Below are positions 1 to 47,769 of a DNA stretch of 47,769 nt, piece by piece. Position 1 is the stretch's first letter. Every line of letters starts with the position of its first letter. Origin of the DNA: Hamadaea sp. (lineage in GTDB: Bacteria > Actinomycetota > Actinomycetes > Mycobacteriales > Micromonosporaceae); NCBI RefSeq assembly GCF_013362815.1, contig NZ_JABFVK010000033.1, positions 1 to 47,769 of the forward strand. The letters run 5' to 3'. A program made the translations under genes and the position numbers. A model generated the notes under the pieces. The model was not told where the DNA came from, did no database searches, and worked only from the letters and a program-made list of their open reading frames with translations.

Positions 1-1162
1 AGGCGGCGGCGAGCGCAAGCCCGGCGAGCGAGGCGAAGGCGGGAACAGCGAAGGCGCCGCCATAGCCGTAGGCGTCGGCGAGCCGGCCGGCCACGGCAGC
101 CCCGGCGGCGACCCCGGCCACGACACCGGAGGCGACCAGCGTCATGACCGCCGACGCGCGCCGGGCGGGCCCGATCGCGCTGGCCAGGGCGTTGACCGCG
201 ATCAAGTACGGCGCGCTGACGACGCCGAGCACTGCCATCGCCACCAGTACGCTGGTCAACGAAGTGCCGAGGAAGGCGAGCGCGATCGCACCTCCGGCGA
301 GGGCGACTGCGGCCGTGGCGTACCGCAGGATCGGGCCCCACCGGGCGGGCAGCCACGCGGTGGCTACTCCGGCCGCTGCGCTGCCTACGCCGAGTACTGC
401 GTAGATCAGCCCGGCTGCGCCCGGCATACCCGACTCCTCCGCGTACGCCATGACGCCGGTCTGGGTGGCGCCGAAGAGCACGCCGATGACGGCCATCGCC
501 GCCACCAGCAACGCAACCGCGCCCTTCGGCAGCCGGTCGCGGCGGTGCGACGGAGCGGCGGCGCGTACGGGTGGAACGGCGGTTCGGTGCAGTGCGAACG
601 GGATCGCCGCCACGAGCAGAAGTCCGGCGGCGACGATCAGCGGCAGTCCCGGCGGCCCGGCGAGCGCGATGATTCCGACCAGGGCCGGACCGGCCATGTA
701 GGACAGTTCGTCGGCCGCACCTTCGTAGGAGAACGCGGTGGGCAACGTCCGGCTGCGGCTCGGGTCACTGAACAAGCCCGCCCACCTGACGCGTACAAGT
801 GGACCCACCTGGGGATTCGCGAAGCCCGCGAGCGCGGCGACCAGCGCGACCACGACGGGTGCCGCGTCGAAGGTGACCGCGAGCACCACGGCGGCCAGCG
901 CCATCGCGTCGATCACCGCGGCCGTGACGCCGACGAGACGCTGCCCGTGGCGGTCGGCGAGGGCGCCCACGATCGGGCCGCCCACCGCCGCACCCAGCCC
1001 GAACGCGGCCGCGACCGCACCGGCGACGGCGAAGCTGCCGGTGGAGACGGCGACGAGGGTGACCACACCGAGCGGACCCATGGCGGCCGGTAGGCGCGCG
1101 AAGAACGCCATGACGAGGAAGAACGGTCCGGCGGTCTGGACCAGCGCGCGATAGCGAGACAA
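1..1162 (-). CDS. MFS transporter, C-terminus cut by window edge
   Basis: About 387 codons of a major facilitator superfamily permease, a cytoplasmic membrane carrier. The reading frame is a run of hydrophobic helices separated by short loops. A cytoplasmic loop after helices 2 and 3 contains the ALADRHGQR stretch, which fits the MFS signature between TM2 and TM3. I place the start at a TTG (1160-1162) because a GGAG lies 7 nt upstream and there is no ATG or GTG in frame nearby; the protein then begins LSRYRALVQTAGPFF. Substrate cannot be read from the sequence; drug or sugar efflux is possible. The C-terminal helices lie outside the window. It runs parallel to the ABC-2 operon downstream of 1242 but has its own upstream region, so joint function is not implied. 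Confidence 0.8.
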   Translation of the reverse strand, partial: MSRYRALVQTAGPFFLVMAFFARLPAAMGPLGVVTLVAVSTGSFAVAGAVAAAFGLGAAVGGPIVGALADRHGQRLVGVTAAVIDAMALAAVVLAVTFDAAPVVVALVAALAGFANPQVGPLVRVRWAGLFSDPSRSRTLPTAFSYEGAADELSYMAGPALVGIIALAGPPGLPLIVAAGLLLVAAIPFALHRTAVPPVRAAAPSHRRDRLPKGAVALLVAAMAVIGVLFGATQTGVMAYAEESGMPGAAGLIYAVLGVGSAAAGVATAWLPARWGPILRYATAAVALAGGAIALAFLGTSLTSVLVAMAVLGVVSAPYLIAVNALASAIGPARRASAVMTLVASGVVAGVAAGAAVAGRLADAYGYGGAFAVPAFASLAGLALAAA

Positions 1163-1241
1163 GCGAGGGCTCCGAAGTAAGAGTCTTCGCGCACCGTCCC
1201 ACCCAACCGGTACGCCCCTTACGGCCCTGAACTCGGCAAGG

Positions 1242-2216
1242 CTACCCGACGGAGGAGGGTGACTGCGAGGTGTAAAGGCGCGAGATCACATCTTCGATCT
1301 CGGGTTCGGCGATGGTCACGTCCCGCAGGCCGCCGACCGCGACGAGCCGGGCCAGCAGGTCGCCGACCTCGGCCGTGCTGTCCAGCGCGAACTCGACGCG
1401 AGCCCCCTCGACCCGTTCCAGGGTGACGCCGGGCACCTCGACGGAGAGCCCGGTCACGGCGGCGGCGAAGTCGACCGTGACGCGGCGGCGCGAGCCGTAG
1501 CGCGCGTGCAGTTCGGTCAGCGAGCCGTCGTGGACGACCCGGCCGTGGTCGATGACCACGATCCGCCGGCAGAGCCGCTCGATGTCGGCCAGGTCGTGCG
1601 TCGTCAAGACGATCGTCGTGTCGCCGCGCGCGCCGAGTTCACCGAGGAACTCCCGCACCGCCTGCTTGCTCAGCACGTCGAGCCCGATCGTCGGCTCGTC
1701 GAGGAAGATCACCTGCGGCCGGTGCAGCAGCGCCGCGGTCAGCTCACCCCGCATCCGCTGCCCGAGCGACAGCTGACGGACCGGGGTGTCCAGGAAGGCG
1801 TCCAGGTCCAGCAGGCTCCGGCAGCGGCGCAAGGCCGCTTCATGATCACTCACTGGTACGCGATAGACGTGGCGCAGCAACGTGAACGACTCCCGCAGCG
1901 GCAGGTCCCACTGGAGCGCCGACCGTTGGCCGAAGACGACGCCGATCTGAGCGGCGAGCTTGCGCCGTTGCGGCACCGGGGTCAGCCCGCACACGCTCAG
2001 TTCGCCCCCGCTAGGCGTGAGTACGCCGGTCAGCATCTTCAGCGTCGTGGACTTCCCCGCGCCGTTGGGACCGAGGTAACCGAGCAGTTCCCCGCGTTCC
2101 ACGGTCAGGTCGACGCCGTCCACCGCGCGTACTTCGGTGGCTTCCCGGCGGAAGCGGCCCACCTTCTTGCGTACCGTGAAGTGCTTGCTGAGCGAGCGAA
2201 CCTTGATGACTGTCAT
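1242..2216 (-). CDS. ABC-2 type exporter, ATP-binding subunit
   Basis: Protein of 324 residues, the cytoplasmic ATPase of a three-gene exporter. Visible motifs are Walker A (GPNGAGKSTT), signature (LSLGQRMRGE), Walker B with catalytic Glu (VIFLDEPTIGLD) and the switch His (LTTHD). The N-terminus has the long MTVIKVRSLSKHF-type lead and the C-terminal 80 residues form the extra domain seen in DrrA/NatA-like ATPases (COG4586 group). The ATG overlaps the stop of the upstream permease as ATGA, so the three genes are translationally coupled in the order 3003-3854, 2213-3010, 1242-2216. Related three-gene sets in cyanobacteria have been linked to viologen export and others to daunorubicin-type efflux; the substrate here is unknown. 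Confidence 0.92.
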   Translation of the reverse strand: MTVIKVRSLSKHFTVRKKVGRFRREATEVRAVDGVDLTVERGELLGYLGPNGAGKSTTLKMLTGVLTPSGGELSVCGLTPVPQRRKLAAQIGVVFGQRSALQWDLPLRESFTLLRHVYRVPVSDHEAALRRCRSLLDLDAFLDTPVRQLSLGQRMRGELTAALLHRPQVIFLDEPTIGLDVLSKQAVREFLGELGARGDTTIVLTTHDLADIERLCRRIVVIDHGRVVHDGSLTELHARYGSRRRVTVDFAAAVTGLSVEVPGVTLERVEGARVEFALDSTAEVGDLLARLVAVGGLRDVTIAEPEIEDVISRLYTSQSPSSVG

Positions 2217-3010
2217 GATCCCGTGCTCCTGTAATGCCGGACTCCGGTACGCCAGATGAGCGCCGCGACGACGGCGGCGAGCGGGCCGGTCAGCGGGGCG
2301 GCCCAGCCGGTCCAGGCCGGCAGCCCGACCGGGTCCGGCTCGCCCAGCAGGACCAGCGCCGGATAGTAGGAGATGAAGCCGAGTCCCAGCACGAAGCCGA
2401 AGAGCCGCCGGAACCAGGCCCCGTAGATGGGCAGCGGATACGAGGTGAAATCGCGGCCGCCATAGGTGACGATGTTGCCGAGTTCGCCGGACTCGATCCA
2501 CCAGAAGGCGACAGTCGCCGTGGCGACGAAGACCGCCGAGAAGAAGAGCGCCCCCGAGACCAGCGCGACGGCGAGCAGCAGAACCTTGCCCGGCGTCCAG
2601 GAGATGCCGGCGAGATGCAGCGCGACGCCGAGGATGACCGACCCGTACACGATCCGGCTCAACCGCCGGATGCTGAAATCCACCGCGAGCAACTGCCCGA
2701 GTACGCCCAACGGCCGCACCAGCACGGTGTCCAGCGTCCCGGTCCGGACGTAGACGCGGATGCGCTCGATGTTGCCGACCGCCAGATCGGCCAGCGAGAA
2801 GGCGACCGCGGTGATCCCGAACATCACCAGCACCTGCGGCCGGGTGAAGCCGCCGAGGTCGTCGGTGACCTGGAACATCACCAGGAGCGCCAGCAGATCG
2901 GCGGAGAGCACGACCAGATTCCCCGCCATGTCGAGCCAGAACGACAGCCGGTATGACGCCTGGCTGCGTACCTGGGCGGCGGCGAGCGCGAGATAGGGCC
3001 GGTCAGCCAC
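2213..3010 (-). CDS. ABC-2 exporter permease (COG3694-like)
   Basis: Protein of 265 residues with about six membrane segments, the second of two non-identical permeases of the exporter. It has the family-typical stretch IRVYVRTGTLDTVLVRPLG after the second hydrophobic region and the conserved RDFTSYPLPIYG segment before the last helices, which I associate with COG3694. It starts with GTG at 3010, inside the last codons of the upstream permease (8-bp overlap), and its stop overlaps the ATPase start by 4 bp. This tight packing says the three proteins form one complex, probably one of each permease with two ATPase subunits. Confidence 0.88.
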   Translation of the reverse strand: MADRPYLALAAAQVRSQASYRLSFWLDMAGNLVVLSADLLALLVMFQVTDDLGGFTRPQVLVMFGITAVAFSLADLAVGNIERIRVYVRTGTLDTVLVRPLGVLGQLLAVDFSIRRLSRIVYGSVILGVALHLAGISWTPGKVLLLAVALVSGALFFSAVFVATATVAFWWIESGELGNIVTYGGRDFTSYPLPIYGAWFRRLFGFVLGLGFISYYPALVLLGEPDPVGLPAWTGWAAPLTGPLAAVVAALIWRTGVRHYRSTGS

Positions 3011-3854
3011 CTTGCACCACCAGCTTCCGCTCGGCCCGGCGCTGGACGAGCTCGCAGGCGCCGATCAGCAGCCCGGCCCACCACAGTTGCAGTCCGACGA
3101 TCAGGAACGGTCCGGGCTGTCCGGCGTACTCGGAGATGACGTCGAGCGGCGCTTGCAGCAGGGACGGGAAAGGCGTCGCCACCCAGAGGGTCCACATCAG
3201 CGGCTCCGGCAGGAAGTGCAGCGGGAAGTACAGGCCGCCCAGCAACCCCGAGCAGAACAGCCACAACATCATGGGCCCCCGGTTGTCGAGCAACCAGTAC
3301 GCACAAGCGTTCACCAGGTAGCGGCAGCAGAAACACACGACGACCGACAGCAGGATGGAGAGCAGTCCGAGCGGATAGGTCCAGAGGTGCTGCGGCGCGG
3401 CCAGGCCGAAGACGAGGCTCGCCACGATCAGCGGCGGGGCGAACCGGATGAGCATGGCCAGCCCGGCGCGGCCGAGATCCTGGGCGAGATAGGTGGTCAG
3501 CGCGCGCTGTGGGCGTAACAGATCCATCACGACGTCGCCGCTGCGGATGCGGTCGGCCAGCTCGGTCCAGCCCCAGAGCTGGACGACGCCGAGGAGGCCC
3601 TGGCCGAGCCAGACGAAGGTCAGCAGCTGCTCGGTGGAGTAGCCGGCCGCCATCCCCGTTCCGGCCGAGACCGCGAGCAGGACGTAGGACCGCAGGAACC
3701 CGAACATCGTGTTGGTCGCCAGGGAGGCGAGGGCGGCCTGCCGATAGGTCGCGTAGCGACGGAAGCCGATTGCCGCTAATGCCCCGAATCGTCCCACCAC
3801 TTCGGAGAAGTTTCGGAAAGGTACCCGAGCCACAGTGGCGGTGACATTCGGCAC
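3003..3854 (-). CDS. ABC-2 exporter permease (COG4587-like)
   Basis: Protein of 283 residues with about six hydrophobic segments, the first gene of the exporter operon. The motif pair [20 protein letters not shown] and [11 protein letters not shown] match positions conserved in COG4587 permeases. The frame stays open far upstream to 4889, but that extension is Arg/Leu-rich shadow of the gene on the other strand. I choose GTG 3854 because a GGGAGGG (3861-3867) lies 6 nt upstream; an internal GTG at 3833 is a weaker alternative. A TAGGGT -10-like box at 3902-3907 would put the transcript start some 40 nt before this codon. Confidence 0.85.
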
Positions 3855-3860
3855 GCCGTA

Positions 3861-3907
3861 CCCTCCCGTTGCAACCGCATCTTCTCTGCCGGCCGGGGTG
3901 ACCCTAT
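3861..3907 (-). promoter_or_regulatory. RBS and putative -10 of ABC-2 exporter operon
   Basis: Reading on the minus strand, TAGGGT at 3907-3902 resembles an actinobacterial -10 (TANNNT), and GGGAGGG at 3867-3861 is a strong Shine-Dalgarno 6 nt before the GTG at 3854. This pair decides the start of the first permease. The -10 assignment is by eye and no clear -35 was found. Confidence 0.5.
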
Positions 3908-3977
3908 CGTCGTCAGAGAGCGGCGGGACAGCCGATTTCGCCGGGCCCCCGGCGACCCGATCTTCACGAGGTGTGGC

Positions 3978-6707
3978 GTGACCATCGAGCGCACCAACGA
4001 CCGGCCCGGTTCGGACGTCCCAGCTTGGGCTGGCTCGCCGACCTCGCCGTGGTCGAAGGTGCCCGCTCCGCGCCAGACCGAGGAGAACACCGATCCGCAG
4101 GCGCGCGGCCAGGCCACCCCACCAGGACCGTTCCCGCCCCGGGCCACCGGGACGGCGCAGCCGTTCCCGCCGGGCGGGCAGCCCGGCCCGAACGGGCACG
4201 GGCAACATCCAGGTCAGCCGCACCACCAGGGGCAACCGCCGCAGCCCGGTCAGCACCAGCATCCGGCAGCCGGCTTCGCCCAGCCCGGCTACGGCCCGCA
4301 AGGACAGTTCCCGCCGGGCCAGTTCCCGCCCGGTGGACCGCAGCCCCCGCACGGGCAACCGCCGCAGGGACCGCAGTACGGGCCGCCGCCTGGCCAGCCC
4401 GGCTACGGCCGCGGACCGCAAGGCCCCGGGCAACCGCAGGGTCCGGGACAGCCCGGCCAGCCCGGTGTCGGCCAGCCCGGCCCCGGACAGCCCGGCCAAC
4501 CCGGTCACGGTCAGCCGGGACAGCCCGGTATGGGGCCGGGTCACGGGCAACCGCCGCAGGGACCGCAATACGGGCCGCCGCCTGGCCAGCCCGGCTACGG
4601 CCGCGCGCCGCAAGGCCCCGGCCAGCCTGGATTCGGTCAGCCGGGTCAGCCCGGTCAGCCGGGTCAGCCGCAAGGACCAGGCCAGCCGGGACCGGGCCAG
4701 GGCCAGCCCGGACAGCCGGGCCAGCCGCAAGGTCAGGGCCAGCCCGGACACGCGCAGCCGGGCCACAGCCAGCCGCAGGGCCAGCCGGGTCAAGGCCAGG
4801 GCCAGCCCGGTCAGGGGCAGCCGCACGGCCAGCCAGTCCAATCGGGCCAGCAAGGTCAGGTCTACGGCCAGCCGGGACGGGCCGCGCACGGTTCAGCAGC
4901 GGTGCCGCAGGCAGCTGCCGCGCCGCCGATGTCGGCTCCCCCGATGTCCGCTCCGCCGAGCGCGCCGCCCGCAAACGTCGCGTCGCCGGTCAGCGCCCCG
5001 CCGCCGGTCAGCGCCGTCCCCACCAGCGCCGCGCCCATTAGCGCGGTGCCCGCGAGCGCCGCTCCAGTGAGTGCCGTCCCGGTCAGCGCGGCTCCGACCA
5101 GCGCCGCTCCGGCCAGTGGCGTACCGGTCAGTGCCGCACCGACCGACCAGGACGGCTCGGACGCGCCGGTCTCGCCCGCCGCGGTGGCCACGCCCGACAC
5201 CGTGCTTCCGGTCGCCGCCAGTGCGAGCGGCGCGGCTCCGGCACTGTCCGCGCCGACGATGTTGCATCCACTGGTACGCCCGAAGACGCTGGCCGACGTG
5301 ACGGCGGCCGAGGAGCAGGCGGCCGAGGTCGAGCCGAGCCCGGCTGCGGAGACGCCCGAGGAGCCCGAGTCCGCCGAGGAATCGTCGGCCGAGGAGAAGA
5401 CGCCGGACCCGGAGCAGGAGCTGGCCGCGATCGAGTGGCGGTTCCACCATGACACCCTCCGCGAGCTCGTCGACGATCCCGATCTGCTGCGGGAGCTGCG
5501 GGATCGGCTGACCACCAAGCTCACTCCGGCGACCGACAACGCCGTACGCGCCCGGCTGTTGAGCCTGCGCGCCGTGGTCTCCCGGATTCTCGGCGACCTG
5601 AGCAAGGCGCTGTCGGACGCCAAGATGGCGCTGATGCACGCCGAGGCGACCGGTGAGCTGCGCCGGATCGCGATCGCTCAGGCTCGCTTGGCGCACGTGA
5701 TGCAGTGGCGGGGCGACTTCGCCGACGCCGACCAGCTCTTCGCCGAGGCGAACTCGCCTGAGCTGCCCGACCGGCTGCGCGCGACGATGCACGAGCACGC
5801 CGGGAAGTCCTGCTACGACCAGGGCCGCTACATCGAGGCGTGCAACCACTTCGAGAAGGCGCTTGAGCTGCGCAAGGTCGAGGACCCGGAGTTGATGGCC
5901 CGAACCGAGATCGCGCTCGACGCCGTCTTCCGCAAGGTCGCCGAGAACGGCTGGGGCCCCTATCCGCGTACGCGGGACGAGATCCTGCGGGTGCACAAGC
6001 CGCCGATTCCGCAGTTCGACGACAAGAAGCAGTGCTGGGGTTACGTGGATCCGTCCGGCACCACCGGGATCACCCCGGCGTTCGCCGACGTCCAGCCGTT
6101 CCGCGACGGAGTCGCCTGGGTACGCCGGCCGGAGTCGGAGACCTGGGAGCTGATCGACGAGGCCGGGCTGCGCCTGATCGACGCGCAGGCGGGCTGGCTC
6201 GGCGTCGGCTCGTTCAACGAGGGCCTGGCCTGGGTGTCCCGGGACGGTCACAGTGGCTGGGTGGCGATCGACAAGAAGAACCGGATCGTGATCCCGGGCG
6301 GCTTCGACGACGTGCGGCCGTTCCGCCGCGGAGTGGCCGCCGTACGCCGCGGCGGTTGGGGCGCGGTCGACAAGACCGGCAAGGTCGTGGTGCCGACGCA
6401 GTTCGCGGCGTTCGCCACCGCGCTGACCGACGGCCGCTACGTCGACGGCTTCACCGACGAGGGCCTGGCGATCGTCGACAACGGCGGCCGCAAGGGCGTC
6501 GTCGACAAGACCGGGAAGATGGTCGTCCCGCCGGTGCATCCGGCGCTGGTCATCCACCCGGTCGCGTTCCTGGTCGCCAGTCCGCAGGGCAAGTGGGGCG
6601 CGCTCGACCGGCGCGGCCGGCCCCTGATCGACATGGAGCTGGGCAGTCGCATCGCCGTCATCGAGGAGATCGACCGGCTGCTGGCGGACACCAAACCGGT
6701 GCTGTGA
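3978..6707 (+). CDS. GQP-rich, TPR-like, WG-repeat protein
   Basis: Protein of 909 residues starting at GTG after GAGGTG. Residues about 65-300 are almost only Gly, Gln, Pro with a few Tyr and His, built on GQP/GQPG units that partly keep a collagen-like glycine every third residue but also shift to a five-residue period. Residues about 310-390 are a second low-complexity tract of SAAP/SAVP units. Residues about 425-470 are acidic ([13 protein letters not shown]). Residues about 485-655 are helical and look like tetratricopeptide repeats. The last 230 residues are WG repeats, with motifs such as [22 protein letters not shown] and [11 protein letters not shown]. There is no signal peptide or membrane segment, so it is probably cytoplasmic. 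WG repeats are a beta-rich scaffold of unknown binding partner. Function is unknown; I infer a scaffold with a flexible N-terminal arm. Confidence 0.85.
4350..4621 (+). repeat. 80-bp direct repeat inside GQP region
   Basis: About 80 bp at 4350-4429 recurs at 4542-4621, 192 bp (64 codons) later, with about three differences. Both copies encode a peptide of the type [20 protein letters not shown]. The exact multiple of three and the synonymous change (CAG/CAA) show a recent in-frame duplication within the coding repeat. Confidence 0.85.
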
Positions 6708-6757
6708 CGGCCCTCCCGGCGGCTCACCCGAGAACCTGTCCGGCGGAGCTGACCCGA

Positions 6758-6763
6758 TAGGGT
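6758..6763 (+). promoter_or_regulatory. Putative leaderless -10 for aldo/keto reductase
   Basis: TAGGGT lies exactly 7 nt before the ATG at 6771, the spacing expected if transcription begins at the start codon. No Shine-Dalgarno precedes this ATG. Confidence 0.5.
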
Positions 6764-6770
6764 CGGTGCC

Positions 6771-7766
6771 ATGGAGTTCCGTCATCTCGGCCGCTCTGGC
6801 CTGCTCGTCAGTGAAATCTCCTACGGCAACTGGATCACGCACGGCTCTCAGGTCGAGGAGGAGGCCGCGCAGGCGTGCGTACGCGAAGCGCTCGACCTCG
6901 GCATCACGACCTTCGACACCGCCGACGTGTACGCCGGGACCCGCGCCGAGGAGGTGCTGGGCCGCGCGCTCAAGGGCGAGCGCCGGGCGGGGCTGGAGAT
7001 CTTCACCAAGGTCTACTGGCCGACCGGGCCGGGCCGCAACGACCGCGGTCTGTCCCGCAAGCACGTCATGGAGTCGATCGACGGGTCGCTGCGCCGTCTG
7101 CAGACCGACTACGTCGACCTGTACCAGGCTCACCGCTTCGACTACAGCACGCCGCTCGAGGAGACGATGGTGGCGTTCGCCGACATCGTCCACGCGGGCA
7201 AGGCACACTACATCGGCGTCTCGGAGTGGACCGCCGAACAGATCCGGCAGGCGCACGCGCTCGCGACCGAGTTGCGCATCCCGCTCGTCTCCTCGCAGCC
7301 GCAGTACTCCATGCTCTGGCGGGTCATCGAGGCCGAGGTCGTCCCCACCTCCGAGGAGCTGGGGCTCGGCCAGATCGTCTGGTCGCCGATGGCGCAGGGC
7401 GTCCTGACCGGCAAGTACCTGCCGGGCCAGCCGCCGCCCGCCGGTTCCCGGGCGACCGACGAGACCAACTCGCACTTCATCCAGAAGTGGCTCGCCGACG
7501 ACGTGCTGACCCGGGTGCAGCAGCTCAAGCCGATCGCCGAGCAGGCCGACCTCACGCTGGCCCAGCTCGCGGTGGCCTGGGTGCTCCAGAACCCGAACGT
7601 GTCCAGTGCGATCGTCGGCGCGACCCGGCCCGAGCAGCTCCGGGACACCGTCAAGGCGTCCGGCGTCAAGCTCGGCGCGGACCTGCTCAAGGCGATCGAC
7701 GAGGTGCTGGAGCCGGTCGTCGAGCGCGACCCCGGCCAGACTCAGTCGCCCGCGCAGCGCCCCTGA
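6771..7766 (+). CDS. Aldo/keto reductase
   Basis: Protein of 331 residues, an NADPH-dependent carbonyl reductase of the AKR superfamily, cytoplasmic. The catalytic tetrad is visible: Asp49 and Tyr54 in FDTADVY, Lys80 in FTKVYW and His121 in QAHRFD. The AHRFD motif, the VSEWTAEQI stretch and the length place it near the potassium-channel beta subunit/YghZ group of AKRs, which reduce aldehydes and methylglyoxal-like compounds. The C-terminal cofactor-binding signature VGATRPEQL is intact. It is flanked by unrelated genes and appears monocistronic. The true substrate is not predictable. Confidence 0.93.
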   Translation: MEFRHLGRSGLLVSEISYGNWITHGSQVEEEAAQACVREALDLGITTFDTADVYAGTRAEEVLGRALKGERRAGLEIFTKVYWPTGPGRNDRGLSRKHVMESIDGSLRRLQTDYVDLYQAHRFDYSTPLEETMVAFADIVHAGKAHYIGVSEWTAEQIRQAHALATELRIPLVSSQPQYSMLWRVIEAEVVPTSEELGLGQIVWSPMAQGVLTGKYLPGQPPPAGSRATDETNSHFIQKWLADDVLTRVQQLKPIAEQADLTLAQLAVAWVLQNPNVSSAIVGATRPEQLRDTVKASGVKLGADLLKAIDEVLEPVVERDPGQTQSPAQRP

Positions 7767-7801
7767 CCCCGCCCCGTTGGCACCAGATCCACCACACGTG
7801 A

Positions 7802-7866
7802 GCGCTGGATCAGGGTTCCGGGTCGAATCTTGGGTCAAGATTCGACCCGGAACCCTGATCCAGCGC
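7802..7866. repeat. Palindromic element A1 (65 bp)
   Basis: Perfect inverted repeat with 31-bp arms (7802-7832 and 7836-7866) and a 3-nt loop. The outer arm begins GCGCTGGATCAGGG. Near-copies of the same sequence occur at 14899-14963 and 43439-43502. It lies between two converging genes (aldo/keto reductase and the small protein at 7898-8092), so its transcripts could form a strong hairpin and act as a two-way terminator, but there is no U-tract and the sequence itself is conserved between unrelated loci. Confidence 0.95.
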
Positions 7867-7897
7867 GATAACCCGAGCGCGAAGCGAACGCGGGAAG

Positions 7898-8092
7898 CTA
7901 CGGAGCGAGGAGGCTCATCCGGTACTCGACCCGGTCGTCCTCGACGAGTATCGCGGTGGCCGCACCGGCCGCGACCGCCTCTTTCCAGGTCTGACCCAGC
8001 CAAGACTCGGCGTCGGCCTGCCCGCCGAACGACTCGGCCGGGTGTTCGACCGGTTTGCCGTCCGCGTCCTCATAACGCCATGTCCACGCCAT
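7898..8092 (-). CDS. Small conserved actinobacterial protein
   Basis: Protein of 64 residues, MAWTWRYEDADGK at the start, acidic, with no membrane segment. A GGGAGG sits 7 nt upstream of the ATG, which supports real translation. I recall similar short proteins with the same WTWRYED start and a SWLG motif in many actinobacteria, always without known function. It runs against the aldo/keto reductase and divergently from the cobalamin fusion gene, from which it is separated by only about 50 bp, so the two promoters must lie close together or overlap. Confidence 0.8.
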   Translation of the reverse strand: MAWTWRYEDADGKPVEHPAESFGGQADAESWLGQTWKEAVAAGAATAILVEDDRVEYRMSLLAP

Positions 8093-8132
8093 CGCCGTGC
8101 CTCCCTCGCTGCGGGCAAGACCAACAAGCCAT

Positions 8133-8138
8133 TAGATT
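8133..8138 (+). promoter_or_regulatory. Putative leaderless -10 for cobU-cobT fusion
   Basis: TAGATT lies 7 nt before the ATG at 8146. There is no Shine-Dalgarno and no room for a leader riboswitch, since the divergent small gene starts at 8092. Confidence 0.5.
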
Positions 8139-8145
8139 ACGTGCC

Positions 8146-9945
8146 ATGGCTCATGACCAGTGGACGGCCACGCTCGTGCTGGGCGGCATCCGGTCCGGCA
8201 AGTCCGACTTCGCCGAGACGCTCGCCGCCGAGGCGGCGGCCGGCGGCCCGGTGCGCTACGTGGCGACGGCGCAGACCGATCCCGCCGACGAGGCATGGCA
8301 GCAGCGCATCGAGGCGCACCAGTCCCGGCGCCCGGCCGAGTGGACCACCGAGGAGCTTGAGGACTCCACGGATCTGCTGGTCGCGCTGCGTACGGCGGAA
8401 GCAGGTGAGGTGCTGCTCGTCGACGATCTCGGTGGCTGGGCGACCCGGCTGCTGCCGCTGACCAAGGAGGAGCGCCGGGAGCGGATCGACGCGCTCGGGC
8501 GTTCGGTCGCGGCGTGCCCGGCCAAGGTCGTGCTCGTCAGCCCGGAGGTCGGGCTCAGCCTCGTCCCCGCGACGGAGTCCGGCGCGGACTTCGCCGATCT
8601 GGTCGGGGAGATCAACCAGATCGTGGCGGACGCCACCGAACAGGTCGCCCTGGTCATCGCCGGGCAGACCACCTGGTTGAAACCGCAAGGCGCTCCGGCG
8701 GCCGAGAGCCGGCCGGCCCGCCCGGTGATCACCTCGCAGCCCGCTCAGGCGGTCGAGATGGACGTCCCGGAGGTCATCACGCCGGTCGCGGAGCCCGACT
8801 CCGCTGAGGCGCCGGGCGCGCTCACCGCGCCGACGATGGCGCTGCCGATGATCGCGACCGGGCTGGTCATCCAGGCCAACATGGAGCTGCCGCTGCCGGA
8901 CGAGGAGGCCGAGCGGGACGCCAAGGCCCGGCTCGCCGCGCTGGACCTGCCAGGCTCGGGCTTCGGCAAGCTCGCCAAACCGATCCAGTTCGCCGCGGCG
9001 ACGCAGCGGACGGCGACGCCGCATCCCTGGCGCTCGGTACGCATGATGCTCCTGTACGCCGACCACGAGGGCAACATCGCGGCCGGCGTGGAGCCGGGCG
9101 ACTCCGCGCACTGGGCCGCACAGGCGCGCTCCGGCACCGGCCCGATCGGGCTGCTGGCCGCGCGTACCGGGGCGACCATCCAGGTCGTCGACGCGGCGAC
9201 CGCGGGTGACATCGAATGGGTCGACGCGGCGACGCCCGAGGCCGTGGAGGCGGGGCTACGCCACGGCTGGCGGCTCGCCGAGGAGGCGGTGGACGCCGGG
9301 GTCGACCTCGTCGTGCTGGGCGCCTGCGGCGCGGGTGCGGACACCGTGGCGGCGACCCTCGTCTCGGCGATGACCTCGGGTGAGGTCGCCGCCTTGCTCG
9401 GCCGCCGGGTGAGCGCCGACGGCCGGGTGGACGACAACTCGTGGATGAAGCGTTGCGCCGCCGCTCGCGATGCGCTGAGCCGGCTGCGCAACGACTCGCT
9501 GTCGCCGAAGACGTTGCTGGCCCGCATCGGTGGCGTCGACTTCGCCATCGCGGTCGGCATGCTGCTGGGCGCGACCGCACGGCGTACGCCGGTCATGATC
9601 GACGGGCCGGTCGGGGTGGCTTCCGCCCTGCTCGCCCGGGATCTCGCCGGACAGGTGCGGCACTGGTGCCTGCTGCCCGACGCGGGTGGCGATCCGGCCA
9701 CGATCCAGGGTGCCGACGTCCTCGGCCTCGATCCGTTCCTCGACCTGCGGCTCGGCCTGGGCGAAGGCTCCTCGGCGCTCGCTGCGCTGCCCATCGTCCA
9801 ATCCGCGATCAGCCTCGCCCAGACCGCGATGGCTGCCGGGGCGCCCGCCACCGGACGGGCCACCTTGCCGGAGACGGCTGACGGCGTACCAGCTGAAGAA
9901 GCGGAAGAGAAGGCGGAGATCGATGCCGCCGACGGCCTGGAGTGA
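8146..9945 (+). CDS. cobU/cobT: CobU-CobT fusion, cobinamide kinase plus divergent CobT domain
   Basis: Protein of 599 residues. Residues 1 to about 180 match CobU, the adenosylcobinamide kinase and GTP:adenosylcobinamide-phosphate guanylyltransferase: P-loop LGGIRSGKSDFAE, YVATAQTDPADE, the RIEAHQSRRPAEW stretch with the histidine that carries GMP in the family, and SPEVGLSLVP. A Pro/Ala-rich linker of roughly 80 residues follows. Residues about 265-580 resemble CobT, nicotinate-nucleotide:dimethylbenzimidazole phosphoribosyltransferase, ending with the conserved LGEGSSA. The middle of the CobT domain is unusual: the family motif (E/D)MGIGNTT reads ACGAGADTV and the SHRSxEPGH-type loop reads LLPDAGGDPAT. 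The ATG at 8146 is chosen because the longer open frame upstream crosses palindrome A1 and a leaderless -10 lies 7 nt before it. It overlaps cobS, so the pathway steps are coupled. Confidence 0.85.
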   Translation: MAHDQWTATLVLGGIRSGKSDFAETLAAEAAAGGPVRYVATAQTDPADEAWQQRIEAHQSRRPAEWTTEELEDSTDLLVALRTAEAGEVLLVDDLGGWATRLLPLTKEERRERIDALGRSVAACPAKVVLVSPEVGLSLVPATESGADFADLVGEINQIVADATEQVALVIAGQTTWLKPQGAPAAESRPARPVITSQPAQAVEMDVPEVITPVAEPDSAEAPGALTAPTMALPMIATGLVIQANMELPLPDEEAERDAKARLAALDLPGSGFGKLAKPIQFAAATQRTATPHPWRSVRMMLLYADHEGNIAAGVEPGDSAHWAAQARSGTGPIGLLAARTGATIQVVDAATAGDIEWVDAATPEAVEAGLRHGWRLAEEAVDAGVDLVVLGACGAGADTVAATLVSAMTSGEVAALLGRRVSADGRVDDNSWMKRCAAARDALSRLRNDSLSPKTLLARIGGVDFAIAVGMLLGATARRTPVMIDGPVGVASALLARDLAGQVRHWCLLPDAGGDPATIQGADVLGLDPFLDLRLGLGEGSSALAALPIVQSAISLAQTAMAAGAPATGRATLPETADGVPAEEAEEKAEIDAADGLE

Positions 9946-10669
9946 CGCGCTACGCCTGGCGCTGACGACTTTCACGGTCGCGCCGGTCCGGACCGGCGTC
10001 CTGGACCGGCGCGTGGCCGGGCGGGCGATGGCCCTGGCGCCCTGGCTGGGCGCGCTGCTCGGGGCGCTGCTGGGTGCGGTGCTCGCGGGTCTGCGCGAGG
10101 TGACCGCCGCGCCGATCGCCGGGGCGCTGACCGTGGGTCTGGCCGCGCTGCTGACCCGTGGCCTGCACCTGGACGGGCTCGCGGACACTGTGGACGCCAT
10201 CGGGTCCTATCGCGACCGTGAGCGGGCCTTGCGCATCATGAAGTCGCCCGAGGTCGGCCCGTTCGGTGTGGTCGCGCTCGTGCTGGCGCTGCTGCTCCAG
10301 ACACTCACGCTCGCTCAGGCTCCCTTCTGGACGGTGGTTGCGGCGTTCGCGGCCGGCCGCTGCGCCATCACGCTGGCCTGCGCGCAGGGCATCCCCTCGG
10401 CCCGGCCGGACGGGCTCGGCGCGTTCGTGGCGGGGACGGTGCCGCGGGTGGTCGCGCTGCTCAGCGCACTCGCGGTGGCAGCGCTCGCGATCCCCGCCGT
10501 GCCGGGCCGTCCGTGGCAAGGCCCGGCCGCCGTCGCCCTCGCCCTGCTCGCGGTGCTTCTTCTCCTGTTTCATCTGGTACGCCGACTGGGCGGGATCACC
10601 GGAGACGTCTTGGGCGCGGCGACCGAGATCGCCGTGACGGCGGCCCTGATCGGCTTGACCCTGCACTAG
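9923..10669 (+). CDS. cobS: CobS, cobalamin 5'-phosphate synthase
   Basis: Protein of 248 residues, integral membrane enzyme that joins adenosylcobinamide-GDP and alpha-ribazole (phosphate) in the last part of the cobalamin pathway. The hallmark TRGLHLDGLADTVDAIGS is at residues about 75-93, followed by RALRIMKSPEVGPFGV, and the rest is five or six hydrophobic helices. The ATG is preceded by GGAG and overlaps the end of the CobU-CobT gene by 23 bp in another frame, so translation is coupled. The longer frame starting upstream at 9686 lies inside the fusion gene and is rejected. Confidence 0.93.
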   Translation: MPPTAWSDALRLALTTFTVAPVRTGVLDRRVAGRAMALAPWLGALLGALLGAVLAGLREVTAAPIAGALTVGLAALLTRGLHLDGLADTVDAIGSYRDRERALRIMKSPEVGPFGVVALVLALLLQTLTLAQAPFWTVVAAFAAGRCAITLACAQGIPSARPDGLGAFVAGTVPRVVALLSALAVAALAIPAVPGRPWQGPAAVALALLAVLLLLFHLVRRLGGITGDVLGAATEIAVTAALIGLTLH

Positions 10670-10690
10670 AACACGTGTTCTAATCGACGT
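10655..10690 (+). promoter_or_regulatory. SOS promoter: LexA box within -35/-10, leaderless
   Basis: TTGACC (10655-10660), an 18-nt spacer and TCTAAT (10679-10684) form a good sigma-70-type promoter whose expected start site is the A of the ATG at 10691, 6 nt after the -10. The 16-bp perfect palindrome TAGAACACGTGTTCTA at 10667-10682 lies between the two boxes and overlaps the -10. Its core GAAC-N4-GTTC is the actinobacterial LexA (SOS) operator. The palindrome begins at the stop codon of cobS. Confidence 0.8.
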
Positions 10691-12139
10691 ATGCGATGGC
10701 TCGGCCAAGCTGCTTCTTCAGCTTCACCCTCCCCAGAGTTTCCGGCTGCATCGGCGACCCCACCCCTGCCGCCGATGCAGCCGGGTTTGTTCGACATACC
10801 GGGCGCGGTCGCACGGACGTTCGACACGCCGGGCTTCGCCGGGATGACGTTCTACGAGATCAACGCCAAGTCGCTGCTCAACCGAGTGCCCAGCCAGTCG
10901 CAGGTGCCGTTCGAGTGGACGGTCAACCCCTATCGCGGCTGCTCGCACGCCTGCGTCTACTGCCTCGCGGGCGATACCCAGATCCTGATGGCCGACGGCC
11001 ACACCCGTCCGCTGGCCGAGCTGCGGGTCGGCGACAAGGTCTACGGCACCGTCCGGTTCGGGTCGCGCCGCCGCTACGCGGTGACCGAGGTGCTCGACCA
11101 CTGGATCGCGTACAAGCCCGCGTTCCGGGTGACCCTGGCCGACGGCACCCAGCTCGTGGCGAGCGGCGATCACCGGTTCCTCACGACGAAGGGCTGGCGG
11201 CACGTCGCCGAGGGCGACCGGCTCGCCGGATTCGGTCAGGAACCGCCGGCCGGCCCGCTGGAGGGCGCGTACGTGAGCTCCATCGGCGGTCTCGACGTCG
11301 TGCACGTCGAACCGCTGGAGAAGCGGCAGAACCTGTTCGACATCACCACCGGCTCGGGCGACTTCATCGCCAACGGGGTGGTCAGCCACAACTGCTTCGC
11401 CCGCAACACCCACACCTACCTCGACCTCGACTCGGGGCACGACTTCGACAGCAAGGTAATCGTCAAGGTCAACGCCGGTCAGGTGCTCCGCCGGGAACTG
11501 GCCCGGCCGTCCTGGACCGGCGCGCCGATCGCCATGGGCACCAATGTGGACTGCTATCAGCGGGCCGAGGGCCGCTACGGGCTGATGCGCGAGATCCTGA
11601 CCGCGTTGCGCGACTTCGCGAACCCGTTCTCCATCCTGACCAAGGGCACGTTGATCCTGCGCGACCTCGACCTCCTGAAGCAGGCCGCCGCGGTGACCAC
11701 GGTCCGGCTCGCGCTGTCCATCGGCTTCGTCGACGAAACCCTCTGGCGCACCGTCGAACCGGGTACGCCGAGCCCGCAGCGCCGCCTCGACGTGGTGCGC
11801 CGCTTGTCCGACGCCGGATTCGAGGTCAACGTCCTCATGGCACCGATCCTGCCCGGGCTCACCGACACCGAGGAGTCGATCGGCGAGACCGTTTCGGCGA
11901 TCGCGGCCGCGGGAGCGGCCGGAGTGATGCCGATCCCGCTGCATCTGCGTACCGGGGCGAAGGAGTGGTATGCCGCCTGGCTCGCCCGCAACCACCCCCA
12001 TCTGCTGCCCCGCTACCGTTCGCTGTACGGGTCGCGGGCGTACCTGAGCCAGGATCAGCAACGCGTCATCAGCGCTCGGGTGCGGGCCGCCGCCCGGCGA
12101 TGCGGACTGCTGCCGCCCACTCCCCTGCGTACCGCCTGA
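10691..12139 (+). CDS. SplB-like radical SAM protein (Rv2578c family) with mini-intein
   Basis: Precursor of 482 residues; 338 after removal of a 144-residue intein. The host protein belongs to the Rv2578c group of radical SAM enzymes (COG1533, spore photoproduct lyase-like), thought to be DNA-repair related but without a proven reaction. It starts MRWLGQA as in the mycobacterial protein. Residues Cys84 and Cys88 (RGCSHACVY) plus Cys235, the first residue after the intein (CFARNTH), rebuild the CxxxCxxC motif that holds the [4Fe-4S] cluster. Downstream motifs include MGTNVDCYQRAEG, FSILTKGTLILRD and VLMAPILPGLTD. Expression should be DNA-damage inducible because of the LexA box at 10667-10682. 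The mRNA appears leaderless. Confidence 0.9.
   Translation: MRWLGQAASSASPSPEFPAASATPPLPPMQPGLFDIPGAVARTFDTPGFAGMTFYEINAKSLLNRVPSQSQVPFEWTVNPYRGCSHACVYCLAGDTQILMADGHTRPLAELRVGDKVYGTVRFGSRRRYAVTEVLDHWIAYKPAFRVTLADGTQLVASGDHRFLTTKGWRHVAEGDRLAGFGQEPPAGPLEGAYVSSIGGLDVVHVEPLEKRQNLFDITTGSGDFIANGVVSHNCFARNTHTYLDLDSGHDFDSKVIVKVNAGQVLRRELARPSWTGAPIAMGTNVDCYQRAEGRYGLMREILTALRDFANPFSILTKGTLILRDLDLLKQAAAVTTVRLALSIGFVDETLWRTVEPGTPSPQRRLDVVRRLSDAGFEVNVLMAPILPGLTDTEESIGETVSAIAAAGAAGVMPIPLHLRTGAKEWYAAWLARNHPHLLPRYRSLYGSRAYLSQDQQRVISARVRAAARRCGLLPPTPLRTA
10961..11392 (+). other. Mini-intein in radical SAM cluster motif
   Basis: Residues 91-234 of the host protein. Block A is CLAGDTQILMADG with nucleophile Cys1. 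Block B is SGDHRFL with the conserved His (host residue 161). Blocks F and G end in FIANGVVSHN, giving penultimate His and terminal Asn, followed by Cys+1. At 144 residues there is no room for a LAGLIDADG or HNH homing endonuclease, so this is a mini-intein with a complete splicing domain. Confidence 0.93.
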
Positions 12140-12142
12140 CGC

Positions 12143-12260
12143 CCCCGTCCTTTCCGCGCGATCATGAACCTCTTTCCGCGCGATCATGAACTATCGGGCA
12201 TGATCCACCGGTGTGTCGTGTCCCGGGCGGCCTGATCGTTTCCCTACGAGACTGATCGAC
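12143..12260 (+). repeat. Dispersed intergenic element B1 (GATCATGAAC family)
   Basis: Begins CCCCGTCCTTTCCGCGCGAT and is homologous over about 100 bp to 28244-28340 on the same strand and, for the core, to 39642-39703 on the other strand. B1 carries a tandem duplication of a unit of about 22 bp containing TTTCCGCGCGATCATGAAC. It fills most of the 127-bp gap between two converging genes. Confidence 0.85.
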
Positions 12261-12266
12261 TTCGCC

Positions 12267-13019
12267 TCAGGCGCGGCGGGGCCAGACGGTGCGGAGGGCG
12301 ACGAAGACGAGGAAGCCGGCGAAGAGGCGATCCGCCACCGCCTGCGGGAGGCGTACGGACAACTGAGCTGTCGCGAGCGCGGCGAGCATCCCGGAGCAGC
12401 CGATCCAGAGCGCCTCGGGCAGCGATCCCAATCCGTTGCGGAGGTTGCGCCAGCTGCCCAACGCCGAGGTCGGCAGGATCACCAGCAACGACGTCCCCTT
12501 GGCGAGGACGGCGGACAGGCCGTAGCCCAGCTGCATCAGCGGCACCATCGCCGCCCCGCCGCCGACGCCGGTCAACGCGGCCAGCACGCCGATCGCGATC
12601 GCGACGGGGACCAGCCACACCAAGCGCCAGCCGTGATCGACCGCTCCCGCCGCCTCGCCGGTGCCGAAGGCCATCCGGATCGCCATGCCGAACGCGAAGA
12701 CCGCGAAGATCCAGCGCAGTACGCCGACCGGCAGCTTCGTGAGCAGATGGGTGCCGATCCACGCCCCGATCAGGGAACCGGCGATCAACGGGAGAGCCAC
12801 GACGACGTCGACCTGGCCGTGGACGGCGTACCCGATCATGGCGGCGAGCGACAGCGGGCCGATCGCGAGGAACGAAGTGGCGACGGCCTGCCGCTGATCC
12901 CGCCCGCACCACGCGACCAGCGCCGGGACGACGACCGCGCCGCCACCGACGCCGAACAGCGCCGACATGACGCCCGCGAGCAGCCCGATGCCGACCAGCA
13001 CCGGCCGCCGAGCCGTCAT
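12267..13019 (-). CDS. TSUP (TauE/SafE) family membrane permease
   Basis: Protein of 250 residues with eight or so hydrophobic segments. The family mark, a duplicated GVGGG motif, is present twice (SALFGVGGGAVVVPAL and AALTGVGGGAAMVPLM), as expected from its two-fold inverted topology. TSUP proteins carry sulfite, sulfoacetate, thiosulfate or other organosulfur anions across the cytoplasmic membrane; the actual substrate is unknown. The ATG at 13019 overlaps the stop of the MmcQ/YjbR gene as ATGA, so I prefer it to a start 17 codons further upstream. Confidence 0.9.
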   Translation of the reverse strand: MTARRPVLVGIGLLAGVMSALFGVGGGAVVVPALVAWCGRDQRQAVATSFLAIGPLSLAAMIGYAVHGQVDVVVALPLIAGSLIGAWIGTHLLTKLPVGVLRWIFAVFAFGMAIRMAFGTGEAAGAVDHGWRLVWLVPVAIAIGVLAALTGVGGGAAMVPLMQLGYGLSAVLAKGTSLLVILPTSALGSWRNLRNGLGSLPEALWIGCSGMLAALATAQLSVRLPQAVADRLFAGFLVFVALRTVWPRRA

Positions 13020-13366
13020 CGGGCTTCGTCGTACTGCTTGACCAGCTTCTTCGGAGCGGTACGCCGCCACGCCTCGACGACGAGCTCGTGCAGTTCGTCG
13101 GGATCCACCTTCGCGAGGTCCACCTGAACCCAGCCGAACCGGCCCACGTACGCGGCGAAAGCGTACACGTCAGGCTGGGTGGCCAGCAGCTGCTCCTGCT
13201 CGTCCTTGCTCGCCTTCACCGTGCAGGTCGGACTGTCCGGCGACCCCGAGGCGAACATCTTGCCGTTGACCCGGAGCGTCGGGTGGCCCCACTCGGCCAC
13301 CATGACCTCCTCGCCGCCGGGCAGGTCGAGAACCCACTGCTTGAGCTGCTCGTACGTCACCGCCAT
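13016..13366 (-). CDS. MmcQ/YjbR family protein
   Basis: Protein of 116 residues of the MmcQ/YjbR (CyaY-like fold) family, small cytoplasmic proteins sometimes annotated as DNA-binding. Typical features are the start TYEQLKQWVLDLPG, the central WGHPTLRVNGKMFA strand pair and the closing LVVEAWRRTAPKKLVKQY helix. It is translationally coupled to the TSUP permease. A TAGGGT lies 7 nt before the ATG, suggesting a leaderless message. Confidence 0.88.
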   Translation of the reverse strand: MAVTYEQLKQWVLDLPGGEEVMVAEWGHPTLRVNGKMFASGSPDSPTCTVKASKDEQEQLLATQPDVYAFAAYVGRFGWVQVDLAKVDPDELHELVVEAWRRTAPKKLVKQYDEAR

Positions 13367-13373
13367 ACCGGCG

Positions 13374-13379
13374 ACCCTA
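13374..13379 (-). promoter_or_regulatory. Putative leaderless -10 for MmcQ/YjbR gene
   Basis: TAGGGT on the minus strand ends 7 nt before the ATG at 13366. It overlaps the stop codon of the upstream PH-like gene (13377-13379), so the MmcQ-TSUP pair can be transcribed separately. Confidence 0.5.
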
Positions 13380-13841
13380 GCCGACGGCGATCTCCCCGAC
13401 TGCCGCCCGGTGTCGCTCTTCCAACTGGTGGAGCAGCTGCATCGCCGCCGTCGCCGACACGAGCTGCGGATCCGCCAAGCCGATCTCGTCCCGGCGCCAG
13501 ACTCCGACCATCGGATACCGTTCCCCGCTCAGCAGATCGATCCACAGCACCTCCGTCACCTTCCTCGGCGTGAACGCCTGGCTCCGCCTGGTCGCGAAGG
13601 CGCTGACCTCCGACCAGGGCACCGTGAGCGAGATGACGCTGTTGCGAACTCTCACCTGCTCGGCATCCGCATACACGCCCAACCTGGGCGACCGGATCAA
13701 CGGAACGAGGAATAGGACGCCGAGGAAGACGAGGACGGTCGCCGGCTTGCGCAGGAATGCGGCGATGTCGAGGACCAACAAGAGTGCGACGAGCCCATGT
13801 AGAACGTAGAAAGCAGGTCCGCGAGGGTGAAGGCGCTTCAT
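13377..13841 (-). CDS. PH-domain-like membrane protein, unknown function
   Basis: Protein of 154 residues. Residues about 10-50 hold two hydrophobic segments (YVLHGLVALLLVLDIAAF and VLVFLGVLFLVPLI). The remainder looks like a bacterial PH-like fold: VYADAEQVRVRNSVISLTVPWSEVSAF is typical of the strand pairs in actinobacterial PH-domain membrane proteins. The C-terminal helix is Gln/Glu-rich. Nothing shows a catalytic site. TAGCCT lies 6 nt before the ATG on the minus strand, consistent with leaderless transcription, and the next gene starts divergently only about 70 bp away. Confidence 0.75.
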   Translation of the reverse strand: MKRLHPRGPAFYVLHGLVALLLVLDIAAFLRKPATVLVFLGVLFLVPLIRSPRLGVYADAEQVRVRNSVISLTVPWSEVSAFATRRSQAFTPRKVTEVLWIDLLSGERYPMVGVWRRDEIGLADPQLVSATAAMQLLHQLEERHRAAVGEIAVG

Positions 13842-13847
13842 GGATGA

Positions 13848-13853
13848 AGGCTA
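13848..13853 (-). promoter_or_regulatory. Putative leaderless -10 for PH-like gene
   Basis: TAGCCT on the minus strand, 6 nt before the ATG at 13841; no Shine-Dalgarno is present. Confidence 0.45.
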
Positions 13854-13913
13854 ATGGAACCGCGTCCGGCGCGGGGGTTGCCGCTGGGAGCGCTCTCAGC
13901 TGATGATGTCGCG

Positions 13914-14894
13914 ATGGAGAGCATCACCAAGCGCAGACTGACCCCCGACGACATCCGGGAGTTCGTCCGCGCCGGTCTCGGCTCGGCCGCCGAGGTCGTC
14001 ACGCATGCCGAGTTTACCGAGGGCTTCTACGCCGCCGTGTACGGTGTGGCGCTCGCCGACGGCCGGCAGGTGGTGCTCAAGGTCGCCCCCGATCCGACGC
14101 TGCGTCAGCTGCGGTACGAGGTCGACCTGATGCGTACGGAGATCGAGTTCTACGAACGGGCGGCTTCGGCCGGCGTGCCGCTCCCCCGGCTCTGGTACGC
14201 CGACCCCGACACCGGCTTCATGATCATGGAAAGGCTCGGGGGCAGCCTGTTCTCCGAGGCGAAGAAGGAGATGAGCGCCGAGGAGATCCGGGCGGTCCGG
14301 CGGCGTATCGGTGAACTCAGCGCGCGGCTCAACGGCGTACGCGGAGAGTTCTTCGGGTATCCGCGCCGCGATGGGCGTACCAGATCAGCCAGCTGGCGCG
14401 AGGCGTTCCAGGCGATCATCGCGGACATCCTGGCCGACGCGGAGGAGTTCGAGCGTGACCTGACCCGGCCGGTAAGCGAGGTGCGGGCGTTGTTCGAGCG
14501 GCATGGAGCCGCGCTGGACGTGGTGACCGAGCCGGCGTTGGTCCACTTCGACCTGTGGGACGGCAACATCTTCGTCCGCCGCGACCCCGACGGCTGGGCG
14601 ATCGAGGGCGTCATCGACGGCGAGCGGGCGCTATACGCCGATCCGATCCTGGAGCTCGTCTCGCTGATCACGTTCTGCGGCGAGGACGAGGCCGACGCGG
14701 TCGTCGACGGCTACCTCGGGCGGCCGCTGACCGACGACGAGCAGCTCCGGCTGTGCCTGTATCGGGTGTACCTGTGGCTGATCCTGGTGGTCGAGCCCGC
14801 CGTGCGGCGCTACCCGCCGGAAGAGGAGCAGCGGGTGCTCGACTGGGTTCTGCCGAACCTCAGCCGGGACCTGGACCGCCTCGCCGGCACCTGA
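13914..14894 (+). CDS. APH-fold phosphotransferase family protein
   Basis: Protein of 326 residues from the ATG at 13914, or 346 from the ATG at 13854; the shorter form begins MESITKRRLTPDDI and fits the family better, but no strong ribosome binding site settles it. It has a protein kinase-like fold: the nucleotide-binding Lys in VVLKVAPD, the catalytic loop LVHFDLWDGNIF (HxDxxxxN) and the metal-binding DGERALYADPILEL. The family includes aminoglycoside, choline and fructosamine kinases; the substrate here cannot be told, and an antibiotic-resistance role should not be assumed. Confidence 0.85.
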   Translation: MESITKRRLTPDDIREFVRAGLGSAAEVVTHAEFTEGFYAAVYGVALADGRQVVLKVAPDPTLRQLRYEVDLMRTEIEFYERAASAGVPLPRLWYADPDTGFMIMERLGGSLFSEAKKEMSAEEIRAVRRRIGELSARLNGVRGEFFGYPRRDGRTRSASWREAFQAIIADILADAEEFERDLTRPVSEVRALFERHGAALDVVTEPALVHFDLWDGNIFVRRDPDGWAIEGVIDGERALYADPILELVSLITFCGEDEADAVVDGYLGRPLTDDEQLRLCLYRVYLWLILVVEPAVRRYPPEEEQRVLDWVLPNLSRDLDRLAGT

Positions 14895-14898
14895 TTTC

Positions 14899-14963
14899 GC
14901 GCTGGATCAGGGTTCTGGGTCGAATCTTGAGCGAAAATACGACCCAGAACCCTGATCCAGCGC
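14899..14963. repeat. Palindromic element A2 (65 bp)
   Basis: Second copy of the element at 7802-7866, same length and same orientation. The outer 22 bp of each arm pair perfectly; the inner part is less regular. Relative to A1 the arm has C to T in one strand position and the matching G to A in the other arm (TTCCGGG/CCCGGAA versus TTCTGGG/CCCAGAA), so pairing is kept. It begins 4 nt after the stop of the phosphotransferase and 17 nt before the end of gcvT, between converging genes. Confidence 0.95.
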
Positions 14964-14980
14964 GCCTGACGGGAGCGGAC

Positions 14981-16114
14981 CTAGCGGACCGAGGGGGTCA
15001 CGAACGGCGGCCGGGTGACGGTCATGATCGAGCGGCGGCCCCGGATGTCGACCTCGACGGTGTCGCCTTCGACCAGTCCGGCGGCGGCGTCGATCAGGGC
15101 CAGCGCGATGCCGATCTTGCGGGTCGGCGAGAAGGTGCCGCTGGTGATCTCGCCGACGATGTCGTCGCCGACGTAGACGCTCATGTGCGGACGCGGGATG
15201 CCCCGATCGGTGGCGACCAGGCCCCGCAGCGTACGCACAGAGCCGGCCTCCTTCTCCGCCAGCAGCACGTCCCGGCCCCAGAACTCCGGCTTGTTCCAGC
15301 CGACCGCCCAGCTCGACCGCGCCTCGACCGGGCTGATCTCGGGCGACAGATCCTGCCCGTGCAGCGGATACCCCATCTCCGTACGCAGCGTGTCCCGGGC
15401 GGCGAGGCCGCAGGCGCGCGCTTCGATCGGCGTACCGAAGATGGCGTCCCACACTTCGGCGGCCCGGGCGGCCGGGACGACCAGTTCGTAGCCGTGCTCG
15501 CCGGTGTAGCCGGTCCGGCAGACGGTCAGCTCGACCAGGCTGTCGCCGACGGCCAGCGTCGCGGTCTCGAAGCTCATGTAATCGTGCTCGGTCGGCAGTC
15601 CGAGGGCGGCCAGCAGGTCGGCCGACTTGGGGCCCTGCACGGCGAAGACCGCGAAGTCCTCGTGCTCGTTGGTGACCGTGATCCCGGCCGGGGCGGCGGC
15701 GGTCAGCCGGCGGACGACCTCGGTCGTGTTCGCCGCGTTCGGGATCAGGAAGACGTGATCGTCGGCGAACAGGTACGCGATGATGTCGTCGACGACGCCA
15801 CCGGTCAGGTTGTCGCAGCACAGCGTGTACTGCGCCTTGCCCGGCTTGATCCGGTTGAGGTCGTTGGTCAGGCACGCGTTGACGAAATCGGCGGCGCCCG
15901 GTCCGGCGATGCGCGCCTTGCCGAGGTGCGACACGTCGAACACGCCGACGGCCTCCCGGACCGCGGTGTGCTCCTTCAGGACGCCGCCACCGGCGTACTC
16001 GAGCGGCATCTCCCAGCCGCCGAAGGGCGCGAACTTGGCCCCCAGCGCCACATGGCGCTCGTGCGCGGGCGAGCGGCGGAGAGGCTGGTGAGCGTCGCTG
16101 GTCACGTCAGACAT
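14981..16114 (-). CDS. gcvT: GcvT, glycine cleavage system aminomethyltransferase
   Basis: Protein of 377 residues, the T-protein that moves the methylene group from the aminomethyl-lipoyl arm of the H-protein to tetrahydrofolate and releases ammonia. Seen are the N-terminal [11 protein letters not shown], the catalytic Asp in [10 protein letters not shown], the folate-domain [33 protein letters not shown]-type segment (here [15 protein letters not shown]) and a C-terminal GCV_T_C domain with [11 protein letters not shown]. Neither gcvH nor gcvP is in the window, as in mycobacteria where gcvT also stands alone. TAAGTT 7 nt before the ATG suggests a leaderless message; pepA is transcribed divergently from the same short gap. 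Confidence 0.95.
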
Positions 16115-16121
16115 GGGGACG

Positions 16122-16127
16122 AACTTA
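16122..16127 (-). promoter_or_regulatory. Putative leaderless -10 for gcvT
   Basis: TAAGTT on the minus strand, 7 nt before the ATG at 16114. On the other strand TAGAGT at 16148-16153 is a candidate -10 for pepA, so the two divergent promoters lie within about 30 bp. Confidence 0.5.
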
Positions 16128-16191
16128 CCCGGTGCCCGACATGTGGTTAGAGTCGCAGGGTCAGGATCAATCTGTGATTCGGAGAACCCGG

Positions 16192-17748
16192 GTGACCACC
16201 TCTATCGCACTGAGCTTGTTCGACACCGACCCCGCGGAGCTGGCCGTGGACGCCGTCGTCATCGGGGTGCACAGCCCCGGCGAGGACGCCGAGTCGCGTG
16301 ATCTCCTCCTGGCGTCGGGCGCGCAGAGCGTCGCCGCCGCGTTCGACGGGCGGCTGAGCGCCACGCTGAGCCTGCTCGGGGCGACCGGTTCGGCCGGCGA
16401 GGTCACCAAACTCGCCACGCTGGGCGCGATCACCGCTCCGCTCGTCGTGGCGGTCGGCCTGGGTCCGGAACCGACCGGGGCCGCGCCCGCCGCCGAGACC
16501 CTGCGGCGCGCCGCAGGAAACGCCGCCCGTGCGCTCGCCGGGACGGCCAACGTCGCGTTCGCGCTGCCGCTGTCGGACGACGACTCCGTTCCCGCCACCC
16601 CGTCGCTGCGAGCCGTCGTCGAAGGCGCGCAGCTGGGCGCGTACAAGTTCGCGGGATACAAGTCCAAGCCGCAGCCCAGCCGCAAGGACCCCGTCGACGC
16701 GATCTCCGTCCTCGTAGCGGATGCGAAGGACGAGGCGGCCCAGGCCGAGCTCGACCGCGCCGCGATCGTGGCGGCCGCCGTCTACCGCACCCGCGACTGG
16801 GTGAACACGCCCGCCAACCAGCTGCGCCCGCCGGTGCTGGCCGAGCAGATCGCCGACGTCGCCAAGGCCGCCGGGCTCGACGTCGAGGTGCTCGACGAGG
16901 CGGCGCTGATCGACGGCGGCTACGGCGGCATCCTCGCCGTCGGCCAGGGCTCCGACGCCGAACCCCGGCTGGTACGCATCGCGTACCGCCCGGAGGGTGT
17001 CGCCGACCCGGTGAAGGTGGCCCTCGTCGGCAAGGGCATCACGTTCGACACCGGCGGCGTCTCGATCAAGCCCGGTCAGGGCATGTGGGAGATGAAGAGC
17101 GACATGGCGGGTGCGGCCGCGGTCGCCAGCGCGATGGTCGCGATCGCCGCTCTGCGCCCGTCCGTGCAGGTCACCGCGTATGTTCCGATCGCCGAGAACA
17201 TGGTCTCGGGTTCGGCGTACCGGCCAGGTGACGTCGTCACGATGCGTGGCGGCAAGCGGGTCGAGGTGCTCAACACCGACGCCGAGGGCCGCATGATCCT
17301 GGGTGACGCCATCGCCCGCGCCTGCGAGGAGTCCCCGCAGTACCTGCTCGAGACCTCGACGCTCACCGGCGGTCAGGTGGTGGCGCTCGGCAAGCGAGTG
17401 TCCGGCCTGATGGGCACCGAGTCGCTTACCGCCCGCATCAAGGCGGCCGGCGACTCCGTCGGCGAGGCGGCGTGGCCGATGCCGCTGCCGGACGACATCC
17501 GCAAGACGATGGAGTCCGAGGTCGCCGACATCCTCCAGGTCAGCGCCGGGATGGAGCGCTCAGGCCACATGCTGCAGGGCGGCATCTTCCTGCGTGAGTT
17601 CGTGACCGAGGGCGTCGACTGGGCGCACATCGACATCGCCGGCCCGTCGTTCTCCAGCGACACCAACGGTTACATCGCCAAGGGCGGCACCGCGGTTCCG
17701 CTGCGTACGCTGCTGGCCGTCATCGACGACATCGCCGCCAACGGCTGA
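16192..17748 (+). CDS. pepA: Leucyl aminopeptidase (M17, PepA/PepB)
   Basis: Protein of 518 residues, cytosolic two-metal aminopeptidase that removes N-terminal residues from peptides. The M17 signature [13 protein letters not shown] is at about residues 361-373, and the metal and substrate loop [29 protein letters not shown] and the late [15 protein letters not shown] stretch are complete. GTG 16192 is chosen because GGAG lies about 8 nt upstream; an upstream ATG in frame at 16132 has no such signal and falls before a TAGAGT -10 candidate (16148-16153). The position after gcvT matches pepB of mycobacteria. Confidence 0.95.
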
Positions 17749-17769
17749 TCCACTCCTCGGTGGCGGTAT

Positions 17770-17962
17770 CCCGGATAACGCGGTCTTCCTTCGCGCGGAG
17801 GCCGCGTTATCTCCGGATGACGCGGGCTGGCGTCGCCGCAGTCGAAGCGGGTGCCGCGGGCGCCGCGGGCGCCGCGGGTGCCGTGGGCGCCGCGGGTGCC
17901 GTGGGCGCCGCATCCCGGGACAACGCGGCTTTCCGTCGCGCGAAGGCCCCGCTATCCCGGGA
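17770..17962. repeat. Paired palindromic units (C1, C2) around a 9-bp minisatellite
   Basis: Gap between pepA and the gene at 18004. A 48-50-bp palindromic unit occurs twice: C1 at 17770-17817 (CCCGGATAACGCGG to CCGCGTTATCTCCGG) and C2 at 17913-17962 (CCCGGGACAACGCGG to CCCCGCTATCCCGGG). Between them, 17851-17909 is a run of between six and seven 9-bp units of the form GYGCCGYGG. I see no convincing gene here; open frames on both strands are low-complexity by-products. Confidence 0.85.
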
Positions 17963-18003
17963 TAAACGCGGCCTAGCGTCGCCCTATCCGGAGAATGAAG
18001 GGC

Positions 18004-18330
18004 TCAAGCCGTCCGGCGCTGCCGGGCGTTGTAGTCGCGCATCCGTTGCGGATAGCCGGTCAGGTGGACGTCGTAGACCGGGATGTTGAGCGACCGGCCC
18101 CATCGCCACGCGACCTGTGGTGAGCCGACCCGGCGGCGGGTCCACTCGCCGTCGTGCGCGATCAAGATCACCGTGGTCTGAGTCACCGTGGTCTGCGGCT
18201 CGATGTACGCCTCGACGCCGTACTTGTTCCGGGCAAACCACTCAAGATGCGACAAATCAACCGGCTGCTGCCGGGTGGTGCTCCCCGAAGGCGTCTGGTC
18301 GCCGTCGAGAAGCCGCCGAAGCCATCCCAC
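18004..18330 (-). CDS. Conserved hypothetical actinobacterial protein
   Basis: Protein of 108 residues starting MGWLRRLLDGDQ, with a conserved-looking central stretch (LEWFARNKYGVEAYIEPQTTVTQTTVILIAHDGEWTRR) and a C-terminus YDVHLTGYPQRMRDYNAR. GTG 18330 has GAGGAG 5 nt upstream. I recall homologues next to lpd and the E2 gene in other actinobacteria, often labelled oxidoreductase without evidence. No catalytic motif or membrane segment is visible. It is divergent from lpd. Confidence 0.75.
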   Translation of the reverse strand: MGWLRRLLDGDQTPSGSTTRQQPVDLSHLEWFARNKYGVEAYIEPQTTVTQTTVILIAHDGEWTRRRVGSPQVAWRWGRSLNIPVYDVHLTGYPQRMRDYNARQRRTA

Positions 18331-18515
18331 TGACGCTCCTCATCCGTTGTCGAAGACGGATCCGTTGTCGAAGAGGTCCAAGAGTACGCGGGGGTAACGT
18401 GTCCTTGGGCACCTCTGTGCGCGGCGTGGGCCGCCGAGTGACAAGATGACCGGCGTGGGGTGTGCTCTCACGAAGAGCCGCCCGGCTGGCAGCGACGCAC
18501 TCGGTGGGAGATGAC

Positions 18516-19892
18516 GTGAGCGACACGTTCGATGTGGTGATTCTCGGCGGTGGCAGCGGTGGTTACGCGACCGCGTTGCGCGCGGCGCAGCTGGGCCTGA
18601 GCGTCGCCCTGATCGAGAAGGACAAGCTGGGCGGCACCTGTCTGCACCGCGGATGCATTCCGACGAAGGCACTGCTGCACGCCGGCGAGGTCGCCGACCA
18701 GACTCGCGAGGCCGCCGCGTTCGGGGTGAAGGCGGAGCTGATCGGCGTCGACATGAGCGGCGTCAACGCGTACAAGGACGGCGTCGTCGCCGGTCTCTAC
18801 AAGGGTCTGCAGGGCCTCGTCAAGGCGGCCAAGGTGACCTACGTGGAGGGCACCGGCAAGCTCGTCTCCCGCGACACCGTCGAGGTGAACGGCCAGCGGT
18901 ACACCGGCCGCAACGTGGTGCTCGCCACCGGCTCCTACTCCAAGACGCTGCCCGGCCTGGAGCTGGACGGCGAGCGGGTCATCGCCAGTGAGCATGCCCT
19001 GACGATGGACCGTGTCCCCGCGAGCGCGATCGTGCTCGGCGGCGGCGTCATCGGCGTCGAGTTCGCCAGCGCCTGGAAGTCGTTCGGCGCGGAGGTGACC
19101 ATCGTGGAGGCGCTGCCCCGCCTGGTCGCCGCCGAGGACGAGGACATCTCCAAGCAGCTCGAGCGGTCGTTCCGCAAGCGCGGCATCGCGTTCAAGACCG
19201 GCAAGCCGTTCGAGAAGGTCGAGAAGACCGACAGCGGCGTGAAGGTAACCATCGCGGGCGGCGAGACGCTGGAGGCCGAGGTCCTCCTGGTCGCCGTCGG
19301 CCGGGGCCCGGCCACTGCCAACACCGGTTACGAGGAGCAGGGCGTAGGCATGGAGCGCGGGTTCGTGCTCACCGACGACCGCCTGCGTACCAACCTCCCC
19401 AACGTCTTCGCGGTCGGCGACATCGTCCCCGGCCTGCAGCTGGCCCACCGCGGCTTCCTCCAGGGCATCTTCGTCGCCGAGGAGATCGCCGGGCTCAACC
19501 CGGTGGCGCTCGTCGAGTCGGGCATCCCGCGCGCGACCTACTGCGACCCGGAGATCGCCTCCGTCGGCATCACCGAGGCGCAGGCCAAGGAGAAGCACGG
19601 CGCGGAGAACGTCACGACCTACAACTACAACCTCGCGGGCAACGGCAAGAGCAAGATCCTCGGTACGCAGGGCTTCGTGAAGCTGGTCCGGGTCAAGGAC
19701 GGCCCGGTGGTCGGCGTCCACATGATCGGCGCGCGGATGAGCGAGCAGGTCGGCGAGGCTTCCCTCATCGTCAACTGGGAGGCGTTCCCGGCCGAGGTCG
19801 CTCAGCTGATCCACGCGCACCCCAGCCAGAACGAGGCGCTCGGCGAGGCGCACCTGGCTCTTGCCGGGAAGCCGCTGCACGCCCACAACTGA
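18516..19892 (+). CDS. lpdA: Dihydrolipoyl dehydrogenase (E3)
   Basis: Protein of 458 residues, FAD-dependent E3 that re-oxidises dihydrolipoamide on the E2 subunit of 2-oxoacid dehydrogenases with NAD. The FAD motif is [14 protein letters not shown], the redox disulfide is Cys42/Cys47 in [13 protein letters not shown], the NAD motif is [13 protein letters not shown], and the C-terminal His-Glu pair lies in [17 protein letters not shown] 18516 follows GGGAG by 5 nt. The E2 gene follows after 50 bp on the same strand, so E3 and E2 are probably co-transcribed. Confidence 0.96.
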
Positions 19893-19942
19893 GCTGTCTA
19901 CGATCGTCACAGAGAAGATCGAATAACGAGGAGTCTGGACTC

Positions 19943-21691
19943 ATGCCGGTATCGGTCACGCTTCCCGCACTTGGGGAGAGCGTCACGGAGGGCACGGTCA
20001 CCCGCTGGCTGAAGAGCGTCGGCGACCGGGTCGAGGTCGACGAGCCCCTGCTGGAGGTCTCGACCGACAAGGTCGACACCGAGATCCCGTCGCCCAGCGC
20101 CGGTGTCGTGTCGCAGATCCTGGTCGCGGAGGACGAGACCGCCGAAGTCGGCGCTGTGCTCGCCGTGATCTCCGAGGACGGGGCTCCGCAGGCTGAAGCG
20201 CCCGCCCCGCAGCAGGCGGAGGCCGCCGCGCCGCAGCAGGCTGAGGCGCCCGCGGCGGAGCAGGCCGAAGCGCCCGCCCCGCAGGCTGCCGCACCGGCTG
20301 CCGCGCCGCAGGGTGGCGGCGAGGGCACTCCGGTGACCCTCCCCGCGCTCGGCGAGAGCGTCACGGAGGGCACGGTCACCCGCTGGCTGAAGAGCGTCGG
20401 CGACTCCGTCGAGGTCGACGAGCCCCTGCTGGAGGTCTCGACCGACAAGGTCGACACCGAGATCCCGTCGCCGGTCGCCGGGACGCTGCTGGAGATCAAG
20501 GTCGCCGAGGACGAGACCGCCCCGGTCGGTGCGGTGCTCGCACTCGTCGGCGCGGCCGGTGGCGCGCCCGCCGCCGCTCCGGCCCCCGCCGAGGCCCCGA
20601 AGCCGGCCGCGGAGGCACCGAAGCCCGCGGCAGAAGCCCCGAAGCCGGCGGCTCCGGCCCAGCCGGTCGCGGAAGCCCCGAAGCCCGCAGCTCCGGCGGA
20701 GGCCCCGAAGCCTGCCGCGCCCGCGCAGCCGGCGGCCGGTTCGCAGGTCAACGGCGACGCCGGTGGCTACGTGACCCCGCTGGTCCGCAAGCTCGCGGCC
20801 GAGCACGGGGTCAACCTGGGCAGCCTGAACGGCACCGGCGTCGGCGGCCGCATCCGCAAGCAGGACGTGCTCGACGCGGCGGAGAAGGCGAAGGCCCCGG
20901 CTCCCGCCGCTCCGGCTCAGCCCAGCGCGGCGCCGAAGGCGGCCCCGGCGAAGGCCGAGCCGAGCCCGCTGCGGGGGCGTACCGAGAAGCTGACCCGGAT
21001 GCGCGCGGTCATCGCCAAGCGCATGGTCGAGTCGCTGCAGGTCTCGGCGCAGCTCACCACGGTGGTCGAGGTCGACGTGACCAAGGTCGCCAAGCTTCGC
21101 GAGCAGGCCAAGAAGGACTTCCTCGCGCGCAACGGCGTGAAGTTGTCGTTCCTGCCGTTCTTCGCGCTCGCCGCGGTGGAGGCCCTGCGCCAGCACCCGT
21201 CGGTCAACGCGAAGATCGACGTGGAGGCCGGCACGGTCACCTACTTCGACGTCGAGCACCTGGGCATGGCGGTCGACACCGAGGACGGCCTGATGGTTCC
21301 GGTGATCCACAACGCCGGTGACCTCAACCTCGCCGGGCTCGCCAAGCGCATCGGCGATATCGCCGAGCGCACCCGCAGCAAGAAGCTCACCCCGGACGAG
21401 GTCTCGGGCGGCACGTTCACGCTGACCAACACCGGCAGCCGGGGCGCGCTGTTCGACACGCCGATCATCAACCAGCCGCAGGTCGCGATCCTCGGCACCG
21501 GTTCGGTGGTCAAGCGCGCGGTCGTCGTGGACGACCCGGACCTGGGCGAGCTCATCGTCCCGCGCTACATGGTCTACCTGGCCCTCTCCTACGACCACCG
21601 GCTGGTGGACGGCGCCGACGCGGCCCGCTACCTGACCACGGTCAAGGAGCGCCTGGAGGCGGGCAACTTCGAATCCGACCTCGGTCTCTGA
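19943..21691 (+). CDS. sucB: 2-oxoacid dehydrogenase E2 (DlaT/SucB), two lipoyl domains
   Basis: Protein of 582 residues. Two N-terminal lipoyl domains (about residues 1-78 and 128-204), each with the lipoylated Lys in [12 protein letters not shown], are joined by Ala/Pro/Glu-rich flexible linkers; a peripheral subunit-binding domain ([20 protein letters not shown], about 275-310) follows; the last 230 residues are the acyltransferase domain with the catalytic His552 in [11 protein letters not shown]. In mycobacteria the corresponding DlaT serves the pyruvate dehydrogenase complex and an antioxidant system, while databases often call it SucB; sequence alone does not decide between acetyl and succinyl transfer. 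A strong GAGGAG precedes the ATG. It depends on LipB and LipA encoded 7-9 kb downstream. Confidence 0.95.
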
Positions 21692-21704
21692 GCGACGACG
21701 GATC

Positions 21705-21735
21705 AGCCCCCGGCCACCACGGCCGGGGGCTTTTC
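21705..21735 (+). terminator. Rho-independent terminator after sucB
   Basis: AGCCCCCGGCC, a 5-nt loop and GGCCGGGGGCT, followed by TTTTC. This is a classical intrinsic terminator right after the E2 gene and 15 bp before the next start codon. Confidence 0.93.
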
Positions 21736-21737
21736 TA

Positions 21738-21743
21738 TAGCTT
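21738..21743 (+). promoter_or_regulatory. Putative leaderless -10 for epimerase
   Basis: TAGCTT lies 6 nt before the ATG at 21750 and just behind the terminator of the E2 gene, so the -35 region would be inside the terminator hairpin. Confidence 0.45.
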
Positions 21744-21749
21744 GATCGC

Positions 21750-22625
21750 ATGAGGATCGTCGTCGCCGGGGCCTCGGGCTTCCTGGGCCGGCCACTGATC
21801 GCGTACCTGCGGTCCGCGGGTCATCAGGTCACTCAGCTGGTACGCCGAGAGCCCGACCAGCCGAGTCAGCTGCGTTGGGACCCCACCCGACCGGTACGCC
21901 TCCCGGCCGGCACGGACGCGGTGGTGAACATCGGCGGGGCGGGCGTCGGGGATCACCGGTGGACGAAGGCGTACAAGGATCTGATCTATCGCAGCCGCGT
22001 CGTGCCCACCACCACGATCGCCAATGCCGTACGCGAACAGGGCATCCCGCTGCTGGTGAACGCCTCCGGCGTGGCGGGGTACGGCGATCGCGGCGACGAA
22101 GTGCTGACCGACGACGCCACGACCGTCACCGGGGACTTCCTCGCCGATCTCAGCGTCGACTGGGAGAGTGCGGCGATGTCGGCCGCCCCGGCCCGGGTGG
22201 TGGTTCTGCGTACGGGGCTTCCGTTGCACCGCAGCGGTGGCCTGCTCAAACCGCTGCTGCTCGCCTTCCGGCTCGGCGTCGGCGGCAAGCTCGGCAACGG
22301 ACGGCAATGGCTGCCCTGGGTGTCCCGGGAGGACTGGCTGCGGGCGGTCGGCCACATCCTCACGACCGATGAGGTCGCCGGGCCGGTGAACGTGGCCGGG
22401 CCGACCCCCGCCACCAACGCCGAGTTCACGAAGACGCTGGGCGGGCTGCTGCACCGGCCGACGATCATGCCGATCCCGGAATTCGGCGTACGCCTCCTGA
22501 TCGGCGAATTCGCTGACGAAGCGTTCAAGAGCACCCGGCTCGTGCCGGAAGCGTTGCAGCGCACTGGTTTCGAGTTCCACCACCGAACGATCCGGGAGGC
22601 CCTGGTCGCAGCCCTGCACGATTGA
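21750..22625 (+). CDS. TIGR01777 family SDR-type epimerase (YfcH-like)
   Basis: Protein of 291 residues, an extended short-chain dehydrogenase/reductase of the TIGR01777 group (SDR39U). The NAD(P)-binding motif VVAGASGFLGRPL is at the N-terminus, followed by VVNIGGAGVGDHRWT, which is typical for the group. The usual active-site Tyr-x-x-x-Lys is not evident, as in other family members, where the VNASGVAGYGD segment takes that place. The position after the E2 gene corresponds to Rv2216 in M. tuberculosis. The substrate is unknown. Confidence 0.9.
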   Translation: MRIVVAGASGFLGRPLIAYLRSAGHQVTQLVRREPDQPSQLRWDPTRPVRLPAGTDAVVNIGGAGVGDHRWTKAYKDLIYRSRVVPTTTIANAVREQGIPLLVNASGVAGYGDRGDEVLTDDATTVTGDFLADLSVDWESAAMSAAPARVVVLRTGLPLHRSGGLLKPLLLAFRLGVGGKLGNGRQWLPWVSREDWLRAVGHILTTDEVAGPVNVAGPTPATNAEFTKTLGGLLHRPTIMPIPEFGVRLLIGEFADEAFKSTRLVPEALQRTGFEFHHRTIREALVAALHD

Positions 22626-22727
22626 TCCACTCGGGGTCTGGTGCCACCGAGCCGTTAAGAATATTCTGCGGCTTGGCCATTCTCGTGAAACATTCACGAT
22701 ATTCCCCCTCCCCCGAAGGAAACGTTC

Positions 22728-23849
22728 ATGGCACTCACCCCCAGCCGCCGTTCCTTGTTCAAGGGCGGCCTGGTCGCGGGCGCGGGCGCGCTGCTTCCGC
22801 TGGCCGCCACAACCGCGGCGTACGCCGACGACGCCTCGCTCGACTTCATCATCGACTGCGATGAGTGGGGCGCCCGGCCGCCGTCGAGCGCGCTCGTCAT
22901 GCGTACCGGCACCACCCGGAAGATCGTCATCCACCACATGGCGTTCCCGAACGTCACCGACTACTCCCGCGAGCAGGCCATCGCCCTGGCGCACCGCTGC
23001 CAGGACCTGCACATGGACGGCAACGGCTGGTCCGACACGGGGCAGCACTTCACCATCAGCCGTGGCGGGTACGTCCTCGAAGGTCGCCACCGCAGCTTCG
23101 AGGGTCTGAAGTCGGGGCTGGCCCAGGTGCAGTCGGCGCACTGCGTAGGCGAGAACACGCAGAGCATCGGCATCGAGAACGAGGGCACCTACATCACCGA
23201 AACGCCGCCGCAGGCGCTGCTCGACTCGCTCGTGAAGCTGTCCTCGGCGATCTGCACCCAGTACAAGATCCACGCGCACAACATGTTCGGGCACTGGGAC
23301 TGGAACAGCACGCAGTGCCCCGGCATCGCGTTCTACCGGCTCTTCCCGGAGCTGCGCCGGCGGGTCGCGGTCGCGATCGGCACACGGCTGTCGGAGGTGC
23401 CGGACCGGACCTGGCCGGACATCTTCACCAGCTCGGCCGGCCAGACCGTGGTCGCGGCCAAGTACCTGCTGCGCAACCAGGGGTACACCAACCTCAACAC
23501 CACCGGCACCTTCGACGCCGCGCTGCTCGCCGCGATCCAGGACTGGCAGGGCAAGCACGGCATCACGGTGGAGAGCGACGGCACGATGTCCGACCCGACC
23601 TGGGAGACCCTCGCGGCCGGGATCGGCAAGCACGATTCCGGCGAGCACGTCGCGGGCGCCCAGTTCGTGCTGAAGAACAAGGGGTACACCGTGGACGTCA
23701 CCGGCGTCTACGACTGGAACACCAAGATGGCGATCAAGGAGATGCAGGTCCTGCACGGGCTCGACGACAACGGCAAGATCGACGTCGACACCTGGTGCGC
23801 GATCGTCGGCGGCATCGTCAAGGCCGAGTTCGCCACCGTCCTCGCCTAG
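22728..23849 (+). CDS. Tat-exported N-acetylmuramoyl-L-alanine amidase (PGRP)
   Basis: Protein of 373 residues. The N-terminus has a twin-arginine signal (SRRSLFKGG, hydrophobic stretch, then AYADDAS as probable cleavage region near residue 33), so the enzyme is exported folded. Residues about 40-210 are a PGRP/amidase-2 domain: DEWGARPPSS, zinc-ligand His in VIHHMAFPN and the second His and Cys in MFGHWDWNSTQCPG. Two peptidoglycan-binding_1 repeats follow (about 225-290 and 300-368, each with GYT and a DW start). It should cut the amide between MurNAc and L-Ala in the wall. A GAAGGAAA ribosome site precedes the ATG. The stop codon touches a large inverted repeat. Confidence 0.93.
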   Translation: MALTPSRRSLFKGGLVAGAGALLPLAATTAAYADDASLDFIIDCDEWGARPPSSALVMRTGTTRKIVIHHMAFPNVTDYSREQAIALAHRCQDLHMDGNGWSDTGQHFTISRGGYVLEGRHRSFEGLKSGLAQVQSAHCVGENTQSIGIENEGTYITETPPQALLDSLVKLSSAICTQYKIHAHNMFGHWDWNSTQCPGIAFYRLFPELRRRVAVAIGTRLSEVPDRTWPDIFTSSAGQTVVAAKYLLRNQGYTNLNTTGTFDAALLAAIQDWQGKHGITVESDGTMSDPTWETLAAGIGKHDSGEHVAGAQFVLKNKGYTVDVTGVYDWNTKMAIKEMQVLHGLDDNGKIDVDTWCAIVGGIVKAEFATVLA

Positions 23850-23998
23850 CCCGTTGATCATGAACCTATGGTTCCCCTCGACGGCGTGTCACCGCCCCAA
23901 ACTCCTTGATCGACAACCGCCAGGAATAGGGGGTTGATCATGGTGCTGAGGGGGCCGACACGCCGTCATGGGGGACCATAGGTTCATGATCAACGGGG
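23850..23998. repeat. 149-bp inverted repeat B4 between converging genes
   Basis: Left arm 23850-23890 and right arm 23957-23998 are reverse complements with only about four differences, separated by 66 bp. The outer arm CCCGTTGATCATGAACC carries the GATCATGAAC core shared with 12143-12260, 28244-28340 and 39642-39703. The left end touches the amidase stop codon (23847-23849). The right arm supplies the last bases and the TGA stop of the flavin oxidoreductase gene. Confidence 0.92.
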
Positions 23999-24904
23999 CG
24001 AGCGCCGGGAGCAGGGCGGAGCCAGGGTGGTGATGAGGTCGGCGGTCGCTTCCGGCGAGGAAGTCGCCTCGACCAGGCACAGCTGTCGGCGTACCAGCTG
24101 AAAACCGGACGCGAGGCCGTCGGCGACCGCGGACATCGAACCGGTCGGATGCGCGCGCAGCACGACCTCGACGTGCGCCGCCAGGTCGCGCGGCGGTCCC
24201 GGCACGACACGCTGCGCGGACCGCAAGGTCTCCTGCCAGGCCGCGAGGTTTGCGCGGACCTCGCCGCTCTTCCCCGGGTACGCGAGCCGCAGCCAGCAGT
24301 GTTCCCCGGTGCCCGGCGCGGGGCTGAGCTGGTCCCACCGGTCGACCAGGCGCTTGACCTCGGCCTCGTCGGCGTGGACGCCGAGCAGCAGCGGCAGGCC
24401 GAGCCGGGCCGCGAGGTCCACAGTGGCCTCCGACACCGCCGCGACGTGCACCGGGAACGGCGTGACCGGCGGGATCACCGCGAGACCGTCCACCTCGGAC
24501 GCCCCGGACAGCCAGCGCAGCAGCAGCTCCAGGGACTCCGGAAAGCCGCTCTGGTACCGGCGGACGCCGCCGCCGAGCACCTCGATCTCGATCCACGGAC
24601 CGCCGCGCGCGACGCCGAGTTTGAACCGGTCGCCGTGCAGCGTACGCAGAACGGCCGCCTCCTCGCCGAGCGCGATGGGATGGCGCGCGGACAGGACGCA
24701 AGCCGCCGTTCCGACCGTGATCCGGCTGGTGGCGGCGAGGATGTGCCCGGCCAGCAGAGTGGCCGACGGACATTGCCCGTACGCCGTGAAGTGGTGCTCG
24801 GCCAGCCAGACGCCGTCGAAGCCGGCCGCTTCCGCAGTCAGCGCGTGCCGGGCGGCGGCGGCCGGACCCCACCGGCTCGTCAGAAACACGTCGAGCACCC
24901 TCAC
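23990..24904 (-). CDS. LLM-class flavin-dependent oxidoreductase
   Basis: Protein of 304 residues of the bacterial luciferase-like monooxygenase family, using FMN or F420. Seen are the N-terminal TIM-barrel strands and the motifs GFDGVWLAEHHF, TSRITVGTAACVLSARHPIALGEEAA and GDRFKLGVARGG, all typical of the group. GTG 24904 or GTG 24898 can be the start; GGAGGG just upstream fits the second slightly better. The final residues SRRSPR and the stop codon are encoded at the edge of inverted repeat B4, so the natural C-terminus may have been changed by that element. The substrate is unknown. Confidence 0.88.
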   Translation of the reverse strand: MRVLDVFLTSRWGPAAAARHALTAEAAGFDGVWLAEHHFTAYGQCPSATLLAGHILAATSRITVGTAACVLSARHPIALGEEAAVLRTLHGDRFKLGVARGGPWIEIEVLGGGVRRYQSGFPESLELLLRWLSGASEVDGLAVIPPVTPFPVHVAAVSEATVDLAARLGLPLLLGVHADEAEVKRLVDRWDQLSPAPGTGEHCWLRLAYPGKSGEVRANLAAWQETLRSAQRVVPGPPRDLAAHVEVVLRAHPTGSMSAVADGLASGFQLVRRQLCLVEATSSPEATADLITTLAPPCSRRSPR

Positions 24905-24918
24905 CCCTCCCTCGTTAC

Positions 24919-24981
24919 CTGCAGATCAGGGATACGCATGCTTCCGAAGGCTCGGGAAGGCTGCATATCCCTGATCTGCAG
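24919..24981. repeat. 63-bp hairpin in LLM oxidoreductase upstream region
   Basis: The outer 16 bp of each arm (CTGCAGATCAGGGATA) pair perfectly, and the pairing continues imperfectly towards the centre. The core GATCAGGGAT is shared with the arms of elements A1-A3, although the flanking sequence differs. It lies between the start of the flavin oxidoreductase and the end of the next gene upstream, both on the minus strand, where it could end transcription of the upstream pair. Confidence 0.85.
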
Positions 24982-24996
24982 CTGAAAGGCGGACCG

Positions 24997-25392
24997 TCAG
25001 CAGTCGCGCAGTTCGGGCGACTGATTCAGCAGCTGACCACGCGGCGAGATGAACGCCTGGTAGGTCGCGCCGCCGACGGCGGAGAGCCGGAACGCCGCGA
25101 CCCGGTGGCAGTTCTGGAAGGCGAACTTGACGCCGAAGTGGCGGTCGAGCCCGCCCCGGATCGCGTCGCTGGCCAGCGCCCGGAGCAGCTGCCCGCGCTC
25201 GGCCTCGCTCGGCGGCGGGACCTCGTGCTGACCGAACTCGGCGGCCGGATCGGCAGCCAGATCCGCGGCGGCGGTGCTGACGACGGACCAGGCGTACGGG
25301 AGTGACTGGCGGACGCAGTCGACGAACTCGGCGTCGTCGACCTGGCCGGCTTCGGCCCGCTCCAGCAGCGCGGTGGGCACCTCAAGGGACAT
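24997..25392 (-). CDS. Hypothetical protein coupled to CooC/MinD-like ATPase
   Basis: Protein of 131 residues, MSLEVPTALLERAEAGQVDDAEFVDCVRQSLPYAW at the start. Predicted helical in the first half, with no membrane segment and cysteines at FVDC, FQNCH and the very last residue. The ATG at 25392 lies inside the end of the ATPase gene (11-bp overlap), so the two are translated together and probably act together. The end FISPRGQLLNQSPELRDC and the CHRVAAFRLSAVGG segment do not match a family I can name. Confidence 0.75.
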   Translation of the reverse strand: MSLEVPTALLERAEAGQVDDAEFVDCVRQSLPYAWSVVSTAAADLAADPAAEFGQHEVPPPSEAERGQLLRALASDAIRGGLDRHFGVKFAFQNCHRVAAFRLSAVGGATYQAFISPRGQLLNQSPELRDC

Positions 25393-26368
25393 TGCGTACT
25401 TCCTTTCCGACGGGCTCGAGCGCCTGCGGCCCGAGCACGAATGTGGGATCGACCTGAGCGCCGAGGTCATCCCCGGTCTTGGCGTTGCCCCAGGCCTGGG
25501 CGTTGCGCAGGTGGAATTCGACGGCTCGGGCGGTGTAGCGGGCCCAGTCCTTGACGCAGCCGTCCAAAGTGGTCCGCAGTAGCTCCAGCGCCGCTGCGTT
25601 GACCGGCTCCAGCTCGGCGAACGGCCGGGATGCACCCCGCTCGGCCGCCTTCACGTACGCCGACCGCCCGAACCAGGTGAGCAGGTCCTCGCCGACGTGC
25701 TCCCGTAGGAAGTCCACATCGGAGTCGTCGTCGACCTTGTTGCCCACCACGTGCACGCGTACGCCGAAATCGCGGGCGTAGCCGATGTACTGCCGGTAGA
25801 CGCCGACACTGCGTACGGTCGGTTCGCAGACGAGGAAGGTGGCGTCGAACCGGGTGAACAGCCCGGAGGCGAAGCTGTCGGCGCCCGCCGTCATGTCCAC
25901 CACGACGTACTCCCCCGGCCCGTCGACCAGGTGGTTCAGCAGCAGTTCGACCGCGCCGACCTTGGAGTGGTAGCAGGCCACGCCGAGGTCTTCGGTGGCG
26001 AACGGGCCGGTGACCGCGAGGCGCACACCGCCGACTTCGCGTACGGCCGCGTCGTAGATCGGGTTGTCACCGGTGACGGTGATCAGCCGGGAGCCCGACC
26101 CCGGCGGCGTCGTCTTGACCATGGCGGCCGCCGAGGAGATCCGGGTGTTCGTCCCGCGCAGGTACTCCTTGATCGCCGGGAGCTGGTCACCGAGGGCGGG
26201 CAGCATGACCGCCTCGTCCTCGGTCGCACCGAGCGCCGCCGCCAGGTGCTGGTTGATGTCGGCGTCCACGGCCAGCAGTGGACTGCCCGTCTGGGCGAGG
26301 TAACGGGAAAAGAGTGCGGCCAGCGTGGTCTTGCCCGACCCGCCCTTGCCGACGAATGCCGTCTTCAT
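25382..26368 (-). CDS. CooC/MinD-type P-loop ATPase
   Basis: Protein of 328 residues from the ATG at 26368. The deviant Walker A GKGGSGKTT of the SIMIBI class follows the start, with LLAVDADINQHL as the Walker A-prime region and VVVDMTAGADSF as switch region. This places it with the CooC (nickel insertion), MinD and ParA ATPases. The Asn/Asp in GNKVDDDSD is a guanine/adenine recognition-type motif. A TTG start eight codons upstream would lie inside the operator-like sequence at 26371-26391, so I prefer the ATG. The small partner gene suggests a maturation or metal-delivery pair; that is inference. Confidence 0.85.
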   Translation of the reverse strand: MKTAFVGKGGSGKTTLAALFSRYLAQTGSPLLAVDADINQHLAAALGATEDEAVMLPALGDQLPAIKEYLRGTNTRISSAAAMVKTTPPGSGSRLITVTGDNPIYDAAVREVGGVRLAVTGPFATEDLGVACYHSKVGAVELLLNHLVDGPGEYVVVDMTAGADSFASGLFTRFDATFLVCEPTVRSVGVYRQYIGYARDFGVRVHVVGNKVDDDSDVDFLREHVGEDLLTWFGRSAYVKAAERGASRPFAELEPVNAAALELLRTTLDGCVKDWARYTARAVEFHLRNAQAWGNAKTGDDLGAQVDPTFVLGPQALEPVGKEVRNVP

Positions 26369-26370
26369 AC

Positions 26371-26397
26371 TGATAGTGGTAGTCGTTTTCAATTAGA
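26371..26397 (-). promoter_or_regulatory. Fur-family (Fur/Zur) box-like operator with -10
   Basis: The 21 bp at 26371-26391 (plus strand TGATAGTGG to CGTTTTCA) agree at 16 positions with the classical double 7-1-7 Fur-family box. It is an AT-rich island in GC-rich DNA. On the minus strand a TCTAAT -10 candidate at 26397-26392 directly adjoins it, so a bound repressor would cover the start site of the ATPase gene, whose ATG is 2 nt further on. Confidence 0.55.
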
Positions 26398-26425
26398 CTG
26401 TCGAGGACGACACTCCGGGCATTGC

Positions 26426-26431
26426 TAAAGT
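26426..26431 (+). promoter_or_regulatory. Putative leaderless -10 for membrane protein gene
   Basis: TAAAGT lies 6 nt before the GTG at 26438; no ribosome binding site is present. Confidence 0.45.
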
Positions 26432-26437
26432 TCTCCG

Positions 26438-28243
26438 GTGGCGCGTACGCAGGTCGAGAACCCTCCCGCTATGGCACCGCCCCCCGCGCGGACCCGGCTG
26501 TCGAAGAAGCCCGACCTGGTGGTGGCGGCGATCGCCCTGATCCTGGCGATCTACCTCACCGGCGGTCTCTGGATCGCGCCGACCCATCGCGTGATCGCGG
26601 TCAACGCCAGCGACCAGGCGTTGTTCGAATGGCTGCTGAGCTTCGGCGCGCGCGCGTTCACGCACGGGGAGAACCCGCTGCTGACGAACTGGCTCAACGC
26701 CCCCGACGCGGTCAACCTCGCCGTGAACACCTCGATCACGGCGTACGCGGTGCTCCTCGCGCCGGTGACGATCTGGTTCGGCCCGTCGGTCAGCTTCGCC
26801 GTGATCTTGACGCTGAACCTGGCGGCCACGGCGTACTGCTGGTTCTGGCTGTTCCGCCGTTATCTGCCCGGCACGACAGCCCTAGGCGCCGCGGTCGGCG
26901 GGATCTTCTGCGGCTTCGCCCCGGCGCTCGTCTCCCACGCGAACGCCCACCTCAACTGGACCGCCCAGTGGCTGGTGCCGCTCATGATCGCCGCGATCGT
27001 GCGGCTCGGCCGGCGACGGCGGTGGATCCGGGACGGGATCATCCTCGGACTGCTCATCGCCGCCTGCTTCTCGATCGCGGCCGAGCAGCTGTTCTTCGCC
27101 GCGCTCGCCGGGGTGATCTTCGTCGCGGCCTGGGCGTTCACCCAACGGCAACAGGCCAGGGCGATGGCCGCGCCGGTGCTCAAGGGGCTGGCCGTCGCGG
27201 CGGCGGTGTCCGGCGTACTGCTCGCCTATCCGTTGTGGCTGCACTTCGCCGGTCCCTACGGCTATCACGGCACCGGGTTCGACGCTCGCGTGCACAGTGA
27301 GGATCTGGCTGCGTACGGGGCGTGGCCGGTGCGGTCGCTAGCCGGGGCGATCGGACTCGACTCGTCGTTGGCCGCGAATGCGACCGAGGAGAACTCCTTC
27401 TTCGGGCTGCCGTTGCTGCTGCTCAGCATCGCCGCGTACCTGATGCTGCGCCGGATCGCCGACCGCGCGCTCGTCCGGGCCCTGGGGGTGACCGGCGTGG
27501 TCTTCGCGATCCTCTCGCTCGGCCCGCAGTTGCGCTGGTGGGGCTCGCTCACCTCGATCCCGATGCCGGCTGCGCTGCTGGTGAAGCTGCCCGTGTTCAA
27601 CGCGGCGCTGCCGTCACGGCTCGCCCTGGTCGTCGCGCCGGTGGTCGGTGCGCTGCTCGCACTGCTGGTGAGCCGTCTGCGGGCCCTGCCCGGTCCGCGG
27701 TGGCTCTGGCTCGCGGGGCTGGTCGCGGCCCTGCTTCCGCTGGTTCCGACGCCCTTGCTGGTACGCGAAAGGCAGCCGGTGCCGCACTTCATCAGTTCCG
27801 GCGACTGGACGCGTTACGTGAGCGACCGCGGCGTGCTGGTCTCGGTGCCGATCGCCAACGACCTGCTGCCGGACGGTCAGCGGTGGCAGGCCGACGCGCT
27901 GGCCCGGTCGGCCGGCGACCGCGGACCGGTATTCCGCATCCCGGCCGGGTTCTTCCTCGGTCCCGGCGGCCCCGACGGCACCGGGCGCATCGGCCCGATT
28001 CCGACGTACGCCCAGACGCTGCTCGAAGACGTCACCAAGACCGGATACGTCCCGCCGATCACCGATGCCGAGCGCACCCGGTTCCGGGCGGACCTGAAGT
28101 ACTGGAACGCCGAAGCGGTGGTCCTCGCCGACGACGTGGACGGCGCACATTGGCCGGCGCATCAGCCCGCCCTGCTTGACGTCATGACGAAGCTGCTCGG
28201 CCAGCCCCAGCGCGTCGACGACGTCTGGCTCTGGCCCCTCTAA
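26438..28243 (+). CDS. Polytopic membrane protein, possible GT-C glycosyltransferase
   Basis: Protein of 601 residues with about ten to twelve hydrophobic helices and a C-terminal outside or soluble part of about 150 residues. After the first helix, the loop contains NASDQALFEWLLSFGARAFTHGENPLLTNWLNAP; the acidic residue soon after TM1 and the LNWTAQWLVPLM segment are like multi-pass GT-C glycosyltransferases that use polyprenyl-phosphate sugars. No definite family signature was seen, so the enzymatic role is a suggestion only. It starts at GTG with a leaderless -10; ATG 26471 is an alternative. It diverges from the ATPase gene. Confidence 0.75.
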   Translation: MARTQVENPPAMAPPPARTRLSKKPDLVVAAIALILAIYLTGGLWIAPTHRVIAVNASDQALFEWLLSFGARAFTHGENPLLTNWLNAPDAVNLAVNTSITAYAVLLAPVTIWFGPSVSFAVILTLNLAATAYCWFWLFRRYLPGTTALGAAVGGIFCGFAPALVSHANAHLNWTAQWLVPLMIAAIVRLGRRRRWIRDGIILGLLIAACFSIAAEQLFFAALAGVIFVAAWAFTQRQQARAMAAPVLKGLAVAAAVSGVLLAYPLWLHFAGPYGYHGTGFDARVHSEDLAAYGAWPVRSLAGAIGLDSSLAANATEENSFFGLPLLLLSIAAYLMLRRIADRALVRALGVTGVVFAILSLGPQLRWWGSLTSIPMPAALLVKLPVFNAALPSRLALVVAPVVGALLALLVSRLRALPGPRWLWLAGLVAALLPLVPTPLLVRERQPVPHFISSGDWTRYVSDRGVLVSVPIANDLLPDGQRWQADALARSAGDRGPVFRIPAGFFLGPGGPDGTGRIGPIPTYAQTLLEDVTKTGYVPPITDAERTRFRADLKYWNAEAVVLADDVDGAHWPAHQPALLDVMTKLLGQPQRVDDVWLWPL

Positions 28244-28340
28244 CCCCGTCCTTTCCGCGCGATCATGAACTACCGGGCATGATCGACCGGCGTGTCGTGG
28301 CCCAACGAGCATGATCGTTCCCCCGCGACCCTGATCAACG
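28244..28340 (+). repeat. Dispersed intergenic element B2 (GATCATGAAC family)
   Basis: Begins CCCCGTCCTTTCCGCGCGAT immediately after the stop of the membrane protein gene and aligns over its length with B1 at 12143-12260 in the same orientation, lacking the internal duplication of B1. Further GCATGATCG and CTGATCAACG motifs follow. It fills the gap up to the lipB promoter. Confidence 0.85.
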
Positions 28341-28383
28341 CGTGAGCCGCCGCACAGCGGCTCGCCCCCGCGACGCGGCGCAA

Positions 28384-28389
28384 TAGGCT
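28384..28389 (+). promoter_or_regulatory. Putative leaderless -10 for lipB
   Basis: TAGGCT lies 6 nt before the GTG at 28396. GGGAG is also present between them, so a short leader starting further upstream is possible. Confidence 0.4.
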
Positions 28390-28395
28390 GGGAGC

Positions 28396-29055
28396 GTGAC
28401 GATGACAGAACAGCCGTCCACCATCGCGGTGCAGCGCCTGGGCCGGGTCGAGTACCTGGCGGCGTGGGACTTGCAGCGTGAACTGCATCAGGCGGTGGTC
28501 GAGGGTCACGAGCCCGACACCGTCCTGCTGCTCGAACACCCCCCGGTCTACACAGCGGGGAAGCGTACGCAGCCTTGGGAGCGCCCGTTCGACGGGACAC
28601 CGGTGATCGACGTCGACCGGGGCGGGCAGATCACCTGGCACGGCCCGGGCCAGATCGTCGGCTACCCGATCATGAAGTTGACCGCCGTCCCGGGTGGGCA
28701 CGCGATGGACGTCGTCGCGTACGTGCGGCGGGTCGAGCGCATGCTCATCGCGGTCTGCGCCGACCTCGGCGTACCCACCGAGCGGGTCAAGGGCCGATCC
28801 GGAGTCTGGGTACGCGAAGACGACCGCGGCCCCGACCGCAAGATCGCCGCCATCGGCATCCGGGTTGCCCGATCGGTGACGCAACACGGGTTCTCGCTCA
28901 ACTGCGATCCCGAAATGACTTGGTACGACCGCATCGTCGCCTGCGGCATCCGGGACGCCGGGGTCACCTCGCTGAGCCAGGAGCTGGGCCGCGACGTGAC
29001 CGTCGACGAGGTGCTGCCGATCGTCGAGCGCCACCTTCCCCTGCTGCGGGAGTGA
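28396..29055 (+). CDS. lipB: LipB, octanoyl-ACP:protein octanoyltransferase
   Basis: Protein of 219 residues that moves the octanoyl group from acyl carrier protein to the lipoyl-domain lysine of E2 and GcvH proteins. The family block [17 protein letters not shown] is intact, as are the catalytic Lys in [11 protein letters not shown] and the catalytic Cys in [16 protein letters not shown] 28396 or ATG 28402 can start translation. In mycobacteria lipA follows directly; here a T-box-controlled aspS on the opposite strand separates the two. Confidence 0.96.
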
Positions 29056-29070
29056 ACCCGGCAGCAGGGG
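29038..29070. terminator. Putative two-way terminator between lipB and aspS
   Basis: CCCCTGCTGCGGG, a 6-nt loop and CCCGGCAGCAGGGG form a hairpin with one bulge that includes the lipB stop codon. The genes converge here. There is no U-tract, so activity as an intrinsic terminator is a supposition. Confidence 0.55.
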
Positions 29071-29083
29071 AGGCGCGCTCAGG

Positions 29084-30352
29084 TCAGGGCGTGACCCGAT
29101 GCAGGTCGCGCGGGAAGAAGGTCACCTCGCGGACGTTGGCCGCGCCGGTCAGCTGCGCGACGAACCGCTCCAGCCCGATCGCGAATCCCCCGTGCGGCGG
29201 CATGCCGAGCTTGAAGACCTCCAGGAACGCCTCGTACGGCGCGAGCGTCTCGCCTCGTTCGGTCAGCGTCGACACGTAGTCGGCGTACCGGTGCAGGCGC
29301 TGGCTGCCGGAGACCATCTCGATGCCCCGGAAGATCAGGTCGAACGCCCGCGAGTAGGGCGCGCGGCCTGGTTCCGGATGCGTGTAGAAGGCCCGCTTGA
29401 GCGTCGGATAGCCCTCGACGTAGACGAAGTCGGAGCCGTGCTCGCGACGACCCCACTCACCAACCGCCCGCTCGTAGGCCGGGGACAAGTCCTCCTCGTC
29501 CGCCGGCGCACCCGCGATCTTCAACGCCTCGCTGAAGTGCAGGATCGGGATCTCGGCCGGCACCTCGGGCAGGTCGAACCCGGCCGCCGCCACCGACGGC
29601 ACCGCCTTCGCCTCGGCGATCATCCCGGCGACCACGTCGCGGAGCACCTTCATGACGTCGCGCTGGTTCTCGATGAAGCCCAGCTCGGCGTCGAGCGAGA
29701 CGTACTCGGCGAGGTGCCGCGCGGTGTCGCTCGGCTCGGCCCGGAAGGCCTGGCCGACCTCGTAGACCCGCTCGAACACGCCGACCAGCGTCTGCTTGTA
29801 GAGCTGCGGAGACTGCGCCAGGTACGCCTTGCGCCCGAAGTAGTCGAGGCCGAAGACGTTCGAGCCGGACTCGGTCGCGATGCCGACGATCTTGGGGCTG
29901 TGCACCTCGGTGAAGCCGAGCCCGTCGAGGGTGGACCGGAAGCCCCGGACCACGGCCGCCCGCAGGTCGAACACCGGCCGCCGGGCCGGGTGTCGCAGGG
30001 TCAGCGCCGCATGGTCGAGCAGGGTCGGCAGGTTGACGTTGAGGCTGGGCCGGAACAGCTCCACCGGCAGCGCCTCGACGGCGTCCGACAAGACCTCGAC
30101 GGTCGGGCCGGTGATCTCGACTCCGCCGGGGGCCACCTCGTTGGCCGTCACGGTGCCGGTCACGCTGACCACGGTCTCCTCGCTGAGGCTCTCCAGCTCG
30201 GCTGAGGTCGTCACCACCTGGGCGAACCCGGAGCGGTCCCGGAGGATGAGGAAGGCGACGGACTTGAGCATTCGGCGGCGGTGAATCCAGCCGGCGATCG
30301 TCACTTGCTCGCCGATGTGCGCGGCGAGTTCAGCGGACAGGATGCGTTGCAT
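29084..30352 (-). CDS. aspS: Archaeal-type aspartyl-tRNA synthetase, probably non-discriminating
   Basis: Protein of 422 residues, class IIb synthetase lacking the GAD insertion of normal bacterial AspRS (about 590 residues), so it is of archaeal/eukaryotic type. The N-terminal OB domain binds the anticodon (VTIAGWIHRRRMLKSVAFLILRD). Motif 2 is FRAEPSDTARHLAEY and motif 3 is GGFAIGLERFV. The His24 in AGWIH stands where, as I recall, discriminating archaeal enzymes have Trp, which suggests it charges both tRNA-Asp and tRNA-Asn with Asp. The ATG at 30352 has GAGGAGG 8 nt upstream. A T-box element precedes it. The organism presumably has a standard AspRS elsewhere, so this is a second, inducible enzyme. 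Confidence 0.9.
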   Translation of the reverse strand: MQRILSAELAAHIGEQVTIAGWIHRRRMLKSVAFLILRDRSGFAQVVTTSAELESLSEETVVSVTGTVTANEVAPGGVEITGPTVEVLSDAVEALPVELFRPSLNVNLPTLLDHAALTLRHPARRPVFDLRAAVVRGFRSTLDGLGFTEVHSPKIVGIATESGSNVFGLDYFGRKAYLAQSPQLYKQTLVGVFERVYEVGQAFRAEPSDTARHLAEYVSLDAELGFIENQRDVMKVLRDVVAGMIAEAKAVPSVAAAGFDLPEVPAEIPILHFSEALKIAGAPADEEDLSPAYERAVGEWGRREHGSDFVYVEGYPTLKRAFYTHPEPGRAPYSRAFDLIFRGIEMVSGSQRLHRYADYVSTLTERGETLAPYEAFLEVFKLGMPPHGGFAIGLERFVAQLTGAANVREVTFFPRDLHRVTP

Positions 30353-30354
30353 GG

Positions 30355-30577
30355 TGTGAACCTCCTCGATCAATCGCAACGCGATCCCCAGGGAGGTGCG
30401 GGCGAGCGGGAAACCTCGCGGTACCACCACACCTTCGCCGCTCGGGCGAGCGGCCTCTCGATCAGGTTGACGGAGATCATCCCGGCGGGGTTCTACCGGC
30501 GCACGCGCCCTCTTCCCCGCAGCTCAGGACCGGTCCACCCGGGCGTCAACCGGTGACTCGGCCCGTCATCGCTGTTG
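30355..30577 (-). ncRNA. Translational T-box riboswitch of aspS
   Basis: The leader on the minus strand carries the T-box core GGTGGTACCGCG (30428-30417), and near its 5' end a GATGACGGGCCGAGT stretch like stem I of actinobacterial T-boxes. Downstream, CACCTCC (about 30398-30392) can pair either with AAGGTG just before the T-box (antisequestrator) or with the ribosome site GGAGGT of aspS (sequestrator). This is the layout of actinobacterial translational T-boxes. I could not fix the specifier codon; AAC (Asn) or GAC (Asp) are expected, and several such triplets occur. Confidence 0.8.
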
Positions 30578-30583
30578 CCGAAC

Positions 30584-30613
30584 AGGGTAAACGTGACCGA
30601 AGAGACGCCGCAA
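30584..30613 (-). promoter_or_regulatory. Promoter of aspS T-box leader
   Basis: On the minus strand TTGCGG (30613-30608), an 18-nt spacer and TACCCT (30589-30584) form a -35/-10 pair that would start the transcript near 30577, just before stem I of the T-box. Confidence 0.6.
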
Positions 30614-30663
30614 CCGGGTTGTGGCGGTGCTTACCTCGACTGCTACCAGGGGTCCAGTGAGCG

Positions 30664-30669
30664 TAGTCT
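30664..30669 (+). promoter_or_regulatory. Putative leaderless -10 for lipA
   Basis: TAGTCT lies 7 nt before the GTG at 30677. It decides the start: the frame is open from 30575, but that part overlaps the divergent aspS promoter and has no start signal. Confidence 0.55.
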
Positions 30670-30676
30670 TTGGCTC

Positions 30677-31615
30677 GTGACCATGGTTGCTCCCGAGGGT
30701 CGGCGCATGCTGCGCATCGAGGCCCGAAACGCCGAGACCCCGATCGAGCGCAAGCCCGACTGGATCAAGGTCAAGGCGAAGATGGGCCCCGAGTTCACCC
30801 AGCTGCGCGGCCTCGTCCAGCGCGAGGGTCTGCACACCGTCTGCCAGGAAGCCGGCTGTCCCAACATCTACGAGTGCTGGGAAGACCGCGAGGCTACCTT
30901 CCTCATCGGCGGGGACCAGTGCACCCGGCGCTGTGACTTCTGCCAGATCGACACCGGCAAGCCGGCCGAATTCGACGCCGACGAGCCCCGGCGCGTCGCC
31001 GAGTCGGTCGTGTCGATGGAGCTCAAGTACGCCACCATCACCGGTGTCGCCCGCGACGACCTCCCCGACGGCGGCGCTTGGCTGTACGCCGAGACCGTCC
31101 GGCAGATCCACAAGATGGTCCCCGGGTGTGGCGTCGAGCTGCTGATCCCCGATTTCAATGCCGACCCGGCCCAGCTGGCCGAGGTGTTCGGCAGCCGTCC
31201 CGAGGTGCTCGCGCACAACCTGGAGACGGTCCCCCGGATCTTCAAGCGCATCCGCCCGGCGTTCCGCTACGAGCGGTCGCTCGAGGTGATCACCCGCGCC
31301 CGGGAGGCCGGTCTGGTCACCAAGTCCAACCTGATCCTCGGCATGGGCGAGGAGCGCGAGGAGGTCTCGCAGGCGTTGCACGACCTCTACGAGGCCGGCT
31401 GCGAGCTGATCACGATCACGCAGTACCTGCGCCCGACGCCCCGCCACCACCCGATCGACCGCTGGGTCAAGCCGGAGGAGTTCATCGAGCTGATGGCCGA
31501 GGCCGAGCAGATCGGTTTCGCGGGGGTCATGTCCGGGCCGCTGGTGCGCTCGTCCTACCGGGCCGGGCGGCTCTACCGGCAGGCCCTCGACGCCCGCAAA
31601 CTCGCCGCCGCCTGA
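30677..31615 (+). CDS. lipA: LipA, lipoyl synthase
   Basis: Protein of 312 residues, radical SAM enzyme that inserts two sulfurs into protein-bound octanoyl chains, made by LipB, on E2 and GcvH. The auxiliary cluster motif [12 protein letters not shown], the radical SAM motif CTRRCDFC and the C-terminal RSSYRAG serine motif that ligates the auxiliary cluster are all present. The start is GTG 30677 (ATG 30683 is the alternative). DUF4191 follows after 20 bp. Confidence 0.97.
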
Positions 31616-31622
31616 ACCTGAT

Positions 31623-31628
31623 TAGACT
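31623..31628 (+). promoter_or_regulatory. Putative leaderless -10 for DUF4191 gene
   Basis: TAGACT lies 7 nt before the ATG at 31636, directly behind the lipA stop codon. Confidence 0.5.
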
Positions 31629-31635
31629 TCAAGTC

Positions 31636-32334
31636 ATGGCGAAGCCCTCAGAGGAAAAGGTCTCCTTCGGCGGACGGCTGAAGCAGATCGGCATGGTGTT
31701 CAAGTTCACCGCAAAGCAGGACAAATGGTTCGTTCCGCTTGTGGTGGCGGCCGTGCTGATCCCGATCGCTCTGACGGTGCTGGTCGTCGGGCTGACGAGC
31801 AGCTGGATCTGGATCCCGATGGGCGTCATGGTGACGCTTCTCGCCGTCCTGCTCGTGCTCAACCTGCGCAGCAACTCGGCGATGATGAACGCGATCGAGG
31901 GGCAGCCCGGCGCGGCCACCCAGATCCTGTCGTCGCTGCGCGGCAACTGGCGGACGAAAGAACAGCCGATCGCCTTCACGGTGAACAACGACTTCGTGCA
32001 CCTGCTGCTCGGCCCGGCCGGCGTCGTGCTGATCGGCGAGGGCGAGCCGCAGCGGGTCAAGCAGCTGCTCGGTGAGCAGAAGCGCCGGCTCGGCAAGGTC
32101 ATCGGCCAGACCCCGCTCTACGACGTGATCGTCGGCTCCGGCGAGGGCCAGATCTCCATCCGCAAGCTGCGTACGCACATTCTGCGGCTGCCGAAGAACC
32201 TGTCCGGCAAGGAGATCAACTCCCTGGACCGGGCGCTGACGGCGCTCACGGCGCGGCCGCAGATGCCGAAGGGCGGACTCCCGAAGGAGTTCCGCCCCCC
32301 GAAGGGCGCCATGCGCCAGATGCGCGGCCGCTGA
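31636..32334 (+). CDS. DUF4191 membrane protein (Rv2219-like)
   Basis: Protein of 232 residues with two adjacent membrane helices (about residues 32-75) after a basic N-terminus (SFGGRLKQIGMVFKFTAKQDKW), then a soluble domain of about 150 residues containing LLGPAGVVLIGEGEP and SIRKLRTHILRLPKNL. It ends in a basic tail. The context after lipA and before glnA is conserved in actinobacteria, matching Rv2219. The function is unknown. Confidence 0.9.
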   Translation: MAKPSEEKVSFGGRLKQIGMVFKFTAKQDKWFVPLVVAAVLIPIALTVLVVGLTSSWIWIPMGVMVTLLAVLLVLNLRSNSAMMNAIEGQPGAATQILSSLRGNWRTKEQPIAFTVNNDFVHLLLGPAGVVLIGEGEPQRVKQLLGEQKRRLGKVIGQTPLYDVIVGSGEGQISIRKLRTHILRLPKNLSGKEINSLDRALTALTARPQMPKGGLPKEFRPPKGAMRQMRGR

Positions 32335-32347
32335 CCACGGTCGCGGA

Positions 32348-33187
32348 TTACTTCCGCAGGCTTCCGGTGTACTGCTTGTTCGTACTGCCCACGAGGCATG
32401 TGACCGAGTGGTCGCCGCGCGTCCACACCGTCGAGGTGTGCGGGTAGAGGTAGTAGATCTCGAGCGTGTCGTCCTTCTGGGCGTCCGCGGTCAACGCGTC
32501 GACCCGCTCGGAGCAGCCATCCTCGGACTGCTTGATCACCTTGTCGCTGCCGGGGTAGGTCGTGCCGGTGAGGTTGAAGACGGCGTACACCTCGGCCCCG
32601 TGCGCCTGCGAGCAGGGCACGACGTCGACGGCGTTGACGAGGCCCTCGGCCGGCAGCTTCTTGAGGCAGTCGCCGAGCTTCAGCTCGACCGAGCTGACCG
32701 AGCCTTCCCCGGTCACAGTGCCGTTCGAGTCCCGCTCGGGCTCGTTCAGCGCGCTGATCGCGATGCCGGCGCCACAGGCCAGCACCCAGACCACGGAGAG
32801 CACGAGGCCGGCGATCGCCATGCCGCGGCCCTTCTGATTGCGCTTCTTGATCTGGCTGAGGGCGACGAAGCCGAAGATGACGGCGAAGAGGATGCCGCCG
32901 AGGATGCCGAAGATCAGCGACGCGACGGCGAAGCCGTTGGTGCCGGACGGCGGCGGGGTTTGCGGCTCCCACTGCGAGCCCGGCGGCGGGAACTGTCCCG
33001 GGGCACCGTACTGCGGCTGACCGTACTGGGGCTGCCCGTACTGAGGCTCGGGCTGGCCGTAGGACGGCTGGCTCTGCGGCTGGCCGTACTGAGGCTGCTG
33101 GCCGTACTGAGGCTGCTGCGGCGCACCGTACGGCTGGCTGGGCTGGCCATAGGGCGGCTGGTTCTGGGGTGGAGGGGGGTATGTCAC
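32348..33187 (-). CDS. DUF4190 / septum-formation-domain membrane protein
   Basis: Protein of 279 residues. Residues 1-90 are Pro/Gln/Tyr-rich with repeated YGQPQ units. Residues about 95-165 hold two helices of a DUF4190 domain (NGFAVASLIFGILGGIL and MAIAGLVLSVVWVL separated by a basic loop). The outside part begins VSSVELKLGDCLKKLP and ends with VTCLVGSTNKQYTGSLR, with paired cysteines, matching septum-formation (Septum_form) domains of actinobacterial lipoprotein-like proteins. GTG 33187 is chosen because a TAGGCT lies 8 nt upstream and the open frame further up is shadow. It converges on the DUF4191 gene. The role is unknown, possibly at the cell envelope. Confidence 0.85.
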   Translation of the reverse strand: MTYPPPPQNQPPYGQPSQPYGAPQQPQYGQQPQYGQPQSQPSYGQPEPQYGQPQYGQPQYGAPGQFPPPGSQWEPQTPPPSGTNGFAVASLIFGILGGILFAVIFGFVALSQIKKRNQKGRGMAIAGLVLSVVWVLACGAGIAISALNEPERDSNGTVTGEGSVSSVELKLGDCLKKLPAEGLVNAVDVVPCSQAHGAEVYAVFNLTGTTYPGSDKVIKQSEDGCSERVDALTADAQKDDTLEIYYLYPHTSTVWTRGDHSVTCLVGSTNKQYTGSLRK

Positions 33188-33222
33188 AGCATCGGAGCCT
33201 AACGGCTCCGGCAGCAGCCTGC

Positions 33223-33588
33223 TCAGGCAGGCAAAATGACGCTGCGCGCGAACCGGTCGTGTACGCCCCGGCGCTCGGTGTCCATGATCAACGCGGGCAC
33301 GACGAGCGCGAGGAGGAAGCCGCGCAACGCCGCCCGGGGTACGCCGATCGGCCCACCCCCGTCGACGCTCACGCAGCGGATGCGGGCCAGCCGCATGCCC
33401 GGAGTCTGGCCGAACAGGCCGAGGAAGAAGGCGTACTCGCAGATGAGCACGGCGACCGGTTGCCAGGTGGCGGTCCGCAGATCCGGGACGAAGAACCCGG
33501 AGATCAGCAGACACAGCAGCCAGTCGACGAAGAGCCCGACGAAGCGCCGGAGAAGCGTCGGGACTGCTTCTTGCGAGGTCTCGGTCAC
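33223..33588 (-). CDS. RDD family membrane protein
   Basis: Protein of 121 residues with three hydrophobic segments. The RDD mark is seen in modified form: RRFVGLFVDWLL in the first helix and GQTPGMRLARIRCV after the second, with RRGVHDRFARSVIL at the end, the usual C-terminal HDR(x)A(x)T-like motif. The function of the family is unknown; some members act in ion transport. An RDD protein next to glnA is conserved in actinobacteria. TACGCT 7 nt before GTG 33588 suggests a leaderless message. It is divergent from glnA. Confidence 0.88.
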   Translation of the reverse strand: MTETSQEAVPTLLRRFVGLFVDWLLCLLISGFFVPDLRTATWQPVAVLICEYAFFLGLFGQTPGMRLARIRCVSVDGGGPIGVPRAALRGFLLALVVPALIMDTERRGVHDRFARSVILPA

Positions 33589-33595
33589 GCGCGTC

Positions 33596-33601
33596 AGCGT
33601 A
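33596..33601 (-). promoter_or_regulatory. Putative leaderless -10 for RDD gene
   Basis: TACGCT on the minus strand, 7 nt before the GTG at 33588. Confidence 0.4.
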
Positions 33602-33648
33602 CTCGCCTAGGCTTTGATGAACGCACGGTGGCGCAGCGCACGTGCCAT

Positions 33649-33686
33649 GTAACACGGCCGAAACAAAGCCGACACGGCTGGGCAAC
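33649..33686 (+). promoter_or_regulatory. GlnR operator upstream of glnA
   Basis: GTAAC-N6-GAAAC-N6-GACAC-N6-GCAAC: four half-sites spaced exactly 11 bp. The first pair matches the actinobacterial GlnR consensus gTnAC-n6-GaAAC at every fixed base. It lies about 60 bp before a TTGACC -35 (33744-33749) and 107 bp before the glnA start, a position suited to activation under nitrogen limitation. Confidence 0.8.
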
Positions 33687-33792
33687 GCCGCCTCCGTACC
33701 GTCGCGACCAGCCAACGGCCACCTGCGCAAGTCGACGAACGCCTTGACCAGTGACCGCGAGCGCACCGATCTAGAGCCATTGCCAGGAGGAC

Positions 33793-35229
<1,437 letters not shown>

Positions 35230-35238
35230 GACGTCAAC

Positions 35239-35268
35239 AGAAGGCCCCGGCTCTCGCCGGGGCCTTCT
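35239..35268. terminator. Bidirectional hairpin terminator glnA/GNAT
   Basis: A perfect 13-bp stem, AGAAGGCCCCGGC with GCCGGGGCCTTCT, and a 4-nt loop between the converging genes glnA and the acetyltransferase. Only a weak U-rich tail follows, but position and perfection support a terminator. Confidence 0.8.
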
Positions 35269-35276
35269 GCGTCTGC

Positions 35277-36197
35277 TCAGGCAGTACGCAGATACGAGAA
35301 CTGCGCCGCAGCCGGCCGATAGCCGAGCCATTCGTTGACCGCCAGCATCGGCGCGTTGACCTCGTCGTTGCTGGTGTACGCCGCAGTCACCCCCGCGGCG
35401 GCGGCACGGCGTACGGCGTCGGACTTGGCGAGCTTGGCCAGCCCGCGTCCCCGATGCGACCGGAGGGTGCCGGTCCCGCCCGACCACATCCGGCCGCTCG
35501 ACCGGTCGACTTCCACCAGCGTGTACGCGGCGGCGACGCCGTCGGCGAGGGCGACAACGCTGAGGTCGAGGTCGACAGCCGGGTTCTGCCAGATCTCGGC
35601 GTACCAGTCGTCGTAGGGGACGGCGTCCATCGCGGTCTCCCCCGGCTCGTCCACGACGGTCGCGGCGTCGACGGCGTACAGCTGTTCCGGTCCGGCTTCC
35701 CGGGCCGAGACCAGCACGACGCCGTCCGGCAGCTCGGGTACGGGCGGCAGGTTCGAGACGTCGGTCAGGTCGAGCTTGGAGTACCGCAGTTCCCCTGTAC
35801 GCTCGAAGCCCCGCCGCTCCAGGAAACCGGCGACGTCCTCGTCCTCGGTCGCCCAGACCTGGGTCTTCTGCGCACCGTGTTCGGCGAGGTGGGCGTCGAG
35901 GGTGGCGTACAGCCGGCCGCCGATGCCCTGCCGCCGGTGATCGGGGTGGACCATGATGAAGAAGTTCGCCGCGCCCTGCTCCGTCGTCCAGGTGTTGAAC
36001 GAGGCCCGGCCGGCCCCCACCACCTGCCCGTCGACCTCCGCGATCAGCACCTTCGCGTACGCCCGCTCCGGAGTGACCTCCCAGACGTGCAGAATCCGCT
36101 CGGCGCTGAACACTTGGTAGGGCGTGACGACCCGGCGCAGCGCGTTGAACGCGGCGGCGTCGGCAGGTCCGGCAGCCGGACGGAGGAGTGCACTCAT
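35277..36197 (-). CDS. Tandem GNAT acetyltransferase
   Basis: Protein of 306 residues composed of two GNAT domains. The first has the acetyl-CoA loop VHPDHRRQGIGGRLYA (about residues 80-95); the second has the variant TLRSHRGRGLAKLAK and the late TSNDEVNAPMLAVNEWLGY, which is the usual end of MshD-like double GNATs. Mycothiol synthase MshD has the same two-domain plan, but the characteristic MshD motifs were not recognised, so the substrate is open. TAGACC lies 7 nt before the ATG. It converges on glnA. Confidence 0.85.
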   Translation of the reverse strand: MSALLRPAAGPADAAAFNALRRVVTPYQVFSAERILHVWEVTPERAYAKVLIAEVDGQVVGAGRASFNTWTTEQGAANFFIMVHPDHRRQGIGGRLYATLDAHLAEHGAQKTQVWATEDEDVAGFLERRGFERTGELRYSKLDLTDVSNLPPVPELPDGVVLVSAREAGPEQLYAVDAATVVDEPGETAMDAVPYDDWYAEIWQNPAVDLDLSVVALADGVAAAYTLVEVDRSSGRMWSGGTGTLRSHRGRGLAKLAKSDAVRRAAAAGVTAAYTSNDEVNAPMLAVNEWLGYRPAAAQFSYLRTA

Positions 36198-36252
36198 ACC
36201 CGAAGGTCTACCAGTCGCCGCAACCTCTTTTCTGACCCACTGGTCAGCAGCT

Positions 36253-36258
36253 TATGCT
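36253..36258 (+). promoter_or_regulatory. Putative leaderless -10 for penicillin acylase gene
   Basis: TATGCT lies 7 nt before the GTG at 36266, with TCTGAC 16 nt upstream as possible -35. The upstream ATG (36254) lies inside this -10 box, which argues against its use as start. Confidence 0.5.
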
Positions 36259-36265
36259 GCACGCC

Positions 36266-38767
36266 GTGCCGGAAAACATGAGCCGTACCCGCGTTTGGCT
36301 GAAGCGGTCCCGCAAGATCGGTCTGTGGACGCTCGCGGTGGTGATCGTCCTCGGTCTCGTCGGCGCGGGGACGCTGGTCTGGTCCATCCGGCGGGCGCTG
36401 CCCCAGCTCGACGGCACTATCGCGCTGCCGGGGCTGTCCGCCGAGGTCAAGGTCCAGCGGGACGAGCACGGCATCCCACAGGTCTACGCGACGACGACGG
36501 CCGACCTGTACCGCGCCGAGGGCTACGTCCACGCCCAGGACCGGTTCTGGGAGATGGACTTCCGGCGGCACGTCACCAGCGGCCGGATCGCCGAGCTGTT
36601 CGGTGAGAGTCAGCTGGAGACCGACGCGTACTTGCGGACCATGGGCTGGCGACGGGTCGCCGAGCAGGAGTGGAACCTGATCTCGGCGGAGTCGCGGGCC
36701 AACCTGACCGCGTACGCGGAGGGCGTCAACGCCTATCTCGCCGGCCACGCGCAAAAGGCGATCAGCTTGGAGTACTCGCTGCTCGGCCTGCAGAACTCCG
36801 GCTACGAGATCGACAAGTGGGACCCGATCGACTCGCTCGCCTGGCTGAAGGCCATGGCCTGGGATCTGCGCGGCAACATGGAGACGGAGATCCGAAGGGC
36901 CGCCTTGCTTGCCGAGGGGCTGAGCGTCGAGCAGATCGAACAGCTCTATCCGGCGTACCCCTATGATCGAAATGTTCCGATCGTGCCGGGCGGCGAAGCG
37001 GCCGGAGCGACCACGGCGCAGCCCGCCGTGAAGCCGACGAAGGCGCAGGGCGACCTGCTCAAGGGCCTGGCCGACGGCCTGGACCGGATGCCGCAGCTGA
37101 TGGGCGACGGCGGACCGGGCATCGGTTCGAACTCGTGGGTGATCAGCGGTGATCTCACCGCGACCGGCAAGCCGATCCTCGCCAACGACCCGCACCTGAG
37201 CCCGTCGCAGCCGGGGATCTGGTACCAGATCGGCCTGCACTGCGCGTGCGGAGCGGAGTCGCAGGAGGTGGCCGGGTTCAGCTTCTCCGGCGTGCCCGGC
37301 GTCGTGATCGGGCACAACGCCCGGATCGCCTGGGGCTTCACCAACCTCGACCCGGACGTCACCGATCTGTACTACGAGAAGGTGACCGGCGATCAGTACG
37401 AGGTGGACGGGCAGCTCAAGCCGCTGACCACGCGCCAGGAAGTGCTCAAGATCGCCGGTGGCGGCTCGAAGACGATCACCGTACGCTCGACGAGCCACGG
37501 CCCGCTGCTCTCCGATGCCAGCGACGACCTCAAGAAGCTCAGCAAGGACGGGTACGCCGTCGCGCTGCGCTGGACCGCGCTCGACCCGGGCCGGACCGCC
37601 GACGCGTTGTTCGCTCTGAACAAGGCCGGGAACTGGACCGATTTCCGGGCGGCGGCCGCCTTGTTCGAAGTGCCCGCGCAAAACATGATCTACGCCGACG
37701 TCGACGGCAACATCGGTTACCAGTCGCCGGGCCGCATCCCCGTACGCACCAAGGGCGACGGCCGCTGGCCGGCGCCGGGCTGGGATTCGGCGTACGACTG
37801 GACGGGGTTCATCCCCTTCGACGAGCTGCCGAGCGTCCTCAACCCGAAGCAGGGGTACGTCGCGACGGCGAATCAGGCCGTCATCGCCCCGACCTATAAA
37901 CACTTCCTGACCAGCGACTGGAGCTACGGCTACCGGTCACAGCGGATCAACGACATGATCCAGGCGACGGCGAAGGCCGGAAAGATCACCCTCGACGACG
38001 TGCAGAAGATGCAGTTCGACAACCGCAACGGATTCGCCCCGACGCTCGTGCCGTGGCTCTCGCGGACCGCGCCGGACACCGCGAAGCAGGCCGTCCAACT
38101 ACTCGACGGCTGGGATTACCAGCAGGGTGAGGACTCGGCTGCGGCGGCGTACTACAACGCGGTGTGGCGCAACCTGCTCCGGCTGACCTTCGACGAGCTG
38201 GGCTCGGACTACGCAGCCGACGGCGGCGACCGGTGGTTCGAGGTCGTCCGGAACCTGCTCGACCACCCGGACGACGCCTGGTGGGACGTCAAGTCGACGG
38301 CCGGGCCCGAGAACGGGGAGCAGATCCTGGCCCGGGCGCAGTCGGACGCCGTCGCCGAACTGACGAAGGACCAGGGCAAGGACCCGAAGAAGTGGCGCTG
38401 GGGTGCGATGCACACGCTCACCGCGACCCACGCGACCTTCGGGACCAGCGGCATCGGCCCGATCGAGTGGCTGTTCAACCACGAGAAGACCGGGGTCAGC
38501 GGCGGCGACTCGATCGTCAACGCAACCGGCTGGAGCGCGGGCGAGGGTTACGAGGTCGACGCGGTGCCCTCGATGCGAATGATCGTCAACTTGTCCAACC
38601 TGGACGACTCGCGGTGGATCCAGCTGACTGGCAACTCCGGACACGCCTTCGCCGACACCTACGACGACCAGTACGAACTGTGGCGTACCGGGCAGACGTT
38701 GCCGTTCCGCTTCGCCCGGGCGTCCATCGACGCCGCCACGCAACACACGTTGACACTGACCCCGTGA
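36266..38767 (+). CDS. Penicillin acylase family N-terminal nucleophile hydrolase
   Basis: Protein of 833 residues. A basic N-terminus and one membrane helix (LWTLAVVIVLGLVGAGTLVWS) anchor or export it. The alpha-chain region has RDEHGIPQVYA and YVHAQDRFWEMDFRR, both typical of the family. Self-cleavage should occur before Ser288 in GIGSNSWVIS, which becomes the N-terminal nucleophile of the beta chain; LANDPHLSPSQPGIWY and GFSFSGVPGVVIGHNARIAWGFTN follow as expected. Members cleave penicillins, N-acyl homoserine lactones or acyl side chains of lipopeptides; which one cannot be said here. ATG 36278 is an alternative start. Confidence 0.92.
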   Translation: MPENMSRTRVWLKRSRKIGLWTLAVVIVLGLVGAGTLVWSIRRALPQLDGTIALPGLSAEVKVQRDEHGIPQVYATTTADLYRAEGYVHAQDRFWEMDFRRHVTSGRIAELFGESQLETDAYLRTMGWRRVAEQEWNLISAESRANLTAYAEGVNAYLAGHAQKAISLEYSLLGLQNSGYEIDKWDPIDSLAWLKAMAWDLRGNMETEIRRAALLAEGLSVEQIEQLYPAYPYDRNVPIVPGGEAAGATTAQPAVKPTKAQGDLLKGLADGLDRMPQLMGDGGPGIGSNSWVISGDLTATGKPILANDPHLSPSQPGIWYQIGLHCACGAESQEVAGFSFSGVPGVVIGHNARIAWGFTNLDPDVTDLYYEKVTGDQYEVDGQLKPLTTRQEVLKIAGGGSKTITVRSTSHGPLLSDASDDLKKLSKDGYAVALRWTALDPGRTADALFALNKAGNWTDFRAAAALFEVPAQNMIYADVDGNIGYQSPGRIPVRTKGDGRWPAPGWDSAYDWTGFIPFDELPSVLNPKQGYVATANQAVIAPTYKHFLTSDWSYGYRSQRINDMIQATAKAGKITLDDVQKMQFDNRNGFAPTLVPWLSRTAPDTAKQAVQLLDGWDYQQGEDSAAAAYYNAVWRNLLRLTFDELGSDYAADGGDRWFEVVRNLLDHPDDAWWDVKSTAGPENGEQILARAQSDAVAELTKDQGKDPKKWRWGAMHTLTATHATFGTSGIGPIEWLFNHEKTGVSGGDSIVNATGWSAGEGYEVDAVPSMRMIVNLSNLDDSRWIQLTGNSGHAFADTYDDQYELWRTGQTLPFRFARASIDAATQHTLTLTP

Positions 38768-38797
38768 CGCCGTCCCCCGCAAGATCGATCGAAGGGC

Positions 38798-38803
38798 TAA
38801 GCT
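38798..38803 (+). promoter_or_regulatory. Putative leaderless -10 for metallophosphatase
   Basis: TAAGCT lies 6 nt before the GTG at 38810; no ribosome binding site is visible. Confidence 0.45.
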
Positions 38804-38809
38804 GACGCC

Positions 38810-39595
38810 GTGGCGCTCTATGTCATCGGTGACACGCATGGGCATCGTGCCCAGGTCACCGAGGCTCTCCGCGAGGCCGGCCTGCTCGACGCAGGCGGCT
38901 CATGGGCGGGCGGCGACGCCCGGCTGTGGTTCCTCGGCGACCTCACCGACCGGGGTCCCGACGGCATCGGCGTCATCGATCTGATCATGACTCTCCAGCC
39001 ACAGGCGGCCGCCGCCGGCGGCGAGGTCGGCTGCGTCCTCGGCAACCACGATCTGCTGATCTACGGCTCGCGCTACATCCCGGACGCGCCGATCACAGCC
39101 GAGCGCACGATCATCCAGTCCTGGGCGCTCAACGGGGGTCAGGGCACCGACCTGGACGGCCTCACCGACGCCCAGCTCGGCTGGCTGGCCGCGCTGCCCG
39201 CCGTCGCCCTCGTCGAGGACAACCTGCTGATCCACGCGGACACGACGGCGTACCTGGAGCTCGGGGACAGCATCGACGCGATCAACGCGACGGTCCGGCA
39301 GATGATGGCCGAGCGCGATCCCGAGACGTTCGGCAGCAAGATGCGGCTCATCTTCCGCCGCTTCGAGTTCCTCGACCCGGCCACCGGACCCGCGCGCGCC
39401 CGTCAGCTGCTCGACCGGCTCGGCGGACGGCGGATCGTCCACGGTCACTCGACCATTCCCGAGACCTTCTCGGTCCCGCCGGCCGAGGTCGACTCGCCGG
39501 TCGTCTACGCCGACGGGCTGGTGATGTCGGTCGACACCGGGATCGCGCTCGGGGCGCGGTGCGTACCCTTCGAGCTGGCCCCCGTCCCCGCCTGA
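38810..39595 (+). CDS. Calcineurin-like metallophosphatase
   Basis: Protein of 261 residues with the full set of metallophosphoesterase motifs: GDTHGH (D-x-H), GDLTDRG (GD-x-x-DRG), LGNHD (GNHD), and later HAD and GHS for the remaining metal ligands. It resembles the PPP-type bacterial phosphatases related to diadenosine tetraphosphatase and PrpE/PrpA. It is cytoplasmic. Substrate options are phosphoproteins, Ap4A or other nucleotides. It stands alone after the acylase gene. Confidence 0.92.
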   Translation: MALYVIGDTHGHRAQVTEALREAGLLDAGGSWAGGDARLWFLGDLTDRGPDGIGVIDLIMTLQPQAAAAGGEVGCVLGNHDLLIYGSRYIPDAPITAERTIIQSWALNGGQGTDLDGLTDAQLGWLAALPAVALVEDNLLIHADTTAYLELGDSIDAINATVRQMMAERDPETFGSKMRLIFRRFEFLDPATGPARARQLLDRLGGRRIVHGHSTIPETFSVPPAEVDSPVVYADGLVMSVDTGIALGARCVPFELAPVPA

Positions 39596-39599
39596 CGGG

Positions 39600-39703
39600 C
39601 TGTCGATCACCCGCTCAAGGAGTCGATCACCCGCTAAACGGATTCGCGACCTGCGGAAACGTCGTCGATCACCCCGATTAGTTCATGATCGCGCGGAAAC
39701 GCT
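39600..39703 (-). repeat. Dispersed intergenic element B3 (GATCATGAAC family)
   Basis: The gap between the metallophosphatase and glnE contains, on the minus strand, TTTCCGCGCGATCATGAAC followed by TAATCGGGGTGATCGA, closely like B1 and B2 but in opposite orientation. The left part has two further GTCGATCACCCGCT units at 39602-39615 and 39622-39635. It begins next to the metallophosphatase stop codon and includes the end of glnE. Confidence 0.75.
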
Positions 39704-42605
39704 AGAAGAACAGGCGCTCGACGACGGCGCGCGCTCGGCGGGTGGCCCGCAGGTACTCCTCCAGCACCAGGGTCGGCTCGCCTTCGTGGCCGAGGATCTG
39801 CGCGATGCCTTCCAGCTCCGGGCCGTGCCGCGGTATCTGGTCCGCCGCTCGCCCGCGCACCAGGGTCAGCGCGTTGCGTACGCGGGCCGCGAGGCTCCAG
39901 GCCGTCCGCAGCACCTCCGCGTCCGCCGCCGAGGCCAGGCCCGCGTCGGTCGCGGCGGTCAGTGCCGTCAAGGTCCGCGTCGTCTTCAGCTCTTCCAGCT
40001 CGTACGCGTGACGCAGTTGCCAGAGCTGGACAGTCCATTCCACATCCGCGATCCCACCGCGTCCCAGTTTGGTGTGGGTCAGCGGATCGGCCGCCCGGGG
40101 CAGGCGCTCGTTCTCGACCCGGGCTTTGATCCGCCGGATCTCGATGATCTGCTCCCGGCTCAGGCCGCCCTCGGGATAACGGATCGGCTCGATCAGCTCG
40201 ATGAACCGGGCGGCGAGCGCCGCCGAGCCGGCGACCGGGCGGGCCCGCAGCAGCGCCTGCGCTTCCCAGATCGCGCTCCACTTGGCGTAGTAGCGCTGGT
40301 ACGCCGTGAACGACCGGACGAGCGGCCCCTGCCGGCCCTCGGGACGCAGATCGGCGTCCACCCCGAGCGGCGGATCCTGCGCAGGCGCGGCCAGCAGCGT
40401 ACGCAGATTCTCCGCGACGGCCAGCGCGATCCCCTGTGCCTCGTCGTCTCGCAGACCCGATCCGGGTTCGTAGACGAACAGCACGTCGGCGTCGGACGGA
40501 TAGCTCATCTCGTAGCCGCCGAGCCGGCCCATGCCGATGATCGCGAACTCGAAGTCCTCAGGGGCGCCGGCCGCCTCCCGCGCGACCGAGAGCGCTGCCG
40601 CCAGCGTCGCGTCCGTGATGTCGGACAAGGCCTGCCCGGTCGCCAGTTCGGTCGGACGCAGGAACAAGTCGGCGCACGCGGTGCGGAACAGCTCGCGACG
40701 GCGTACGGCGCGAACGGCTCGGATGGCTTCCTGGGGCACCCGGTAGCGGCCGGCGGCCGACGACATCGCCTCGATCAGGGCCGGCCGTTCGCGGGGGGCC
40801 AGTTCGGCGTCCGACGCCATCAGGCGCAGTGCTTCGGGGTCGCGGGCGAGCAGGTCGACGGCGTACCGGGAAGTGCCGAGCAACCGGGCCAGCCGGAGGG
40901 CGACCGGTCCTTCGTCGCGCAGCAACCGCAGGTACCACGGCGTCGCGCCCAGCTTCTCCGAGACCTGCCGGTACGCCAGGAGCCCGGCGTCGGGGTCCGG
41001 CGCGTCGGCCAGCTCCTCCAGCAACACCGGGAGCAGGGTGCGCTGGATCGCCGCCGTGCGCGAGACTCCCCCGCTCAACGCCTCGATGTGCCGCAGCGCG
41101 CCGGCGGGGTCGGCGTACCCGAGCAGTTCGAGGCGTTGCCGGGCCTGGGTCGGCTGCAACGACAGCCCGTCCGCCGAGACCTGGGCGACCGCCGTCAGCA
41201 GCGGCCGGAAGAACAACTTCGCATGGAGACGCCGGACTTCGGCGGCATGCGATACCCAGTCCGCCCGGAACATCTCCTCCGCTGTCCGGGTACCGCTTCC
41301 GGCGTACCCCATGGATTGCGCAAGCCAGCTGAGGGCTGCGGACCCGGCGCCGCCGTCAGCGGGCGGGACGGTGTGCGTGCGTCGCAGTTTTTGCAGTTGG
41401 AGCCGGTGTTCCACCTCCCGGAGGAACCGGTACGCGAGCCCGAGCGCCTCGCCGTCATGCCGCCCGACGTAGCCGCCGGCGACGAGCGAGCGCAGCGCGG
41501 TGAGGGTGTTGGGCGAGCGCAGCGTCTCGTCGGCGCGGCCGTGCACGAGCTGGAGGAGCTGGACCGCGAACTCGATGTCGCGCAGGCCGCCGGGGCCGCG
41601 CTTGATCTCGCGGTCGATCTCGCTACGCGGGATCTGCTCGACGATGCGGCGGCGCATCTTGCGGACGTCCTCGACCGCCTCGGGGCGTTCGGCGGCGTGC
41701 CAGATGAGCGGCTGCAACGCGACGAGCCACGAGCGGCCGAGCGCGACTTCGCCCGCGACCGCCCGGGCCTTGAGCAGGGCCTGGAACTCCCAGGTACGCG
41801 CCCAGCGCTGGTAGTACGCGAGATGGCTGGCCAGCGTACGCACCAGCGGACCGCGCCCGCCCTCGGGTCGCAACGCGGCGTCGACCGGCCAGGCGACCTG
41901 ACCGCAGATCTCCATGAGCCCGGCGGCGATGGTGGTGGCAGCAGGCAGGTCCTCGTCCTCGGCGGCGACGAAGATGACGTCCACATCGGACACATAGTTG
42001 AGCTCGGTGCCGCCGCACTTGCCCATGGCGATGACCGCCAGCCGCGGCGAGCGGCCCGGCACCCGTTCGGCGGCGAGCCGGTACGCCGCCCGCAAAGTAG
42101 CGTCGGCGAGCGCGGTCAGCTCCGCCATGGTCTGCTCGACGTCGACATGGTCGGCGAGATCCGCCGCGGCGATGCGCAACAGCCCGCGCCGGTACGCCAG
42201 CCGCAGCGCCGGGACGTCGGCGATCCCGGCGTGCACCTCATACCGAGCCGGCATCGTATGCCGAAGGCACCGCCATTCGCCGGGCTGAGCGACGAGGTGA
42301 TCACCGAGCGCCTCGGACGCCCCCAGCACCGTGACGAGCCGATCGCGCAGGTCGGGATCGCCGCCGACGGCCTCCACGACCGAGGGGTCCCGTTCGTGCA
42401 GCCGGGCCAGCTGCCGCAGCGCCAGATTCGGGTCGGCGACCCGGCGCAGCTGGTCGAGGACGAGCGCCGCCTCCTCGTCGAACGGACGCTGCTCCTCGGC
42501 CACCCACAGGTTCATGCCGAGCGGGCCCAGCAGCCGCACCGGATCGGGACGGCCCGGCACCGCGGTGAAGCCGAAGCGCGCCAGCCGCCCGATCCCCGCC
42601 GCCAT
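39702..42605 (-). CDS. glnE: GlnE, glutamine synthetase adenylyl transferase/removase
   Basis: Protein of 967 residues with two nucleotidyltransferase domains. The N-terminal (deadenylylation) half has MGKCGGTELNYVSDVDVIFV and VDAALRPEGGRGPLVRT; the C-terminal (adenylylation) half has GMGRLGGYEMSYPSDADVLFVYE and VDADLRPEGRQGPLVRS. Each carries the paired DxD metal site. It adds or removes AMP at Tyr406 of GlnA according to nitrogen status, normally under control of PII (not in the window). It follows the amidotransferase gene by 9 bp, so the two are probably co-transcribed. Confidence 0.97.
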   Translation of the reverse strand: MAAGIGRLARFGFTAVPGRPDPVRLLGPLGMNLWVAEEQRPFDEEAALVLDQLRRVADPNLALRQLARLHERDPSVVEAVGGDPDLRDRLVTVLGASEALGDHLVAQPGEWRCLRHTMPARYEVHAGIADVPALRLAYRRGLLRIAAADLADHVDVEQTMAELTALADATLRAAYRLAAERVPGRSPRLAVIAMGKCGGTELNYVSDVDVIFVAAEDEDLPAATTIAAGLMEICGQVAWPVDAALRPEGGRGPLVRTLASHLAYYQRWARTWEFQALLKARAVAGEVALGRSWLVALQPLIWHAAERPEAVEDVRKMRRRIVEQIPRSEIDREIKRGPGGLRDIEFAVQLLQLVHGRADETLRSPNTLTALRSLVAGGYVGRHDGEALGLAYRFLREVEHRLQLQKLRRTHTVPPADGGAGSAALSWLAQSMGYAGSGTRTAEEMFRADWVSHAAEVRRLHAKLFFRPLLTAVAQVSADGLSLQPTQARQRLELLGYADPAGALRHIEALSGGVSRTAAIQRTLLPVLLEELADAPDPDAGLLAYRQVSEKLGATPWYLRLLRDEGPVALRLARLLGTSRYAVDLLARDPEALRLMASDAELAPRERPALIEAMSSAAGRYRVPQEAIRAVRAVRRRELFRTACADLFLRPTELATGQALSDITDATLAAALSVAREAAGAPEDFEFAIIGMGRLGGYEMSYPSDADVLFVYEPGSGLRDDEAQGIALAVAENLRTLLAAPAQDPPLGVDADLRPEGRQGPLVRSFTAYQRYYAKWSAIWEAQALLRARPVAGSAALAARFIELIEPIRYPEGGLSREQIIEIRRIKARVENERLPRAADPLTHTKLGRGGIADVEWTVQLWQLRHAYELEELKTTRTLTALTAATDAGLASAADAEVLRTAWSLAARVRNALTLVRGRAADQIPRHGPELEGIAQILGHEGEPTLVLEEYLRATRRARAVVERLFF

Positions 42606-42614
42606 ACCGGACGC

Positions 42615-43376
42615 TCAGCCCAGGAGCGGCAGGGTCGCGCGGGCGCTCACCGGCGGCTCCAGCCGTCCCAGTGCGATGTCGGCGAACCGCCGGGCGAACG
42701 GCTGCCAGACCTCGAACAGGTCGTCCATCAGGGCGTCCGCCCGCTCGATCAGCTCATCGGGATCGAGGCCCTGCTCGACCAGGTCCTCGCGGTTCTCGGC
42801 GATCCAGCTCGCGTACTGGTCGGTGTCGCACTCGAAGTGGAACTGGGTGCCCCAGGCGAGGTCGCCGACGCGGAACGCCTGGTTCGGATAGCGGCTCGAG
42901 GTCGCCAGCAGCGTCGCACCCAGCGGAAGCTCGGTGATCTCGTCGTGGTGGTACTGCAGGACGTCCGGCACGAACGGCACCGGCGCCCAGAGCGGGTCCT
43001 TCTCGGCGGCGTCGCGCCGGGCGACGAGACCGGGGCCGATCTCCGGGCCGGATGCGGAGCGCTCGACCGTGCCGCCGTGGGCCTGGGCGAGCAGCTGGCC
43101 GCCGAGGCAGATCGCCAGCGTGGGTACGCGATGCCGCACCGCCTTACGCAGCAGCGCTTCCAGCCGCGGGAACCACGGCGCGGTGTTCCCCTCGGGGTAC
43201 GCGTCCTGGGAACCGCCGAGCACCACGACGGCGACGTGGTCGTCCAGCTCCTCCGGGAGCTCCTCGCCCGCATGCGGCCGGCGTACGTCGAGAGCCAGGC
43301 CCGCTTCGGTCAGCCAGTCGCCCAGGCGGCGCGCGTCGTCGGTCGGGTCGTTCTCGATCACCAGTGCGGCACTCAC
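42615..43376 (-). CDS. Class I glutamine amidotransferase-like protein
   Basis: Protein of 253 residues with a triad-type GATase1 fold: nucleophile Cys in LAICLGGQLLAQ, His in WGTQFHFECD. The family includes GuaA-like free-standing amidotransferases and enzymes acting on gamma-glutamyl compounds. GTG 43376 is chosen because TAGACT lies 7 nt upstream; the frame further up runs into a repeat. Its pairing with glnE suggests a role around glutamine, but many such proteins are of unknown use. Confidence 0.85.
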   Translation of the reverse strand: MSAALVIENDPTDDARRLGDWLTEAGLALDVRRPHAGEELPEELDDHVAVVVLGGSQDAYPEGNTAPWFPRLEALLRKAVRHRVPTLAICLGGQLLAQAHGGTVERSASGPEIGPGLVARRDAAEKDPLWAPVPFVPDVLQYHHDEITELPLGATLLATSSRYPNQAFRVGDLAWGTQFHFECDTDQYASWIAENREDLVEQGLDPDELIERADALMDDLFEVWQPFARRFADIALGRLEPPVSARATLPLLG

Positions 43377-43383
43377 GCCGCCC

Positions 43384-43389
43384 AGTCTA
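43384..43389 (-). promoter_or_regulatory. Putative leaderless -10 for amidotransferase/glnE
   Basis: TAGACT on the minus strand, 7 nt before the GTG at 43376. It would drive the amidotransferase and glnE together. Confidence 0.5.
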
Positions 43390-43406
43390 GTTCCCGCGCT
43401 GCGTCG

Positions 43407-43446
43407 GTCATGATCCGCGCTGGACCGCGTCATGATCCGCGCTGGA
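43407..43446 (+). repeat. 22-bp-period tandem repeat next to element A3
   Basis: GTCATGATCCGCGCTGGA occurs at 43407-43424 and again at 43429-43446. The second copy runs into the left arm of palindrome A3. Its reverse complement GCGCGGATCATGA is one base from the core of the B elements. Confidence 0.85.
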
Positions 43447-43502
43447 TCAGGGTTCCGGGTCGAATCTTGGCCGGAATACGACCGAGATCCCTGATCCAGC
43501 GC
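43439..43502. repeat. Palindromic element A3 (64 bp), inside 3' end of a gene
   Basis: Third copy of the A element, same orientation as A1 and A2; the left arm is identical to A1 over 31 bp. The right arm has several differences, so pairing is imperfect inside. It supplies the last 18 or so codons and the stop of the upstream EEP gene. Confidence 0.93.
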
Positions 43503-44346
43503 TAGAGCCCAGCGGGGGGTCGCCGTTGTACGGCCCCCACGTCCCGACCAGCCCCTGCCCGACCACCGACGCGGCGTCCCGGTAACCGCTGGAGACCAGG
43601 TCGCGCAGCAGCCCGTGGTCGAGGGTCGAGTTGAAGTCGCCCATGAGCACCCGCAACGGCCCGGTCGGCGTCGCGTCCGGCTCCTTGCGCAGGCTCGTGC
43701 GCCAAGCCGGGGTGACCGACGCGTTGTAAGGCGACGCCGGGTGCGCCGACTCCAACGTGAGCGGCACGCCGTCGACCGTGATCACCGCGTGGACCTGCTG
43801 GAACCAGCCGAACGCCATCAGCTTCGACCCGCCGTCGCTCAGCGGCCGCCGGGAGAAGAGCGCCGAGCCTTCCGCCAGGCTCGCGGGCGCGACGAACCGC
43901 TGCGGCAGCACGTCGCCCAGCCCGGCGGCGTCGGCCGCGGCCAGCCATTCGGGCGTCATCTCCTGCACCGCGAGCACGTCCGCCTGCTCGGTGCGTACTC
44001 GCCGGACGATCTCCGCCGCATCCGCGCCGCCGATCAGCAGGTTCGCGCTGGCCACCCGCAGCTCCGGCCCGGTCGCGCCGGCCAGCGCGTCACCGTCGGT
44101 CACCGCCCGTGGGATCACACAAGCCGCGAGCACGACGGCGCTCACGGCCGTGACGGCGAGTTCCGCCCATCGTCTTCGCCAGCCGAATAGGGATACGCCC
44201 AAAGCAGCGACCAGGACGGCATACGGCGTGAAGGCGATCACCTGGACGGCCGGGTACCACGCGTCGAGCCCGAACAGGCGCAGCACCGCCCAGACGGCGA
44301 CCGCCCCGGCGAAGATCCACCCCGCGGCGATCCCCGCCTTACGCAT
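43447..44346 (-). pseudogene. Endonuclease/exonuclease/phosphatase protein, C-terminus lost
   Basis: Open frame of 299 codons. Residues 1-75 are two or three membrane helices. An EEP (DNase I-like) domain follows from about 95, with VASANLLIGG, VLAVQEMTPEW and VLMGDFNSTLDH. In the family the domain ends with DHVLV and SDHRPV motifs that carry the catalytic His; here the frame goes from GTWGPYNGDPPLG straight into palindrome A3 and stops, so these motifs are missing. I therefore read it as truncated and probably inactive, though it may still be translated. Its ATG overlaps the end of the ABC exporter gene by 8 bp, so it is the last gene of that operon. Confidence 0.75.
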
Positions 44347-46276
44347 GGGCGGCCCAGGTCGCGTGCATCTGGGCGTACCGGCCGTCGAGGGCCAGCAGCT
44401 CGGCGTGCGAACCGCTTTCGAGAATCCCGTGCTCGTCGACGACGACGATCCGGTCGGCCCGCATGGCGGTGCTGAGCCGGTGCGCGATGAGCAGCGCGGT
44501 CCGGCCCTCGAGCAGGCGGTCGAGCGCCCGCTCCACCCGTAGCTCCGATTGAAGGTCCAAATTGGACGTAGCCTCGTCGAGCACCACGACGCGGGGTTCG
44601 GCGAGGAACGCCCGGGCCAGGGCCAGCAGCTGCCGCTGCCCGGAGGAGACGCTCTGGCCGCGCTCGTGCAGCCGGGCGTCCAGCCCGTCCGGCGTACGCT
44701 CCACGAGGTCGCGCAGGCCGACAGCGTCGACGGCGGCCCAGATCTCGGCGTCGGAGGCGTCCGGCCGGGCGAACGCGATGTTGTCCCGGATCGTCCCGGC
44801 GAACAGGAACGGCTCCTGGGGTACGACGCCGATCTGCCGTCGCAGTGACGAGAGCGTGACGTCGCGCAGGTCGTGCCCGTCGATGAGAATCCGGCCGCCG
44901 TCCGGGTCGTAGAACCGGGTGACCAGCTTCGCCAGGGTCGACTTGCCCGCGCCGGTCGGGCCGACGCAGGCGACCGTCTCGCCCGGCTCGATCACCAGGT
45001 CGACGTCCCGCAGCACCGGACGCCCGGGCAGGTAGCCGAAGGTGACCCGGTCGAACCGGATCTCACCCACGGCCGGGGGAAGCGCGACGGCGTCCGGCTT
45101 CTCCTCGACGGTCGGCCGAGAGGAGAGCAGGTCGCGCAGCTTGACGACGGCCGCCCGGCCCTGCTGGTAGCTCGTGTAGAGCTGGACGAGCTGCTGCACC
45201 GGGGCGAAGAAGGCGTTCAGGTAGAGGACGAAGGCGGTCAGCTCGCCGACGCTGAGTTCGTTTCGCAGTACGCGCTGGCCGCCGATGAGCAGCAGGGCGG
45301 CCATGCCCAGCAGCCCGATCACGGAGGTGCCTGGGCCGTAGACGGCGTTGATGTGCCCGGTGAAGTTGTTCGCGTCGCGATACCGGCCGACGACCGCCTC
45401 GTGATCGGCGACGTTCCGGTCCTGCCGGTGGTACGCCGTCACGACGCGTACCCCGTAGATGCTCTCCGAGAGGTCGGAGTACATGGCGGCGATGGCGTCG
45501 CGCTGGCGGCGGTAGCCGTCGTCGGCGGCGTGCCGGAACCACAGCGACGCCGCCGTCAGCAGCGGCACCACCAGCAACAGCGTGATCAGCGCCAGCTCGA
45601 CGTCGTAGGAGAACAACACGACGGTGACCACGACCATGGTCAGGCCCTGGATGACGAACTGGGCCAGCCCCTCCGAGAGCAGGTTCTGCAGAGCCTCCAC
45701 ATCGGACGTCATCCGGGTGAGGATCACGCCCGCCTTCTCGGTCGTGAAGAAGTCCAGCGACATCCGCTGCAACTGGGCGAAGACGCGTACGCGCAGATCC
45801 CGGACGGCGTCGGCGGCCAGGCGGCCGGTCTGGCGCATCCGGGCGACCGAGGCTCCCCAGGAGAGCACGACCGAGCCGATGAACGCGCCTGCCGCGATCA
45901 GCAGCGTACGCAGATCGCCCCGCATGATGCCGTGGTCGATGCCGACCTGCACGAGCAACGGACCGGCCTGCAACAGCACGGTCTCCAGCAGCAGCATCAC
46001 GCAGGCGGCGGTGAACAGCCGCCACCGGCCCAGCAGCAGGCCGGGCAGGGTGAGCCGCCGTTCGCCGGGGACCGTCGGCCGGAACTCGACCGGCTCGCTC
46101 GGCTGCGGACGCCGCCGCTCGATCGCCTCCAGCCGGTCGACACCGGCCTGCAATTCGGCGGGGATGCCCGCGAAGGCGAGACCCTCCGGCGACTTGTTGA
46201 GTCCGCCGCGCCCGGCTCCGCCGCCCCCGCCGCCGCCCGCACCCGGCCCGCCGAAGCCCCCGCCGAACATCGTCAT
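44339..46276 (-). CDS. ABC exporter half-transporter (TMD-NBD), second subunit
   Basis: Protein of 645 residues. It begins with a glycine-rich stretch (FGGGFGGPGAGGGGGGGAGRGG), then six membrane helices and an ATPase domain: Walker A VGPTGAGKST, signature SSGQRQLLALARAF (degenerate, LSGGQ expected), Walker B VVLDEATSNLD with catalytic Glu and the switch His in IAHRLST. It overlaps the upstream half-transporter by ATGA, so the two form a heterodimer, probably exporting lipids or drugs, like LmrCD or mycobacterial Rv1272c/Rv1273c-type pairs. Confidence 0.93.
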   Translation of the reverse strand: MTMFGGGFGGPGAGGGGGGGAGRGGLNKSPEGLAFAGIPAELQAGVDRLEAIERRRPQPSEPVEFRPTVPGERRLTLPGLLLGRWRLFTAACVMLLLETVLLQAGPLLVQVGIDHGIMRGDLRTLLIAAGAFIGSVVLSWGASVARMRQTGRLAADAVRDLRVRVFAQLQRMSLDFFTTEKAGVILTRMTSDVEALQNLLSEGLAQFVIQGLTMVVVTVVLFSYDVELALITLLLVVPLLTAASLWFRHAADDGYRRQRDAIAAMYSDLSESIYGVRVVTAYHRQDRNVADHEAVVGRYRDANNFTGHINAVYGPGTSVIGLLGMAALLLIGGQRVLRNELSVGELTAFVLYLNAFFAPVQQLVQLYTSYQQGRAAVVKLRDLLSSRPTVEEKPDAVALPPAVGEIRFDRVTFGYLPGRPVLRDVDLVIEPGETVACVGPTGAGKSTLAKLVTRFYDPDGGRILIDGHDLRDVTLSSLRRQIGVVPQEPFLFAGTIRDNIAFARPDASDAEIWAAVDAVGLRDLVERTPDGLDARLHERGQSVSSGQRQLLALARAFLAEPRVVVLDEATSNLDLQSELRVERALDRLLEGRTALLIAHRLSTAMRADRIVVVDEHGILESGSHAELLALDGRYAQMHATWAAHA

Positions 46277-47769
46277 GCCGTCACCGCCCCTTCTTCGGCG
46301 TCCGCCGGTTCTCCCGCCGGTTTCTCGTAACTCGCCAGCACCGCGGCGTACCGGGGATCGTCCAGCAGCTCCCGATGGGTGCCGTCGGCGACGATCCGGC
46401 CGTCCTCGACGAGCACGACCCGATCGGCGAGCCCGATAGTGGAGAGGCGATGCGCGACGATCAAGGTTGTCCGGCCGACCATCAAATCTCGCAACGCGGT
46501 GTGAATCCGCTGCTCGACCGACACGTCCACGGCGCTGGTCGCGTCGTCGAGGACGAGCACCGGCGGGTTCATGAGCAGCGCTCGGGCGATGGCGACTCGT
46601 TGCCGCTGACCGCCGGAAAGCGTGTAACCCCGTTCGCCGACCACGGTCGCGTACCCGTCCGGGAGGTGCTCGACGAACTCGGCCGCCCCGGCGGCGCGGG
46701 CGGCCGCGATCACGTCCTCCTCGGCGGCGTCGGGGCGGCCGAACGCGATGTTGTCCCGGATCGTCGCCGAGAACAGGAACGGCTCCTCCGGCACGATGCC
46801 GACCTGCCTACGCAGATCGGCGAGGGCGTACTGCCGGACGTCGCGGCCGTCGATCAGCACCGTCCCGGCGGCGGCGTCGTAGTAGCGGGCCAGCAACCGG
46901 CCCAGGGTCGACTTGCCCGAACCGGTCCGGCCGACGAGCGCCACCGTCTCCCCCGGCGCGACCCGCAGCGTGAGGTGGTCCACCGCGACGGTGCCATCGG
47001 CGTACGCGAAACGCACGTCCCGGAACTCCAGGTCGCCGCGCAGCCGGGCCTCGACCGGGCGGTCGGCCTCGGCGATCTCCGACTCGGTGTCGAGAATCTC
47101 GTAGATGCGCTGAGCCGAAGCGGCGGCCCGCTGACCGAGCATGATCATCATGCCGAGCATCCGGAAGGGCGGCTGGAGCATGAGAACGTAAGAGTTGAAG
47201 GCGACGATCGTGCCGACCGTCGTCTGCCCGTCGATCACCATCCAGCCGCCGACGAGCAGCACCAGGGCCAGCCCGAAGCGCGGCAGGCTCTCCAGCGTCG
47301 GGGCCCAGCGACTGCGGATGAGCGCGTCGCGCCGGTACGCCCACCGCACCCGATCGGCGGCGTCGGCGAGCGCCTGCACCTGCCGGGGTTCGGCCGCGAA
47401 CGCCTTCACTACGCGTACCCCTTGGGTGTTCTCGTCCACGATCGTGGCGACGCGGGCCAGGCGGGCCTGGATGAGCCAGGACACCGGGAAGATCGCCTTG
47501 CGCATCCAGACGCCGAGCAGCGCGATGACCGGCATGGTCGCCATCGCGACCACCGCGAGCAGCGGGTTGATCGACAGCATCAACCCGAAGGCGACCAGCG
47601 CGATGGCGCACTGGACCAGGATCGACGGGCCGAAGGCGAGGTACATCTGGACCGCGCGGACGTCGGAGGCGGCCCGCGACATCAGCTCGCCGGACTGGAC
47701 GCGGTCGTAGAAGCCGTAGGGCAGGCGGACCAGGTGCGAGTAGATGAGCGTGCGCAGGTCGTATTCGAT
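46273..47769 (-). CDS. ABC exporter half-transporter, first subunit, N-terminus cut
   Basis: At least 498 codons; the reading frame runs through the right window edge (IEYDLRTLIYSHL at the edge), so the first helices are missing. The remaining TMD is followed by an ATPase domain with Walker A VGRTGSGKST, canonical signature LSGGQRQRVAIARAL, Walker B VLVLDDATSAVD, in which Asp replaces the catalytic Glu, and the switch His in VAHRLST. It is complementary in its degenerate residues to the second subunit. The tail is acidic. Confidence 0.93.
   Translation of the reverse strand: MEYDLRTLIYSHLVRLPYGFYDRVQSGELMSRAASDVRAVQMYLAFGPSILVQCAIALVAFGLMLSINPLLAVVAMATMPVIALLGVWMRKAIFPVSWLIQARLARVATIVDENTQGVRVVKAFAAEPRQVQALADAADRVRWAYRRDALIRSRWAPTLESLPRFGLALVLLVGGWMVIDGQTTVGTIVAFNSYVLMLQPPFRMLGMMIMLGQRAAASAQRIYEILDTESEIAEADRPVEARLRGDLEFRDVRFAYADGTVAVDHLTLRVAPGETVALVGRTGSGKSTLGRLLARYYDAAAGTVLIDGRDVRQYALADLRRQVGIVPEEPFLFSATIRDNIAFGRPDAAEEDVIAAARAAGAAEFVEHLPDGYATVVGERGYTLSGGQRQRVAIARALLMNPPVLVLDDATSAVDVSVEQRIHTALRDLMVGRTTLIVAHRLSTIGLADRVVLVEDGRIVADGTHRELLDDPRYAAVLASYEKPAGEPADAEEGAVTA

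Follow-up and report, generated by a model that had tools for sequence, protein, structure and literature searches.

MoaA is a radical-SAM enzyme that carries a CX3CX2C motif. For the intein of Pyrococcus abyssi MoaA (Callahan et al. 2011), two papers report a native disulfide between Cys-3 and Cys1 as controlling splicing activity (PMC3922620, PMC10663303), and from the Cys-3 spacing we infer that this intein also lies before the third cysteine of its host motif. The intein analyzed here shares with it the pairing of Cys-3 with Cys1 and an oxygen-sensitive host enzyme; it differs in host protein and in origin, P. abyssi being an archaeon, and the disulfide and redox response were measured for the MoaA intein, whereas ours is known from sequence. 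Two mycobacterial inteins are more distant parallels. DnaBi1 of Mycobacterium smegmatis is proposed to sense oxidative stress through its catalytic cysteine (PMC6195587), but it belongs to class 3 and has an internal disulfide, Cys48-Cys118, while ours is class 1 with Cys1 as its only cysteine. The SufB intein of Mycobacterium tuberculosis likewise sits in a protein tied to iron-sulfur clusters (PMC8891592); SufB, however, belongs to cluster assembly, and the host described here is a radical-SAM enzyme, interrupted within its cluster motif. Zinc and copper are described as inhibitors of other inteins (PMC10663303).

The locus lies in a 47,769-nucleotide stretch of a Hamadaea sp. contig, referred to below as the window. 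The NCBIfam model NF038136, ‘intein-containing Rv2578c family radical SAM protein’, describes the same host gene with the same intein; the window holds the short form, which matches the model in two pieces without the model's middle. By this match the window locus is a further example of a class that NCBI already names.

The predicted mini-intein and its host motif

The precursor passes the curated cut-offs of both NF038136 (762 bits, cut-off 700) and NF038135 (496.1 bits, cut-off 430), which places it in the Rv2578c family, and it contains a Radical_SAM domain (PF04055, 49.3 bits, cut-off 29.5). The window genome has one match to the family. Directly upstream is a CobS-like gene (PF02654, 160.6 bits; window positions 9686-10669), whose stop codon falls at an SOS-type box. 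Features of the locus are collected in Table 1.

Table 1. Features of the Rv2578c-family locus, in window coordinates.
Feature	Position	Strand	Evidence
LexA/SOS-type box GAACACGTGTTC	10669..10680	+	10 nt before start codon; same place relative to third-Cys codon in relatives, intein-bearing or not
Gene for intein-containing Rv2578c-family radical-SAM precursor	10691..12139	+	ORF, 482 aa plus stop; NCBIfam match
N-extein M1-Y90, ending ...RGC84-SHA-C88-VY	10691..10960	+	Translation, locus parsing
C84, first Cys of CX3CX2C, position -7	10940..10942	+	Invariant column, 64 sequences
C88, second Cys of CX3CX2C, position -3, possible Cys1 disulfide partner	10952..10954	+	Invariant column, 64 sequences
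Class-1 mini-intein C91-N234, 144 aa, without endonuclease domain	10961..11392	+	NCBIfam, structure-chain match, locus parsing
C91, intein Cys1, also completing precursor CX3CX2C	10961..10963	+	Translation, locus comparison
Block B S-G-D-H, Ser for Thr here and in relatives	11162..11173	+	Locus comparison
Penultimate His and terminal Asn of intein	11387..11392	+	Translation, locus comparison
C-extein C235-A482, first residue Cys+1, the third motif Cys	11393..12136	+	Radical_SAM match; C235 invariant (64 sequences)
Cys+1, C235	11393-11395	+	Translation

The insert was recognized by TIGR01445 (intein_Nterm, 26 bits, cut-off 24.5), and the Pfam Intein_splicing match stayed under its cut-off (27 vs 35.8). 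A PDB chain from a replicative DNA helicase, 4o1r_A, which we take to be a mini-intein, matches residues 91-234, the whole length of the intein (E 3.9e-5). The residues expected of a class-1 intein are present: Cys1 (C91), a block-B [T/S]xxH motif in the form S-G-D-H, where Thr is the usual first residue, the terminal pair HN234, and C235 at +1. A Pfam search of the window protein for LAGLIDADG returned no match at E up to 0.01. The insert is, as predicted from these features, a class-1 mini-intein without a homing endonuclease (HEN-less). A preliminary description of this DNA had proposed a mini-intein that splits a [4Fe-4S] CxxxCxxC motif, and this holds: its span, 10931-11410, encloses the intein at 10961-11392, which precedes the third cysteine of CX3CX2C.

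To place the locus among its relatives, 141 loci were compared: that of the window genome, 80 that were the best 80 of at least 573 matches, and 60 made up of the best 30 of each of two listings. All but two (L023, L138) could be parsed, and L135, which duplicates the window locus, was left out. Among the 138 loci kept are the window (L001) and L002, 100% identical in sequence and thus not independent; because best-matching rows were taken, the sample leans to close kin, and broken inteins could escape such a choice. In this sample 63 loci are empty, 62 hold large inteins (273-355 aa) and 13 hold mini-inteins (143-171 aa). Every one of the 75 inteins occupies a single insertion point, ahead of the third cysteine, and has Cys1, a terminal His-Asn pair and Cys+1. 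The block-B pattern is matched by 74; in the remaining one, L121, the same S-G-D-H is followed by Tyr. Residue -1 is Tyr in all 138 loci. Since 75 loci share insertion point, Cys1, His-Asn and Cys+1, the intein match is not due to chance, and the comparison of orthologs that had been suggested as a check finds the insertion point fixed in the 75 intein-bearing loci alongside 63 that are intein-free. The reading of the insert as part of a two-domain protein, or as a mis-assembled insertion, is therefore refuted at the sequence level, and we give it next to no credence: nothing was found in its favor, the same insert with intact splicing residues occupies the same codon in 75 loci from several collections, and 63 sites are cleanly empty.

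Within the host, C84, C88 and C235 are invariant in an alignment of 64 sequences. A profile of 16 empty homologs reaches structures of spore photoproduct lyase weakly (E 0.007-0.0099), with the cysteines aligned; as the cysteine-containing stretch taken by itself is not significant, the predicted [4Fe-4S] binding rests on family membership. C235 directly follows N234, and all 138 loci read C-x3-C-x2-C once spliced, in agreement with the proposal that Cys+1 supplies the third motif cysteine. The companion claim, that for want of a third ligand the enzyme cannot be active until it is spliced, is not supported in that form: the unspliced precursor reads CSHACVYC, with C91 at the third-cysteine position, and the same holds in 75 of 75 intein loci. 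With intein Cys1 at equal spacing, the precursor could in principle bind a cluster or a metal. Precursor activity is nevertheless unlikely, as 144 aa would part the motif from the remaining barrel.

Mobility, endonuclease decay and traces at the insertion site

We consider it likely that the HEN-less mini-intein is the vertically inherited relic of a homing intein, one that has time and again invaded a single site in actinomycetotal radical-SAM genes of the Rv2578c and PA0069 types, and that it must splice for a mature enzyme to form, with gating of splicing possible. Such selfish evolution is suggested by endonucleases that are intact, decayed or absent, by 19 changes between intein presence and absence on the best extein tree (126 rows), and by an intein shared with the PA0069 family. 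Several points count against this reading. Of the 19 changes, no more than 6 to 8 are required by well-supported branches, and the site is not the gene's most conserved DNA, as a simple homing view would want (it ranks 457th of 847 windows of the gene, and 835th of 847 in the empties, so that conservation was rejected as the explanation of the site). A useful switch would likewise give long-lived endonuclease-free forms. Finally, no phage or plasmid carrier was found: 8 records matched in a phage collection and 40 among plasmids, none of them covering 80% or more of the query, and viral contigs yielded no confirmed relative.

Intein-model matches above the cut-off occur in 62 of 121 genomes of the window's taxonomic family (104 with any match) and in 14 of 396 genomes of a phylum-wide draw (115 with any match); both counts are lower bounds, as rows below the cut-off can hold an intein (e.g., L131-L138). 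Among five large inteins scanned, Pfam LAGLIDADG_3 is above its cut-off in three and not listed in the other two. By a strict pattern both LAGLIDADG motifs are kept in 26 of 56 large Rv2578c-family inteins, the rest being decayed or outside the pattern; a looser pattern finds them in 34 of 62 large inteins, PA0069-type loci included. The mini-intein state changes 8 times on the best extein tree (5 forced by supported branches), and the mini and large states change 6 times on the intein tree (1 forced). Independent endonuclease losses are likely in view of these trees, with one forced change on the intein tree vs five on the extein tree. In the pair L013/L020, dS is 0.068 in the intein vs 0.267 in the exteins, which points to transfer of the intein.

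Six loci (L131-L134, L136, L137) are PA0069-family radical-SAM genes with the same intein at the same site, and the NCBI model name covers only Rv2578c. Three of them, L131, L133 and L137, score 448.5, 455.6 and 469.9 bits with the NCBIfam model of the PA0069 family (cut-off 360). Between PA0069 and Rv2578c loci the median tree path, taken from a rough tree of few columns, is 6.09 for exteins and 1.34 for inteins, while Rv2578c inteins are 1.23 apart among themselves. Given that the inteins are this close across such distant exteins, it was probably at this homologous site that the intein passed from one family to the other.

In Hamadaea the mini form is kept: in four of four genomes examined, the match to the intein model falls into two pieces and skips the middle of the model. 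Intein dN/dS is 0.18 (L001/L003) and 0.33 (L001/L004), with intein dS near extein dS. These values indicate purifying selection on the Hamadaea mini-intein, which appears to have lost its endonuclease and to be vertically inherited. The pattern fits an element whose loss must restore the gene exactly; a benefit is compatible with it too.

The flanks of the window intein have ordinary codons. Intein-free loci (L038-L110 and others) show a sharp synonymous recoding to AT-ending, rare codons between codons -12 and +12. In 50 intein-free loci of the Micromonospora group, GC3 drops from a mean of 0.92 to 0.52 and 0.61 over the six codons flanking the site on either side, compared with 0.69 and 0.89 in 19 intein-bearing loci of the group. 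AGA or AGG encodes the Arg at +3 in 37 of these 50 empties and in 0 of the 19 intein alleles (Fisher p 7.5e-9, kinship ignored). If a dip is defined as GC3 <0.8 in 16 codons, it is present over all parsed loci in 45/63 empties, 1/13 minis and 6/6 PA0069-type loci, and among large inteins in 20 of the 26 with both endonuclease motifs and 4 of the 30 without. In other genera it was seen in g23 (4/4), g26 (1/1), g9 (1/1), g43 (1/1) and g32 (1/3 with GC3 <0.8), and was absent from g7 (5 loci), g35 (7) and g11 (3). Genus g23 has the dip yet zero intein carriers among its four genomes, which argues against a simple endonuclease-exposure reading, and intein presence was not significantly associated with the dip once kinship was corrected for (6 supported pairs, median p 1). 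The dip is possibly a synonymous escape from homing, or else reflects flanks dragged in by co-conversion. Two loci have flanks that look like co-conversion: L013 differs from its nearest empty allele by 18.5% in 81 nt at the site and by 1.9% elsewhere, and L111 from an empty allele by 14.8% vs 3.1%. Mean divergence at the site and in the rest of the gene is 0.139/0.073 for intein-vs-empty pairs and 0.080/0.040 for empty-vs-empty pairs; since even two empties differ about twice as much at the site as elsewhere, the scar is clear in few pairs only.

The SOS-type box and possible gating of splicing

The SOS-type box that had been associated with the gene is present, and across the 134 loci surveyed (four others had too little upstream DNA) it is found with at most one mismatch in the corresponding upstream stretch in 122, vs 2 of 130 in a control stretch. 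By allele, this amounts to 62/63 empty, 48/59 large and 12/12 mini loci. Five of the six PA0069-type intein loci lack the box (three mismatches at best), and L136 has it with one mismatch at a different distance. Since 62 of 63 empties have the box and the PA0069-type intein loci mostly lack it, box and intein are separable. The box would place the precursor under LexA control. The two-level switch that had been built on it, with damage inducing the precursor and redox or metal state permitting its activation, is weakened by the independent occurrence of box and intein and by the frequency of intein-free alleles in close relatives, and as a claim it exceeds the evidence. The window contains a second match to GAACNNNNGTTC, GAACGGCGGTTC at 574-585; a pair of matches is not unusual by chance (14 of 100 shuffles). 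The LexA regulon of Streptomyces venezuelae includes a radical-SAM gene, vnz_31145, which has been described as a UV-damage repair relative (PMC9380542); it is a candidate counterpart of the window gene.

C88 stands at position -3 relative to Cys1 (C91), and this Cys-3/Cys1 pair occurs in 75 of 75 intein loci. The control set comprised 87 actinobacterial inteins (30 loci and 57 further listed matches, leaving out radical-SAM matches and those that do not start at model position 1); Cys1 is present in all 87 and Cys-3 in 4. The four (L170, L206, L213, L219) all follow QCSA, the same geometry in another host protein, which we assume is perhaps ribonucleotide reductase. Neither invariance is usable as evidence of a switch: Cys1 was rejected because the 87 other inteins have it as well, and Cys-3 because all 63 empty alleles carry it. 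Here Cys-3 is forced by the host CX3CX2C, so its conservation does not indicate that a switch was selected for.

Oxidative gating of the window intein is plausible, given a single close precedent, that of MoaA from P. abyssi. As a redox switch, a C88(-3)-C91(1) disulfide would hold the precursor under oxidizing stress and reduction would release it; we think this improbable, and equally so the adaptive view attached to it, in which maturation of an oxygen-sensitive enzyme waits until its cluster can survive while SOS control sets the amount. The -3/+1 geometry is that of the MoaA intein, whose native Cys-3/Cys1 disulfide is reported (PMC3922620, PMC10663303), Cys-3 is rare elsewhere (4/87) and universal here (75/75), and because the window intein has no cysteine beyond Cys1, the partners in a disulfide would be extein cysteines. 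Set against this, CX3CX2C itself demands Cys-3, as the 63 empties show, intein-free alleles are frequent in close kin, and the intein evolves as a mobile element does. We regard as still more doubtful a metal or cluster switch in which C84, C88 and Cys1 bind Fe-S, Zn or Cu in the precursor and so tie up the splicing nucleophile: the full CX3CX2C is there in 75/75 precursors and zinc and copper are reported to inhibit other inteins (PMC10663303), but Cys1 is the rule regardless, as in the 87 controls.

Both ideas can be combined in a precursor that acts as a three-state thiol sensor, with C84/C88/C91 bound to metal or cluster (blocked), C88 and C91 in a disulfide (blocked), or all free and reduced (splicing). 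We rate this as rather unlikely, below the disulfide and above the metal switch. If true, the ligand role would be handed from Cys1 to Cys+1 on splicing, and maturation would be licensed by the very chemistry that the cluster needs, atop SOS induction.

Proposed maturation and wider meaning

Under the homing-remnant reading, which we prefer, the precursor would be made under a LexA-type box. Intact residues point to the standard class-1 steps: Cys1 (C91) would attack the Y90-C91 bond, the chain would then move to Cys+1 (C235), and cyclization of Asn234 would join the exteins, leaving C84-x3-C88-x2-C235 for a [4Fe-4S] cluster. Splicing would be needed for mature enzyme and is probably constitutive in the reducing cytosol. 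Because the site precedes the third cysteine of CX3CX2C, C88 falls automatically at -3 of Cys1; oxidation (a C88-C91 disulfide) or capture of metal by C84/C88/C91 could for that reason stall splicing, as a chemical by-product.

The Rv2578c-family intein touches the wider question of whether inteins are mere parasites or also regulators. It offers a clean natural experiment, with one site in a cluster motif, alleles that are intact, decayed, mini or empty and often sit in nearly identical hosts, and the same SOS-type box across all four allele kinds; its cysteine geometry has been described for one archaeal intein under redox control. If the motif of the precursor binds metal or forms a disulfide, this would be, to our knowledge, the first bacterial splicing nucleophile that doubles as a stand-in cluster ligand.
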